Shown piece after piece: positions 1-64,000 of a stretch of DNA of 64,000 bases (positions are counted from its first letter, which is position 1; each line of letters starts with the position of its first letter). Source of the stretch: Nannochloris sp. 'desiccata' (Eukaryota > Chlorophyta > Trebouxiophyceae > Chlorellales > Chlorellaceae); the NCBI GenBank assembly GCA_019044685.2, contig JAGTXX020000004.1:682001-746000 (forward strand), read 5' to 3'. A model generated the notes under the pieces. It ran no database searches, was not told where the DNA came from, and saw nothing but the letters and a program-made list of their open reading frames with translations. A program made the translations under genes and the position numbers.

Positions 1-87
1 TCAACAGAAGGCCGCAGATTGAAGAGCGGATGCAGTTAACTGGTCGTATTAAACCAAATATATAAATGTAAAACGAGGCATACTTAC

Positions 88-199
88 CAGGGGCAGCGAT
101 TTGTTCTTCTCCTCCTTCCTCTTTTACATTACCAGAATTGTCCATTTCGTCGAAATCAGCGAAGAACGCGTCATCTAAATCCTTCTTCTTTCGACCCAT
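88..199 (-). CDS. First exon of an eIF5B-like protein (partial)
   Basis: The exon starts at the ATG whose first base is 199 and reads MGRKKKDLDDAFFADFDEMD, then an acidic stretch ending ...EEQIAAPG. A good donor (GTAAGT) follows at 87-86, in phase 1. The rest lies mostly beyond base 1; an AG near 46 could open exon 2, but the short tail after it does not prove this. A Met-Gly-Lys-rich then acidic start is typical of the N terminus of translation initiation factor eIF5B, the GTPase that joins ribosomal subunits. Without the GTPase domain this is only a suggestion. Other small basic/acidic nuclear proteins fit too. Confidence 0.4.
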
Positions 200-548
200 G
201 ACGGCTTGGACTAGTAAACGAAGCTACAAAAAGTTTGAATAAGAATCAGAACAATCAATTGAGCTTTTTGAACGTTTAAATTTGCGTTGCTCGTCTAGCC
301 CCCTTTTCAGCAGATAGTGGACATAGAAAGTTAGAGTTTATCCCGATCCAAAGACACCTATGCTCTTTATCTGCAAACTAGCCAGTGGCAACTGCAAAAA
401 TCACGCCGCGCAAAGCATACATCAGACAAACTGAAAAACAAGCACAAATGACATTGTTCTCAGCCTTATCTAATATATTTAGTTTCATACTACTTAGGAT
501 AATGTATTCCGTGTGTGTAGAAACGCGAGTAGGCTAGATCACTTTGCA
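200..548. promoter_or_regulatory. Divergent promoter region, eIF5B-like / RMI1
   Basis: These 349 bp separate two head-to-head start codons, so they should hold both promoters and 5'UTRs. I see AT-rich stretches near 450-490 but no motif I can name. Confidence 0.5.
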
Positions 549-3500
549 ATGGCGGGCACCAACGGAAATTTGCGTGCTGAAGAAGTGCAGATGGACCATG
601 CAAACCTCTGGCTTTCCCAGATCAATCCAGAGTGGCTTGAGCAAGCCAAAGCAGGGCTAAATGCGGCCTATCCAGGGTATTGTGGAGCTTCCGAAGAAAT
701 TCAGACAAAACTCTTGCTAGATCACTTTATCTTCACGGACGCACCTAGATGCTTACGCGGCAGCCTTCCTGATATAGCTGTAAGTTAAGGGTTTTACCAT
801 ATATTTACATATCGGGCGCTGCTTGCAGTGTCACTGAAAAGCTCATCTTCTCTGTTATTTAAATCTGCAGGGCCAAAACGTGCTGCAAGGCGACTATTTT
901 GTTCAGATAGAAGAAGCTTTTGATGCTTCAAAACCCTTCAAAGAACGCTATGTAGATGGCCACAACCCTGGACGCGTGCTCAAGCTTCACCTCTCAGACG
1001 GTAAGCTTTACCGCCACCTTTTGTGCTTTGCTGTCAAGTAGCCCATTTCTAAATTTGAAACATTTTTTCTCTCAAACTATTTTAAAACTCCGCTTTTTAA
1101 CCTTAAAACCACCTTGCTGATCAAACAATTAACTTTGGCGTATGTTTTCCACCGTCAATATGCAGGTAAAAGGTCTGTTATCGCTTTAGAACACAATTTT
1201 ATCCCCGACCTCAGCAACAAACTTTCACGTGGAGCCAAGGCCATCCTTGAAGGGCCCATTAAAGTCGAGCGAGGTGCCCTCTTGCTCGTCCCTGGAAATA
1301 TATCGGTCATTGGAGGCGAAGTATATGAATTAAATGCTCAAATGCAGGCTCTTTCCCAGGCTGTAATGCAGCAACCAGTCGGCCGGAGGGGTCCATCACC
1401 TACTTTACAGCAATATATGGAAAATCAAGTGCATACTTTAGTACAAGCTACTGGAGCGGCTGCAGTAGTTGGTGCTAATGGCGGTGCTGGCGGTGTTCTT
1501 GAAGGTGGCCGTCCTGTGCAGCCTGTATCTCCAGAATTGCAGCAGCAACAACAGGCACCCCACCAGCGGATGCCAGACTCTCCTCGACAGCTTCAACAGC
1601 AACAAGCCCCTCCTCCACCTGCTGGCAATGCTAATGCTTCTGGTGTTTTTATGCCTTCTCATCAACATCAGCAGTTCATTCCAGCGATACAACAGCAGCA
1701 GCATGGGAGTATCTCATTTGGCTCTGGAAATGTACCTCCTGTTGGCGGTTCTCAGCAGCAACAGCCTGGTCCTGTTTTGATACCCCCAGCTGCCAATGGA
1801 AACCATCCTCGTCCTTTTCCTCCTCTTCCTCTTCCTCCAGCTACTGTAGCAGAAAGAGCTAGTAGCGGTGAAGGTTGGAGCTCTGATTCAGATGATGAAG
1901 AAGACGAAGATGATTATGGTAACGATCAACCAGGCGCTGCAGGTGCAGCTGCTGCACCTGCTGGTCAGTTGCAACAACAGCCGCCGCAGGAGGTGATTGA
2001 GATTCTTGAGGAAGAAGATGATGACGAAACACAGCCATTTCAAGAAGAAGAAGAAGAAGACAACCATGAACAGCTCCTAAACGGTCTTCCTCAGCCTTCC
2101 AATAACAATACTATGGTGAATAGGACACGTGTGGTAGATAGTCCTGGTCACTAGACTCCAATCATTCGTTTAGGCAATACTGCTAATAGAGATGATATCG
2201 AGAGTTCTTCACAAGAAGATGGGCACCGAGAGTTGTCGATCCCCTGGAACAGCAACTGTTCTGGAAAGAAGAACAAAAGAAAGTCTGAAACAGGCCTCAA
2301 CTCTGGTGACTTGAGAAGAAGGTCTACAAGTCCTCAAATAACGGCACAGGGAATGGGCAATATCCCTCCTACAGAACCTCAAGAGGCTCCTTTTCAAGAG
2401 GTTCATGCTGCTGCTGTGGCGGTGGTGGCGGCTGTTAGTGGTGGTACAGGAGAGGGCGCTGCAAATATTCGTAGCTGTGAGAAAATGAAAAAACAACGAC
2501 TTTATAGTGCTGGAAAAAGCAATTTGACAACTGACATTGTTCTAAATGCCATTAATATAGGTGCTATCGGTGCTGCGGAGGCTCCTCCTAGGGCTAAAGC
2601 GGCACTGATTGGAGATTTTGATCAAGTTTCGAACCCTCTGCCGTATCACTTCAACCATTCTCCGTGTTTGCAACTCCCTGCAGCTGTCAAGGTACAGCAG
2701 GTCTCGTCGTTGTTGATGGCGCACCCTCCTGATTTAGATCAAATCAAAGCTGGACATGCATTTGAATTTCCTCTATTTGATAGCCCTCTTTCTCCATTGA
2801 CCACCGCTGGTGGTGCCGTCGCTGCTGAACTTCCTCGCCAGCAAGACCACCAGCACCCCCACCAGCAACAAGAACAACAACAACACGAGATGCGTGTGAA
2901 CGGATCTCTTTGTATTCAGGAATGGGGTTCTCAAGGCCCTCAGCCATTCACTTGTCTCTACCACCTCGCCAACTATATCTCTGCTGTCGATGCAGCACAG
3001 CAACAAACTCACCCAGAAAATTTAGAAATCTCAACTGCATACCCCATTTCTGCCACAGTGCAAGGTTCTATCGTCCGTATAATCAACAAAGGCGTTGCGA
3101 AAGACCCTGTGACCAACGCTCAACGTCTGGTTATTAGAGTTCTTGTCGAGGATGCTACTGGAAGTGTCGAGGCAGTTCTCAGCGAGGCATTGCTATTGGA
3201 TTTAATTAATGGAATACTCCGAGACCAACCCATGGAGAGAAGTACAATGAATACGACTGGTGCTGGTAACACCAGTGGAAATAGCACTCATGGTAATGGT
3301 ACGGCAGTCGGTGGTGGTACTATGATACCACAAGCAAGTAGCGTGGATGAGGTCTTCCGCTTGAAAAAACACTATCCAAAGCTTGTTTCTGACGCATTGA
3401 ACGGCCTCAAAACTTTACTCCAAGAGCACTACGGTTTAATAGAACTGATGATCCATGGAGCGGGGGAATACCCTCAAATAGTACAGTTACTGGATCTAAG

Positions 3501-3606
3501 TTTGACTCGTAGTCAAATTGACATGCTGCGTGCACGGGTGCAAGGTGGTGGTGCTAATAATAATAAAAATATTAATAAGAGTAATAGATACACAAAATAT
3601 CTATAG
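549..3606 (+). CDS. RMI1: RecQ-mediated genome instability protein 1, with in-frame TAG
   Basis: Exons 549-779, 871-1000 and 1166-3606; all introns are GT-AG and keep frame. RMI1 is the OB-fold subunit of the BLM/RecQ-Topo III-RMI1 complex that dissolves double Holliday junctions in the nucleus. The N-terminal helical part (WLSQINPEWLEQAKAGL) and OB-fold 1 (GQNVLQGDYFVQIEEAFD to LLLVPGNISVIGGEV) are clear. A long Gln/Pro/acidic linker follows. The plant-type C-terminal OB-fold 2 is recognisable at about 2910-3200 (PFTCLYHLANYI, VQGSIVRIINKGV). TAG at 2152-2154 interrupts the frame between the two OB-folds, while the same frame stays open on both sides up to TAG at 3604-3606. Read literally, the product is 449 aa and lacks OB2; read through it is about 933 residues. 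ATG 549 is used because the longer open frame has no upstream ATG. Family identity is secure; how the TAG is resolved is not. Confidence 0.85.
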
Positions 3607-4084
3607 TTATAATTTATAACATTAATTTATACAAATTCATTTCTGAAATTTTCTTTCTCCGTAATATCTCTGTTAATATTTTTTTAGTTTCTCTTCCCAC
3701 AATGATATAATAATATTGTGTGTTATCTTTACAGTTCTGGGTGTGATATATCGATATCATACAACTTGAATATTATTGTGCAATAGAGTATTAAAAGAAA
3801 CAAAGCAAAACAAAAAGAGAGAAAAGCCGGAGATTGAAGAAGGAAGGAAACCGTCGACACAGAGTTTAATTTTGGGGAATAGTGTGAGAATTTGTCCTTC
3901 TACATTGCCCTTGCTCTTCTCTCACCGGGAAAGACACACAATAGAACGGTACTGCGTACAGGGAACCAATTATTTATTATTATATAGAAGATTAAAAGAA
4001 AGAAAGAAGGAGAAGTCCAACTTTTACAAGGAAAATAAAATATTTTTTTGGCCTATATGTAGGTATAGCTAAATGACTAAACAT
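3607..4084. other. Tail-to-tail intergenic region, RMI1 / H+-ATPase
   Basis: Both flanking genes end here, so this should hold two 3'UTRs. It is AT-rich with purine-rich (GAAAGA-type) runs near 3980-4040. I see no gene; the 98-codon open frame at 3776-4072 has no ATG at its claimed start and lysine-rich low-complexity content. Confidence 0.5.
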
Positions 4085-7000
4085 TTACTTGGCAGGCTTG
4101 TCCAAAGGCGTGGCAGAGACTCGTGCCAACACAGCAGAAACTCTCTGCAAGTTGGCAGCAGCAGCGTTGACGCCAGCAAGCTCCCGTTGCAACGCAGCTT
4201 GATCAGCTGCAGAGATATAAGGAGAAATCTCACCAGCAGCGGCATTAATATCAGCAATAGTCTGTTGATCAACACCGTGGACGGTTACCTGGGTAGGCAA
4301 AGCAATAGAAGTACGGGCTTGGTTCAACGTCAACGACACCCTTTGGAGAGCAGGAGGCGCCACACCACCAAGGGAGGTGCGTGTAATGTCCTCAACCTTG
4401 GCAATAGCGTTATCAACTTTACGTCCAAGGAATTTCTTTTCAACCATACCCGTGGCTTGAGAGGATATACCCGTGTCGTCAGGTCGAGCGGCATCACGGA
4501 CATTGACCAATGCGGCAGTGCGTGCTTGGAAGATATCATATTTGAAAATAAAGTGATACGCAATGACCTTGCACGCATCTTGAATCCACCAGAAAATGAT
4601 GCAGAAAAGCCATACCCAAAGAGGCCAGAGAGTATAATCCTCATTAATAGTGGTCTCAATACCCTCGACGGTGACACCTTCATAATGGTCCGGGGCGAAG
4701 CGGGTGCAAGGATCGTTATTAGCACCGGGGTTGCATGGGGGACCGTTAGTATTTTCAACATGCGCAGAGTAGTACTTGGGCTCTAAAACAAGACCCTGGG
4801 TAGGCACTTCTTCAATCTTTCCGTTGGGCCAAAGGCAGGCCAAGGCGGTGGAAATGGCAAGAGCGATGGTAGCGGCAGCCAGGAGAAGCTTGCCAGGAGC
4901 CCTGCTCCAGAAAGGACCGGGGTTGGTACGGGCAGAGAACAACGTCAAGAAATCGGACAGCGACACCTTCAAATAAATCATCATGACCACTTGACCGTAA
5001 TCCGGTACCGGCAATCCCATTTTTTCGAAGAGAGAACCAGGATTAGGAGAATCTAAAGCAGCCCAGACGAGTAACAGAGAAGAACCCATGGAAACAAGAC
5101 CAAGAATGGAAGAAACGAGGAATAAAACACGTAAATTCCATTTTTCCGGACGGGGAGAGGGAGAAACGTTGTCGTACCCAACAGAGATTAAGGTACCATC
5201 ATTAAGGACAGTGATAAGCATGAGTAAAATAACGGGTAAAGAGAAGTAGGTAGGGCAATAGACTTCCCGAACAGGCTCCAAGAAGAGCTCCCAAGCTTCT
5301 TCGCCTCCACCTACAATGGGAACAATCTCTCCATCTTCACCTTTATACCCAGTATTTGGCTGAGGCACATCACCGACAACCCCAACACCGTGAAGCCAGG
5401 AGTTTGTACCTTCCTTAGTGCAGTAATAGTCATCAGGGGGGAAGGCAAAGACGGTAATGAAGAAGAACAGCAGCAGCTGTAAAGTAGCAGCAATACGATA
5501 ATTGATGAAATTCTTCACACGCTGAAAAATGCAACGGGCAATGACGATTGCGTGAATGACAACAGAAAGACCAGGTTCAGTGAGAACGATATCAGCAGCA
5601 GCACGGGCAGCATCAGTAGCACCACTGACAGCAATCCCTACATCAGCCTTCTTCAAAGCAGGGGCATCGTTGACTCCATCTCCAGTCATTCCAACAGCGA
5701 ATCCTTGTTGGCGAAGAGCCTCGACAATTAAGAATTTATGTTCAGGATAGACCTGGGCAAAGCCATCAGCCTCGAGAATCATTTTTCCGTACTTCTGACC
5801 GAGATCTTTAGGGATTGTGCCGTCAGCAGCCATGGTGGGCAAGCCAGCAGCATCAGGAATGTTGGTACCCAGGCCCAGAATGCGAGACATTTCTTTAGCG
5901 ATTAAAACTTGATCACCTGTAACCATCTTGACATCAACACCTTTTTCCAAAGCAGCATCAACGGTAGCCTTGGTATCAGGGCGAGGGGGATCCAAGAAAG
6001 TCAACACTCCAAGCATGGTCCATTTGGTCATTTGGTCGTCAACAGTACGAGCAACAGCCAAAGCACGGATACCACGAGAACCCAAATTATGTACCTCAGC
6101 ATCAACACGTTGAGTAATCATGTCATCATTGACAAGCTTGGAAATAATCTGAGGAGCACCTTTGGTAACCTTGAATTCCTTGCCATCAGGTCCCTTAATG
6201 TGAGACTCAGTGCGCTTTAATGTAGGGTCGAAAGGAGTATGGTCAATCATAGTATAGGCATCCATAGAGTCCATATCTACAGCACCCAAAACCATGGTAT
6301 CTAAAGCATCTTTTGGGGGTTCCTTCCATTTGGCAGCCATTGCAGCGTATTGAACAACAGCTGCCATGTCCTTGGCATAGTCACCGTAGGTAGGGCAGTA
6401 GTCTTGAATCATCATTTTATTGAGAGTCAAGGTACCCGTTTTATCAGAGCACAACATATTCATGCCTGCCATCTCCTCGATAGCTTGCAGTCGAGACACG
6501 ATAGCCCCGTACTTGGACAGCTCACGTGAACCTAAAGCCAAGGTCGTGGTAGAGACGATTTCAATAGCAATGGGGATGGAGGCAACAAGCAACACCACAG
6601 CAAATGACAGAGCTCTTTTGAAAGAGACATCTTTTGCGAAAATCAAATAGAAGAGAGCAGTCAAACAAAGAGTCAAGGAAAGAGCGACAAGCACAAACAT
6701 AATCTTCAATAACAGCTTCTGGAGGTTGCCAAGACCGTTGTCACCTTGCAACAAGGTAGCAGTCTTTCCAAGAAAGGTATTTGCACCGGTAAACTCGACG
6801 GTTCCTTCAGTTTCACCACGAGTAATTGTGGACCCCATCTTGGGGGTGTCGCCCTTGTACATGGTAACTGGAAGAGACTCGCCAGTAAGAGCAGACTGAT
6901 CTACCTCAAGACGTCCTTCATTGACAATGCAATCTGCAGGGACGGCAGACCCAGCGCCTAAAAGACAGAGATCACCAGGAACAACGAGGGTTCCATCGAT

Positions 7001-7624
7001 GTTTTGCCATTTGCCGTCACGCTTGACGGTGGCAAGTGGTTTCAAAGCAGCTTTGAGAGCAGCCACGGCATCGGCAGCCTTGACAGTTTCATACCAACCC
7101 AAGGTAGCGTTGGCGAATTGGATGATAAGAAGGATACCAGCATCGATCCACTGTTGGATTGCGAACTCAACGATGATTGCAATCCAAATCATGATAGGCA
7201 TAGGTCCCCAGAACATTTTAATGTACTGGATGAACTTGTTTTGCTTCTTCTCAGGCAACTCATTCTTGCCATGAATGGCAAGAAGTGCGTTGGCCTCTGC
7301 ATAATTTGAAAATTTCCAGATTTTAAAGTAATTAATGACCTAGTGTTGGAAAATAACGGGTTTCAAGAAATGGGTATTCTAAAATAAATGATCTAATTTT
7401 GAGAAGGATGTTGGAGAACATAAGGATGGCAATAAGCAACATATTCGGTAATATTCGCCAAGCAGACTCATGATTTCAGAAGCAAAAAGCTGCTTACCAT
7501 CCGTAGTGAGGCCGACTGCAGGTGTAAAATCTTCCCGACGGTCAGTATGGGAACTGGCCTCCTTCAATTTCTCATTGGTGGCGGTCCCGTTCTCAGCGGG
7601 CACCCCATTACTCTCGGTCGCCAT
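4085..7624 (-). CDS. Plasma-membrane-type P-type H+-ATPase
   Basis: Exon 1 is 7624-7498 and exon 2 is 7296-4085, separated by a 201-nt intron; joining them restores the conserved GLTTDEANALLAIHGKNEL. The predicted 1112-aa protein is a type IIIA P-ATPase that pumps protons out of the cell. Visible motifs: TGES actuator loop, phosphorylated Asp about residue 327 in CSDKTGTLT, KGAPQ in the nucleotide domain, MVTGD, and TGDGVNDAPALKKADVGIAV. About ten hydrophobic segments are present. There is a long extracellular insert (FPPDDYYCTKEGTNSW to YFSLPV) after the fourth cytosolic block, and an extended C-terminal regulatory tail ending in DKPAK rather than the plant 14-3-3-binding YTV. A long loop and a long tail are what I would expect of green-algal pumps rather than land-plant ones. 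Confidence 0.93.
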
Positions 7625-8160
7625 TGATGCAAAAAGCCCCTCCGAGCCTGACAATTGGCAGCGCAGTTCTAGGCCAGCTAATTTATTATAACTATATTTA
7701 TAATGTACATGAGGATGAGGCCCGTTGGGATTATGCAGGCGCCTGCCATGTGTTTGCCCACATGCATCATGGAGCTGCTTTGCTCAAGAATCAAAGCATG
7801 AATTGCAAGGGGTCCCCAAATCTGAAGCTCAAAATAGGCACTGCAGAGCAGTGATGCCAACGTGATTTATGAGTCTCTGATAAGAAGTAGCCCAGTGGTG
7901 CACGTTTTATAATGATAGCGTTGCAGCTAAGAAAGAATAATGATCGAAGATTGCAAGCTTGCTACGATCCCCGATGCCGCCCAAAGCTAGCTGCTCTTTG
8001 CAGTCGCGCTCAATGCTATATTCTTACAGCAAGTGGAGTAGTCAAAGAAACAAATACTTATCAGTAAAATATATTAGTTGAGAGAAAGGAAGCAGTAAAT
8101 AGCAAGACGAAAAAAGACAAAGACGTGGGAGAAATGAAATGTTAGATCCTTCAATATCCC
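7625..8160. promoter_or_regulatory. H+-ATPase upstream region and SYLF 3' end
   Basis: About 536 bp lie between the H+-ATPase start codon and the stop of the SYLF-domain gene, both on the minus strand. It should hold the H+-ATPase promoter. TATA-like AT stretches occur near 7680-7700. Short open frames here have no coding character I can support. Confidence 0.4.
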
Positions 8161-8973
8161 TTACTTTACCACCTGTCCATTATCCATCACAACCCCTACT
8201 CTATCAGGATCATAACCCGTGGAAAACCTCTCTAAAGACGCAGAAACTCGTGCAGGGGATGCCATTGGCGTAGGTGAAGCCATGTGAATCATAAGACTTA
8301 ACTCGGCATACAGCGGTTGCATCTCTGGTGGAGGTTCGACTGCCCCTGATAATACCTGCAATGGTGTTACTTTTTCCCCGTAGAGACCAATTTGTTTTTC
8401 TTGGTCAACGCTCAAGGAGCCACGTACAAAGGAAAGATCCAGCATCATCCCGGTAAGCTTGGTCACTCCGAGTGTTTTCAAATCTCCTGCTGCATTGGCA
8501 GCAATAACGTCTGCTCGTTCTACGATGCTCGTCCCGCATCCGAAATTGACATCAATCCCCGCGAGAGGATGGCCTTTGCTTGTTTGAACTAGACTATTTA
8601 AAGAGTGATTAGTCATTCCGACGGCAAAAGTGGTGCGTTTCGCTTTCCCAAAACTAAATCCACCAGAACCATATTTAACTCTGAGGAAAACAGGCGCAGA
8701 CCAACGAATTAATGTGTCATTGTCAGTGGGTAGTCTTACTATGAGAATCCCTTGCCCGCTGGCGACACCGCCAACGCAAGCGATTTTTGTTGTGCTGTAT
8801 ATTAATATACTATGCGCTCCAGCGATGACCCAAGGAGCTAGAGGGCACTCGGTTAGCGAGAAGGCAAGCTGATCTTCACTTTGGTTCTCTGCAGTGACGA
8901 CTTCTCTTATTGCAGCTTGAGCAGAGGTGCACGCTCGGGAAAATAGTTGAGATTTGTCAACTTGGGATAACAT
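8161..8973 (-). CDS. SYLF (Ysc84/DUF500) domain protein
   Basis: A single-exon 270-aa protein. Residues about 45-225 match the SYLF/Ysc84 lipid-binding fold: ASGQGILIVRLPTDNDTLIRW, then WSAPVFLRVKYGSGGFSFGK and VGMTNHSLNSLV, with a glycine-rich GIDVNFGCGTSIVERAD segment. SYLF proteins bind phosphoinositides and in several eukaryotes link membranes to actin or endosomes. There is no SH3 or FYVE domain here, so it is a SYLF-only protein, a common architecture in algae and bacteria. No signal peptide is obvious. Function beyond membrane binding is unknown. Confidence 0.75.
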   Translation of the reverse strand: MLSQVDKSQLFSRACTSAQAAIREVVTAENQSEDQLAFSLTECPLAPWVIAGAHSILIYSTTKIACVGGVASGQGILIVRLPTDNDTLIRWSAPVFLRVKYGSGGFSFGKAKRTTFAVGMTNHSLNSLVQTSKGHPLAGIDVNFGCGTSIVERADVIAANAAGDLKTLGVTKLTGMMLDLSFVRGSLSVDQEKQIGLYGEKVTPLQVLSGAVEPPPEMQPLYAELSLMIHMASPTPMASPARVSASLERFSTGYDPDRVGVVMDNGQVVK

Positions 8974-9369
8974 TTCCTACTTTGAGTCGAATGAATGTGC
9001 AGTTGAGTTTCCTAAAATAAAGTGGAGTTCACTTAAATCTGATTGCGGTTGTTTTGTGTCCCCAAAATCGACCTATCCTGAAAGGGTTTTGAAATTGCAG
9101 ATGAAACTAGGAATCAAAAGCTAGCAGACTAAACAACAGGGCCGATTAATTAGGAACAATTCTCAATGTTTATCGAACTGATTTAGTTATGGCTTCAGAT
9201 GGATTTTTCTGCTAGGTTGCAATCGCTGCTGACAGCAGCCTGCTGTCCATCCCCCCCTCGCGGGTGTAACCTATCTTCTCACAAACTTTGCGAACGGAAC
9301 TCTTTCTTCTCGCATGGAAACCCAGTTCTTACAGGGCACAATCAAAAGTAGTATATCTAATTCCTTCTC
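8974..9369. promoter_or_regulatory. SYLF-gene upstream region and ZOP1-like 3' end
   Basis: This is 396 bp between a minus-strand start codon (8973) and the stop of the next minus-strand gene (9370). A CCCCCC-type pyrimidine run sits near 9251. I see no gene. Confidence 0.4.
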
Positions 9370-10621
9370 TCAACCAAGACCAAACGACTGCATACTTCTC
9401 GCTTGAACCCGTTGCCGGGCCGCCTCTCTCCTTGCAAGAAACTCTGCTTCCTCTTTGCTAATAGGCTTCGCTGGCTTGGAGACATCTCCGTCACGCTTCC
9501 TCTTTACATCTCCTTTCCCACTACTAGAACCACCAGTACCACCACGAGCACCGCTAGGATGTAGCATAGAACCAATACCCTTTGCGCCTCCAATTTTCCC
9601 GACCTCTGGCATCTGGTAGCCACCCACACCTGCTTGTGGATGTGCATGAACTATTTTCATTCCTGGAAGAACGGTATGAGGTATCCTATTACTAGTGACA
9701 GCGTTACGAGCAGCCGCTCCTCCTGCTGATGATAAAAGGGGTGGCGGCGGCGGTGGCGGTGGTTTTGGTTTTGTGGCGGTGCTGCTGGCCCCATAGTAAG
9801 CTTCTTGAGGTATCTTAGGGTTGTTTGTCCAATCTGCAGGCTCTCCCCCGTAGTACATTTTAGTCTTTCGGTCATAATACCATCTGTGTACTGCGTTGTA
9901 ATAATAGCCACTGTCAGAATGGAGTTCCTGTAAGCACAGAGAAGAAGAAAGAAATAGTTCAAATCAGCGAAGAAAGCGAGAAGTCGGATTGTTTTATATC
10001 TAAATGAAGGGTTATTTCAAAGCTGAGCTTCTCATTGATTCGACTTTCTCCTTCTCTATTTGCAATACATGCTTACCCATTTCCCTAGTAGTTGAGCTTG
10101 TCTATGCTCTGTTTCTGCTGCTTTATCTGCCTCATATTGTCTTTTTGCTGCTGCTTCTATGTTGGCCATAGCCCGCTCGTTGGATACTCGATCTTTCTCT
10201 TCTCTATCGCTCCGCTGCCGCATATCACTAAGTTCTGTAGGGTTAAGAGATGAAAATAAAAAGGTATAGGATAAGCTTGGAATCCTAAATGAAAAAAATG
10301 CAGAAAAAGATAGGTATTTGTAAGCTGCATCTGCGAGAGAGAAATTATGTTGTATTTTTTTTTACTTACTTTTGGCGACGTTTGCCTTGTGTTTAGCCCC
10401 GCTATCGTGATTGGCCTTGACCGTGGCATGATTTGCCATCCACACATTGCAGTACTCGCAGTAGAAGTTTGTCTCTTTCTGTTTATAACGCTGCATTAAT
10501 GATAAAATGCGGAGGGCGGAGACACAATAAAGGTTCGGTGATGGTGATATCTAGCAGAGTATACTCAAACAACAAGATTTGACGAATTCAAACGCATGAA
10601 TATAGTACGTACATCTGTCAT
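9370..10621 (-). CDS. ZOP1: ZOP1-like U1 zinc finger / OCRE-type pre-mRNA splicing factor
   Basis: Proposed exons: 10621-10613 (9-nt micro-exon, MTD), 10490-10370, 10234-10077, 9927-9370; all phases agree. The first domain is a U1-type C2H2 zinc finger (FYCEYCNVWMANH, then H-x5-H in HDSGAKHKANVAKK). It is followed by LSDMRQRSDREEKDRVSNER, a helical segment typical of plant ZOP1 and WBP4. An OCRE-like aromatic stretch follows (SGYYYNAVHRWYYDRKTKMY). Poly-Pro and a C-terminal EEAEFLARREAARQRV close the protein. ZOP1/WBP4 proteins act with the spliceosome in the nucleus; ZOP1 also takes part in RNA-directed silencing in Arabidopsis. If the micro-exon is wrong, the in-frame ATG at 10496 gives MQRYKQKE instead and leaves the domains intact. 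Confidence 0.82.
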
Positions 10622-11073
10622 TGCTACTCAATGCTTGTGAAAAACTAAAGCAGAGGCTAAAATATATTTGTATAAAATGTGATCAACAGAAATCAATTAA
10701 TTTAATTATTTCAGGTACAAGATCGATCGGTTCGGTCCAGGTGTAGATTCATTAACATGCATTATATATGAAACGGTGAAAAACTAAAATTTAAAATGCC
10801 ATAGATGTCCACGCCTTGGTCCGACAAATCACACCGTGGCACTTAGTCGAGCACAAGCTCACAACGAACCTGATCAAATTTCATGAAGCAGCATTTCCGC
10901 TACAACCTCCGCACTTGGATAATTTTAACATTATCTTTCAAGCCATAGAAGCAACGCAAAAAGCATTGGAGGCATATATTCCCGCAAATACATGATTTTA
11001 CATCTCTGACAAAAAGCTTTCAAACTGAAATTCAAGCTACAGATCTGAGCTGTTATCTATACACAGACTGCTC
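10622..11073. promoter_or_regulatory. Divergent promoter region
   Basis: 452 bp separate the head-to-head starts of the ZOP1-like gene and the repeat protein at 11074. It is AT-rich near 10640-10780 with no motif I recognise. Confidence 0.45.
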
Positions 11074-12752
11074 ATGTTGAGTGGGAATGCCCCAATATTG
11101 AATGGATCCGGGGCTCCGCCTCCAGGTAGTTATTTGTAACTGATCACATGCTCATTTCAAAGTTGAGCTTCTCCTCTTCTAGCTTTACACTATATTAATT
11201 GTTTCATATAATAATGATCTACATGCAGGTCTAGCGAAATCAATCAAGTATGGCCCTTTATTGAGCACTTCAAAGCCACAAGCGGCATCTCTCTCCACTC
11301 CCATCATTGCCGACACTCCGGAGATCTTAGCCAAGATAGAAGCTGCAGTCATAGATTTCCTGTCAAAAAAGCCTTCACAGACTGATACACTAGCAAAAGT
11401 AGGGATCTACTTGCGTGGAAGGAACTTAGTTCCCCAGGAAGGGCTTAAAAAGTTCATTACAAGTCGACCTCAAGTATTCACCCACCTTGACGAGTAAGGA
11501 GCAAAGAGTTTGTATCTTTTCTTTCATACAGTCAAAGTACGCCAGGTTGCTAATCCCAGTTTATTTCCTTTATTTTCTTCTAAACAGTGGCAAAGGGGGC
11601 AATAGAGCCCGTCTAGTCACTACCCCTTCTTATACAAACGAAGGTGCATCTTCCTCCTCTCCTTCTAGCTACCTTGACGCCAACTACTACAACCACCTCA
11701 CCCCTCCTGGCATCGATGAAGCCCTTTTAGAACGTCAAATCGTCTCCTACATCTATGAAAACGGTACCAGAGACAAGCCAGTCACAGCACCAGAACTGGG
11801 CGAGTATTGTAAAAAAGATCTCGGCTTTTCAATGAAGGGGTATTTAACTCGATTTTTAATCACACGTAAGCAAATATTTTGCCTACCAGATGATGGGAGA
11901 CAGCATGTCCTACTTCAACCGGGTGCTGCGGAAGCTTTAGGGGTTGTAGGGTCACTACCTCACCTGCCAGAGGATCTATTAGGAAGCAGCGGGGACTTAC
12001 ATCTGGATCATAATAGCAATATTGACAACAATATCAATCAGAGGCCAATTGAATATGGTAGATGGGATAGAATAACGCAAGAAATGTATGATTTTGCAGT
12101 CTCTAGAGGTGGATCTGTCCCTTATAAAGAGGTAGATGCGTATATAAAAGCAAGGTGTCCTGCGGAAATTGCAGCGTCTGGGATTAGTTTAGAACATTGG
12201 CAAGCTCAGAAACATAGCTGGAAACGACGAAATCTGTTTAAAAAGGAAGGTAATTGTCTTGTAGTACATTCTGGATTAGCTGTGTCTAGCGGAAAGAGAG
12301 GAATTAATGATATTCGTCTTGGTAATGGCAGTGGTGGTGGTGGTGGTGTAGAAAATTGTGAGGCGTTTCCTCCGCTGTCATTTGCTGGTGCACATTTTGG
12401 AAAGACAACTGCACCTGCACCGACAAACGGGATTGGTTCAAAATCACACGCGACTCATCAAGCGCTTATTAGTGAAAGAAGAGCCCTAGAAACTCTGCAA
12501 CAAGAGGTTCGAGCAAGCCTCGCCAGCATTGACATCGCGGCATTTTCTGAGCTGCAAAAAGAAAACACAGGCTTGCGTGCAGCATGCGTTACTCTAGGCC
12601 GGGAGCTGCTTGCAGTGAAAGATGAGCTTCTAGATTTGAAAACACAGCTTGCTGAGCATGGAATCAATATTGCTAATACAGTAAATTTGAATTCACCTGC
12701 TGCCAATGGAGGCTTATTAGACGAGATATTTCTACCGTCAGATTTGCTTTAA
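11074..12752 (+). CDS. Unrecognised protein with tandem winged-helix-like repeats and C-terminal coiled coil
   Basis: Exons 11074-11125, 11229-11493 and 11588-12752 give 493 aa; phases 1 and 2 match at both junctions. I do not recognise the family. The N-terminal half has two similar blocks of about 60 residues, each ending in a shared pattern: GLKKFITSRPQVFTHLDD and YLTRFLITRKQIFCLPDD. Predicted helices before each pattern suggest small helix-turn-helix or winged-helix modules. A third helical block (ITQEMYDFAVSRGGSVPYKE to HSWKRRNLFKKEGNCLVV) also looks compact and basic. A Gly/Ser linker and a coiled coil (about residues 400-465, HQALISERRALETLQQEV onward) follow. No signal or transit peptide is evident. 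Nucleic-acid or protein binding is a guess from fold appearance only. Confidence 0.65.
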
Positions 12753-13139
12753 TCTAGTCAGAGGTTCTCCATGTAAGAAATACTTCTCATTTATAAAATT
12801 CACGCAGCGCTTAAGTATACCAATTAATAAAATCCACATGTTGGTGTTTACATTATGTGAATTAGTAAATACTCTATGTGTGGGGGGGTGGGGGTGGGGG
12901 GGTCTATTTTAAGCAAGGAGGAATGTTCTCAGGGAGCACATGATAGGGCTGCAATGACAAAGGGGAATTAAGCCACAAAAGCCAAGTTGCTTTATTGATC
13001 TAGTAAATAGAGCTATTATTAGTAAATTAAAGAGCCTTTTAAGTTCAATTTTCCCTGGAGCACTATTGGGTGCATCACTGTCTAGCATTGGCAATCTCGT
13101 AATTTGCTACATTTTAACCTATTGGCGCCGCTTGCAACA
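12753..13139. other. Intergenic region with G-quadruplex-type tract
   Basis: 387 bp between the repeat protein and the RNase T2-like receptor kinase. It should contain the 3'UTR of the first and the promoter of the second. TGTAA at about 12773 could be an algal-type polyadenylation signal. A G7-T-G5-T-G7 run lies at 12882-12902. Confidence 0.5.
12882..12902 (+). repeat. Guanine tract with G-quadruplex potential
   Basis: Three G runs of 7, 5 and 7 separated by single T residues. The long runs can supply at least four GGG blocks, so an intramolecular G-quadruplex is possible on the plus strand. It lies about 240 bp upstream of the ATG at 13140. Confidence 0.6.
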
Positions 13140-15621
13140 ATGATGAGATTCATAATTTGTTTTGTGGTCTTTTTAAATGCGATGATGCCAGTTGCGTTGG
13201 CACAGGCTTCCAACATCTTTCAACTTAAAATGTGAGTTTAATGTTGCGAGCCTGCTTAAGTTGAACCCTTTCAATCTAAGCCTTCATTTGACTTTGCAGG
13301 GATTGGAATCCATCGTCTTGTGAACCACCCAGCAGTCCATGCCTCCAACCGCCCTTGTAAGTTTTCTGAGAATTGCCTTGAATTCACAAACCTGCCGCCA
13401 GATGATGGCTTCTGCTATTCACCAGTTTAAAATTTTGAAAACCTGATTTCTCACGAGGCTTGATGCACAACATTTTGCAGTCGCGCATTTACCATGTCTG
13501 CGCTCCTTAATTACTCAATTCCATTGAACGGAGGTGAATATAACTGTCCAACAACTATCACAGATGCCGCCGCTGACATACCCGCTGATATCGAGCCTCA
13601 GCTGGAGTGCACCTTTATCAATTCAGCAACTATGGCTGGAGCGTCGAATGCGCCTTTTTGGAATAGTGTCTGGAAAGGAACTGGATCATGTTTTAATATT
13701 GCACCGGCCGCCTACTTCAGATTGTTTGCTAAGTCGTACAATAAGTACAACCCAAACGTAAGGGGGCATAATTATTTATTTATAAATACGTCGGCAAGAT
13801 TTTCATCTAGCAGATAAAATCCCTCCTTACTTTATTTTTTCGAATTTATCTATGTAGCCTATTTTTGACGATCTTGGAATAAAAGCAGGTTCCACCGTTG
13901 ACGGTGATACTTTCTTAAACCAACTTTCTGAGGCCTATGGAAAGAGGGTATGGATTGAGTGCGAAGGAACTAGAAATGTGAAGAATGTCGTCGTCTGCTT
14001 GTCTAAATCCGCGCCTAATGATATCGTGGATTGTCCGCCTATGACCAGTCCTGACGCTGTAGCTTGCGCTGGAGACTTGGATTTTCCAATTTCTGGAAAG
14101 CCTGCTGCAATTCTAGTCCCTGAAAATTGCGACATCTTTGTTAAGAGTATAAATGTAGCTGCCACCCCTCCAAAATCTCCTTACCCCATCCCAAACAAAT
14201 CTCCAGGACCTACTCCAGTTCCTCCTGCACCAGCCACATCTTCGTCTTCAAATATAGGAGCAATTATCGGCGGCGTTGTCGGTGGCTTGGCAGTCGTCGC
14301 TGCCATTGTTGGAGGCATCATTTTTATGAAGAAAAAGAAAAGCTTTGAGGCTGTCGCCGCCGTTGGCAACATGGAACAAGGAGTCGCTTACAACTATGAA
14401 GGCCCAGGCCAACCACAGCCTCAATTTGCTTCCGTACCACCTACTGCTGCCTCTATGCAAGCTCGTGGTTTAGCACAGGGATTAAGTCCATATGCCTACG
14501 GAGCCACTGGTGCTGCAGCCGGGGTGGGCGCAGCTGGGTTTGTCAGTCAAATGAGCCGCGGCAGTAGTAGCCAGCCTTCAAGCCCGATTACTCCTTACTC
14601 AAATTATAGAGCTTCCGGTACAAGCACTTTAGATCCTTTGATGGAGTACATAAACTCTACCTTCTCAACAGGAACCGCTGTGTCTGGCAACTCTCGTGGG
14701 CCCTTGGCTGCATGGCAATTGAACTTCCAAGATATCACTGTGGAAAGGCCCATAGGCGAAGGTTCATGGGGACGTGTATACAAAGGAAGTTGGAATCAAA
14801 CCGAAGTTGCAGTCAAAATTCTGCTTGATACCAACACGGGTGACGAGGCAAACGTCACTCAGTCCGCACTGATGGCACCTAACAACCCTGTGATGGCTCG
14901 TTTAGAGCAAGAAGCCAGTATTATGACTACGTTGCATCATCCAAATATCGTCCAATTCTTGGGAGTGACTGTATTCCCTGCTGCTCTCGTCACTGAGTTC
15001 TGTGCCCGGGGCAGTTTGACTTCTGTCTTGATGGCTGCAAACAACAGCCCTGAACGCGCTGCTCAACTTACATGGAGACGCCGCATCTCTTTAGCGGCTG
15101 ATTGCGTCCGTGGAATGCTCTATTTACACACCCGTGCTCCTCCTATTGTCCATAGGGACTTGAAAAGCGCTAATTTGCTCGTAACCTCCTCCTGGACCTG
15201 CAAGGTCTCCGACTTTAACTTGTCAAAAATTATGGAAGACAGTACCAGAAGCACTTCTTTGCAAGCAATGAATCCTCGCTGGCTGGCACCTGAAGTCTTG
15301 AACGGCGGGGTTGCCTCTCTCCAATCTGATGTCTTTGCTTATGGCGTTGTCTTGTGGGAACTCTTGACTTTCCAGTTGCCTTGGGGTACAAGCAACCCTT
15401 GGGGTATTGTCAGCCTGGTTACCGCTGGTAATCGTTTAACTGTTCCTGATGCCAACACGTTGCCTGGTCCTGAGAGTGGATCCTGGCCAAAGCTTGGCGA
15501 GTACGTTGCTTTGATGGAACGTTGCTGGGCTCAAGAGCCAGCTGACCGCCCTAATTTTGAGCAAGTGATGGCTGAGTTGCGCCGTATCGACCCTGAAGCA
15601 ACACAAAGCAATGTTTATTAA
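13140..15621 (+). CDS. Receptor-like kinase with catalytically dead RNase T2-like ectodomain
   Basis: Exons 13140-13231, 13300-13356, 13481-13757 and 13858-15621 give 729 aa. Signal peptide residues 1 to about 22 (MMRFIICFVVFLNAMMPVALA). Residues about 28-205 follow RNase T2: DWNPSSC start, FTMSALLNY at the CAS I position (family FTIHGLWP), FWNSVWKGTGSC at CAS II (family FWxHEWxKHGTC), AYF, the WIEC and VVVC strands and IVDCP. The catalytic-motif His, Glu, Lys and His positions are Ser56, Ser112, Val113, Gly116 and Thr117, so nuclease activity is not expected. A Pro-rich stalk and one TM helix (about 275-299, ending MKKKK) follow. The kinase (about 434-720) has the G-loop GEGSWG, Lys462, HRDLKSAN at 574, DFN instead of DFG at 594-596, and APE at 619-621. 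It resembles TKL/Raf-like Ser/Thr kinases. The extracellular ligand is unknown; nucleic acid, glycan or peptide binding are all open. Confidence 0.85.
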
Positions 15622-16126
15622 CTTGCTAATATAATAGAATTGTTTATTGGCAATTCAAATAGGGAGTTACTTGCTAACGGCCGTTAAATAAATAAAAGGC
15701 TCAATTCTAAGGCGGGCGAAGGAGGAGCCGTGTCTGCCGTCGCCGCCGTGCTTATTTTCTATTTCTCTTCATTTTTGCAATTTTCGTCTTTAATTCCGTG
15801 AATTCCGTAGAGTACAAATTCCATGCTTGGTTTCTATTCCTAGTCCACCTCGTATTGCTACCTATCAAAAGTTGATAATACTTTCAAGGCTTGAGGACTT
15901 TCTCTTCAAGACAAGTTGTGTGATCTCTGGCGCCGAAGGCTGCTGACTTAGTCAGCGACTACAACTTCTGTTAATCTTTAAGGAAAACCCCCTTGATCTT
16001 TAATGTAGTATTAATATAGATTTGTTTAAATAAACTTGAATCATCCCTGCAATCAAGGAAAATTTGATTTTACATAAATAGATTTGAAATCCATCTTGTT
16101 AATTTTATCTTTAGAAAACCGAAAAG
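15622..16126. other. Intergenic region, kinase 3' end and ABM-protein promoter
   Basis: 505 bp between two plus-strand genes. It includes an AATAAA-like motif near 15688 and an AT-rich stretch at 16010-16090. I see no open frame or RNA gene that I can support. Confidence 0.45.
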
Positions 16127-17007
16127 ATGACGCAACGTATAATGTCTTACTCTGGGCATTTACCTCTCAAGACTGTTGGACATAGAAATTACGCAATTAC
16201 CGATAAAATCAACCCGCCTGCCCGCATTCACCTTCGGAAATCATCTTCCAGCCATGGCAACATTGATTTATTTTCCACAGTTAGATTCCCATTACGGCAA
16301 CAACGTCCCCTAGGTACTCAAATATATGCGGCAATAAAGAAAGTTAGCTCGAAAAACGTCGCCTGCAGCAAGACTTTGGTAGCCTTGCCCGGCAAGGAGG
16401 CCGACATTGAGGCCTTGTGTCAGCAAGTAGTCAACTTCTCGAAGCAGAGAATGGGAGATAGTTCTGCTGGTATCATTCAATTTGATTGCTCAAAGGTAGT
16501 TATAAATATGTATTTACATCATGTGCTTGATCAGTAGAACTCCCATTTATTATTTTGTTGTGCAAAATGTAAACTTCACCACCGCCTCTTAATAAATAAT
16601 TCATCTTTCCATCTTCTTATCTACAGGATGCGGATGAAGAAACTGGAACGAGTATGTATCACTTCTGGGAACTCTACGAAAGCAATGGTGCTCTAGGCCG
16701 TCACAACACCACCCCTGAGTACGAATTATTTATGAACAAAGTCCAAGTACTATTGGACGGTCCCGTAGGAATGGTCTTGTACGAAATGAAGGACGGAAAG
16801 CTTGGTATGGCCTCTGTACAAGGAGGGCCACGTGGTGAAGGTGGATTGGATGATGCAACTGGTGCTTCGGGTGCTGCTGGTGGGGCGAGTTATAAGCAGA
16901 CGTCTGGCGTTGTTGACTTGACTAAAAAAGAAGATGAGGAGGAGGATCGTGGCCTATGGGGTATCAAATTGAAATTGCCTTGGATGAAGAAGAAAGGAGG
17001 CAAGTAA
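16127..17007 (+). CDS. Plastid-targeted ABM-domain (YgiN-like monooxygenase fold) protein
   Basis: Exons 16127-16495 and 16627-17007 give 249 aa. The first 60 or so residues are basic and hydroxylated with few acids, as in plastid transit peptides. Residues about 75-175 form an antibiotic-biosynthesis-monooxygenase (ABM) ferredoxin-like fold: LVALPGKEADIEALCQQVVN, GIIQFDCSK across the intron, YHFWELYESNGALGRH and EYELFMNKVQVLLDGPV. Related small proteins act as quinol monooxygenases or unknown stress proteins. The tail is acidic then basic (TKKEDEEEDRGLWGIKLKLPW), unusual for the family and perhaps an interaction tail. Substrate is unknown. Confidence 0.72.
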
Positions 17008-17378
17008 ATTTCATTATATTGCATGTCTTATAGATACAGCCTCTAGATATAAGTGAAAAGAGAGAGCAAAGAAAGTTGCATTCGTAATTTCTATTTCTAC
17101 ATATCGACATCTCAGGCGCAAGTGCTCATGGTGTTTTGTATTATGGTACTGGGTATGCAGAAAATAAGATATCATTAATTTTACATTGTAATGCATACCA
17201 GAATATATAATCTAAAGAATTACAGAAAATGAAATCAACTTGAAAAATACAAAAAAAATACTAAATTTAATCTGGACTAGCGCAGGAACCCGCGCTTCGC
17301 GTGCGGTTACATTGAATTGTAACAATCAGAAACAAAAAAAAGCCGGTTCATTCACAATAGTAGTAGTTATCCTGCTTG
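17008..17378. other. Tail-to-tail intergenic region with two short hairpins
   Basis: 371 bp between the ABM and sulfiredoxin stop codons. At 17287-17308 an imperfect GC-rich stem (AACC, then GCGC after one bulged C) closes on TTCG. At 17306-17323 GTTACA pairs with TGTAAC. These could mark convergent 3' ends; nothing else is visible. Confidence 0.4.
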
Positions 17379-17992
17379 CTACATCATGTGAAATTTGAGA
17401 ACAGCTGGCGTTGCCTTCCGAACTCGGCATAAAATTGTTTCTTTTCCAAGTTCTTGATGCGCCTGGAAACGATGGCAGCCTGAGAAACCCCAATATTTAC
17501 CATCAACTTCCAATACGTCAATAGGTTCTAGAAGACCGACCTTGTTGATACTTTGCTTTAGGGCTTCAACTTTTTCTTGATCTGTGAAAAAAGGAGAGGA
17601 GCGGGTCAGAGAACATGATTAGGTAATTTCTCAGATGGCTTTTTGCTAACCAATTCCAATGTTTCTCCCCCAAATAACTTACTGTTTGTGCGGACGCCTT
17701 GCAAAGGCCGCCTGATTGCTGCAACTGGAAGTTCCATCACTTGGCGGTCTCCAGAAAAATCAGGAAGGCGACTCGTAGCATCTACCTCCCAGCCAAACTT
17801 TTCAGCAGCTTGGTTGATATCCATGGGCTCTCTGGAACTAGGCGGTTCTGACGTAGCCCCGGCGGACATTTTGAGGCTGCTACTCGTCTTCCAAGGCTGT
17901 GGTAATAGATTAGGTGAGCGAGGATTAAGTGATCTAGCGGGGAAGATGCAAGAAGGAAGCGCGGCGTTCCTTGACATTGTGAACGCAAACAA
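17379..17992 (-). CDS. SRX: Chloroplast sulfiredoxin
   Basis: Exons 17992-17683 and 17581-17379 give 170 aa. Sulfiredoxin uses ATP and thiols to reduce cysteine-sulfinic acid in over-oxidised 2-Cys peroxiredoxins. The signature motif FSGCHRFQAH with the catalytic Cys is intact, preceded by MELPVAAIRRPL and LKQSINKVGLLEPIDVLEVDGKYW in family order. A Ser/Pro/Arg-rich N terminus of about 55 residues (MFAFTMSRNAALPSCIFPAR) suggests plastid import. The gene is tail-to-tail with the ABM gene and head-to-head with GLOD4, only 165 bp apart. Joint induction of these two detoxification genes is possible but is inference. Confidence 0.92.
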
Positions 17993-18157
17993 TTTAAATG
18001 CAACCCAGATTGCAAAATGTGCTCATTTGGCCTCAAGAGCAAGCAGATAGCCAAAGAAAGGCACACGAAGCCACGGTGGCAGTGTCAGAAACCTTGCTTT
18101 TCGTGTTCAACGTCAAGCTTCCGGCAGACGTAATCTGCTAATACAATCTAATAAAAA
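17993..18157. promoter_or_regulatory. Short bidirectional promoter, SRX / GLOD4
   Basis: Only 165 bp separate the two head-to-head start codons, so both promoters must share this segment. No motif is named with confidence. Confidence 0.5.
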
Positions 18158-19296
18158 ATGACTCTAGGGTTCAGGGCCCTCCATTGGGTCATCAAAGTTG
18201 GCGATCGCACGTCAACAGTGGAATTTCTTCATGGCAAGTTTTCAAAGTCTTCTGCAACTCGCCTTGCCTAGCATCTTGTATTGTGCTGCACTTCGTGCTC
18301 GCTGACACAGCAGCGGTGTCATTTAAACGGCTTTACTTGCTTTGCATGTCTCGCTGATCTCATCTTGCCCGCTCATTCCCGTCCCACTTATAACTTGTAG
18401 ACGTCCTCGGCATGCACGCATTACGCCATGAAGAATTCGAAGATGGCTGTAAAGCGGCCTGCAATGGCCCATACGACGGCAAATGGTCAAAAACGATGAT
18501 TGGCTACGGCCCCGAGGACACTAATTTTGTTCTCGAGCTCACCTACACCTACGGGATCAAATCCTACGAGGTAGGCAACGATCTAGGCTATATAAAGATC
18601 AAATCTAGGTCTGCATATAATCTAATTTCTGAAAGGGGGCTTGGCAGGCAGCTAGAAATGCGTACTATTGAAGTAAAAAGCCCAGTGGAAGGCTATCGAT
18701 TTCGAGTGGTCGGAGAAGACCCCGCTCCGGATGTTGGGTCTATTGCTTCAGTTTGTTTACACGTAACTGATTTAAAAGACTCATTAGCCTTCTGGGTAGA
18801 TACCTTGGGCTTTTTAGAAATCGACCGAGGCGATGGAGAAGGTTCTAATGGACTTCATGGTACAGGTGGTGGCGGGAATGGTGATGGGGAAGGAGAGATT
18901 TTTGCTACTCTTTCCTGTGCTGCAACCTCTGCGACACTGCGCTTAGTTCAAATGCGACACGGAGAGAAACTTCACCGAGGTACTGGGTACGGAAGACTTG
19001 CTTTAGCCTGTCCGACTGAGGATTTAGAGCAGTTACAAGAAAACGTGAAGTCAGCGGGGTTTGAAGTCAAGACTCCTCTTGTAAGTTTAGACACCCCTGG
19101 CAAAGCAACAGTGCATGTCGTTATAGTAGCAGACCCCGATGGCCACGAGGTGTGTTTTGTGGGTGAGGAAGCGTTTAGAAAATTGTCAAAAGAGGATGAA
19201 AATGCCCCTCAGTTGTTGGGGGAAGGAATTGCAAAGGACTCGAGCAGAGAGTGGTTTAAAAAGAAAGCAGAGGAAGAGAAAGCAAAGGGAACGTAA
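18158..19296 (+). CDS. GLOD4: Glyoxalase domain-containing protein 4
   Basis: Exons 18158-18233 and 18401-19296 give 323 aa. The intron has a GC-AG boundary (G|GCAAGT donor), needed to join FRALHWVIKVGDRTSTVEFL to DVLGMHALRHEEFEDGCKAA. That run and NGPYDGKWSKTMIGYGPED are highly characteristic of GLOD4, a two-module VOC protein; human GLOD4 is mitochondrial. Module 1 spans about 1-115 and module 2 about 120-285 (VCLHVTDLKDSLAFWVDTLG, HVVIVADPDGHEVCFVGEEA). A Gly/Asp/Glu-rich insert at about 185-205 lengthens module 2. A charged tail (EEKAKGT) ends the protein. Enzymatic substrate is not established in the family. Confidence 0.9.
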
Positions 19297-19380
19297 TTAG
19301 AAAACACCCCTTAAACAAGGCCATATCATTGGTTTGTAGGGCTTTCTATATTAGATAAGAGATTGATGTAATGTGATTAC

Positions 19381-20167
19381 TTAATCTGCTGTTTGAATGC
19401 GTTCGGCCGCCAAGGCAACTTTTCTCTCCTGTGGAGAAAAGAGAGCTAAATTACTTTCTAAAGCTTGTATAAGTACTTTAGAGCCTACAGGAGCATCCAC
19501 ATCGTTAAGAGCTTCTATTTCGGACTCAAAATTGTCTGCTAGTTTCGCTAAATACCAATCATGGAAGGCGTTATTAGTTGTCGGTAAGAGCAGCTGGGAG
19601 GGCGGTGGTACTGACTGGAGAGGAGGCTCTAGAATTTCATCTAGTTCTCTATCCTGGCTCTTACTTTTATCAGCCTTACTCTCTTTCTTTTGTTTCTCCC
19701 CCTTCTTCTCTGTTTTTATCGCTGATTTTACTTGCTTGTCTTCCTTGCGTTTGATCTTCGAAGCAGTGCGAGGGGCGTCGGCATGTCCTAATCCAGATGT
19801 CTGAGTTGGTTTCGTATTTGTTGCGTTATTTTGCTGCAATTTAGTAATGTAAATAAATTGGTTGTTAATTTGAATACATTTACAAGCTACAAATTTGACA
19901 TTTTATTTATTATGCACCTACCAATCCCTGCTTTTGCTGCTCAGCGATTGCCCTACTAATAGCAGCAAGAGCCGAAGCCTCCCTATGTTTTTGAAACATA
20001 TCTGAATTACTAGGAATATTAATTATTTGAGTTTTATAGGATGAGAAAACAATCTTGGATTTAAAATTATCAGAGAGTTTGACCGCGGCGCCTTTTGACC
20101 AACCGAAAATGAAACGTTGGACATGCCATTTAACCAGAGTCAATACCACGAGAACACACCCTTTCAT
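19381..20167 (-). CDS. Rsa3-like ribosome-assembly candidate
   Basis: Exons 20167-19922 and 19833-19381 give 232 aa in phase 0. The C-terminal 60 residues (NAFHDWYLAKLADNFESEIE to LIQALESNLALFSPQERK) resemble the Rsa3 domain of fungal and plant 60S ribosome-assembly factors: an aromatic start, an E/D-L repeat, then L-I-x-A-L and FS-x-x-E-R. The middle is lysine/glutamate-rich (KRKEDKQVKSAIKTEKKGEK), consistent with a nucleolar protein. Exon 1 is less convincing; its hydrophobic start (MKGCVLVVLTLVKWHV) is odd for a nucleolar factor, and translation could begin at the internal Met at about 19998. The stop codon lies 84 bp from that of GLOD4 on the opposite strand. Confidence 0.5.
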
Positions 20168-20291
20168 TATAAAATAATGAATAACAACCGTCTCTATTAC
20201 AACACTAACGTTTCTGAGCTTTGAAAAAGTCCAACTCCAAACGCCCCAACACCGACACCTTTTCCCCTTGTTTTCAAAAGCAAACTACACT
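20168..20291. promoter_or_regulatory. Very short divergent promoter
   Basis: 124 bp separate the head-to-head start codons of the Rsa3-like and coiled-coil genes. It contains a pyrimidine-rich end just before 20268. Confidence 0.4.
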
Positions 20292-21932
20292 ATGGGTTGT
20301 TTCCCTCCAAATCCTCATGATCTCAGAGTTAAAAGCGTCAAAAAGCCATACGAGAAGGTAAAGGGAATGTATGTGCGAGTCGAAGGCGATGATATTCAGC
20401 TTAGAGGCCATAAAGGTAGTATTTTGGAGAGTATCCCAATGCACATGGTTCGCTGGCTGCCTTGTTCTTTACCTGGAGGCATCGATCACTGTATTTCTTT
20501 ACAATACAAACAACCACAAACCAAAGAAATCTTTCTCAAAGCGAAAACTCGCTCTGCTGTTGCTGATATTTTAAATAGCTTGGATGCTGCCGCTGCGGGA
20601 AAAACGTTCCCGGCTGTAGAGATTCACGCCATTAGTGCGGAAGCTGAAGCACATTCGCTTATTGATAATTCTGAACATCAAGAGAATGCAGATCAGAGCC
20701 ACTCTTCTGCACGCTGCCCTAGGTGTTGGCAGCTTGCGCAGCTGCTTGATGAGCATGAAGCACAGCTGCAAGAGATGGGAATATTGAAAGCCGAGCTGGA
20801 GTCTTGCCGTGCAGAATTAATTGAAGCTATTGAGCAGCGCAATGAAGCAGTAGCCCATGCAGCAAATGCAGCAGAGTCGGCTCGTGCTGCAGCTCAAGCT
20901 CGTCAATCAGAGCTGGAAGCATGCCTTGCCGAGGCGACAGACCGCTGCGAAAAGTTGGTAAAAGAGCTCCGTCTTGCCGCTGCTGCAGCTGATGACAATG
21001 CATCGAAATGCAAAGAGCTTCGAAATGCGTTGGATAAGGCTGAAGAAGAAAAGAGATTGCTTGTTGAGGCGTTAACTACATCTCAAGCTCAAGCTCATGA
21101 CTTACAAGAAGCTTTCAAAGAAACAACATCTCAGCTTCAAGGAGCTTCAAAAAGCTGTGCTTCACTAAAATCCCAAGCTTCTGGTACTCGTTCAGAGTTG
21201 GAAAAGGCCCAGCAAGAAGCTTTAAGGCATTCTGAACTGGTTCATAGCTTACAAAATGAGCTGAAAACGTTGCAAAGTAATTTGGAACGGGTTCAGCAAG
21301 AGGCTGCCAACAGTCAACAGGTCTGGGTAGAGGAAAAGGCCAGACTGGAGGGGGCCTTGGCTGCTATGAATAATAGCAAAAACCACAGCTCTTTATATCT
21401 CTCTTCTAATGAGCACACTAGTGCAGGTCATAGTTCAGTAGAAGCAATGGTTTTGCGCACTCAAGTTGACGAATTAAAGGAACAGCTGAGTACCGCTCGA
21501 GCTGCTGCTGCAGAGCGAGAGCACAAAGAACGCACCCAAGCAGCTGAAAATGCAGCAAAGAGGGCTCAGAAAGACCTTGGCACCACTCAGAAGACGCTTG
21601 AAGAGCATTATGCAGCCCTTCAGGAGGAGGCAAAGAGCTTGAGAGCTCAGGTAATGACGGCACAGTTGGATGCAGCAAACGCCTCGACTGCGTTGGAATT
21701 CCAGCTCTCTGCAGCCAAGAAATCAGAAGATGAAGTCGTTGGATTGCAAGAAAGGCTGGCAGCTGCATTGGCTGCGCAATCAGCAGCTGTGAAAGTGCGC
21801 CACGAGTTGGAGGCGGCGGTTGATAGGTCAAAGGTGGAAATTGATCGATTGGTCAGGCAGAATAAAGCTTTGGAAGCTCGGTGTCAGGAAAATGAGAATA
21901 ATGGTGGGAAAATTGCAGTCTCAGCACGATAA
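20292..21932 (+). CDS. Coiled-coil protein with acylation-type N terminus and PH-like module
   Basis: Single exon, 546 aa from ATG 20292. I do not recognise the family. It begins MGCFPPNP: Gly2 and Cys3 are the layout used for N-myristoylation plus palmitoylation, so membrane anchoring is plausible. Residues about 10-95 look like a small beta-rich PH-like module (YVRVEGDDIQLRGHKGS, ISLQYKQPQTKEIFLKAK, then a helix SAVADILNSLDAA). A CxxC (ARCPRCWQL) lies near residue 145. From about 150 to the end the protein is a nearly continuous coiled coil rich in Ala, Glu, Gln and Leu. Such proteins often act as tethers or in cytoskeletal and ciliary structures; that role here is inference. Confidence 0.72.
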   Translation: MGCFPPNPHDLRVKSVKKPYEKVKGMYVRVEGDDIQLRGHKGSILESIPMHMVRWLPCSLPGGIDHCISLQYKQPQTKEIFLKAKTRSAVADILNSLDAAAAGKTFPAVEIHAISAEAEAHSLIDNSEHQENADQSHSSARCPRCWQLAQLLDEHEAQLQEMGILKAELESCRAELIEAIEQRNEAVAHAANAAESARAAAQARQSELEACLAEATDRCEKLVKELRLAAAAADDNASKCKELRNALDKAEEEKRLLVEALTTSQAQAHDLQEAFKETTSQLQGASKSCASLKSQASGTRSELEKAQQEALRHSELVHSLQNELKTLQSNLERVQQEAANSQQVWVEEKARLEGALAAMNNSKNHSSLYLSSNEHTSAGHSSVEAMVLRTQVDELKEQLSTARAAAAEREHKERTQAAENAAKRAQKDLGTTQKTLEEHYAALQEEAKSLRAQVMTAQLDAANASTALEFQLSAAKKSEDEVVGLQERLAAALAAQSAAVKVRHELEAAVDRSKVEIDRLVRQNKALEARCQENENNGGKIAVSAR

Positions 21933-22271
21933 GTTACGTCGAGGGAAACTTTGAAACAGCAGCTTTGCTCGTTCGCCGTTTCTACCAGAAGTTCTTCCAG
22001 AACAGAGCGACGAGCCTGTTGAGACCTCAACTTCGGCTACTCTGTTTTCAAAGTCAGGGCTCAAAAGCTGCGTTCGTTTCTTATTTTTACTCCTGGCCGT
22101 TTTCTTGGTCTGCAAAAGCACTCGGTCAGCTCTCTCACTGCCCTGGCTTCACATATTTTTGAACATTAATTATATTTAAACACCATCACATTTCTTTCAG
22201 TTAGAGAGGAAAGTCCTCAGACCGTCCCTCGGGGCTTCTCTCGCCCTTTATAGGGTTATATACAACTAGAC
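21933..22271. other. Intergenic region, coiled-coil gene 3' end and JmjC promoter
   Basis: 339 bp between two plus-strand genes. I see no gene; the 65-codon open frame at 21965 is not supported by composition. Confidence 0.4.
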
Positions 22272-24098
22272 ATGTCGGACCGGAGCCTCGAGTGCCCTGT
22301 CTTTAGACCTACTCTAGAACAAGTGAGGAATCTCACCTTTGCACAGTATGTAGAGAGCGTAGAGCCAAAGTGGCTGCACGTAGGAATATGCAGAATAGTA
22401 GCTCCCGAAGGGTGGACCCCCCGGCGGGCAGGTTATGACGACCTGCACCATCTGACGCTGCCTAGGTAAGTTTAAATGTTCTACAGCGCCAGGCCTACGG
22501 ATTAAGTGATCACTGGCTCAAATACTTAGGGTTGTTTTCAATTCTAGAGTGTTTAGCAGATACACAGTTCCTCGATCTTTATATAGCCACCCATTACTCC
22601 ATCCCGTGCATTATTTGAACCTTTCATTTTTCTCTTTGACAGGCCCATTCGGCAACATGCCACCGGACGCCAGGGTCTCTACCGCACGCTCCTGGTAGAA
22701 CAGCGCAGCGTGAATCTCCCTACATTCAAAGCCATGTCTGAAGAACCTACAAACGCACCTCCTACCGCCGAACCTGAGACTCTCGAGCGCAAATTCTGGA
22801 AAAATATTCCCATGAATCCTCCCTTGTATGGAGCTGATGTTCCTGGCTCCTTATTTGATGAGCGCGTTCGCGGCTGGAACCTTAAACGCTTGAAAAGCAT
22901 TCTCAGCCAAACATTGGAGGATAACGACGCAGTGATTCCTGGTGTCACCCAGCCGTATTTATACGCTGGATCTTGGCGCTCATTCTTCGCTTGGCACACT
23001 GAAGACTTGGATTTGCACTCTGTCAATTACATCCACACAGGCGCGCCGAAAACGTGGTATGTCATCCCTCCTCAAGCCAGGGAACGTTTCGAGCTTATGG
23101 CTCGTGATTTGTTACCTGAGCTGTCTCGCAGCTGCCCTGAATTTTTACGTCACAAAGAAATCATGCTTTCCCCTGCTTTGCTCGCTGCTCACAACATCCC
23201 TGTCGTGCGTGCTGTGCACAACGCACGCGAGTTTGTTGTGGTAGGACCTGGTGCGTACCATGCAGGCTTCAATCACGGATTTAATCTCGCTGAAAGTGTG
23301 AATTTCGCTACAAAGGCTTGGATCCCTGTTGGAGCTCGAGCTTCATTTTGTACCTGCCGTTCAGACTCGGTTAAGATCGATATGAGGCTCTTTATCGATG
23401 ATATGGATGCAGAATTGGCTGAGGAAGTACTTGAATCGTACCGTAGCGACTCTGAAGAGGAAGAGGAGGAAAGCGAGGAAGAGAGCAGCGATGAAGAAGA
23501 AGAACAAGATGTCGGTGAAGAGGAGGAGGAAGAAGAAGAAGTTGAAGTGGAAGAATCTGATGAAGAGGAAGAGGTATCAAGCAGTGAAGATGAGAGTGAC
23601 AGTGAAGAAGAGATAGATGAAGAGCTGCCTGCGAAGAGGGTTCGTAGACCTACTCCCAAGGCCATGGCAAACGGCATGGCGCCCAATTGGAAATTGACAC
23701 CGCCTCCGGTTTTGGCAAAAAGAGGAAGACAGAATAATAAAATAAAACCTCTTAAAGCTCAGCATGTGCACCATAAAGGATGCAATCACGTACCTCATAA
23801 TAAACGTGTCTCCCCTACCAACAGTGGCAGCAAGCAAAAATCAGCCCGCAAAACAGCAACACGAAGGAAACTCGCAACCACCGTCTCGGCTTCTGAAAAA
23901 TCATCTGCTGCACATCGACGACAAAAAAGACAGCGTGCTGAAGCTGCACTTCATGCGGCAGCTGTTGCACATGTCCATGCGTCTTCTTCTGATGATGAAG
24001 CAACTGGGTCTCGTCCTGGATCGAAGAGAGGTGCTGCTCAGGCGTGGTATCGACTGTTTGATTCTTTGCTGCCTTCGCTTAAACGCGCAAGGGCGTAA
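22272..24098 (+). CDS. KDM4-type JmjN-JmjC histone lysine demethylase
   Basis: Exons 22272-22465 and 22643-24098 give 549 aa. JmjN at the N terminus (CPVFRPTLEQVRNLTFAQYV) and JmjC (about 105-300) match the JMJD2/KDM4 class. The Fe(II) ligands are present: His183 and Glu185 in FAWHTEDLDLHSVNYIHTGA, and a distal His (about 276) in YHAGFNHGFNLAES. Lys in GAPKTWYVIPP fits 2-oxoglutarate binding. ECPVF, CPEFLRHKEIML and the downstream CTC keep the usual order. Members remove methyl groups from H3K9 or H3K36. There are no PHD or Tudor domains; instead a long acidic stretch (about 390-455) and a basic, NLS-like tail (KSARKTATRRK, HRRQKRQR) follow. Target residue is not decided by sequence. Confidence 0.92.
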
Positions 24099-24722
24099 AA
24101 TAAAAGTACAGTACAAAGAAAAATGAAGTAAAGAAATTTCAAGGAAATGTATCCTTGGTCTGATGCATTGAATAATTTTAATGCGTTTAAATCGTAACTA
24201 TCCCCCCCATCAAATCATTCATTCTTTCTTTCTTTCTTTTCTTTTAGAACACACGTGGCTGCACCATACTAGATACAGTTTTTTAATTGGGCGGCACACC
24301 CTTTGCCTTTTGCTTCTGGCTCTTTCGTACTTTATCAACTTCTCCCCAGCATTCTTCTTTATTTCAACTTGTTTGTTTCCAACTTTTGTTTCTATTTTCC
24401 CGTGTTGTTGCTCTATTCTAGCTCCCTTTTCATTTTTTATTTTCACTACCCTCTTCTCTCATCGAGCCTCCTCTGCCCCCGTCTTCTTTGCATGCTCGGT
24501 TCGTATAGTACGTTCAAATCTGATTTTTTCAAAGTAATGTAATTAATTGTTCAACAACAAATAGCAACTAGCATAAAGTAGTACTCATCATACCAAAGAG
24601 GATATACATCACCACAAAAAAAATTTAAAATTTAAAAAAAAAAGTACCAAACGACATCTATGAGCAAATTCCAATTTCATTCATTTAATTTTTCAATTCT
24701 CATTATTGCAATCTCTTTCCAC
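24099..24722. other. Tail-to-tail intergenic region, JmjC / isoamylase
   Basis: 624 bp. A TTTC microsatellite (about 24224-24243), a long pyrimidine-rich tract (about 24300-24480) and A-rich runs (24613-24645) fill it. The 118-codon plus-strand open frame at 24181 is low-complexity Phe/Leu/Ser reading of the pyrimidine tract and I do not call it. Confidence 0.45.
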
Positions 24723-27161
24723 TCAAACATCTTTCGCGATCAAAAGAATAGCAGAATTAGACTGCATCGTATACTTCTCATCCACTCCATTATTCCCACC
24801 TACTGTCCAATCTCTCGGACTCAGCAAATTCGTATCAGCCAACCGACACCATTTCTTTCCAGCAGGCGCAGCTGGTAACGACAACGCCACTTCAAATGAA
24901 TGCGCATTAAACGCAGCATACAAATCACCACACCCTTGACCACGATCATGCAATGTAAATGCTAAAAAGCGACTTTCAGGATCATCCCAGCGAGTTTCAT
25001 GCCATGTGACGTCACCATCTGATAAAAATTCGGCTCTTCCTAGCAACGGAGATTGTTTTCTAAACTTAATCACCTCGGTATAAAACCTAAACCATCCTGG
25101 ATTTGTCGTACTATCACTTGCGGTACTAGTATCTGCATTATTTTTGGCAGTTTCCATGGCATTCCAGTCAATCCACGTCATCGGCGAGTCATGTCCGTAC
25201 CAATTATTATTACCAGAACGTGTCTGGCCATATTCATCTCCCGCAAGTACCATAGGAACCCCTTGGCTCAACATCAACGCTAAATGCAAGTTGCGCATTT
25301 GTCTTGCACGTAATGCATTGACTGCGGCGGAATTCGTAGGCCCTTCTTCTCCGCAGTTCCAAGTGAAATTGTCATTGGTACCGTCTCGATTGCCTTCCCC
25401 ATTGGCGTTATTATGCTTTTCATTATAAGATACCAGATCAGCTAAAGTAAACCCATCGTGGGCAATGACAAAGTTGACAGAATGGTACGGTTTCCTGCCA
25501 GAAGGTCCGTACACATCTTGACTACCCGCTATACGCGTAGCAAAGGCAGGTTTCATCCCCGGGTCACCTCGAATAAATTTCCTAATATCATCTCTATACT
25601 TGCCATTCCATTCAGCCCATTTTTTATAAGCAGGGAATGTTCCGACTTGGTACATACCAATATCCCATGGTTCAGCGATTAATTTAACCTTGGATAAGAT
25701 TGGATCTTTAGCAATTGCCCGGATCAAGGGGGGATCTTCAATCGCCCGTCCTTGAGAATCTCTACAAAGACATGACGCTAAATCAAATCTGAAGCCATCG
25801 ACGTGGAACTCTGTCACCCACCAGCGTAAAGATTCTAAAATAAGCCCTTTGCCTAAAGGGGCATTGCCTGCGATGGTGTTGCCGCAGCCAGACATGTTGC
25901 AGAGACGCTTGAAACCGTTGGGATCTTGTTGGTAGTACTCTTTGGCGTCTATCCCTCTCCAAGATAAGAGATATGGATCTTCATCATCAGCTTCAGCAGT
26001 ATGGTTGTAAACTACATCTACAATAACTTCAATTCCAGCGTTATGGAGCTTTCTCACCATTTCTTTAAACTCTTCCCCTGTGGCGACAGGATCTGACCCC
26101 GGTAAAGATTTTCTTTCTTCCTGGCTGGCGGCGCCAAATCGGGACATGGGGGCAAAGAAATTGAGGTGAGAATAGCCCCAGATATTCGTCATGTGATCTC
26201 TAGGATTAGGCTGTCGTTGAAATTCTAATTCGTCATATTCAAACACCGGCAATAGCTCCACAGCGTTTATGCCTAAAGAGAGGAAATGAGGAATCTTATC
26301 GGCGAGGCCAAGAAAAGTACCTCGTCGAGCTGGAGCGACGCCTGAGGATGGATCCGCTGTGAAACTGCGTACAGGAAGCTCGTAAATGATCAAGTCCTCG
26401 TCGGGAAGTGAAGGACGGCGGTAGTTTGGACCCCAATCAAATGGCTTCTTTGTAAAATCGTAGGTACCTAAGAAACGACTGCCCATTTTACCTTCAAACT
26501 GTTCAAATTCATCACGAACGCCAAACTTCGCTCTGCCGACAACGTAGCGAGCGTAGGGGTCGAGTAAAATGCGTTTCGAGTCCCAGCGAAATGGACCCTC
26601 CCAGCCGCCATTGCCATCAACTCTGAGACCATAAAGGACGCTTTTGGGGGGTAGATCAGGGACAGTTCCATGCCATACGCCAGATGTGGTATCGTGATGC
26701 ATGGGAAGCTCGGCTACAGGCTCTCCTGTAGCGTTGAACAGGCACAGAGCGACTGAAGTAGCGTTTGGTGCTGCTACGGCGAAATTTATGCCTCCTTCCA
26801 CAGGGGAAGCGCCTAGAGGCTGAACTGAGCCTGGGACAATGGTGACCTTTTCAGGTATAGAGGGCGTAGAACCTGGCATTAACGATGCAATGCCAGAGAT
26901 GAGGTCTCCAAAGGCTTGGCGGTGCAGGGCAGGCATCAAGCCTTTGTTGCTGCGAGTAAAGTTGCCTTGACGCCGAGATCCAATCTGCAAGCATATAATG
27001 TCGGTGTTATATACGTTTTCAATGTTAATTATGCACAAATCAAAATAAATAACGATGGTTTTACTCACGGTTTGGCCTGGGAACGATTTTGCTCTTCGAT
27101 TGATCACTGACCGAGTGGGGGCAAGCCCTTGAGTGACAGAGCAGGTGATCTGTTGTATCAT
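24723..27161 (-). CDS. ISA: Isoamylase-type starch debranching enzyme
   Basis: Exons 27161-27069 and 26984-24723 give 784 aa. The 84-nt intron has no stop and is a multiple of three, so unspliced reading also stays open, but the GTGAGT donor and TGCAG acceptor support splicing. The enzyme hydrolyses alpha-1,6 branches of glucan in the plastid. An N-terminal CBM48-like module (GASPVEGGINFAVAAPNATS) precedes the GH13 barrel with DVVYNHTAE, DGFRFDLAS (nucleophile Asp), LIAEPWD (acid/base Glu) and FVIAHDGFTLADLVSYNEKH. The loop NANGEGNRDGTNDNFTWNCG is typical of isoamylases. A Ser/Arg/Thr-rich start suggests a transit peptide. ISA1 versus ISA3 type is not resolved. It works with the starch-binding CBM20 protein encoded near 57 kb only in the general sense of the same pathway. 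Confidence 0.93.
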   Translation of the reverse strand: MIQQITCSVTQGLAPTRSVINRRAKSFPGQTVSKTIVIYFDLCIINIENVYNTDIICLQIGSRRQGNFTRSNKGLMPALHRQAFGDLISGIASLMPGSTPSIPEKVTIVPGSVQPLGASPVEGGINFAVAAPNATSVALCLFNATGEPVAELPMHHDTTSGVWHGTVPDLPPKSVLYGLRVDGNGGWEGPFRWDSKRILLDPYARYVVGRAKFGVRDEFEQFEGKMGSRFLGTYDFTKKPFDWGPNYRRPSLPDEDLIIYELPVRSFTADPSSGVAPARRGTFLGLADKIPHFLSLGINAVELLPVFEYDELEFQRQPNPRDHMTNIWGYSHLNFFAPMSRFGAASQEERKSLPGSDPVATGEEFKEMVRKLHNAGIEVIVDVVYNHTAEADDEDPYLLSWRGIDAKEYYQQDPNGFKRLCNMSGCGNTIAGNAPLGKGLILESLRWWVTEFHVDGFRFDLASCLCRDSQGRAIEDPPLIRAIAKDPILSKVKLIAEPWDIGMYQVGTFPAYKKWAEWNGKYRDDIRKFIRGDPGMKPAFATRIAGSQDVYGPSGRKPYHSVNFVIAHDGFTLADLVSYNEKHNNANGEGNRDGTNDNFTWNCGEEGPTNSAAVNALRARQMRNLHLALMLSQGVPMVLAGDEYGQTRSGNNNWYGHDSPMTWIDWNAMETAKNNADTSTASDSTTNPGWFRFYTEVIKFRKQSPLLGRAEFLSDGDVTWHETRWDDPESRFLAFTLHDRGQGCGDLYAAFNAHSFEVALSLPAAPAGKKWCRLADTNLLSPRDWTVGGNNGVDEKYTMQSNSAILLIAKDV

Positions 27162-27633
27162 TGCTAGCGATCGAACGGCTTAAGAGCTGTGCTACACCCT
27201 GCTTAGCAAGCTGGCACCGGGCAAGATTTCACAACCAAATGTGATCGTTGTCCTAGGAAGGATTAGGCCACGATCAGGACAAGAATGCAGATTATTTATA
27301 AATTTTACTGATGAATATAAAGGCTTCGGGTTTTGGGTGCCAACAAAAACAACATTTTGCTTGTCATGTTGAGCTGTTTTTCTGAATAGCCGGCTGCTAT
27401 AAATGCCAATCGCCTTTCCATAGTCACGCATATTTTTCATATTATGAACCAATAATTGAGTTCAAAGCTAACTTGGGAGAGCCTATTTTCGCATTTAGTT
27501 TACATGCATCAGAACTTGCACACTTGATTCAAGTTTTGAAAAAAGTTAGGCGAATTTGCAGGCGTCATCGCGCATCGCATTTAACAATTTACTTCTACAC
27601 TAGGATCCGCGCAGCGTAGCCCAACTCTAAGAA
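27162..27633. promoter_or_regulatory. Divergent promoter region, isoamylase / BOP1
   Basis: 472 bp between head-to-head start codons. No identifiable elements beyond AT-rich stretches. Confidence 0.45.
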
Positions 27634-30015
27634 ATGGCTCCTGCCAAGCGTGATGCCAATGGCTCTGGCAGACGACAGCCTCTTTGGGATAGCGACAAGG
27701 ACCTCCAAGCTGAAGACCTAGATTTATCTAGCAGTGATGAAGAAATTGATGAAGAAGCCCAGCATGAAGAAGAAATCGCTGATGCTGTGCTAGATTATGT
27801 CCAAGCTGCCCGTCGCCAAAAGAAAAACCGTCGCAGAGCTCCTAAGAGGATAACAGCAGCAGCAGCTGGTGATGAGGATGAGGATAGTGATGGGATTGAA
27901 GCTGATTCTGAAAGCGGTGGTAGTGATAAAGAAGGTGAATTAGAAGATTTTGATAGCGAGGGTGAAGAAGAGGAGGAACCCAGTCTGGTCTCTGACGACG
28001 ATGAAGAAGAAGAAGAAGTTGAGCTAGAGAACGAGAACTCTGCTACTGGTAGTGAAGAAGAAGACGTCAATAGTGACCCTGCTAGTGATTCTTCAGAAGA
28101 CGAACGTCCTAATCGCAACACAATAGGCGATGTGCCCCTTGCTTGGTATAAAGATGAAGAGCATGTTGGTTATGATGTTGAAGGCACCGCTCTCAGAAAG
28201 AAAGGCCGCCGTGACGCTCTAGAAAGATTATTGGCCCGCTCAGACTCCGCAAAAGAGTATAGAACTATCTATGATGAGTATAATGATGAAGAAATCGTAC
28301 TTAGTAGAGAAGAAATGAGAACGATTCAGAGGATACGAGCGGGTAAATTTGCTCATATTGAAGTGAACCCATTTGAGCCGGAAAATGATTGGTTTACTCG
28401 TGATCCTGAGATTATGCCGTTGAGTGGAGCTCCAGAACCAAAGCGGAGGTTTATTCCGTCGAAATGGGAGGAGAAAAGAGTGGTAAAATTGGTCAGAGCG
28501 ATGAGAAAAGGTTGGATTAAGCGGACGGAGCCTGAGGAGGCGCCCACAAGCTACTTAATGTGGGAAGACGACGGTAAAATAGCTGATAAGACTGCGAATG
28601 GATTAACCTACATCCCTGCGCCTAAACTCAAGCTTCCTGGCCATGAGGAATCCTATAATCCACCCAAAGAATACTTGCCAAGTGAAGAAGAAAAGAACAC
28701 AGCGATCTTGGAAGCGGAGCATGACGGCGAGAAGCCACCCTTTCAGCCAAATGCCTACGAAGCTCTCCGGAAGGTGCCTGCTTACGACAACTTCATCAGA
28801 GAACGCTTTGAACGATGTTTGGACTTGTATCTCTGCCCTAGAGCTAGAATTAAGCGTCTCAATGTTGATGATCCAAAGTCTCTTGTACCTCGGTTACCGA
28901 AGCCCAAAGACTTGCAACCCTTCCCAACGTTGCTTTCTTTACGTTTTTTTGGCCATCGTGGCCCTGTACGCAGTTTATGTACCGATACTACTGGTCAATG
29001 GTTGCTTTCTGGGTCTGCAGATGGGAGTGTTAAGTTGTGGGAAGTGCAAACTGCGAGGTGTGTAAATACTTGGGAGATTGGAGAGGTGGTGACGTGTGTG
29101 GCGTGGTGTCCGAATAGAGAGCTTAGTTTAGCTGCTGTGGTTGCTGGGAATCGTGTATTATTGTTACCTTTAGGTTGCGGGAATGACGAACAAGAAGCAG
29201 CAACTGAGGAAACTTTAAAAACTGCTTTGGAAGCAGCTGCAGCAGCTGTCGCTGACGCTGACGGTGGCAACGGAGCGAATGCTACTGTCACTGTTCCTTC
29301 CCCTGCTGGAACGTGGAAACAAGCTGAAGACACTAGAAATTTACCTGGAGCTGTTGAAATTCCTCATAATTTCCCAGTGAAACATGTCTCCTGGCACAAT
29401 CGTGGTGACTACTTCTCATCTGTCGCACCTACAGGTAACACGAGAGCGGTGCTAGTCCATCAACTCAGCCGTGGCGTCTCTCAAAACCCTTTTAGAAAGA
29501 ATCGTGGCCGCGTCGTCCGCGCCATATTCCACCCTACAAAACCCTTCTTTTTCGTCGCTACCCAGCAAGCTATCCGCGTCTATAATTTAGCAAAGCAATC
29601 TCTAGCTAAAAAATTAATCGGAGGCTCCGGGGTAATTACCTCGATGGATCTCCACCCTTCCGGTGATCATTTAATAGTGGGCGCAGAGGATAAACGTGTG
29701 TGCTGGTACGATTTAGATCTCTCTACAAAACCCTATCGTGCATTACGGTATCACACTCATGCTGTGCGTGCTGCCACTTTCCACACGAGGTACCCTCTGT
29801 TTGCCTCTTCTTCGGATGATGCGAGTGTGCACGTGTTCCACGGGATGGTCTATGCGGACTTGATGACAAACCCACTCATTGTGCCAGTCAAAATTCTGAG
29901 AGGACATACCAGGAATAACGCAGCAGGGGTGAATGACGTGGTCTTTCATCCTACCCAGCCGTGGATTTTTACTGGCGGCGCTGATTCGACTATCTGTTTA
30001 TTTGTAAATCCTTAG
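27634..30015 (+). CDS. BOP1: Ribosome biogenesis protein BOP1/ERB1
   Basis: Single exon, 793 aa. BOP1 (yeast Erb1) is the scaffold of the PeBoW complex (with PES1/Nop7 and WDR12/Ytm1), needed for 27S pre-rRNA processing and 60S assembly in the nucleolus. The N-terminal 155 residues are strongly acidic with a basic KKNRRRAPKR patch. The BOP1NT domain follows (about 165-430): WYKDEEHVGYDVEGTALRKK, IRAGKFAHIEVNPFEPENDW, EPKRRFIPSKWEEKRVVKLV. WD40 repeats occupy the rest, the first reading FGHRGPVRSLCTDTTGQWLL and the last TQPWIFTGGADSTICLF. Length matches the family. No introns despite the size. Confidence 0.96.
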   Translation: MAPAKRDANGSGRRQPLWDSDKDLQAEDLDLSSSDEEIDEEAQHEEEIADAVLDYVQAARRQKKNRRRAPKRITAAAAGDEDEDSDGIEADSESGGSDKEGELEDFDSEGEEEEEPSLVSDDDEEEEEVELENENSATGSEEEDVNSDPASDSSEDERPNRNTIGDVPLAWYKDEEHVGYDVEGTALRKKGRRDALERLLARSDSAKEYRTIYDEYNDEEIVLSREEMRTIQRIRAGKFAHIEVNPFEPENDWFTRDPEIMPLSGAPEPKRRFIPSKWEEKRVVKLVRAMRKGWIKRTEPEEAPTSYLMWEDDGKIADKTANGLTYIPAPKLKLPGHEESYNPPKEYLPSEEEKNTAILEAEHDGEKPPFQPNAYEALRKVPAYDNFIRERFERCLDLYLCPRARIKRLNVDDPKSLVPRLPKPKDLQPFPTLLSLRFFGHRGPVRSLCTDTTGQWLLSGSADGSVKLWEVQTARCVNTWEIGEVVTCVAWCPNRELSLAAVVAGNRVLLLPLGCGNDEQEAATEETLKTALEAAAAAVADADGGNGANATVTVPSPAGTWKQAEDTRNLPGAVEIPHNFPVKHVSWHNRGDYFSSVAPTGNTRAVLVHQLSRGVSQNPFRKNRGRVVRAIFHPTKPFFFVATQQAIRVYNLAKQSLAKKLIGGSGVITSMDLHPSGDHLIVGAEDKRVCWYDLDLSTKPYRALRYHTHAVRAATFHTRYPLFASSSDDASVHVFHGMVYADLMTNPLIVPVKILRGHTRNNAAGVNDVVFHPTQPWIFTGGADSTICLFVNP

Positions 30016-30896
30016 AAAAGGTGTCTACGAGTTTCTTTTAGTTTTTTCTCTGTAATCGATCTTCCAATGTACTAGTAAAGCCTAATTTGATTTTTACAAG
30101 TAGGCTTGTTAGAACGCTGCGGTCCTTTAAACTGTGTGCCAAGAGGATGACGGGAGATTGTGAAAAGCGTTTTTTTTTTTAGCAGGACTTTATAAATTTC
30201 GCGGGAATGCGGAGCAGATTTTCTGTGGAAATTCTCATATATGTAAAGTTTTAATCAGAAAAGACTAGTTTCATTGAGATAGGAATTGCAGCTCATGAGC
30301 AGGGACTCTAGCCTTCTTTAAAAATGGAGGAGGCGGCGGTGGCTGAAAAATAGCGGGCCACCGACCAGTGGGTTTTAATTTTCAGTAATCGAGGCTGCAA
30401 AAGACCCAGTCTTCCTATGTTTTCGATTTGAAACACTCAGTAGACTAGTTAGAAAGGCAGTCGCACACAACTATCGCTGCTTACATGCTAGCGTGCCAAA
30501 ATTGAGTGGGAAATGATTCTGTACGAGAATATGCCCATTTGCTTCCAAACATGCACATGTCGATTTTTTATTCGGATACGGATGAGTGCCTGGTTTTATG
30601 CTTTATTGAGAAGCAAATGGATCTGCGACAAAGACAGATCCACTCGGAGGGTAGAGTATCTACTAGATAGAAAGCACCGCTGGTCCGGGTCAATATAATG
30701 CCATTTATCTCCAGCGTCTCCTTATTTTTGTTGAACAGGAGCTTACAGCGGTGGCTTGGAGCTTCTATCGCTCATTGTAATCCTGGGGGTCGTTGAATTC
30801 TGAAATTTCATCCAGATCAGATTAGGAATTTAATTTTTCAATCAATCAGCTTTAAAGCCTTCTGAAAAGCTTTAGAGAATTTTAGACATTTTAATT
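30016..30896. other. 881-bp intergenic region without a supported gene
   Basis: Holds the BOP1 3'UTR (TGTAA near 30050) and the promoter of the WW-GYF gene. A T11 run ends at 30180. A 61-codon open frame at 30513-30698 starts with ATG but has no recognisable features; I leave it uncalled. Confidence 0.4.
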
Positions 30897-31970
30897 ATGC
30901 CGGATGTAGAAAGCGAGCTTAACCCAAATGACGCAAACACACAAGAGGACCTCCCCCCAGTCGACCCAGCTGCCCCAGCCAACGCTGCCCCAGCCAACGC
31001 TGCCCCAGCCACCACTTCCCTCCCCCAGCAACCTGGAGAATGGGACGCAGCCTACGATCACGCCTCACAAAAATGGTACTATTACAACGTAAGAACACGT
31101 GAGCGGCGTTGGGAACCTCCCCCAGACTGGATTTCTAACGATGGTGAGGCGGTCCCGCCGACCGCCCTTTTTTCTAGCAGCAACCTTGAGAATAAGCATG
31201 GCTATTATTATAGAGACATGCATGGAATAGATCAAGGTCCATTTAGTGTACAACAATTATGCATGTGGCGTGGAGCCCTACCCATGGACCTTCCAGTGTG
31301 GAACGTGAATGAGGAGGAAAATAAAGAGAAGACTTTAAACGATAACGGTGTTGCTGCTGCCAGTCCTTCTGCAACTCAATTCTTTACTCTCGCAGAGGTG
31401 CTGGGAGATGCTCCTTTGCTCGCTCAATGGAGAGTAATGCACCCTGAGATTGTTGAAACTACCTGTGCGGCTCCTCCTGCCACTGTTTTTGAAATAGATC
31501 AACAAAAGCAACAACAACAACACGAGCAACACACCACTGCAGCATCTCCCAAGACAGATGACGACAACAAAAGAATAGAATATCACACCTCTTTAGCAGA
31601 AGCAGTCATAGCAGGCTTACCCCCAGACGACGAAGCAGTGCAATTATCCCGTGTTGCCGCTTCTGCAGGGCAATCTCTCCATGAAGTTGTCGAATGGTCT
31701 AGAAAACAAAATGATGATCGAGAAGAGTATACCGTGGCCGCTGTGCACACAGCTGGCCGGGGTCGAATTCAAGCTGTAGGTGCTGGAGAACGTGAAAGTT
31801 TGTACGCTGATATGGGGTCGTGGATAGACCCTGCAAAGATGGAAGAACAGATGAAGAAGGCAAGTCGTACTGGAGGCAAAAGAAAAATGACGGCAGCGGA
31901 GGTGAGAGCGGCAAAAATAAAAAAACAAGAAATGAAAGAGAAAAAGCAGCGTGCTTGGTTGCAGGATTAG
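30897..31970 (+). CDS. WW and GYF domain protein, splicing-related
   Basis: Single exon, 357 aa. Residues about 46-80 are a WW domain (EWDAAYDHASQKWYYYNVRT, WEPPPDW) and about 100-165 a GYF-type domain (GYYYRDMHGIDQGPFSVQQL, then WRGALPMDLPVW and TLAEVLGD). Both read proline-rich ligands. The C terminus (SLYADMGSWIDPAKMEEQMK, then KRKMTAAEVRAAKIKKQEMK) is a basic helix. Ala/Pro repeats (NAAPANAAPA) lead the protein. WW-GYF combinations fit proteins linked to the U5 snRNP (CD2BP2 type) or mRNA surveillance; nuclear action is inferred. An upstream ATG is absent and the frame is open from ATG 30897. Confidence 0.8.
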   Translation: MPDVESELNPNDANTQEDLPPVDPAAPANAAPANAAPATTSLPQQPGEWDAAYDHASQKWYYYNVRTRERRWEPPPDWISNDGEAVPPTALFSSSNLENKHGYYYRDMHGIDQGPFSVQQLCMWRGALPMDLPVWNVNEEENKEKTLNDNGVAAASPSATQFFTLAEVLGDAPLLAQWRVMHPEIVETTCAAPPATVFEIDQQKQQQQHEQHTTAASPKTDDDNKRIEYHTSLAEAVIAGLPPDDEAVQLSRVAASAGQSLHEVVEWSRKQNDDREEYTVAAVHTAGRGRIQAVGAGERESLYADMGSWIDPAKMEEQMKKASRTGGKRKMTAAEVRAAKIKKQEMKEKKQRAWLQD

Positions 31971-32253
31971 AAGACTATCAATTATTGTGGTTGGCATATG
32001 TACTTACGTCGGTGTCGAAAATAAATAGCAAACATCGATTACTAATGGGTGTGTGGGAGTGTGGGTGTGGGGTTGGGGGAGGCAATCGATTTTTCCAAGA
32101 AAATCCGAAAAACGTGTTAAATTTCAGAAGCCAGGTTCAGTTAGGTTCTTAGAATTCTCAAGTATGAAACTTATATCAACCGCGTTTTCAGCTTCATTCT
32201 GCATAATAATTCTTCTTAAAGAACTCTTCTTCTTCTTTATAATTACCACCACC
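31971..32253. promoter_or_regulatory. Promoter region of the Ala-rich secreted protein, with G-rich tract
   Basis: 283 bp holding a four-block G tract at 32055-32079 and a second in-frame ATG at 32164, which would add 30 hydrophobic residues. ATG 32254 has the better context (CACCATGG). Confidence 0.45.
32055..32079 (+). repeat. Four-run G-quadruplex motif
   Basis: GGG, GGG, GGGG and GGGGG blocks with loops of 5, 3 and 2 nt meet the usual G-quadruplex definition on the plus strand, about 175 bp upstream of ATG 32254. Confidence 0.65.
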
Positions 32254-33173
32254 ATGGCTTCTCAACGCGCCAGTGCCACCTCTACAGGCAAGGTGTTTCT
32301 TTCCTACTTGGCGCCCCTCGCCATTGTTCTTCTTCTCACTGCCGCTCCAATTCAGGCGGCTAGAGAACTCAAGGAATCTAACTGCTCCGCCTCTAGCACT
32401 GCTGTTGCATCAGGCGAAGCGCAGAGTGCTGTCTCCAAAGCGTCTTCGGAAGCCTTTGCGCAATGCAAGACCTGTCCTTGCAGCGCCCAATCGTCAACTT
32501 CAGCCGAGGCAGTTTCCCAGGCAGTAGCGAAAGCCATTGCCTCAGTAACCGTCTCTGTTCGTGGCACCAAAGGCTGCGAAACCTCTGCATCTGGATCTGC
32601 GCAAGCATCCGCTACGGCAACAGTTCTGGCGGAAGCCTGGGCAAAGAGTGCCTCAGACGCCTGTGGGGCCAAGACCGAGTCCGCTTCAAAGGCTATCAGC
32701 ACAGCCTTCGCATCTGCTGCTGCGCGTGCAGATGCGGCTGTGTCGTCGGTTAATGGAGGAAACGCTGATGCTACTGCAACTGCTATTGCTCAGGTAAGGT
32801 CTAAAAAATTATTAGTGACGTGGCACTATTGGAAGATTTTTTCTTGGTTGCTGCTGAAGAAATAAAAATTTTTAAACGTGGATTTAATTCTTTTTCTTTT
32901 GTTTATTTGATCCAGGAAATCAAGCCAGCTGTCGCTAAAGCTACCAGTGATGCTTTGGCTGCATGCAAATGTGCTGGACCTACAAAGCCTGCAAGCTCTT
33001 CTGCTTCTTCTTCCTCTACTGCAACTGCCACGACTGGGGGAGCTGCCACCGACTCGAGCAAGACAGAGCTGCCTTCATTCAACACTGATTTCCCCGATTT
33101 CCCCGATTTTCCTGAAATGAACTTCCCTAATTTTGATATGCCTGAGTTCCCTGAGATGGGTCAGTTCCCCTGA
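32254..33173 (+). CDS. Secreted Ala/Ser-rich repeat protein with Phe-Pro tail
   Basis: Exons 32254-32793 and 32916-33173 give 265 aa. I do not recognise the family. A signal peptide (about 1-35, LAPLAIVLLLTAAPIQA) leads a region of spaced Ala/Ser with heptad-like AxxxA patterns (SAVSKASSEAFAQCKTCPCS, AEAVSQAVAKAIASV, AISTAFASAAARADAAVSS) and about ten Cys, some as CKTCPC, ACKCAG. A Ser/Thr linker follows. The tail has recurrent Phe-Pro-acid units (DFPDFPDFPEMNFPNFDMPE). The layout suggests an extracellular structural or wall protein held by disulfides. A second 3' splice option exists: donor at 33160 and acceptor at 33815 would replace the last residues by FEGYPEE and stop at 33839-33841. Confidence 0.7.
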
Positions 33174-34234
33174 GGGATGCCTTGAATGGCAGAGCACAGC
33201 GTGACAGCAGCACTTTGATTCTGAAGATGGGAAGCCAAAAGTATGAGATGAAGGCTCAGACCTTTTAAAATATGATTCGTAATAAGACATTGGTCCTTGT
33301 ATATATTTTCCGTTAATTAATTCATCAATCCGTTCGCGATATGTTAATGTTAAATTAGCGAAAATGAAATCATCTTTTCTAATTTTACCCCATCTGAAGC
33401 TTTAACAATAAGAACTCAACATTAGATGTCTCTAAAATAGTCATTGAAATAGACTCAATACGCATGCAACTTCCATGCATTTCGTTGATCGACCTTAAAT
33501 TAAATTTTCTCATCATCATGCAAAGACGGTAAGACGAGTCCTCAATGGCTTCAGCTTTGCTTTTTCCCCTTTACACTTCAACCCATTTTTATAGGCTCCT
33601 ACACTCCCGTTTGGCGAATTATCCCCTGTGCCTTTCGTATTTAATGGCGCCTAGAATAATTTCTTTTCAGAGTAGTAAAATCGGCGAATAGGGTTCCGTC
33701 CTTTTGTCGACTCGTTAACTCTGAAACAGCTCTCTATTATCAGCAAAATAACTGATTTGTCGTTGATTTCACACATATTTAGCTAAGATATAGCATCTAT
33801 TTGTCTGTTTTACAGGTTTCGAAGGCTACCCTGAGGAATAAAAAGGTAGGTCATTACTCTATTCAATTTGTTTTATTTATTATTCAAATTTTCTTTGGGC
33901 TGTGTCGGTGATGTTATTTGATTTAAAAACGTTGAAGATTGATAACCCTACATACATTATGGGGATATTGTAATCCTCTGAGACACGAAATATCAAATCA
34001 TTAATAAGAAACCTCAATTTCTTTTTCCTCCGGCTTTTATTTTTCCTCACTTTTTCTTCACTACTTATCTCTCTCTGCAGACGCTCCTCTGTTCTATTTC
34101 ATCACATTGTATTCAATTTCATAACCCATGCACTGTACTATAAACTTTAACAATGGCAGACATGTAGTTTTAGTCTCTGTACTTGCCCATGTACTACAAA
34201 TTTAAATTCACTCGGGGTTTTCTGTAACATTTTT
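33174..34234. other. 1.06-kb intergenic region, tail-to-tail
   Basis: Between the Ala-rich gene and the Smr-domain gene on the opposite strand. It holds a possible short exon at 33816-33845 flanked by TTTTACAG and GTAGGT, and pyrimidine tracts at 34010-34080. I see no independent gene. Confidence 0.4.
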
Positions 34235-35827
34235 CTATGTAAGATTCACTTCTAGGAGGCCTTCATAAGGCTCTCTGTACCTCAACTTCCATATTCCACT
34301 CAAATGACCCTCCACAGCAGTCTTCAACCTCGCAGGTACCTTTCCATGCTGCCCAACGCCCACCACCACCCTCGCCTTCGAAACCCGTCTTTGTTGTAGA
34401 TTTTCTAAAGCACGATCTAGATGGTGTAGCGCTTCAGAAACATGCAAACCATGTAAATCTATGGTAGGAGGAGCACCAGAACTGCCATTATGACTCCTAC
34501 TACTACTACTACTATGTGTTCCCGCTAAGGTTGCGGCATTTCTTCTAGAAAACGTTTCGTTTGCTGCTTGCGCATGCAACAATTTCATCCTCTCATTATG
34601 CCACCTTCCCTTTGCGCCCAGTTCCTTTGCGAGCGCTTTATTTCCCGAAATATATGCTTGAGTTGCATTTTCAAAGCACACATTTCGTGCTCGAGCGTGG
34701 TCTCTGGCTTCTGCACGGGCCTCTGCATACTCGGCAGCTACAGATGTACCAGTCGAGAATTTCTCAATTTCTCCCTGTGCTTGCCATATAGGAGCTGCAC
34801 CTACCCCGCGTGTAGAGGATGACGAGCCAGTACTAGCTGTATTTGGGTTCTTAGGGCGTTGGGCGCAAGGGGCTGGGAGATGGGCAGCCGCTTTTGCTCT
34901 TCCGGCGTAATTCGCACCAAAGGCTAAAGGTGTTGCAGCGCTCAGAGATCTCTTTTCTTCTGTTCCTCCCAAGCTAGGAAAATCGGCTGCATTAAACTCA
35001 ACTTTCTCAGTATCTTTACACGCATTACGGATGTCTTGCTGTTGTTGCTGCTGCTGCTGCACCCCATATAACTCATTTTCCAATTTGTAAAGAACGTCGA
35101 TAGCTGCTGGAAGGCTCCTTCCACAGGAAACAAACATCTCTTTGAGCGCTACAGAAGAGTATGCAGGGAAATTGTGCTGAAGAACAGCCAAAATAGCATT
35201 TTCATCAAGTGGATCCCCATTCGTATGCTGGGGCTGCGGAAGTTGTTGCTGCTGTTCCGGAGAGTACTCACAACTGCTGTACCCAGCAGCATGATCAAAC
35301 TCATCGCAGCTATATAGGCCTGCTTCTTCTCCGTCACCTTCGTGATAAAATTCGTCGTATTGCTGACTCCCGAGATCTAAGGCTGCGATATCATCAGCAA
35401 GTTGGCCAGCATCAGCATCAGGAGTGAAGCAAGGGGGCTTAAATTCTGCTGCAGAGACTTGAAGCTCAGCATATTTCAAAGAGAAAGAGGAAACATTCAG
35501 TGACCCTTTTTCTTTGTTATCTATAGAAGTTGTTGTTACGGGAGGTTCAGGAGTTCTAAGCCAAATAAAGTGTGGATGGTGATTGGTTTTGTGAGGTCTT
35601 TGTGCTTCTGCCACTGCTGCTGATTGGAGTTGCTGCACTGCCTCTGCGAGCTGGCTGGGGTCTTGCCCTGGCGGTAAAAAATCTATTAGATCCGCTACGA
35701 TATTTGAAGAAGCTTCATCCTCATTAGTTTCGCTTAAAAGATCATTTAGCGTCCTGCAAAAAGGAAAAGGAACGAAAAATTTTGCAAAAAAGCATCTAAT
35801 AAAATAAACCAAATTGTACCAGCCGGT

Positions 35828-35864
<37 letters not shown>

Positions 35865-35952
35865 CCACCCACCCTTTGACGTAATCTTTCACGCTATCAT
35901 CTGCACCGTCCCAAAAGTAATCGACAAATCTGTTGACCAAGTCAGCCGTCAT
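34235..35952 (-). CDS. CUE - DUF1771 - Smr domain protein
   Basis: Exons 35952-35873 and 35753-34235 give 532 aa. The donor used (GG|GTGGGT at 35872) is the one that keeps frame; the more obvious GTAAAA nearby leads to a stop. The CUE-like segment (NAILAVLQHNFPAYSSVALK, about 225-265) binds ubiquitin in relatives. DUF1771 follows (YAEARAEARDHARARNVCFE, about 370-430), then the C-terminal Smr nuclease-type domain with IDLHGLHVSEAL and GVGQHGKV. Eukaryotic relatives include plant CID5/CID7-like proteins, with roles in RNA or DNA processing. Poly-Gln stretches occur in the middle. A T30 run (plus strand 35830-35859) sits in the intron. Confidence 0.85.
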
Positions 35953-35971
35953 TATTCACCAGGCTTCTCTC

Positions 35972-36223
35972 TCAACTCTTGTTGTTGCTGCTCCTGCCTG
36001 GCGGCGTCTGTTCAGAAGAAGAAGAATTTGAAACTTTATCTACTCCGTAGAGTCTATTGATCTGACGTTTAATAGCTGGACGAATTCCACTAAATACTGT
36101 GGGATGTCCAGTTGCTTTGTCCCAGTCAAAGATAATTAAACTAGCAATTGTAAGGCCAGTTGCAATGGCAGTCCATGTCTTCACTTTAAGTTGGAAGGGT
36201 GACGGAGGTTCAGGGACGCTCAT
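35972..36223 (-). CDS. Small single-TM protein, unknown function
   Basis: 83 aa from ATG 36223. It opens MSVPEPPSPFQLKVKTWTAI and has one TM-type stretch (TAIATGLTIASLIIF), a conserved-looking basic middle (GIRPAIKRQINRLYGVDKV) and a Ser-rich end. Not recognised; an organelle inner-membrane protein is one possibility. Its stop lies only 19 bp from the start codon of the Smr gene on the same strand. Confidence 0.55.
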   Translation of the reverse strand: MSVPEPPSPFQLKVKTWTAIATGLTIASLIIFDWDKATGHPTVFSGIRPAIKRQINRLYGVDKVSNSSSSEQTPPGRSSNNKS

Positions 36224-36543
36224 ACCCACATATATTCTTTATTTTTTCCGAACTGTTGAGATAGTAATGTCAAATTTTAAGGCAGCAAGCAACTTGCATA
36301 ACTGGGTTTTGAATATTGTTTGAAAAGGCAAGAAAGGATAAGTTCGTGCTGATGTTTGTGTTCAATTGGCAATAACACGCACACTTCAAGGCATTTCATA
36401 TTAGTAGGCACTTGTTGAAAAGCTCTGATTACGGCCCTGCCCTCGCATTGTTCCTGAATCGGAAGTGGGTGGCATTTGGTCCTTGTCGTTGTCTACCTGA
36501 AAAGTTAGCACATTGCTCTTGGAATTTCGCCTAGCTGCATAAA
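36224..36543. promoter_or_regulatory. Divergent promoter region, small TM protein / lycopene cyclase
   Basis: 320 bp between head-to-head starts, with no motif that I can name. Confidence 0.4.
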
Positions 36544-38148
36544 ATGTACACTGCACCATACCTGAGCTCTAGAGTTGGTGCTGGCTCTCAGTCCATTCGA
36601 GCAATTATGCCATTTAAAATTGCCACATCTGCCATGGCCAGAAAATCCATCCTTCAACCTAGGTCTACCATCTGGCCTTCCCCAAGATTAAACAACCTAC
36701 GCAATACAAGATCTATCACAGGAAACTCAACGGCAGCAGAAGCTCCTCCTGGCGTTCCCGACGCCCCGGCGACCACCGCCCCACCACCTCCCACCAACAT
36801 CTTCCCGGACATCACTCTCCCGGTATTAGACTCCTCCAACCCCGGTATATTCGACCTCGTTATCGCTGGAGCAGGTCCAGCTGGTTTAGCTGTCGCTGAA
36901 CGCGTCTCAGCTGCTGGTTTTTCAGTTGCGGTTATCGACCCCAATCCTCTCTGTCCTTGGATTAACAATTACGGTGTGTGGTGCGACGAATTTGAAGCCA
37001 TGGGCCTTGACGATTGCTACGACGTTGTCTGGGATAAAGCAATCGTCCATTTAGATTCTGGTGAGAAAGGAATGCGGATGTTGAATAGACCCTACGCGAG
37101 AGTAGATAGGCCAAAATTAAAGAGAAGATTATTAGAGAGATGTATGGCTGCTGGAGTGACTTTCCATTTAGCTAAAGTAGACAGTGTAGAGCATGGTAAT
37201 GGGAAATCCACTCTACTTTGTGAAGCTGGAGTTCGTATCCCAGGGTCACTAGCTTTAGACGCGACTGGTCATTCTAGACGATTAGTACAATACGACCAAA
37301 AATTTGACCCTGGGTACCAAGGAGCCTATGGGATCACAATAGAAGTAGAAAGCCACCCTTTTGATGTCGATTCCATGTTATTTATGGACTGGAGAGACGA
37401 TCACTTGGCAAACGACCCTGAAATGAAGGCAAGAAATGCGGCTTTGCCGACATTCTTATATGCCATGCCGTTTAGCCCTACTAAAGTCTTCTTAGAGGAG
37501 ACTTCTTTAGTAGCTAGGCCTATAGTCCCATTCCCTGAATTGAAAGCTAGATTGGATGCACGTATAGCGCATTTAGGGATCAAAGTCAAAGCAATCGAAG
37601 ACGAAGAGTACTGTGCTATCCCAATGGGTGGTGTCTTACCTCAAATCCCTCAAAGAGTGATTGGAGTCGGTGGCACTGCGGGAATGGTGCATCCCAGTAC
37701 TGGTTACATGATTGCACGTGTTTTGGGGGCTGCACCAACTGTAGCTGACGCAATTGTGGAGCAATTAAGCGCTGGTGCTGATAAAGCCGTAAATTCTGAA
37801 GAAGAAAAGGCACCTAAAAATGAAGCCGACGCTGCAGCTGCTGCTGCAGCTGTCTGGGGTGCAATGTGGCCGGTGCAAAGAATACGTCAAAGAGAATTCT
37901 TTGACTTTGGAATGGAAGTTCTGCTCAAATTAGATTTAGAAGAGACAAGAGAATTTTTTTCGGCGTTTTTTTCTTTGTCGGATTTCCATTGGCACGGCTT
38001 TTTATCGTCTAGATTATCATTTTTTGAGTTGATTGGGTTTGGTTTGTCGTTATTTGTGCATTCGAGTAATGCAGCGAGGTTGGATTTATTGCAAAAAGGG
38101 TTGCCTGGGTTAGTTAGAATGCTGAGCCGGTTGGCAAAAACTCTGTAA
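36544..38148 (+). CDS. Lycopene cyclase (plant LCYB/LCYE family)
   Basis: Single exon, 534 aa. It cyclises lycopene ends to beta- or epsilon-rings in plastid carotenoid synthesis. After a Ser/Arg/Pro transit peptide of about 90 residues comes the dinucleotide-binding motif DLVIAGAGPAGLAVAERVSA, then the family signature INNYGVWCDEFEAMGL, the YARVDRPKLKRRLLERC segment, LALDATGHSRRLVQYD, the catalytic-region FLEETSLVARP and the C-terminal GGTAGMVHPSTGYMIAR. Beta versus epsilon specificity cannot be settled by eye. An Ala-rich insert (DAAAAAAAVWGAMW) lies before the conserved C-terminal RQREFFDFGMEVLLKLDLEE. Confidence 0.93.
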   Translation: MYTAPYLSSRVGAGSQSIRAIMPFKIATSAMARKSILQPRSTIWPSPRLNNLRNTRSITGNSTAAEAPPGVPDAPATTAPPPPTNIFPDITLPVLDSSNPGIFDLVIAGAGPAGLAVAERVSAAGFSVAVIDPNPLCPWINNYGVWCDEFEAMGLDDCYDVVWDKAIVHLDSGEKGMRMLNRPYARVDRPKLKRRLLERCMAAGVTFHLAKVDSVEHGNGKSTLLCEAGVRIPGSLALDATGHSRRLVQYDQKFDPGYQGAYGITIEVESHPFDVDSMLFMDWRDDHLANDPEMKARNAALPTFLYAMPFSPTKVFLEETSLVARPIVPFPELKARLDARIAHLGIKVKAIEDEEYCAIPMGGVLPQIPQRVIGVGGTAGMVHPSTGYMIARVLGAAPTVADAIVEQLSAGADKAVNSEEEKAPKNEADAAAAAAAVWGAMWPVQRIRQREFFDFGMEVLLKLDLEETREFFSAFFSLSDFHWHGFLSSRLSFFELIGFGLSLFVHSSNAARLDLLQKGLPGLVRMLSRLAKTL

Positions 38149-38446
38149 CTTGGAGATTTGTTTTGGACAATTTCTTTTTTAATATTGACCACTAGAAAGC
38201 ATATCAGGACTCCATATTCAGTATTGTGTTACACGGAGGTAGGGGTATTCAGGTAGCAAAATTTAAAAACATAGCAATGAGTTGTATTCATGTTTATTTG
38301 TTTGTTTGATTGAAAATAAAGGGAGAGTGAAATCTGGAAAAATTCTTTTTGCTTATGGCATGAGGAAGAAAGAAAGAAAAAAGAATTGAATTCAATTCTT
38401 GAAGAAGAGGAAAAGATGAAGGAAACATTAATCAAAGATACTAGAT

Positions 38447-40245
38447 CTAATCAAAAATTCGTTCTCCGGTCGAGAACAAATTCCATATGACCGTACCCAA
38501 GAGGTACAACCCAACAGCAACGCCCCACACGTCATCCCAACTTCCGTTTTGTAATATATACCCAGTAGCAGCAGTACCAAGCACCCCTGCAAGCACCCCT
38601 GCAGTGTTCGACATACCCAATAACACCCCAGCGTACCGCGGTCCGATATCAGCGTGGTTGGAGTAGAGGCCCGATTGGGAAAAAGCATCAAGACCCTGCG
38701 CTGCCATCATACACGCCACCGCTTCGGGCACAGTATTAATTTTACCTAATTGCGTCAAGAAGAACGCGGGACCTAAGAACCCAATAGATTGCATGATTTT
38801 ACGGACCCAGGTAACACTCCAGCCACGAGCAACCATGGTATCTGCGATCCAGCCACCAACATTGGCAGACACAGCCATCGTTACCCAAGGAAGCACAGAA
38901 AACAAGCCTGAAGATTTGAGATCCAAGCCCAACACTTGGTTATAGTATGTAGGCATCCATGTAAGTAAAATAAACGTACCCCAGTTGTGGCAAAAGTGTG
39001 ACAAAATTAATGCCCATACAGCAGGTTTGGACAGCAACAGCTTCCAGGGAATAGATTCTAAAGGTCTTTGACTGGGTGTGTTTCTCTCGATATAGTTCTT
39101 TTCTCTTTCAGAAATGAATTCATCGTCTAATGGAGAGGATGCCGCTCTACGTGACCACCAAATCCACCATAAAACACCTATAGAGCCGAAAATATAAAAT
39201 ACTGATGGCCAGCCGACGGTGTGAATCATTTGAGGAGAGAGACCCAGGCCCAAAACACTGCCTGTATACATCCCAGAGTAGACTAGAGCTAAAGAACGTG
39301 ATCTTTCAGGCACAGGGACCCATTTAGAGAGTAAATTGTTCATAGCAGGCATAGCGACTCCCTCCCCCACACCCATGCACGCTCGAGCGGCGAGGAGAGC
39401 GGGTAAGCCTAATTGCGCTGCTAATGGGGTTAGAACAGTGGCTAAAGACCACCATACAACGCCGAATCCGAGGACAACTTTTCCACCGAATCTATCCGCC
39501 CAAACACCGCCTAAAACTTGAGTTAACAAGTAGCCCCAAAAGAAAGACGATTGCACCAAGCCAATGGTGGTGGAGCTCCATGAGAATGTTTCGGCCATTG
39601 GTAGAATAGCGATAGACATGTTGACTCTATCCATATTACACAGCATAAATGCTACGAAACACATGGCGATAATTGTCCAACGGCGTTTCCAGCCAGGCGC
39701 TTCAGTGACTACTGCACGAGAGCCTGCTCTTAAATCACTGCCACTTGGTAATGTTGACTCATCACCGTCATTGAAGCCTAGATGTGCCCGTGGGGCTAGT
39801 AATTGATGTTCTTTTCTATGGATTAGAGATTTACGACGAGATAAAAGACTCTGCAGGTTAGAATCAATAAGGCAGGATATTAAATTGGTTAATGAAATGC
39901 CTAGGTGATCAGAAGGCGGTGACGGTAAGAAAATCATTAGAATAAAGCAATAGGATTTCGAGAGCTGAATAGAGCTACCGACTGCTTACATGTCGCGTTC
40001 CATCTATTCTATTGATAACTCCTGGAGCAAAACGTCTGCTTAAGCCTCTGCTTGTCCTACACCTGCACATGATGTGTCAAAATGATAGTATGGTTGATAA
40101 TCAAGTAAAAAGGAAAATAGAGCCATGAAATGCGGGTAAAGCACATGTTGCCATCGACATACCATATCCTTGATGTAGATGCACCTTCACACCGAGATGA
40201 TGCGCCACCAACGCCGCTAGAACAACTGCTTGTGCTTGGACGCAT
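38447..40245 (-). CDS. PHT4-type plastid anion transporter (MFS)
   Basis: Proposed exons 40245-40163, 40062-39990 and 39850-38447 give 519 aa; the phases fit. The main body is a 12-TM major facilitator of the SLC17/PHT4 group: RWTIIAMCFVAFMLCNMDRV, NMSIAILPMAETFSWSSTTI, FWGYLLTQVLGGVWADRFGG, GVGEGVAMPAMNNLLSKWVP. Plant relatives move phosphate or ascorbate across plastid membranes. The inferred first exons encode a Ser/Arg-rich presequence (MRPSTSSCSSGVGG, RTSRGLSRRFAPG), which favours a plastid location. A reading from ATG 39937 alone gives an odd hydrophobic start and would use intron sequence. Confidence 0.85.
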
Positions 40246-40653
40246 GCTAGATAAAGTTAGAACCCGTCCAACCTTTTGGTAGGTGCCGATTTTCTATGAT
40301 CCAATTGCCAAAATTTTGCCTAGATACACTTATATCCAGCTTGCTGAGGCAAATGCAATGGCCAAATTTCTAAATTGCATTCAATTCCGATGATTTAGGA
40401 TAAAAGGTGAAGCATACGCGAACCAAAATATCGAAATTCAATAATTTCTGTTCTTCAAATAATACTTTAATTGAAAAACGATGCAATTGATCTAATCAGC
40501 AACAGTATAATTTTATCTTTTATGGTTCCCAGCAAAACACACTGTACAGCTGTCGCCAACTTTCATTTTGACACACATGCATTACGCTTGAAACTGAATC
40601 ATTTAATATATTAACGGAATTAAATCAAAACACTGTACACACAAACACACAAA
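40246..40653. promoter_or_regulatory. PHT4-like gene promoter and PEX12 3' end
   Basis: 408 bp, AT-rich, between two minus-strand genes. No gene seen. Confidence 0.4.
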
Positions 40654-41998
40654 CTAGCTTCCACCGAGATACAAACGTCTAATCTGATCTACTCGAGCGG
40701 AAATTTTTGTCACTGGACAACACCCTTGACTTTCTACAAATTTAAAAGCACAAGGATAACAGAATACATACCCAGAAGTTGCAATCATCGCAGGATTCAT
40801 TCTTTTGGCTCTACATAAGGGGCAGATCCCTAGATCATTCGGTAGATGGATTCCATGCGGAGACGGTTTTGGTGCTGGAGGTGGCGGGGGTGGTGGAGGT
40901 GCTTGCTGCCCTCCCAACTTCTGTTCTGCTGAGGTATACCACCATTCAAGCAGTTTATACCCAAAAACGGCTAAAATTAAAGCGGAACGGGTGTGTGTTC
41001 CTGCGGTAGAGCTTATTCTCACCCAAGCTGTTCTTACTCTTTGTAAAATGGGGCCACCCGGACCTTGCTGTGCCCACTGCAACCTCTCTTTATATCGCAT
41101 TTCTTTCCTCCTTTCAGTCATAGCCACGTCTTGACCTGATACCCGTGCTACAACAAGACCTAGAAGATGTAATTCCGGCGAGAAATACGGGGTTTTATTG
41201 AGTAAATACAGCAATTGATACCAAAAGCGAGCTGCTTCGTGTGCCGAGGATAAAAATGGATAAATAGCTCGAAAGACCTCCACAGCCCTTCGCTGGTAAT
41301 TTATCTGTTCAGAATGTTCTCTCGTACGAGTATTTTGAGAATTATTTGATGTATCTGGGGCAGCTGCAGGTGTGCTAGAAGACGTAATGTTGTTGTCTGT
41401 GCTATACATATAATTTGTAGCTCTTGCCGTTGCATCTAGGTAAAACGCATCTAGTTTTGCTCGTAGATAAGGAACCAGCGTGAGTAGCATAAGGGAACTA
41501 CTTCGTTGCCCTGGTGTGAGACCATACGCAGGCATTTCTAGGCCTTGCTGAGCGTCATTAATAGCACCATTAGCAGAAGAAGCTTCAGAGGCTTTTTCTC
41601 GTGGGATTCGGTGTAGAGCATAGAGACTCTCTGCGAATGAAGCATTGCTTGTGCGTAGAGAATGACGATCTAGAAGGATGCTAATGAGGAAGAAGAGTTC
41701 ATCTTCGTGTTCTAAGAGGCGGTGTATATTGGGGCGATGCTGGGCATAGACCTGAAAAAAAAACAAGAGGAAGAGCCGTGGGAAGGAGGGATGAGAGAAA
41801 TCACATTGGAAGTTTATACATTTCTTACTAATATGGGCTGAGAGTGCTCTAGTTATATTTCATAAATGCTGGCATCGAGTTTCTTACCGAGAGAGCATAT
41901 ACGACGGCTGATTTCAAACTGGGCATCAATCTTTCAGCAGCGACCATTTCGAAAAATGTAGGCGACAAGCCTGACCCTGCCACTGAGACAAACGCCAT
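40654..41998 (-). CDS. PEX12: Peroxin-12, peroxisomal RING E3 component
   Basis: Exons 41998-41888 and 41751-40654 give 402 aa in phase 0. PEX12 forms, with PEX2 and PEX10, the peroxisomal membrane ubiquitin ligase that recycles the PEX5 import receptor. The start SPTFFEMVAAERLMPSLKSA and RHSLRTSNASFAESLYALHR are typical. Hydrophobic segments occupy about 110-320. The C-terminal zinc domain (ICPLCRAKRMNPAMIATSGY, FCYPCAFKF, GCCPVTK) has the reduced Cys set known for PEX12 RING. A Pro-rich loop (APPPPPPPPAPKPSP) precedes it. A His-less RING with fewer ligands is a family trait, not a defect. Confidence 0.93.
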
Positions 41999-42448
41999 GG
42001 TGGCTTGGGTTTTTGATTTTATTCTTCCAATACGCCGACAGAGGAGCTTGGAGCTGTATTTTGCCGCGAAGTGGCTTCTTTTCTTTCTTCCCCGGCACCG
42101 CCAGCACCAGCTCTCTTGAGATATGACCCTATTTAACGATCTTGGGAGACATCCTTGCTTCTTATAGTATCATTACAACAAGGTCTCAGGGTTTGGATTT
42201 GCAGGTACAAAAATAAAACAGGGGAAAACTCAATATGGCGGCCGTCGCTCTCAAGCTCGCCCGGAATACAGATTCAATAAAAGAAGATTAAACAAAAGGA
42301 AGAGCACATGGAAGTAGAATGAAGTTTAGTAGTTGAGATATACATAACAGAACGGATACTATAATAATGCAACAGAATAGACTTGCGATAGCAATAACTA
42401 GAATATAAAAAACAGCACCGACTGGTTTTTTTGCCGGCAAAGAAATTT
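41999..42448. promoter_or_regulatory. PEX12 promoter and Yippee-like 3' end
   Basis: 450 bp between two minus-strand genes; AT-rich toward 42280-42420. No gene seen. Confidence 0.4.
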
Positions 42449-43021
42449 TTAAGAAAGTCGAGAGCCATGGGGGTTATACACTGGTTGCTGCACATTTCTA
42501 TGAAAAGTACCACCGCTCACTATCGCTCTAGCAGTTCCAGCAGAAGAGCTGTTTACAAGTCTTCCAGTGATACAATTTCCCGCCACCCTATTAACCCTTT
42601 GCAGCTCTTCTAATTTCAGCAGCAAACAATGCTCCTTATACTTCTGGTCCTGTGCTTCTGCATGGACATACTTCCATCCCAAATTTGCAGAACAAGCTCT
42701 GCATGCAACATCCTGTAGAACGTACTTGCCAGTCGACAAGCACTCCTGCCTCTTAGGGCCAAATGAGTCCAAATTTACAGAGCGGCGAAATAATAAAGCG
42801 GGGTGATTGGATCCCATTATTCCTTCCCAGACAAGTGATTCTTCTCCTGCTACGTCCAGGCCGCACTTGCAAGCGTATTTGCTTCCACAACCCTCTTCAA
42901 TGTACTGTGTTGGGAACGCATTGGGGGAATATTGTGTGACAAGATTAGTTTAACAGGAGTTCTGTCGGAACGTATGCATGTGAGTAATTGTTAGATTTAC
43001 CTCGACAAATAAGCGACCCAT
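42449..43021 (-). CDS. Yippee-like zinc-binding protein
   Basis: Exons 43021-43001 (21 nt, MGRLFVE) and 42904-42449 give 158 aa, phase 0. Yippee proteins are small zinc folds, one relative of which is a GID/CTLH ligase subunit and others centrosomal or nuclear. Recognisable: LLFRRSVNLDSFGPKRQECL, STGKYVLQDVACRACSANLG, WKYVHAEAQDQKYKEHCLLL. The second zinc pair is CRAC; the first reads CKC rather than CxxC, one residue short. A C-terminal extension of about 50 residues is not family-typical. MGRLFVE at the start is a common Yippee opening and supports the tiny first exon. Confidence 0.87.
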
Positions 43022-43262
43022 TTTCTTAGCATTCAAGGCGAGTCTCAAATGCCTCTTTGAAAATCTGCAGTTTTAGTGTAATCCCACTAATCTGGTAGTT
43101 TGCTCTTCCGCACGCCCCCTCGTGAGGCCGAGTAATCGCAGGCAAACAATTGATTTACAAATACATCGTGGCGGGGTGCCCCTAGAAGTGTGGAACTGCA
43201 GTCTAGCCTTTGGCGCAAGCCGGGGTCATTAGGAAGCTGTCCACTGATTCAATTTACCGCAA
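43022..43262. other. Intergenic segment downstream of a gene fragment
   Basis: About 240 bp, locally GC-richer than its surroundings. It would be where a longer FAD-oxidoreductase gene should continue on the minus strand, but I find no matching codons there. It also carries the Yippee-like promoter. Confidence 0.35.
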
Positions 43263-43421
43263 TCAGTGATTGTGATTGACCCCTGACGCGACTCGCCCGC
43301 GGGTGGCCTCAAGGATCACCACCTTAGCTTGAGGGTCGCGCCGGACCGCCTCGATAGCTCCGAAGTACCCAGCGGCTCCTCCGCCAATAATCACCGATGT
43401 TTTTTCTGAATTTCTATCCAT
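43263..43421 (-). pseudogene. Truncated HI0933-like FAD oxidoreductase, N-terminal fragment
   Basis: ATG 43421 opens a 52-codon frame ending at TGA 43265-43263. It reads SVIIGGGAAGYFGAIEAV, then KVVILEATRGRV: a Rossmann FAD-binding start with the GGGAAGYFGAI form characteristic of the HI0933/BaiN flavoprotein family. Intact members run about 400 residues and continue with an SGGGRCNVTN motif, absent here. The fragment therefore looks like a decayed or duplicated first exon. A functional short protein or an alternative splice into distant DNA is less likely. Confidence 0.6.
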
Positions 43422-43594
43422 AGGCTGCCGGTCCTAGCATTCACCAGCGAGTCCAACAACCCTTTTTTGCTAAGACCATCCACTTAAACGCTAAATGACC
43501 CTTGTTGGTGTACTTCGTCTGCTGTTGTCCGTCTGTTCGTTCGCTGCTTATCGTCTTTATTATTTGCTTTCAATTTCTAAGGATGCGATGGCTG

Positions 43595-43921
43595 TTACTT
43601 ATCGTTTTTAGTGTCTGCGGGATAATGGATGTCAATCTCGGTGCGTTGCTGCTGATAAGTAAAGCGCTCCCAGAGCAGTCCATTGACATCGTATTCTGCA
43701 GTCATTGCCGTGGAGCTGGCGTCTTCAAAGCCCAAGTGTCTGACATGTCCGGCATTTTCTGGGTCTACAGAGATTGAAAAATTAAGGAGATCCGTGCGCC
43801 AGAGGGCGTATGCCTCTTTGCGAATAAGCTCAGGTTGACGACCAAACTTCAATGAGTAGGCGGCAATGCTTGCCTCGAGATCAGCGACAGCGATGGCAAT
43901 GTGAACCTTTTGCGTGCTCAT
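43595..43921 (-). CDS. VOC-family (glyoxalase fold) protein, bacterial-like
   Basis: 108 aa from ATG 43921; an in-frame ATG at 43975 would add 18 residues. The single VOC module reads KVHIAIAVADLEASIAAYSL, FGRQPELIRKEAYALWRTDL, LNFSISVDPENAGHVRHLGF. A His near the start and a late Glu (NGLLWERFTYQQQ) fit the metal-binding layout. It is compact, intronless and resembles bacterial or cyanobacterial VOC proteins more than GLOD4 at 18 kb, so transfer is possible but unproven. Substrate unknown. Confidence 0.7.
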   Translation of the reverse strand: MSTQKVHIAIAVADLEASIAAYSLKFGRQPELIRKEAYALWRTDLLNFSISVDPENAGHVRHLGFEDASSTAMTAEYDVNGLLWERFTYQQQRTEIDIHYPADTKNDK

Positions 43922-44210
43922 GATGCCCCTTTCGTATTTTGGTTTAAGAAAAAAAATCGTCAAATCTGACGACATCCAACTTGGAAAACCGCAAATGGAT
44001 GATGCTCAGCACAGCGGCTGTGCTGGCTATGCCTGGGGTGAAATCGTCAAAAACACCTGAGAATTCAATGGTTTTTGACTTAGTATATTCTTCTAATGTT
44101 CCACCGGCAGACGGATTATCCGCTTAACGTTGCTTGAACTTTTATTTTGCTTAGAAACTTTGGATGATCACTTGCGATCACTTGAAAATAATGCTTCAAG
44201 AATCAACAAT

Positions 44211-44852
44211 ATGGCACTATCAACGCCACAACCTTCTCAAAAATATTCACTAGCAACCAGCCTGCTCGCCTTGAAGCCCTTGGCCTCTCCAACAAGACAC
44301 TTTTCCCCTGTTATTTATATCCCCGCCACCTGTCGCCACCGCCACTGCCTGTCCATCCTCCCCAGCGCAGCGCTTCCGGCACAGCATCTCACAGTCCTCG
44401 CTGATTATGTCCCCAAATTTCCTCGGCTATTCGACACCCCTGTTAAAGATTTTATAGCACCGGACGCCCCTCTACTACCTGGCTTCAATGCTGATGACAT
44501 GACAAGAATATTTTTGCCAGATCTCATCAACCCTTCGAATATCTACACTTTATTACTATTTATTTCGTGTGCTGCAGCTTTTGTATATCTAGAACTGGGT
44601 GCGTTGTTTAACGATTTCGTTCAAGAGAAAGATTTTGAAAAATTAGAAGAGCAATTCTTAGAGGGGCAGAGGAAGGACCGTCCGGAAAATAAAAACATTG
44701 AAATTAGAGGTAATGATGATGCAGGAGGGCTATCGCATGAAGAAATGGCTTATAAAGAACGGAAAAGAGGTCTTGGATGGCTTGCGTTTATAACGGCTGC
44801 TGCGATTTGGTGTACAGGAATACTGAATAAACTAAATGCTTTTCAGCCTTAA
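44211..44852 (+). CDS. Two-TM plastid membrane protein candidate, unknown function
   Basis: 213 aa from ATG 44211. I do not recognise the family. The first 65 residues are Ser/Pro/His-rich with basic residues (MALSTPQPSQKYSLATSLLA, RHFSPVIYIPATCRHRH), as in transit peptides. TM1 is about YTLLLFISCAAAFVYLELGA, TM2 about GWLAFITAAAIWCTGIL. The loop between is charged (FVQEKDFEKLEEQFLEGQRK). A thylakoid or envelope protein is plausible. Confidence 0.6.
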   Translation: MALSTPQPSQKYSLATSLLALKPLASPTRHFSPVIYIPATCRHRHCLSILPSAALPAQHLTVLADYVPKFPRLFDTPVKDFIAPDAPLLPGFNADDMTRIFLPDLINPSNIYTLLLFISCAAAFVYLELGALFNDFVQEKDFEKLEEQFLEGQRKDRPENKNIEIRGNDDAGGLSHEEMAYKERKRGLGWLAFITAAAIWCTGILNKLNAFQP

Positions 44853-45023
44853 ACAGGGACGCTAGTAAAACAAATAAATAATAACACACCGACTACGCAG
44901 CTTGCTGCGTCAATCTACAGTAAGAAAATGCTTCTTGGACATGCTCCGTTGAAACTCTCTCCATGTTAGATACACTTAAATATGAACAGAACCGTTTCTA
45001 AAATTATTAGAACAAAAAAAATG

Positions 45024-46619
45024 TCAAGCAGCCGCCTGGGTGTACAGTTCCCTCCTCAAGGCGGGTACCCCCTTCATCTCTACAGCAGATGGCCCCGTCC
45101 ACCTTAAATTCACCGTTACTGACGGCATCAAGCCTGCCTCTTTTATTGATGATGGCCTCTCTGCCGCTCTTTTACTATAAATGGCAGCAGCACTCCCCGC
45201 TTTTGCAGCGGTACCACCACTACGACTACCACCACCGTTTGACTCTGCCTTTGTGTTGAATTCTAGTACCCGTCTATCTGGCAACACTAAATCAAATGTT
45301 TGTAAAGGATCGCAGAGACAATCTGCTACCCATGCAAAAACGACCGCTACTGGTTCACCAGCGGAAAACTCCCCCTGAAGGCTAATTCCTTCTGGAAGCC
45401 TGACTTTCACAGTAGCTGTAGTAGAAATAGGTACCTGTTGTGATCCTGGTGCCTGTAATGAACCCCCATTTTTAGCTATTTTTTCACGCAAGGCCTTTGT
45501 CATTAAAATTTGACTTTGTTCCCGCTTTCTTACTGCAGCAAGAAAGGAGGCTTTTAAATCTTGCCCTGTTCGTTCGAAAAACCAGGAAGGGACGTCGGTA
45601 TCTACAGAGGCGGGTAAGATGACTTGAGTTTTACGGTCACAGGGTGCTGCCCACTCGCGATCTTTGATTGGTGGGGCTGCTGGCCCTACTGGCGTTTCTG
45701 TCTCTGGCACTGATAACGTCGGTGGTACTGTTGGCTGGGAAGTAAGGGAAGCGGGCCATTTCTGTTGTAGCAGCGCTACTGCAGCTTGTAATGGCTCTAA
45801 ATCAGCATCTGTATGTAATATAGCAAACCCTTCTTCTACTTGAGTTTTTCTTTCTCCATCATGTTCTTCGATTGGCCCCGCCTCAACTGCTCGAGGGTTG
45901 TTTAAGCTCTCGCTCTCATTTTCTATTTCATTCTGCGCGTCTTCATTCGTTTCAAAAACAATGACAAAACCGCATGCAAGTATTAATTCCACTCCGCCAT
46001 GGGTGTCAACTATAGCAGATTGTATCTTCGGGTTGCCAAGCCTAATTTTTCTATATTTTTCCTCCGAGGGATTGGCTATTATATTTTTAATTAAACGACT
46101 CAAGATTTGAGCAGAGGCTGCACAGTGTGGATCAGTCGAGAGCTGATCGATTGCAGATAGGATGGATTCGTCTGCTTGAGGGGTAAAATCAATAAGAGGA
46201 GGTTGATCAGGTGGAGGACAGACAGTAGCTGCCAAGGACGAGGGCAATGGCGGTGGTGGTTGGTGTAGAGAAGTTGAAGGACCTGATGCTACTGGAGCGG
46301 CTGTAACTGGCGGTCTTCCCAGTATTGAAGAGTCCGAGGCCGGATCTGCCGGACTTAAAGGGGGAGGGGCCTGCTCCATAAGGTGGAACAAGAATTGAGT
46401 GAGCTGTCATGTCGATATCTTAAAATTCATTGAAAGATGTCAGTGTTGTGAGATTGTCACCGGAAGATACGCATATATGAAATTTACCTTGACTTCCACG
46501 GTGCCAAGTTTACGTCCAGTTCCAGCAAACGCGGTTGGTTTCGAAGAAAATAGTGAAGATGATCCAGACGAACCATTCAAATTGAACCCTTTTTTCAATT
46601 TCTCTCTTAGTTTATCCAT
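45024..46619 (-). CDS. PUB and UBX domain protein (UBXN6/PUX-like p97 cofactor)
   Basis: Exons 46619-46488 and 46403-45024 give 503 aa, phase 0. The first exon (MDKLREKLKKGFNLNGSSGS, FSSKPTAFAGTGRKLGT) resembles the UBXN6 start. PUB domain at about 125-210 (LSRLIKNIIANPSEEKYRKI, GGVELILACGFVIVF) binds the p97/CDC48 C-terminal tail. A helical segment (VPSWFFERTGQDLKASFLAA) follows. The UBX domain (about 385-465, VKVRLPEGISLQGEFSAGEP) is C-terminal. Such cofactors regulate CDC48 hexamers in membrane and ERAD-linked turnover. A Pro-rich linker joins exon 1 to PUB. The UBX loop FPR signature is not obvious. Confidence 0.85.
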
Positions 46620-46763
46620 TGCTATTTCAACTCTTGCAACTTTCTAGTTCATAATAACATTAAAAGTAAACTTTAGGTTTCAGGATAGTAAGCTAAATGC
46701 TCTTCAAATCAACTTTAGGAATTTGCCGTTCTTTGACCTTGACCAACAAAATATATTAGTTCC

Positions 46764-47624
46764 CTAGTCATCTAGTAATTCCAGATTCGCTGTACCAGGT
46801 CCTTCTAGCGGCGCTTGTATATAATTATATAAACAACATCGAGTCACTACGCCATTGGAATCAACTAAACCTAGAATCATTTGTTGAACTTGAACTCCTC
46901 GGACCAAGAAAAAACGCTGCAGCAGCTCTGGAGTAAGCTCTGCACAGGCGCTACTTACTGGAACCAAGAGCTGGGTGCGTATTTTTGGTTCTATAGGCTC
47001 TTGAGGCTCTGTTTCGGGTGCCGCTGAAGGGTTTGTGGCCTCTTCTCTTCTTTCTTCCTCCTCTATCTCTTCTGCCTCATCCTCCCTCTCTTCATAATTT
47101 TCTGGCTCATCTTCTTCTCCACTAAACTCTGCCGCTTCTATTTTATTTAGGTAATTCGCTATGGCATCAGCTTCGCCGTCATTTTCGCCTCTTTCTGCCA
47201 TCTCACTCTCCGCAATGGGCTGAAATATAAAGAAAGAAGAAGAAGAAAAGAATTTAATGTTGAATGACGGGTTGATTTTTTCTACTTGGTAAAGATACTA
47301 GTAATCCTATACCTTCCATATGAAGTATCATAAATTGTCCCTCTTGTAACTTACCGCTGGCATATCTTCATCGCCTTCTGGGACTGCTGCTTGCTGTTTC
47401 TGCGATATTGTTTGCTTTGCTATAAAATAATAAAATTCACCATCGGGGCTCCACCGTACCTCCCACTCTTTGCTTTCAATATGAAGCACAGTATACACAG
47501 CATACAAATCTGTCAACGAAGCAAGATTGTACCCTTTTTGTAGTGGTGCGAGAAGCTCACAGAATGCTGGAAATGAGAGCACAGTGCTGATGGCACCACG
47601 ATTTAATCTCCACTTTCTGTCCAT
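46764..47624 (-). CDS. Sen15-like tRNA-splicing endonuclease subunit candidate
   Basis: Exons 47624-47355 and 47219-46764 give 241 aa, phase 0. Sen15 is a structural subunit of the eukaryotic tRNA intron endonuclease. N-terminal SLTDLYAVYTVLHIESKEWE, VRWSPDGEFYYFIAK, then C-terminal QLLVPVSSACAELTPELLQR, VQVQQMILGLVDSNGVVTRC and CLYNYIQAP fit the Sen15 order of strands and helix. Between them lies a long acidic insert (about 100-160, EEREDEAEEIEEEERREE). Catalytic residues are not expected in Sen15. The match is by pattern and is moderate; a different small alpha/beta protein cannot be excluded. Confidence 0.5.
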
Positions 47625-48094
47625 GATTTAAATATTTTTCTAGCTCTATTTATGCATGCACTGACTCATTTATATGCAAAATAAACTTTTGAGTATAATA
47701 AAGGGGGTAGATAATTAGTATATGCTCTAAATCTCTAAAAGTTCATCTGATTTCAGGTGATGAGATTAAATTGCGACTAAGTGTGGCACTTTCAAGAATC
47801 GGCTGCTATCTAACTGCAATTTCATGAAGCGAACCACTTCAAAATGCATATGTATACTTGTTTCGCAGTGCAATTTAAGCACCAAGGCAGCCTTGGCAAG
47901 GCTTCCCCCCAAAAGAGCGCCAGCGCACTCGTCCGACGATCACGGCATTCAACGGCACTGTGCCAGCTGCAGCTGCAGCTCCTCAGAACCTGCCCATTTT
48001 TCATTCTATATTGATTTTCAGACCTTTAACTTGAATTACACAAACCTTGTCAACTGAAAACGAAACCTAGGAACAGCGCTCAACTGCTAGAAAT
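47625..48094. promoter_or_regulatory. Divergent promoter region, Sen15-like / SRPBCC gene
   Basis: 470 bp between head-to-head starts. No motif named. The short antisense open frames here have no support. Confidence 0.4.
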
Positions 48095-48802
48095 ATGCCA
48101 TTAACCTCTCATCGTGTATCTGAAGATGTTATTGAGGATGTCGAAGATGTGGAAATAGACGAAGACGAGGCATGTACAATTAAAGTCACCCAAAGCCCAG
48201 GCTTCCTTTGCCACATATCAGCCACTGCATTTATTAGAATCCCGCCTAAACTCCTCTGGGAGCAGTGTATTGTCCATCCAGATAACGCGAAAATCTACCG
48301 TCATATGAATCGCTGCAGCTTCAGAAGAGTAGGCCAAACAGACCCAAGCACCAGTATTAGAACAGTACGTGTCGCTCATGAGGCAAGTTGGCGGTTCCTA
48401 TTATTTCACGGTACCTTTACTACCCATCTACGCGTAATTGAAGACCCCACAAAATTTTCAATGAAATTTGAGATGATCCCGCATGGCAGTTCAATAGTAA
48501 GCAAATTTCAGGGTGAGTGGAGAATAGAACCCCATCCAGAAGATCCTCACCACAGCAGCATCTCATATTTAGAACAAGATCTGGCGCTAGGGGTATGGAT
48601 GCCACCCCCTTTTGATAGGCTGTTGAAATCTATCAGTGCAGGACAGGTGAGGAGAATCGTGCAAGATTTGCAGCTCGAAGCGAAGAAAATCCAAAAAGGG
48701 GAGCCAAGTTTGGTGCCTTATGAGGAAGTGAAGGATAAAGATATTGGTGAAGAAATGGTTGGAGAAGGCGATACTGGAGGTGATGCTGCTGCGGGACAAT
48801 AG
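48095..48802 (+). CDS. START/SRPBCC-fold (COQ10/polyketide-cyclase-like) protein
   Basis: Single exon, 235 aa. A SRPBCC fold spans about 35-195: ISATAFIRIPPKLLWEQCIV (the helix-loop start), IRTVRVAHEASWRFLLFHGT, THLRVIEDPTKFSMKFEMIP, GEWRIEPHPEDPHHSSISYL and a long C-terminal helix GQVRRIVQDLQLEAKKIQKG. Such proteins bind lipids or quinones. An acidic N terminus (DVIEDVEDVEIDEDEA) argues against a transit peptide. Plant relatives include DUF220-like proteins. Ligand unknown. Confidence 0.75.
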   Translation: MPLTSHRVSEDVIEDVEDVEIDEDEACTIKVTQSPGFLCHISATAFIRIPPKLLWEQCIVHPDNAKIYRHMNRCSFRRVGQTDPSTSIRTVRVAHEASWRFLLFHGTFTTHLRVIEDPTKFSMKFEMIPHGSSIVSKFQGEWRIEPHPEDPHHSSISYLEQDLALGVWMPPPFDRLLKSISAGQVRRIVQDLQLEAKKIQKGEPSLVPYEEVKDKDIGEEMVGEGDTGGDAAAGQ

Positions 48803-49065
48803 AGGAGTCGGTGGTTTCTTTCTTTCTAGTCAAAATGAGAGGAGACGTCACGGCGAGAGAAAAAGAAAGACTAGAAAAATTTGTTACATACAAGATTTAC
48901 GTTGGATGATGGGGTTATAGGCACTACAAAGTTAAATCAAATGAACATAGAAAAGAACAGATTTAATCGACATTTAATGAAGATATATATAGTACATAAT
49001 TTTTTTCCGTAATCACACATGAGCAAAATTTCTTCCCGCTCGAAAGAGAAGATCAGCACAGCAAT

Positions 49066-51472
49066 TTAAGCAGCAATGCGGTTTATAACACGAAGACTAT
49101 CCACAAACACCAGAGCACTATAATACGCTTGCATGTTAGGTTCACCATCAGGAGCACGTTGCGGGATCCCTTTACGACGCACTTTACGCAATTTTAGATG
49201 CGCAGTTTCAGAACGGAAAAAGTAACCACCACCTGGCTTTCGAACACGACCACTACCAGGACCACCGCTCCTTCCAGACGATCCCTCTCCTGATGTTCTG
49301 TACGTGCTGCAATAACGCTGTTTGGTGGTAGCTTCAAGAGGTGAAATAGACCGACTAGGAGCACGACGTCTGTTCCTTCTTGTTGCACCCGTCTCATTCA
49401 GGACAGAAGCAGAAGCAGTGCCGCCCATTATCACAGATTCAGGACCTTCTACAGTTGTGAGATCGATAGGAGTAGGTTGGTAGGCTTTGCGAGGCTTCTT
49501 GGCAGGGGAGCGTCGGAGACGGTCTCCGGCAGGATGACGACGGTAAGGAGCATGACCAGAAGGAGCAGCAAGAGGGGGATTCACTGTAGTGTAATTAGTA
49601 ATAGGAATCTGACGCTGAGATTTAAGTCTAGAATAGATGCTTGATTTATCATTACCTTGGTTCATTGTGTTTTCTGCATCGTAAATAAAGACGCTTCTAG
49701 GCGGCTGCTGCTGCTGCTGTTGTTTCTCTGCTGGAGTCTTAGAACGACCATGGCGTTTCCTCTTATTTTTAATAGAATACTCTTCATCGTATCTTTCTTC
49801 CCCTTCCAAATCTTCTTCCCCTTGGCTTTCACTGCTGCTGTAGACGATCAAGCGACGGGGAGCTTGACGGGTGCGACGAGCAGTAGTTTGCTCCACAACA
49901 GGATTCTCGCCTCGCCTATCTTCTTCAATTTCACCGATTACTAAATCTATTACTTCATTTGTCTTTTCTCCATCTTTAGCTCGTTGTTGACGTTTTTTCT
50001 CTTGTGCTGTGTCAAGGGTGCACTCTTCAAGAGGGGAGACTGGATTTTTCAAAGGAGGAGAGACATCGCTCCAGCCGTTTGCAAGAAGAGATTTGAATTC
50101 AATAGCTTGAGGAGAGGTCGCATGCCAGATTACTGCATTACATATACCAGGGGAGACTTCAGAAAGGCTTAAAACATCTCCAGCTTTGGCGGTAAAAGTG
50201 GTAAAGAATGCTTTCAGCTTGGTGAGGAAAACTTGGGTAGGTTGAGACTGATAGAGCTTGTAACCACATTGCCAGGTTCTTTGAGAGGGACCAGAAGCAG
50301 CAGAAGAAGAGGAAGAAGCGCTCTGAAGAGTGACAGTGCAGCTTTTAGAAAACGCACCAAGAACAGAGTGGGCACGGCCGAGAGGGACGCTCACAGCTCC
50401 AGAAGCTACTTGAAACTTTGTTAATAAAACAGACTGCGAGCCAGTTTTTAAAGGGAAATTAGCCCAGTTTGTGCGAACGACTTTGTTGCCATTAGAAAGA
50501 GGAGGCGAGCGAAAATCTTGGTGGAGAGGTTGGATGTCTTCGTCTACAGGAGAAGCAAGGTCAATGATTTCTTCAGGAGAAACGAGCCCTTGCGCAGAGG
50601 GCAGCGCAGGAGGAGCAAGAGCACCCGCTGGTGCAAGGACAGAAGGAGCCTCCAAAGGAGAAGGCTCAGATTTCTCTTCTGAAGCTTCAGAGCTCTCTGA
50701 AGATAAATTTTGGATCCTCTCCAATTTTAGTTTTAAAGTTCCCTGGGGTCCTCTCTGCAAAAAAAGTGCGGAAAGGGAAAGTTCTTTTTATAAGTTTTTG
50801 GGAAGCGAGGGCGATCGCGCGAAAACAGCTGAAAAGGTTAAATAATACAAGTTTTAAACTCACTGTGCGGGGGAAAGCAGTCTGCAGAATGCTCGGATCA
50901 TTGCGAAGAGTCTTGCAGAGGTCCTCGAAAGAGCCTTCAAGAAGGGGAATGAAAAGAGGCTGCGCAAGAAGCCAGCCGAGCTTGTGCTGCAAAGAGAAAT
51001 ATTGCCCAGAGGTCAGCAAAGATCATTATAGTGACTCAATATACTTCAGATTGTTTACGAAAAGACTATTTGTAGTTTTAGATTTCTTACGTGGAGCTCT
51101 AAATCGCGCAAGCTTGACATGTCTTCCGTGCTCTCAAGCGAGCGCTTGCACTGAAGAAGGTCGAAGGCAAGAGCAGCGTGGCTGCAGAAGAGAAGCGATA
51201 AATACATATAATGGTTGTAAATAATTTGCTATATTATTCAAGAGCTAGAAAATTGTGAGTGCATCTCGCAGCTGCCTGTGCGAGCAGGAACCGAGCTAGT
51301 TTTCTGAAGCGCTCGCTCGCTTTTCTCACCTGCTAGAAGTAAAGGTCCCTGCGCTCGTTCTGATATAGAACGGATTGAAGAGCCCCATATTAGGCATGTA
51401 CATGGTGACACCATCTTGAGTGCGCTCAGCGAGCACCGTAGGCATTTGGGTCGTCTGCTTGGTTGCACTCAT
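49066..51472 (-). CDS. B3-like nuclear protein, possibly degenerate AP2-B3
   Basis: Exons 51472-51330, 51181-51091, 50986-50864 and 50754-49066 give 681 aa; phases 2, 0 and 0 agree. The N-terminal 60 residues (GLFNPFYIRTSAGTFTSSSH, AALAFDLLQCK) resemble a shortened AP2 helix region. A B3-type pseudobarrel lies about 225-330: SVPLGRAHSVLGAFSKSCTV, WQCGYKLYQSQPTQVFLTKL, then FFTTFTAKAGDVLSL, which matches the usual 'GW/F-x-F-x-x-x-x-G-D' end. The C-terminal half is basic, poly-Gln and NLS-like (KNKRKRHGRSKTPAE). A DNA-binding role in the nucleus follows from B3; targets are unknown. Confidence 0.68.
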
Positions 51473-51718
51473 TTCTCCAGAGAAGATCTTGCGAGATGTT
51501 CAGACCACAGGTAGGAAATTGAGCAGATAGTATGTTTTCTATTCCACCACTCAAAAAAACATAATTTAGTAATAAATTATATAATTATAAAGGGCTTCAT
51601 GAAATACTTTAGTTAAAAAACCTATCTTGAGCTAGCAACCTCAACTTTCTTCTCGCCCGTTGACTGCTTCAGGTTTGACCAAGCAAAAAGCATTTCCAGA
51701 CAACCATTTTCTCTACTT

Positions 51719-52841
51719 TCACGATTTATCGTGTAGCAATTGCCTTACAAACTCTTCTGCTTCTGCGCTGCCTTGCTTCCACACCCCTATTTTCATCTGC
51801 TGCGCCTCCTCTCCCTTGATGAAATAAATAACATCACCTCCTTTCAATCCTACCCCTTTTCTAAAAGCTGCAATCTGGGTGAAATACCTAGCTCCTTTAT
51901 TCGCTGTGAAAGCCGCCTTCCAGGTTACACTGGGATCATCCACGCTCACCAGTTCAATAGGTCCATGATCGAAATCACTCAGAAGCTTTTCCCGAACAGC
52001 GTTCGTCACTGTGATATAGCCATGTTGTAAAGGCTTTGTTTTCACATAACAGGGAAATTTGCCACTATTGGGAGGGAATTCTGGGTTTAATTTTAACCAT
52101 GTCTTGGTAATATCAGCCTCAGAAGACGCTTGTGAGGGAGTTGTTTTAGCCTTTTTCTCTTTGGCGGGCGCCTTTTTCTTAGCTGGTTTCTTCTCTGTGG
52201 TTATTTCTTCTTCCTTGCGCTCTTCCTTTTTTTTGCTCTTCCTTGATTTTGAGGGTCCGGCAACAGCAGCGGGAGCAGGAGGAGGAGCTTCGTCTGCAGC
52301 TTTTAGACGCTTTTTAGCTGGTGGTAGGACTTTTCTGCTCGGTTCTACTACGCGCTTTGCTGCTGGCTTTACTTCTATAGCAGCAACTACAGCAGCAGCA
52401 GCAGCAGAGGGAGCACGGGGTCCGCCATCGGTTTCCATCTCACTATAGAGCTGCACGGCCAGTCCTTTAGATTTTAAAGCGACAGCCAACTCTTCTTTAC
52501 TTCGTTTCAATTCCTTTAGAATATCACGAGCGATTCTTTCATAGTCAGGCAGAGAGAGAACAAGAAGGTCTTCTTCGACTTGTGGCAGGCGGCGTTGTTC
52601 GCCCGAGGAGGAATTTAATTTAAAGGCCATAAGGTCGTGTGCAACCCCAGCAGGGCCTTCTTCGGCGTAACATCCAAGATCAATCTCGGTTTTGCCGTCA
52701 TCTGAGTAGAGAATTACAGGCGTTTGTTGGAAAATTGAAAGCAGTTGCGGTTTTTAACAATTGCGAGCATTGATAAGGATTAAACTTACCTGTCTCAATA
52801 GAAGACCAATACAGTCCTGGAGCAATCTCTAAGACCCCCAT
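51719..52841 (-). CDS. RAV-like AP2-B3 transcription factor
   Basis: Exons 52841-52790 and 52701-51719 give 344 aa, phase 1. Residues about 9-52 match AP2/ERF: YWSSIETDDGKTEIDLG, then CYAEEGPAGVAHDLMAFKL; the W, G-K, L-G, A-x-A-x-D and K-L positions align with plant AP2 domains. The junction falls inside this domain, so the splice is essential to it. A basic Ala/Lys linker (KKRLKAADEAPPPAPAA, KKKAPAKEKKAKTTP) follows. The C-terminal B3 (about 240-335) reads YITVTNAVREKLLSDFDHGP, WKAAFTANKGARYFTQIAAF, GVGLKGGDVIYF. AP2 plus B3 is the RAV architecture of plants. The upstream neighbour is a second B3 gene in the same orientation. Confidence 0.78.
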
Positions 52842-54162
52842 TATAACGTCGAATTACAGATAAAACTATAAATCAAGCTTGCTGATCCTCATGATGGTGG
52901 CTTTCTTTGTTCAATTTTACATTTTTGGTTTCGCCAGGCCCGGGCGGCTTCCTCAATTTAACTAAAGATGTGTTGCTACAATTCTTGCTATCCAATATAC
53001 CAAAACAGGACAGGTACATATAATAGACATTAACAGTTAGTCAAATACAGGGCAAATCAGTTATCCAGTCAATTTAACTGGTGTTTTTGCTATAAATGCT
53101 TGAGTTCTGAAGGCGCCTCAAACACTTTTCGCCACCTCGTCTCTGTTTCCAGAGAAAAGGGTTTTAGGGCCTCATCAACAGTTAAAGTAATACCGATACG
53201 AGTTCAACCATTCCTGAATATTCATATGCCGCCACCGCCGCCGTCTTCTTTCCAGTCTTCTCCTCTACCAAAGTGGACACCCCCGCTCCTGAGTCGGCAT
53301 ACTGTTCAAATCGTCCGCTACATATTAATTGGATGTATACAAGTATCAGCCTCAGTTTCTATTAGTAAGTTGGATTATAACAACCCTAGGCAGTTGGGTT
53401 ATAATTTACGGCTGCAAAGTGGAAACAGTGGCTGGTTTTGCCATGATTCTAATTCTCTAGACAATCCATAATATCTATAATAAAGACGTTATAATAAAGA
53501 CTTTCCTATACGAATAACTAGAAGGAAGTGGGTTTGCTGTATTTGCCGTCTGGTTGCGGCAAATAACGGAGCGGAAGGTAAGAGAAGGTGGCACATGCTG
53601 GTCTTGAAGGACGGTACTTCGAATTAGCATTCGATGTTCGAGTTTATCCGCTGGCGTTAAGATACCCATAAGACCGCTGGCAGAGGTGGACGATAGTAAT
53701 TTTGAATGTTGGTTTGTAATGAAGGGAGAGCTGTTCCCATGGCAATCAGTAAGAGGCTTGGGTATCTTTGTGTTTAGTTTAGAAGGTTCGGTTGCCGGCA
53801 GTTGGCAGTGCTTATAAGCCAAGAGGAGTACTGAGCGTCATCAAGGGATGTCGAATGAATCTTCGTAATGCGATGCTTTGGATACAGGGTATAGATGAGA
53901 ACGAAGAGGGGTAAAATAAAGGCACTCGTGCGTTTTTTAGATTTGTTTTTCATGACTTAATTTGAAAAGATTACTGCCAAAAAGCATTGAAAGGTCGATG
54001 TGCGACGTCAGCTAATTTTGTTATCACTTTCGGGAAGTTATCAAATGGTGTAACTAATCAATTACAGTGCTCTTTGGGGACTTTTATAAAGAAAAGTGAT
54101 TATTTTCGTAGCGGTGGCAAAGCACAAGGATTGAGCACCTTTTCCTACAACCCTACACGTCT
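52842..54162. other. 1.3-kb region without a confident gene
   Basis: It holds the AP2-B3 promoter and the GPI8 promoter. One plus-strand open frame from ATG 53226 to 53471 (81 aa) opens with five Pro (MPPPPPSSFQSSPLPKW) and has a short hydrophobic stretch (IVRYILIGCIQVSASVSI). A further open stretch (about 53515-53815) is broken by one TGA. These could be a spliced, decayed or chance locus; I cannot assign a product. Confidence 0.35.
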
Positions 54163-55434
54163 ATGCTCATAATGGGCCATTGCATACACACTGCAGCAAT
54201 GACCCACTGTGCCAAGCAGCGACTGGTGCCGCTGATTGTCTTGCTGCTAGCATTTAGTGCTCAAGTCCATGCTAAATCATGGGCAGTGATTGCAAGTTCA
54301 TCACGATTTTGGCTTAATTATAGACACACTGCAAATGTTTTAGGTGTATACAACTCAATCAAAAGGTAACGAATGGTGCTTAATGTCTAGAAAACTCATA
54401 AGTATGATCTGAAAGAACAGATCAATTAAATGCAACATTTCTTAATCTATCTCCCCTCCCTCTTCTCTTATAGATTGGGTATACCAGATAGTCGCATCGT
54501 CTTGATGCTTGCAGATTGCAGTGCTTGTGACCCTCGAAACCCTTTCCCAGGGCAGGTCCTCCCGTCCCGCTCCTCAGCCAATCTCCACTCCTCGTCTGCA
54601 GAAATCGACTACAAAGACCGGGATGTCAGCGTAGAATCCGTAATGCAAGTCCTCACAGGGCACCACCCACCAGGAACCCCTGCTTCTCGCAGGTTAGATA
54701 GTAATTCTAACTCTACGGTGTTGTTATATCTCACCGGCCATGGCGGTGACGGTTTTTTAAAATTTCATGACCAGACTGAATTATTAGCTACCGATCTCGC
54801 TGCAGCTATAAAAAGCATGCATTGTGCAGGTAGATATAAGGAATTGTTGCTTGTATTAGATACATGTCAAGCAGCTACGCTTTACAGTGAATTAGACTCT
54901 GTCCCAAATTGGGCGGGAATTGCAAGCTCAAAACTCGGACAGAGCTCGTACGCTTTGAGAAGCGATCCTGGGGTAGGGGCGCACCTTGTGGATGAGTTCA
55001 GCCACTATCTAGCTAATTATTTAGATAAAATAACACCTCCTGTTGATAAAACCTTGCTCACGAACAAAAATAAAGGCAGGCAGAGTAAAACATCTGTTGG
55101 CCCGTCTATAGAGCAGATGCTCTCTATTGTACGGATGAATCGAATGAGTAGTGAGATCGCAGTAGAGAGTTCCAAGCTAGGGAGATCTTTAAGTGATGTT
55201 AAAGTATTAGAATTTTTTGGAGAGTATAGTGGAAATAGTAGGGGTGATTGTGAAGATGGGTGGGTAAAGAGCGGTAGTATAGAAAATTTAGACCGAGAAC
55301 GAGCAGTGAGAAATAGAGACAGCAAAAGTAGTGGGAGAGATCTTGTGACGCCTAGCAAGCAAGTGGAAAGTGAAGATGCTCGTAGTGATTATACTGCATC
55401 CTTGCATGATATGTTGTTACAAGCATGGCCTTAG
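54163..55434 (+). CDS. GPI8: GPI-anchor transamidase catalytic subunit
   Basis: Exons 54163-54365 and 54474-55434 give 387 aa, phase 2. GPI8/PIG-K is the caspase-like cysteine protease of the ER transamidase that attaches GPI anchors. Visible: AVIASSSRFWLNYRHTANVL, LGIPDSRIVLMLADCSACDP, LYLTGHGGDGFLKFHD with the catalytic His, and LLVLDTCQAATLY with the catalytic Cys. A hydrophobic signal (PLIVLLLAFSAQVHA) precedes. Starts at 54163 and 54199 are both in frame; 54199 gives the cleaner signal peptide. The C-terminal third is charged and lacks the clear single TM of animal PIG-K, so ER-lumen retention by partners is inferred. Confidence 0.93.
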
Positions 55435-55634
55435 ATGAGCTACTTCTTTACTGTTTATTTAAATTTATTTATCATATTTGTTTTTATATTTTACCGCTGG
55501 AAAAGAATGAAAGTATCAAATCAACATCGACAAAGAAAGCATACACAAAAATAGAACGACAGTTCGCACATACCGACGCCAAATATGAATCCAATCCAAT
55601 CCAATCAAAAAGCACGATGTAGAGAAGAAGGAAA

Positions 55635-58075
55635 CTATTTGGCAGCAGGAGATGGTGCAGCAGGGACCACCGCTCCTAGTCCTTGCTGCTGCTGCTGCTG
55701 CTGTTTACTAGACCCCTTTGCTTCATCTGCTGCTACTTTCTCTGCAGCAGCAGCTTCTTTTGCAGCAGATTCAGCTGCCGCAGCAGCGACTGCATTTTCA
55801 ATCTCTTTCCTTGCCTCTAATTCTTTTTCCATCCTTGCCTTGAGTTGTGCAGAGGCGGTTGCCGCATCAAACTCCTTTGCAGAAGAGAACAGCCCTGTAA
55901 ACCCTTCTTGTAAATCATCTAAAGCACGTTTCGTCACATCCAAAGCAGGTTGAACATCAGTTTCTTTTGCAGCTTTTACTGCGCTATCTAGAGCACTTTT
56001 TAGCGGTGGCGGTGCAATGGTGTCAAGCTCCTGCTGAGCATCGGCTGTTATTTTATTAAGCCAACGAAGACGTTCTCTAAATTCCTCCAACGTAGAAGAA
56101 TCGTCATCGACGACTTGAGCATTAGGGTCATTTTCTGTCTGACCTGCTGCTGTAGTCGAAGCAGTGCTAGTAGTAGGAGCATCCAGCGCTGATGCGTTGT
56201 TGTCTTTATTGCTCGTTGATGCTAAAGCGATCAAAAGCTTTTCTTCTTGCCCTTGTGCAGCGGCGTGTGCAGGAGAGGTGAATGGAGGTGGTACCGGTAC
56301 CACCCACGAAGAAAGGTTCCTAAAAGGAGATCGAGGATTCGTTGGAGCTGGAAGACGGAATGAAAGAGAAGTAGAAGAAGGGGTAGAGGGAGATGATAAT
56401 GAAAAAGACGATGGTGGTGCAGCCTGAAGTGGCCCCCGCACAGGCCCAGCAGTACTTTCAACGAATGTACTGCCTTCTATAGAAGATTCAATAGCGGGGG
56501 CCACGAAAAAATTGTCGTGGTAATGCCATCATTGGCAAAGCAGCATTGGCAGCGCCTGCACTGGTAGTTGACGTCATCAGTATTGCTGCTGCTGCAGCAG
56601 CAGCGAATGTGAAAGAGGAAGGACCGGAGGAAGGACCGGCTCCAGTAGATCCTGGACGTCCTCCAGAGGGTTTATTCTCGCTCGCTCGACCACTACGACC
56701 ACCTTGGTTTCTATGGTCCTCGTCGTCGTCATTATCGTCTCTACTCTGAAGTCCTAAATTTTTAAGAACTCCACTAATAGCCTTTGCAAACGGACTTTCC
56801 AGCTGATCTTCATCCCCACTGGCCATTGCAAATGCTGTCTCTGGTGTCATTGCTGCTGCAGCACTGCTTCCCTCTTCAGCACCGATTCCAGAATCTACGA
56901 GATCGTTGATAACTGAGACACCGCCCTCGATAGTCATCTTGCCAACCACTGTCATGGAATCCTTGGGATCCTGTTCTACAGTCATTTTACCAATAGTAAT
57001 CTTGCCTACTTCATTACTGGGAGCATCACGGCCAGCGGTACCGCCATCAACAGTCATCTTGCCTATCGTCATTTTTCCAATTTCCTTCTCTTCATCATCA
57101 TCCACGCTAGCAGCACCTTCAACGGTCATTTTACCTATAGTTTGACGAATACCAGAAGCTGAAGAAGAAGCTGCCTTGTCATCACTATCAATGATATTCT
57201 CATCGTCCCCGTCATCATAGGTTGCGACGCCCTCAGGCCCTCCAGGCCTCATGATAGTCTCTGGATTGCCCCAATGGCATTCAGCTACATAAGAAGATCC
57301 ACCAGTAGTTGCAGGAGAAGGAACAGTGACGGATCGGTTGTTCCCGCCTTCCCAAATGGAAGACGAAGCGTCGGCAGCGGCAACAACGAGTTTGAATTCG
57401 TGGTGGCCTGCTGGAAGAGGGAGAGTCGTTGACCAAATATCGCCGTCCTCCCATTCCATTGCTGTAGAGAGAAATAATAGACAAAGTCAAAAGATGGGCA
57501 AAAAGGAGCGTTATAAAATGATAATTAATGGGAAAACAGCAGAGGGTTTTAAGCATGGTAAAAATGAAAAAAAAAATAAAAATCCAATCGAGTTTCTTTT
57601 TTTTTACCTGGAGCTTGTTTTGGGTCCCATTCTCCAAGAAGCTCCCCAGCTCCGACGACTTTAAGCACCTGACCATATTCTGTGCGGTACGAAATTTGGA
57701 ATTTAATGGGTACGGCAGAGGGGGATGCAGCAGCGACTACTAAAGGAGATCTGGTGCGGGCACTGGCAGCGGTGGTGGTGGTGGTGGTGGGTACACCAGA
57801 GCGACGTAAGAGTCCCATGTGCCCTGTTCTTGTCTGTCCTTGAGCAGATCCTGCAAAGTTGGGGAATTCGTGGTCAGAGCGGCAGCATTGAAAGAAAAAT
57901 GGGGAAAGAAAGAAAACAAAGCAAGAGAATGATAGCGCCAGACGGGCGCCACAGAATTATCTTGAATTGATATCTACGAAAAAAATATTTATTTTTCTCA
58001 GTTCCTGTGCTCACTTCTAAGCCGTGTTCCACAGGAATTACCACCGCAAATATGCATAGCAGATTTAGCAAGCAT
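55635..58075 (-). CDS. Plastid CBM20 starch-binding protein with coiled-coil C terminus and apparent frameshift
   Basis: Exons 58075-58015, 57850-57608 and 57461 onward. Exon 1 and 2 give a transit-like start (MLAKSAMHICGGNSCGTRLR). A CBM20 starch-binding domain spans exons 2 and 3 (IKFQISYRTEYGQVLKVVGA, ELLGEWDPKQAP, then MEWEDGDIWSTTLPLPAGHH, WEGGNNRSVTVP). Acidic sequence with six or so GKMT(V/I) units and an Ala-rich hydrophobic stretch (AAAAAAAILMTSTTS) follow. The frame closes at 56488-56490, but one base fewer in a T6 run (plus-strand A6, 56506-56511) would carry it into an open 285-codon frame ending at 55635 with a helical tail (EEFRERLRWLNKITADAQQE). No ATG opens that second frame. 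I read this as one gene with an indel or error; two genes are possible. Confidence 0.7.
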
Positions 58076-58497
58076 TGTGCTGTTATATTGCAAGGTGCCC
58101 GTCCAATGTAAGTGGTGCTAAATTGAGTTCAGAGATCAAAGGCAGATTGCTCCTCTAAATCGAATTTAACCCGTTAATTGCTTCCTGCCCAATATTTTTA
58201 AATCTCCAAAAGCAAATAATATAAAAGATTTGGCCAAACTAGTGATGGTTCACTATGATATATCTGGTGCGATGGCAGCTGCAGGCCATCGTCTTGAAGA
58301 AACACCGAAATTCAGTGCGTGCTTAGGACCATTAAAACCCCATTTCAGCAACGCCAGAGACCTTTCTTGGTCTAAAACACAAACTCATCAACCTGGATAA
58401 TATCTCGAGAAGAGCCAACACAGCCACCAACCTCGTTTTTTTTTCAAAGATCAGTTTCGATTCATACTTTATTTAAAAAGGAAGTAGTCATCTTGCG
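58076..58497. promoter_or_regulatory. Divergent promoter region, CBM20 / FNR-like gene
   Basis: 422 bp between head-to-head starts. A T-rich run precedes 58450. No motif named. Confidence 0.4.
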
Positions 58498-59745
58498 ATG
58501 TTTCTAGATATTAACGCAACCCAAATGGCCGTGAGCCCATTAGCAAGGCCCCCTGCCCGCCCAATGAACGTGCTCCAACGCTCTCACATCTTTTCTTCTC
58601 GAGCCGTGGATCACAAGAGCCACCACCGCTCCCACTTAGTTTTTCACCACAGCAATAGATCTTCTACAACTCAGATCTCGTCTACCAGAGGCAAGTATGC
58701 TGATCTCTTACAAGGATCCAAACCCGCTCAAGATGAGATGCGCTGGTCTGTTGCAACTGTTATAGAAAACATTGGCGCCTCTGCCGACGGCTCTGTCCGC
58801 ACCCTTGTCCTCTCTGTAGAGGATGCTGTCACTTACGGAGACGGTCGACGAGTTCGTCATGTCCAAGAAAATACACGATGGCTTGATGAGTATAAATTTC
58901 CAGGACAGTTTGTAGCTATTAGATATGAGAAAACAGGCACGATGGATGATGGAGAGAGATATAAAGACAATTCTTCATCTTCCAACGGTGGCACCGCACC
59001 ACCTATAAATGACTCTGCCACTCTTTCTTCATCTGAGCCTATAGTGGCCAAGCATTTACTAGCATTGAGCTCCAGTCCTTACGTATCACGCAGCGCGAGC
59101 GCCACGTTAGACGCAGCCATCGTCGAAATCTTGGTTAGCAGACACGGCGGAGAAGATGAAGCTGCTCTTGCTGAGCTGGCGCCTGGAGCTCGTTTTCACG
59201 TGTCTGAGGTCATTGGCCGCGGTTTTTCATCTTTATTCAACTCGATTGTGGGCTTGCAAAGTTGTTTGGAAGAGGGAAGGCCTTTATTGATGGTTGCTGT
59301 GGGTAGTAGAGGTATTGCGCCTTTAAGAGCAGCTCTGGCGTGGACTCCAGTGTTGGCTCACGCCACCCAACATCCTATAAATTTAGTGTATGCTGCCGAA
59401 TCACAGAGCTCTGCTGCGTATTTACTTGAATGGGATTCCTGGAGAGAGGCCGGTGTGGGTGTACATCCTATTTACGTAGGCGACATAACCAGAAATGGAA
59501 ATGCCAGTGGAGCTGCTACAGGGACTGCAGCAGGTTCAGCTCACGTGTTGGCATTAGGTGAAGCCTTGGAGATTGCGTTATTCGGTGGGGAGAGGGGTTT
59601 AGTTGGTGCACTAGGTGGTGCAGATCCTCGTGAAGCTGCTGTAGTGATGAGTGGTGTGCCTGGCGATGTGGCTGCGCATCTCACGAGGAGATTGACTCAT
59701 GGGGGTGTTCAGTCGGAACGGCTCTTATTTTGTGATTTCTTCTAG
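58498..59745 (+). CDS. Plastid FNR-like FAD/NAD(P)-binding oxidoreductase
   Basis: Single exon, 415 aa. Residues about 80-150 form an FNR-type FAD barrel (WSVATVIENIGASADGSVRT, KFPGQFVAIRYEKTG) and the rest the NAD(P) lobe: LMVAVGSRGIAPLRAALAWT, INLVYAAESQSSAAYLLEWD, VVMSGVPGDVAAHLTRRLTH and a terminal FCDFF. The first 70 residues are Arg/Ser/His-rich, as for plastid import. The usual RxYS flavin motif is not obvious, so the enzyme is a divergent member, similar in layout to a plant chloroplast FAD/NAD(P)-binding oxidoreductase. Electron partners are unknown. A Ser/Thr/Gly insert (about 165-190) separates the lobes. Confidence 0.8.
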   Translation: MFLDINATQMAVSPLARPPARPMNVLQRSHIFSSRAVDHKSHHRSHLVFHHSNRSSTTQISSTRGKYADLLQGSKPAQDEMRWSVATVIENIGASADGSVRTLVLSVEDAVTYGDGRRVRHVQENTRWLDEYKFPGQFVAIRYEKTGTMDDGERYKDNSSSSNGGTAPPINDSATLSSSEPIVAKHLLALSSSPYVSRSASATLDAAIVEILVSRHGGEDEAALAELAPGARFHVSEVIGRGFSSLFNSIVGLQSCLEEGRPLLMVAVGSRGIAPLRAALAWTPVLAHATQHPINLVYAAESQSSAAYLLEWDSWREAGVGVHPIYVGDITRNGNASGAATGTAAGSAHVLALGEALEIALFGGERGLVGALGGADPREAAVVMSGVPGDVAAHLTRRLTHGGVQSERLLFCDFF

Positions 59746-60230
59746 AAAAGCAAAAAAGAAGGAGGACAAAAACAGGTTTTTTATATAGTTTGTTAGCGTC
59801 GCATATTTTTTGTGTACTATTCTGGACGTATTGAGTAAATAAAGAGAGAGCATAGTATATCGTGTGTACTGCATGTGTGTGTAACAGTAAATTGAAGAAG
59901 GGGAGAGAGAGGCGACGGGTTACTCAGTAATTACTACTAATTAGTTATAACTTACTGGTGGAAGAACTTCTACGACAGTTCAGTAAGTTATTACTTCAAG
60001 AAGTGTGGGAATAAGATAAACTGAGCAAAATCTTGAGATCTTGTACCCGTTTTCTTTTTACGAAAATGATAGATACTCGTTGCAGATACAATGTTAGCGT
60101 TGATATTTAATCATTGATTAAAACTGCTTTTGTTATTGTCAGGATCAATCGCATTTGATTTTGATCAGAAGGCAATCTGACACTAGGACATACAGACAGT
60201 AAGCATCAACGCTTTCTGGCCCCAATCAAT
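59746..60230. other. Intergenic region with an 11-bp inverted repeat
   Basis: 485 bp between two plus-strand genes. ATAACTTACTG at 59947-59957 is repeated inverted at 59981-59991, giving an 11-bp stem with a 23-nt loop. Several CAGTAA-type words cluster nearby. No gene. Confidence 0.5.
59947..59991. repeat. Perfect 11-bp inverted repeat
   Basis: Left arm 59947-59957 and right arm 59981-59991 are exact reverse complements. A GAAG-AA-CTTC mini-stem lies in the loop. It could be a 3'UTR hairpin of the FNR-like gene or a regulator site. Confidence 0.6.
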
Positions 60231-61301
60231 ATGCTGAGCAAAATGCATCCCATCTGCTCAATACAGCAAGGCTACAAAACTACCATATTAACCTCTTCTT
60301 CTCACTGTCACCGTCACCACATTTTCCGTCGCCAATTGCTCAACCAAACCAGAAAAAGAAGCCACGCGTCTTTTCCCGTTATTACCGCAAGCAATAATGA
60401 TACCATTGAAAATCTCGTCCCCTATGAAGGCGCGCCTGTTCCCACCAAAATGAACAACATTCCCCATTCTCGAGAAATGCGTCGCCATTTTTATTCAGAG
60501 ATAACAACTGCAGTACTGGCTGGATTAAGCGCAGGAAAGACCAGATTAAACGTCAGATGCACTATACCTGAATTGAACACCGAGTTCGATGTTTATCGTG
60601 TCGGCACGCTGCTGGAATTGGTGAGAGACGTTGCGTGTGCTGTTACCGCAGATGGTAGGAAAGTCAAAGTGTGTGTACAACAACCACTTGGAGAAGGTGT
60701 GTTCCAAGGAACGCCGCTTTCTTTATCCGGTGTGATGCGTATTATGCAACAAATGGATTGGGGGGAAGCGAAAGAATTCATTTCTCTTGGAAACTTGGGC
60801 GCAGCTGAAGTTAATGGCAGCAAAAATAACACTCGTATTGACGGTGAAAATATTCAAGGACAGAATTCTGACCCTGATGTCTTCATTTTAATCTCGCCCC
60901 AAAACTTAACAGGTCAAAGCGTCCTTCCATTACTCAAAGAAATGACCGAGGAAGCTGATAAACTAAACAAATCTGTAATTTTAATCAACGCAAAGCTCGG
61001 TGATATCCCAAGCAGCGGTGGCCTTATGGGCGTGCGAGGAAGACAAGATCGACAAGACTTCATAAAGACATTTACCCCTGCATACCACTTTAGATTACTG
61101 TACCTAGGCGCTGGACCGTATCCTATAATGGGTGCATTACGGTATACGTACGGAGGACCTTGGGAGGTACTTAAGAGAATCGATTTTATAGAACCAGAGA
61201 CGGGGGAAAGGGAAGAGGCATACCAAATTGTGGGGAGATTTTTGGAAAAGGAACCTGGTGCTGGAGAAATCACAGAATGTTTTCAGAGGAAGAACAGTTG
61301 A
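60231..61301 (+). CDS. DUF1995 chloroplast protein
   Basis: Single exon, 356 aa. A basic His/Arg/Ser presequence (about 1-55, HCHRHHIFRRQLLNQTRKRS) suggests plastid import. DUF1995 body: RLNVRCTIPELNTEFDVYRV, VKVCVQQPLGEGVFQGTPLS, VFILISPQNLTGQSVLPLLK, VILINAKLGDIPSSGGLMGV, FRLLYLGAGPYPIMGALRYT, then GPWEVLKRIDF. Plant relatives include LPA3, an assembly factor of photosystem II, and other plastid proteins; this one could serve a similar role, but the subfamily is not settled. Confidence 0.85.
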   Translation: MLSKMHPICSIQQGYKTTILTSSSHCHRHHIFRRQLLNQTRKRSHASFPVITASNNDTIENLVPYEGAPVPTKMNNIPHSREMRRHFYSEITTAVLAGLSAGKTRLNVRCTIPELNTEFDVYRVGTLLELVRDVACAVTADGRKVKVCVQQPLGEGVFQGTPLSLSGVMRIMQQMDWGEAKEFISLGNLGAAEVNGSKNNTRIDGENIQGQNSDPDVFILISPQNLTGQSVLPLLKEMTEEADKLNKSVILINAKLGDIPSSGGLMGVRGRQDRQDFIKTFTPAYHFRLLYLGAGPYPIMGALRYTYGGPWEVLKRIDFIEPETGEREEAYQIVGRFLEKEPGAGEITECFQRKNS

Positions 61302-61460
61302 TAAGGAAATGTGTGTACCTTGTTGCTATCCGTTGTATTCTATAATCCAAATTTCCACAAGTATAAGTATTATTTTACAGGCCCCCCCAGCGTTTACAAA
61401 TACAGTTTATAGATTAATTGATAACTAGAAAAGAAAGAAAAAAGGTTATTTATATCAAAA

Positions 61461-63251
61461 CTACTTCAAACTATCTAATACAACGCTTCTCATCAATTCC
61501 ACCGGCGCCTCTTTCCCAGTAAACAGCCTAAACTGATCTGCCGCTTGCCCCACAAACATCTCGTCACCAGTTACCACAGCACACCCAGCAGCGGCAGCTT
61601 CTTGGAGCAAGCGAGTCCGTAGTGGCGTGTACACTGCATCAAACACAAGGGTATACCCGGATAAAGCTGCAGCAGGGACAGGAGTTTCATCTTCCAAAGG
61701 ATGCATGCCCACGGAAGTTGTGTTGACGAGAACATCCCCGGAGACTTCCCCCGAAGATACCTCTTCAAGGGCAACCCCTTTTGCAGGTGGAGTTGAATTA
61801 AGCTGTGTAGCAAGCTCAATTGCTCTAGAAGCGGAACGGTTTGCAATAACCACACTGGCTCCACGAGCAGCAGCGCCAAAGGCTAAAGCACGACCAGCGC
61901 CACCGGCACCAACGACCACCACTGTCTTGCCTTTTAATGGAGAGTTGTGAGCAGCTTCTGCGGTGCCAGATCCACCTAATCCACGCTCTATAGCTGAAAT
62001 GGCAGCTGACCAGTCGGTATTATACGCCTTTAAAGTGCCATCGGCTTGTCTTATTAGAGTATTAGCTGCCCCAATAGCGGTAGCAACCTCATCAGCAGTG
62101 GCTGCCCCTTTTAAGGCAGCTTCCTTGTGTGGAATTGTCACGCTGAAGCCAGCCCAGTCCTTCGAACAGAAGGTTTTTAAGAATGTAGCCATGTTATCTA
62201 CGAGGAGAGGGACATACACCCCTTCGAATCCGATTGATGACATCGCTGCATTGTGAATGGCGGGAGACCTGCTATGTGAAACAGGGTTGCCTACGATTCC
62301 AAATACTTTGGTTGCTGCGTTTTGTTCTTGTAATCTAAATAAGTTAAGTAATTGGCTCAATGTTGGTTGGCCAGGGGCGCTTTGACGCTCTGGACTCAAG
62401 GCGCCAAAAGTTAAAAAGCCACCGTATTTGGGCGCCAAAATTCTTGTGATTTGACCCCGTTCAGCCATAGCCAAGGCAATTGTAGGCTGCCCAGAAGCGA
62501 CAGCGCGTTGTAAAACACGTAATACACGTGCTGCGTCGGTTATATCTTGAGCTGTAGTGGCAAATTTAACAATATCCGCTCCGGCTGCTTTGCATTTTTC
62601 TACCAGGGCGTCAAGTTCTTCTTCACTGGTTGTAGCTTGATAATCGTGGGAAGAGATGATCACCCGGTTGTTAGGGTGTGCAGTAGAAGTTGCAGCTGCG
62701 AAATATACGTGTGCCGCTTTTAATTCTATGTCGATGAAGTCTGCTCCCAGAGCAGCAGCATATTTTAGTGCAGCCAACCGAGGTGCCTCTTCTCCGTTGT
62801 AGAGACCACCTTCCCAGGCAGGACGGAAGGTGACGATGACGGGAAGTGGGCACGTGTCCAATAAAGAAGGTAGATCTGTTTCTGGGCTGAAGTGTTCGAG
62901 ATAGTCTAAACGGATTTCAACAATGTCAGCACCGGCCGCTAATGCCTCTTGAGCCTCAGCGAGCATGCCGTCAACCGTCTTTGCAGTTAAGCTGGTGCAT
63001 AATAGAGTGCTAGATGCACCCGGGGAGCTGCTTTGTTGGGGTCCTTGGGCCATTGCGGAGGACGCACAAGGGATAAGTGAGCTGATTCTTTGAGATTGGA
63101 TAATTGATGGCAATAATGTGCGAGCTCTAGTTGCGATGGTAGAAATTGGTGTGTTCAATTGCACTCTAAAATGCTTTGATGGTCTAGTAAAGGACACGCA
63201 GAGTTGAACACTGTGTCCGATTGAGGTAACTTGTTTCAAGCTTGTAGTCAT
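61461..63251 (-). CDS. Bifunctional 3-dehydroquinate dehydratase / shikimate dehydrogenase
   Basis: Single exon, 596 aa, the fused plant-type enzyme of the plastid shikimate pathway. The N-terminal transit region is about 1-70. Type I dehydratase (about 75-300): VEIRLDYLEHF, VIISSHDYQATT with the catalytic His, and DIVKFATTAQD with the Schiff-base Lys. Shikimate dehydrogenase (about 315-590): GNPVSHSRSPAIHNAAMSSI, GFSVTIPHKEAAL with the catalytic Lys, NTDWSAA with the Asp, VVVGAGGAGRALAFGAAARG for NADP, and VNTTSVGMHP. All key residues look intact. The dehydratase/dehydrogenase order is as in plants. Confidence 0.97.
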   Translation of the reverse strand: MTTSLKQVTSIGHSVQLCVSFTRPSKHFRVQLNTPISTIATRARTLLPSIIQSQRISSLIPCASSAMAQGPQQSSSPGASSTLLCTSLTAKTVDGMLAEAQEALAAGADIVEIRLDYLEHFSPETDLPSLLDTCPLPVIVTFRPAWEGGLYNGEEAPRLAALKYAAALGADFIDIELKAAHVYFAAATSTAHPNNRVIISSHDYQATTSEEELDALVEKCKAAGADIVKFATTAQDITDAARVLRVLQRAVASGQPTIALAMAERGQITRILAPKYGGFLTFGALSPERQSAPGQPTLSQLLNLFRLQEQNAATKVFGIVGNPVSHSRSPAIHNAAMSSIGFEGVYVPLLVDNMATFLKTFCSKDWAGFSVTIPHKEAALKGAATADEVATAIGAANTLIRQADGTLKAYNTDWSAAISAIERGLGGSGTAEAAHNSPLKGKTVVVVGAGGAGRALAFGAAARGASVVIANRSASRAIELATQLNSTPPAKGVALEEVSSGEVSGDVLVNTTSVGMHPLEDETPVPAAALSGYTLVFDAVYTPLRTRLLQEAAAAGCAVVTGDEMFVGQAADQFRLFTGKEAPVELMRSVVLDSLK

Positions 63252-63686
63252 GGTGAAACAAATTTCAGTGCGTAAGCTTGCCTATTGCTCCACTTGCCAA
63301 GTACCCAAAATTGTATAATTAGTATTGATACAATGCACGGTATGATTATTGAAAATAAAAGAGCAGGGAGAACGATTTCAAAAGCCTGTCTTTGCCTGCT
63401 ATGTTCCTGCCATCTCTCTCCGGCCGCTGCATTTTGGAGGGACTGTGGTGTGCCTTAATCAATTCTCAACGTTTTAAAAACGGACAACAAAAGAACAAGA
63501 GCAAGTGGATACTACTAAAGAATGCTAGAGTACATCATACCTTCCCCACTCAACACGTACGAACGAACGAGGACTAGGACGCCCGCTGGAAAAAAAACAA
63601 TCTGAAGTCAAATATTAAAAATAAATCAATCAAATACAGAAAAATTAAACTAATATTCCTATCCACTGTAATCCACAACCAAACTC
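63252..63686. promoter_or_regulatory. Shikimate-gene promoter and transporter 3' end
   Basis: 435 bp between two minus-strand genes; AT-rich at 63600-63660. No gene seen. Confidence 0.4.
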
Positions 63687-64000
63687 TTATTTCTTCGCTG
63701 CTTCTCTCTGTTTTGCAATAACAAACATCACCCCAGAGGCCAGCCCCACCAACACGCTCGCTAAATTCGGTAGGCTAATTCCAGTTTCAAATAATAATAA
63801 TCCTATAAGAGACACTGGAATCTTATTTAAAGAGCCTACCAGACTGAACGTCGTTGGTGTAGTGGTAGAAAGGAACCATAATACTGAGAAAGAGATGCCG
63901 AATCCAACTAATCCAGTCAAAGAAGCGACAAAAAGAAAGGCAGGGTTGTACAAATCTGGCTGTTCCGGGAGCGTCTTTAATTCGCCTTGGAAGGCCATGA
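63687..64000 (-). CDS. GONST/VRG4-type nucleotide-sugar transporter (3' end, partial)
   Basis: The gene enters from beyond the right edge; the last 104 or so residues are visible, ending at the stop at 63687. Members carry GDP-mannose and related sugars into the Golgi (drug/metabolite-transporter fold). Visible: FVASLTGLVGFGISFSVLWF, TTTPTTFSLVGSLNKIPVSL, LIGLLLFETGISLPNLASVL and a final hydrophobic helix (GLASGVMFVIAK). SLVGSLNKIP is a strong family signature. The Met near 63998 is internal, not the start. The lysine-rich end (REAAKK) resembles ER/Golgi retrieval tails. Confidence 0.87.
   Translation of the reverse strand, partial: MAFQGELKTLPEQPDLYNPAFLFVASLTGLVGFGISFSVLWFLSTTTPTTFSLVGSLNKIPVSLIGLLLFETGISLPNLASVLVGLASGVMFVIAKQREAAKK

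Follow-up and report, generated by a model that had tools for sequence, protein, structure and literature searches.

The locus described here, in the chlorophyte Nannochloris sp. 'desiccata', raises the question of whether an RNase T2 domain that has lost its catalytic residues can serve as the outer part of a membrane kinase, and of what such a domain would then recognize. The host genome comprises 21.55 Mb in 18 contigs (the table in PMC12636532 gives 21.6 Mb and 45.0% GC for N. desiccata UTEX 2526), and the locus lies in the analyzed window, a stretch of 64,000 nucleotides corresponding to positions 682001–746000 of contig C4. The gene model occupies window positions 13140–15621 of the forward strand, where four exons join in frame to encode 729 amino acids, and it holds in one unit a T2-homologous domain, a stalk, one transmembrane (TM) helix, and a CTR1-like kinase. 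The reading that we favor, and consider fairly probable from the sequence, is that of a single-pass plasma-membrane pseudoenzyme receptor kinase whose dead T2 ectodomain has probably been reused for extracellular recognition.

Table 1. Features of the receptor gene, in window positions
Feature	Position	Strand	Description
Exon 1	13140..13231	+	Signal-peptide-like N-terminus (hydrophobic residues 4–22), start of the T2 domain (FQLKM)
Exon 2	13300..13356	+	DWNPSSC...CLQPP, conserved T2 cysteines 1 and 2
Exon 3	13481..13757	+	T2 core, both altered catalytic motifs
CAS I position	13488..13511	+	Residues 53–60, FTMSALLN vs expected FTIHGLWP
CAS II position	13656..13691	+	Residues 109–120, FWNSVWKGTGSC vs expected FWxHEWxKHGTC
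Exon 4	13858..15621	+	C-terminal part of T2, stalk, TM, juxtamembrane region, kinase, stop
Pro-rich stalk	14137..14241	+	Residues 236–270, 11 Pro
TM helix	14254..14310	+	Residues 275–293, mean hydropathy 2.53, basic residues after
Protein kinase domain	14734..15579	+	Residues 435–716, E 6.6e-53 (Pfam)

RNase T2 homology, gene model, and receptor layout

Homology to RNase T2 along the ectodomain had been proposed in a preliminary description of this DNA, and profile comparisons with the spliced model bear it out. The Pfam family Ribonuclease_T2 (PF00445) matches residues 26–194 over profile positions 3–182 of 188, with 53.4 bits (cut-off 26) and E 4.5e-14. Against a profile of nine active-type algal T2s, from which P0016 was excluded, the whole ectodomain scores 48.4 bits, exon 3 alone 14.0, and the T2 part of exon 4 alone 14.5; the full score was not matched by any shuffle of exons 1–2, of exon 3, or of the exon 4 T2 part (0/500 in each case). 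The profile check suggested in the same description, made here as a profile–profile comparison with ten active-type T2s, also gives the T2 family (probability 97, E 1.1e-10, 167 columns), and the nearest solved T2 by sequence is RNase NGR3 (E 3e-6). The structural route was treated as uninformative: the AlphaFold model of the NCBI protein P0001, built with eight rows, has a mean pLDDT of 42.1, and none of its seven Foldseek matches at E ≤ 10 is a T2 (none of them reaches E ≤ 0.001), but most of the kinase domain, with pLDDT under 50, was likewise left unfolded.

Both active-type T2 loci found in this genome score much higher than the receptor ectodomain (139.2 and 124.3 bits). When the genome was searched in six frames for the T2 family, four places were listed and the receptor locus was not among them. 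The protein search did find it, its other matches being only two C14 genes (40.7 and 19.2 bits), and no second T2-kinase copy was present among these genome matches. The active-type T2 gene C7 (L012, around position 3775) has a first intron that is seemingly GC-AG, in phase 0, and placed directly before the conserved Trp.

The three introns of the receptor gene (68, 124, and 100 nt) are all GT-AG, and exon 4 is an open frame of 587 aa. P0001 (hypothetical protein Ndes2526A_g01846, Nannochloris sp. 'desiccata') comes from the same gene; it joins exons 3 and 4, starts at Met55, and lacks exons 1 and 2, so that the public model is without window positions 13140–13356 and hence without the signal peptide. 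Against PF00445, exon 3 alone stays below the cut-off of 26 with 21.0 bits, and exon 4 alone, whose kinase match has E 3.3e-53, gives no Pfam T2 match. As both exons are needed for the T2 match, the T2-kinase fusion rests on the exon 3–4 join. Addition of exons 1 and 2 to P0001 raises the Pfam score from 38.4 to 53.4 bits (+15), and the receptor and its paralogues C14A and C14B all have intron 1 in phase 2 and two codons ahead of the conserved Trp; because of this gain and of the shared phase and place, exons 1 and 2 are regarded as supported.

These data also bear on a mispredicted gene, which we judge improbable. Exons 1–3 could encode a secreted dead T2 protein and exon 4 a separate kinase, or the transcript could start in exon 3, the T2 part then not being extracellular, and both the Met55 start of the NCBI model and the missing Pfam match of exon 4 alone would suit a misprediction. 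Against it stand the contribution of exon 4, which encodes the final third of the domain and lifts the score from 21.0 bits for exon 3 to 38.4 for exons 3–4, the shuffles of that part, and the support for exons 1 and 2.

In the favored model, hydropathy and Pfam give a putative signal peptide, an ectodomain, a single TM helix, and a predicted intracellular kinase in this order, with the N-terminus depending on exons 1 and 2; the succession of stalk, TM helix, and kinase given in the preliminary description is supported, and the predicted layout is that of a single-pass receptor. A third, weaker hydrophobic stretch (residues 506–524) falls inside the kinase domain. The kinase motifs are in place (GEGSWG 442, VAVK 459, HRDLK 574, DFN 594, APE 619). 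DFN stands in the place of DFG, as also in 6 of the 16 related kinase loci surveyed, and is a point against the favored reading. In the PDB sequence search, the best solved relative of the kinase is CTR1 (3ppz; 188.9 bits, E 1.4e-54), followed by EGFR (147.2 bits) and then by HCK, MLK-type, and B-Raf kinases, and no RLK/Pelle kinase occurs among the best 60 of 653 PDB rows. The kinase thus appears closest to CTR1 (TKL, CTR1/Raf-like), an assignment by PDB sequence search. The term "receptor-like kinase", used earlier for this gene, fits the predicted membrane kinase layout; its plant RLK/Pelle sense is not supported by these 60 rows.

Altered catalytic site and possible ligands

The catalytic site was aligned in 17 T2 rows, ten of them active-type. 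All of these ten carry the His of CAS I as well as the Glu and the second His of CAS II. The other two CAS II positions are softer markers, the first His being Tyr in two of the ten and the Lys replaced in three. The receptor lacks each of the three residues shared by all ten (Ser56, Val113, and Thr117 stand in their places), and with Ser112 and Gly116 all five catalytic-motif positions are changed, one in CAS I and four in CAS II. All eight cysteines common to five aligned T2 proteins of the genome are kept. A fully altered site on a retained scaffold had been claimed from the first inspection, with FTMS placed from residue 53 and FWNSVWKGTGSC from residue 109, and the alignment agrees on both the substitutions and the positions.

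The earlier suggestion that the domain acts as a sensor of RNA, glycans, or a partner cell is weakened as to RNA. The HGLWP segment has become SALLN in the receptor, the motif Trp and Pro being Leu59 and Asn60; this Trp is a base-site residue in RNase Rh. The computed pI of the receptor ectodomain is 4.37, while those of C14A and C14B are 9.29 and 8.36; charge is nevertheless weak evidence on RNA binding, because nine of the ten active-type rows are acidic too. We give little credence to an RNA or nucleotide sensor, in which the old groove would bind RNA without cutting it and then signal: the ectodomain is a T2 homologue and a basic dead paralogue does exist in C14A, but the acidic receptor domain, as weak evidence, and the loss of the catalytic His together with the putative base-site Trp argue against such a role. 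Classical RNA binding by the receptor ectodomain appears unlikely, and a protein or glycan ligand is a more likely guess.

Dead relatives and the probable order of loss

C14A and C14B are tandem T2 genes of secreted type near the end of contig C14 (L010 4152–5462 and 5827–6892), without a kinase. Of 5277 candidates in a profile search with the dead T2s, five proteins reached E ≤ 0.1, namely P0002 (Nannochloris) and four others. In C14A, C14B, and the database relatives P0003–P0005, the CAS I His is present in 5/5 and the CAS II catalytic residues in 0/5. P0006, represented in both NCBI and JGI data with a longest contig of 8,506 bases, is closer to the receptor: this 126-aa frame is 63% identical to receptor exon 3 over 88 aa, has Ser at the CAS I position and T, V, G, and T at those of CAS II, and shares with the receptor the altered motif N(S/T)VWKGTG(S/A)C. 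It follows the receptor to the same NPN as in exon 3 and then reads through like an unspliced exon. By itself, P0006 gives no Pfam T2 match at E 0.01, and in the viral contigs searched for its relatives four stretches fit a pattern and none was a relative.

Sharing of the altered motif at this identity suggests that the dead domain has been maintained, P0006 being a fragment that is not known to be joined to a kinase. A decaying relic without function is very improbable. All five catalytic-motif positions are altered and the genome matches include no other T2-kinase copy, as decay would have it, but the 729-codon model is open, the kinase motifs are in place, and P0006 retains the same altered motif.

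In the T2 tree, from which P0012 and P0014 were excluded, a single branch (100/100) separates the seven dead rows from the others. Because the branches of this dead clade are long, at 1.98 and 2.06 changes per column, its unity may in part be an artefact. Forcing the receptor rows together with C7 and P0008 was 15.2 log units worse (p-AU 0.0116), and forcing them with C6 was 13.6 log units worse (p-AU 0.0056), both constraints having been tested after the tree was seen. Since the secreted paralogues are also dead at CAS II and group with the receptor, part of the catalytic loss probably preceded the fusion to the kinase. In the likeliest sequence of events, the CAS II residues would have gone first, with the fusion and the change at CAS I following. 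Loss of catalysis had originally been tied to recruitment as a sensor; the change of the catalytic residues is clear, but with secreted, CAS II-dead paralogues grouping with the receptor, its timing need not coincide with recruitment.

Related kinases and comparison with known systems

Kinases related to that of the receptor occur at 60 places in the genome at E ≤ 1e-10; 30 of these places were taken as loci, 16 of which were covered by a TM survey. L034, L035, and L038 were left out of the kinase set of 19, since none of their frames contains an HRD motif, and L033 is in the 16-locus survey but outside the kinase tree. In nine of the 16 loci the kinase is preceded by a TM segment that is strong, with a mean hydropathy of 2.1 or above (L014, L015, L016, L017, L018, L020, L021, L022, and L028), and in L019 and L027 by a borderline one. 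Pfam, applied to six ectodomains, gave LRR in L014 and RCC1 in L020 above the cut-off and no family above it in L015, L017, L018, and L028, L018 having a sub-threshold F5/8-type match; by eye, L021 and L022 resemble RCC1 and L015 has what look like Cys-rich repeats.

L015 and L017, neighbors on contig C16 (around 391936–396171), have identical kinase domains (289/289 aa, with four synonymous and no nonsynonymous codon differences) and unlike ectodomains, and the two halves therefore do separate in this genome. This pair is also the one with which the receptor groups in the kinase tree (89/88, not starred), so that exchange of ectodomains within the lineage looks like the origin of the T2 receptor. 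For L015 and L017 themselves, either an exchange of ectodomains or conversion of the kinase half would account for the pattern. Apart from this, kinase matches on contig C15 between 357763 and 901214 include three pairs whose members score equally or nearly so and lie in mirror order round about 629.6 kb on opposite strands, which suggests a large inverted duplication or the presence of both haplotypes in one contig.

From these elements a mechanism can be proposed. A secreted T2 gene, already partly dead, would have been fused with the TM and kinase portion of a local receptor family in which several different ectodomains occur. Its product would be secreted with the N-terminus outside, where the pseudo-RNase domain may bind a ligand, RNA being a less likely one than a protein or glycan; such binding would alter receptor pairing, and the paired kinases would phosphorylate one another and a downstream cascade. 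That the receptor ectodomain and the secreted dead C14 paralogues form a two-part recognition system, by mutual recognition or through a common ligand, is a speculative extension to which we assign a low probability. Pairing of secreted and receptor forms is found in other self or partner recognition systems and is proposed here for a single-celled alga.

If the favored reading is true, a chlorophyte whose genome measures only some 21.6 Mb places varied ectodomains on CTR1-like kinases, and apparently does so independently of the receptors of land plants. RNase T2, a family known for its part in self-incompatibility of plants and in RNA turnover, would then have become a receptor component that likely binds a ligand. 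The defined gene and its dead secreted relatives provide a test case for what a pseudo-RNase T2 binds.

No second case of the architecture was found in the searches made, in agreement with the initial impression that it is not a described class. In a directed database search with an active T2 query padded to the receptor length (E ≤ 0.01, 258 candidates), all ten matches carry T2 and none is listed with a kinase, and of 563 candidates in a search with the receptor ectodomain, the gene's own protein was the one match at E ≤ 0.001; both are searches that need shared 5-residue words, which diverged fusions could escape. Likewise, no T2-kinase receptor was found in titles and abstract openings of the open-licence papers covered, and the T2 surveys PMC9250077 and PMC5598434 have, in the portions available, a single kinase mention each, on Brassicaceae self-incompatibility and not on a T2 fusion.

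Dead-enzyme ectodomains, dead T2s, and kinases with many ectodomains are already known, and it is the pairing of T2 with a kinase that did not appear in the searches made. In one plant T2 set, 91 of 715 sequences are inactive or lack the His (PMC5598434). The receptor resembles these dead plant T2s in the loss of the catalytic His, which according to that survey is tied to a shift toward basic pI (PMC5598434); the C14 pair is basic, whereas the receptor domain is acidic. PR5K receptor kinases (PMC10573068 and PMC10868138) similarly carry a pathogenesis-related domain on a TM kinase, although theirs is thaumatin-like and the one described here is homologous to RNase T2. For the kinase half, the best solved-structure match is among the CTR1/Raf-like plant kinases (3ppz). 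CTR1 itself is not known to have an ectodomain or to be a single-pass receptor. The tobacco chitinase-related receptor kinase CHRK1 likewise has a dead hydrolase ectodomain on a TM kinase. By Pfam, no hydrolase family such as chitinase was found in our receptor, T2 being given instead, and it is not of the CHRK1 type: CHRK1 is a land-plant RLK with a chitinase-type ectodomain, and the present gene combines RNase T2 with a CTR1-like kinase in a chlorophyte.
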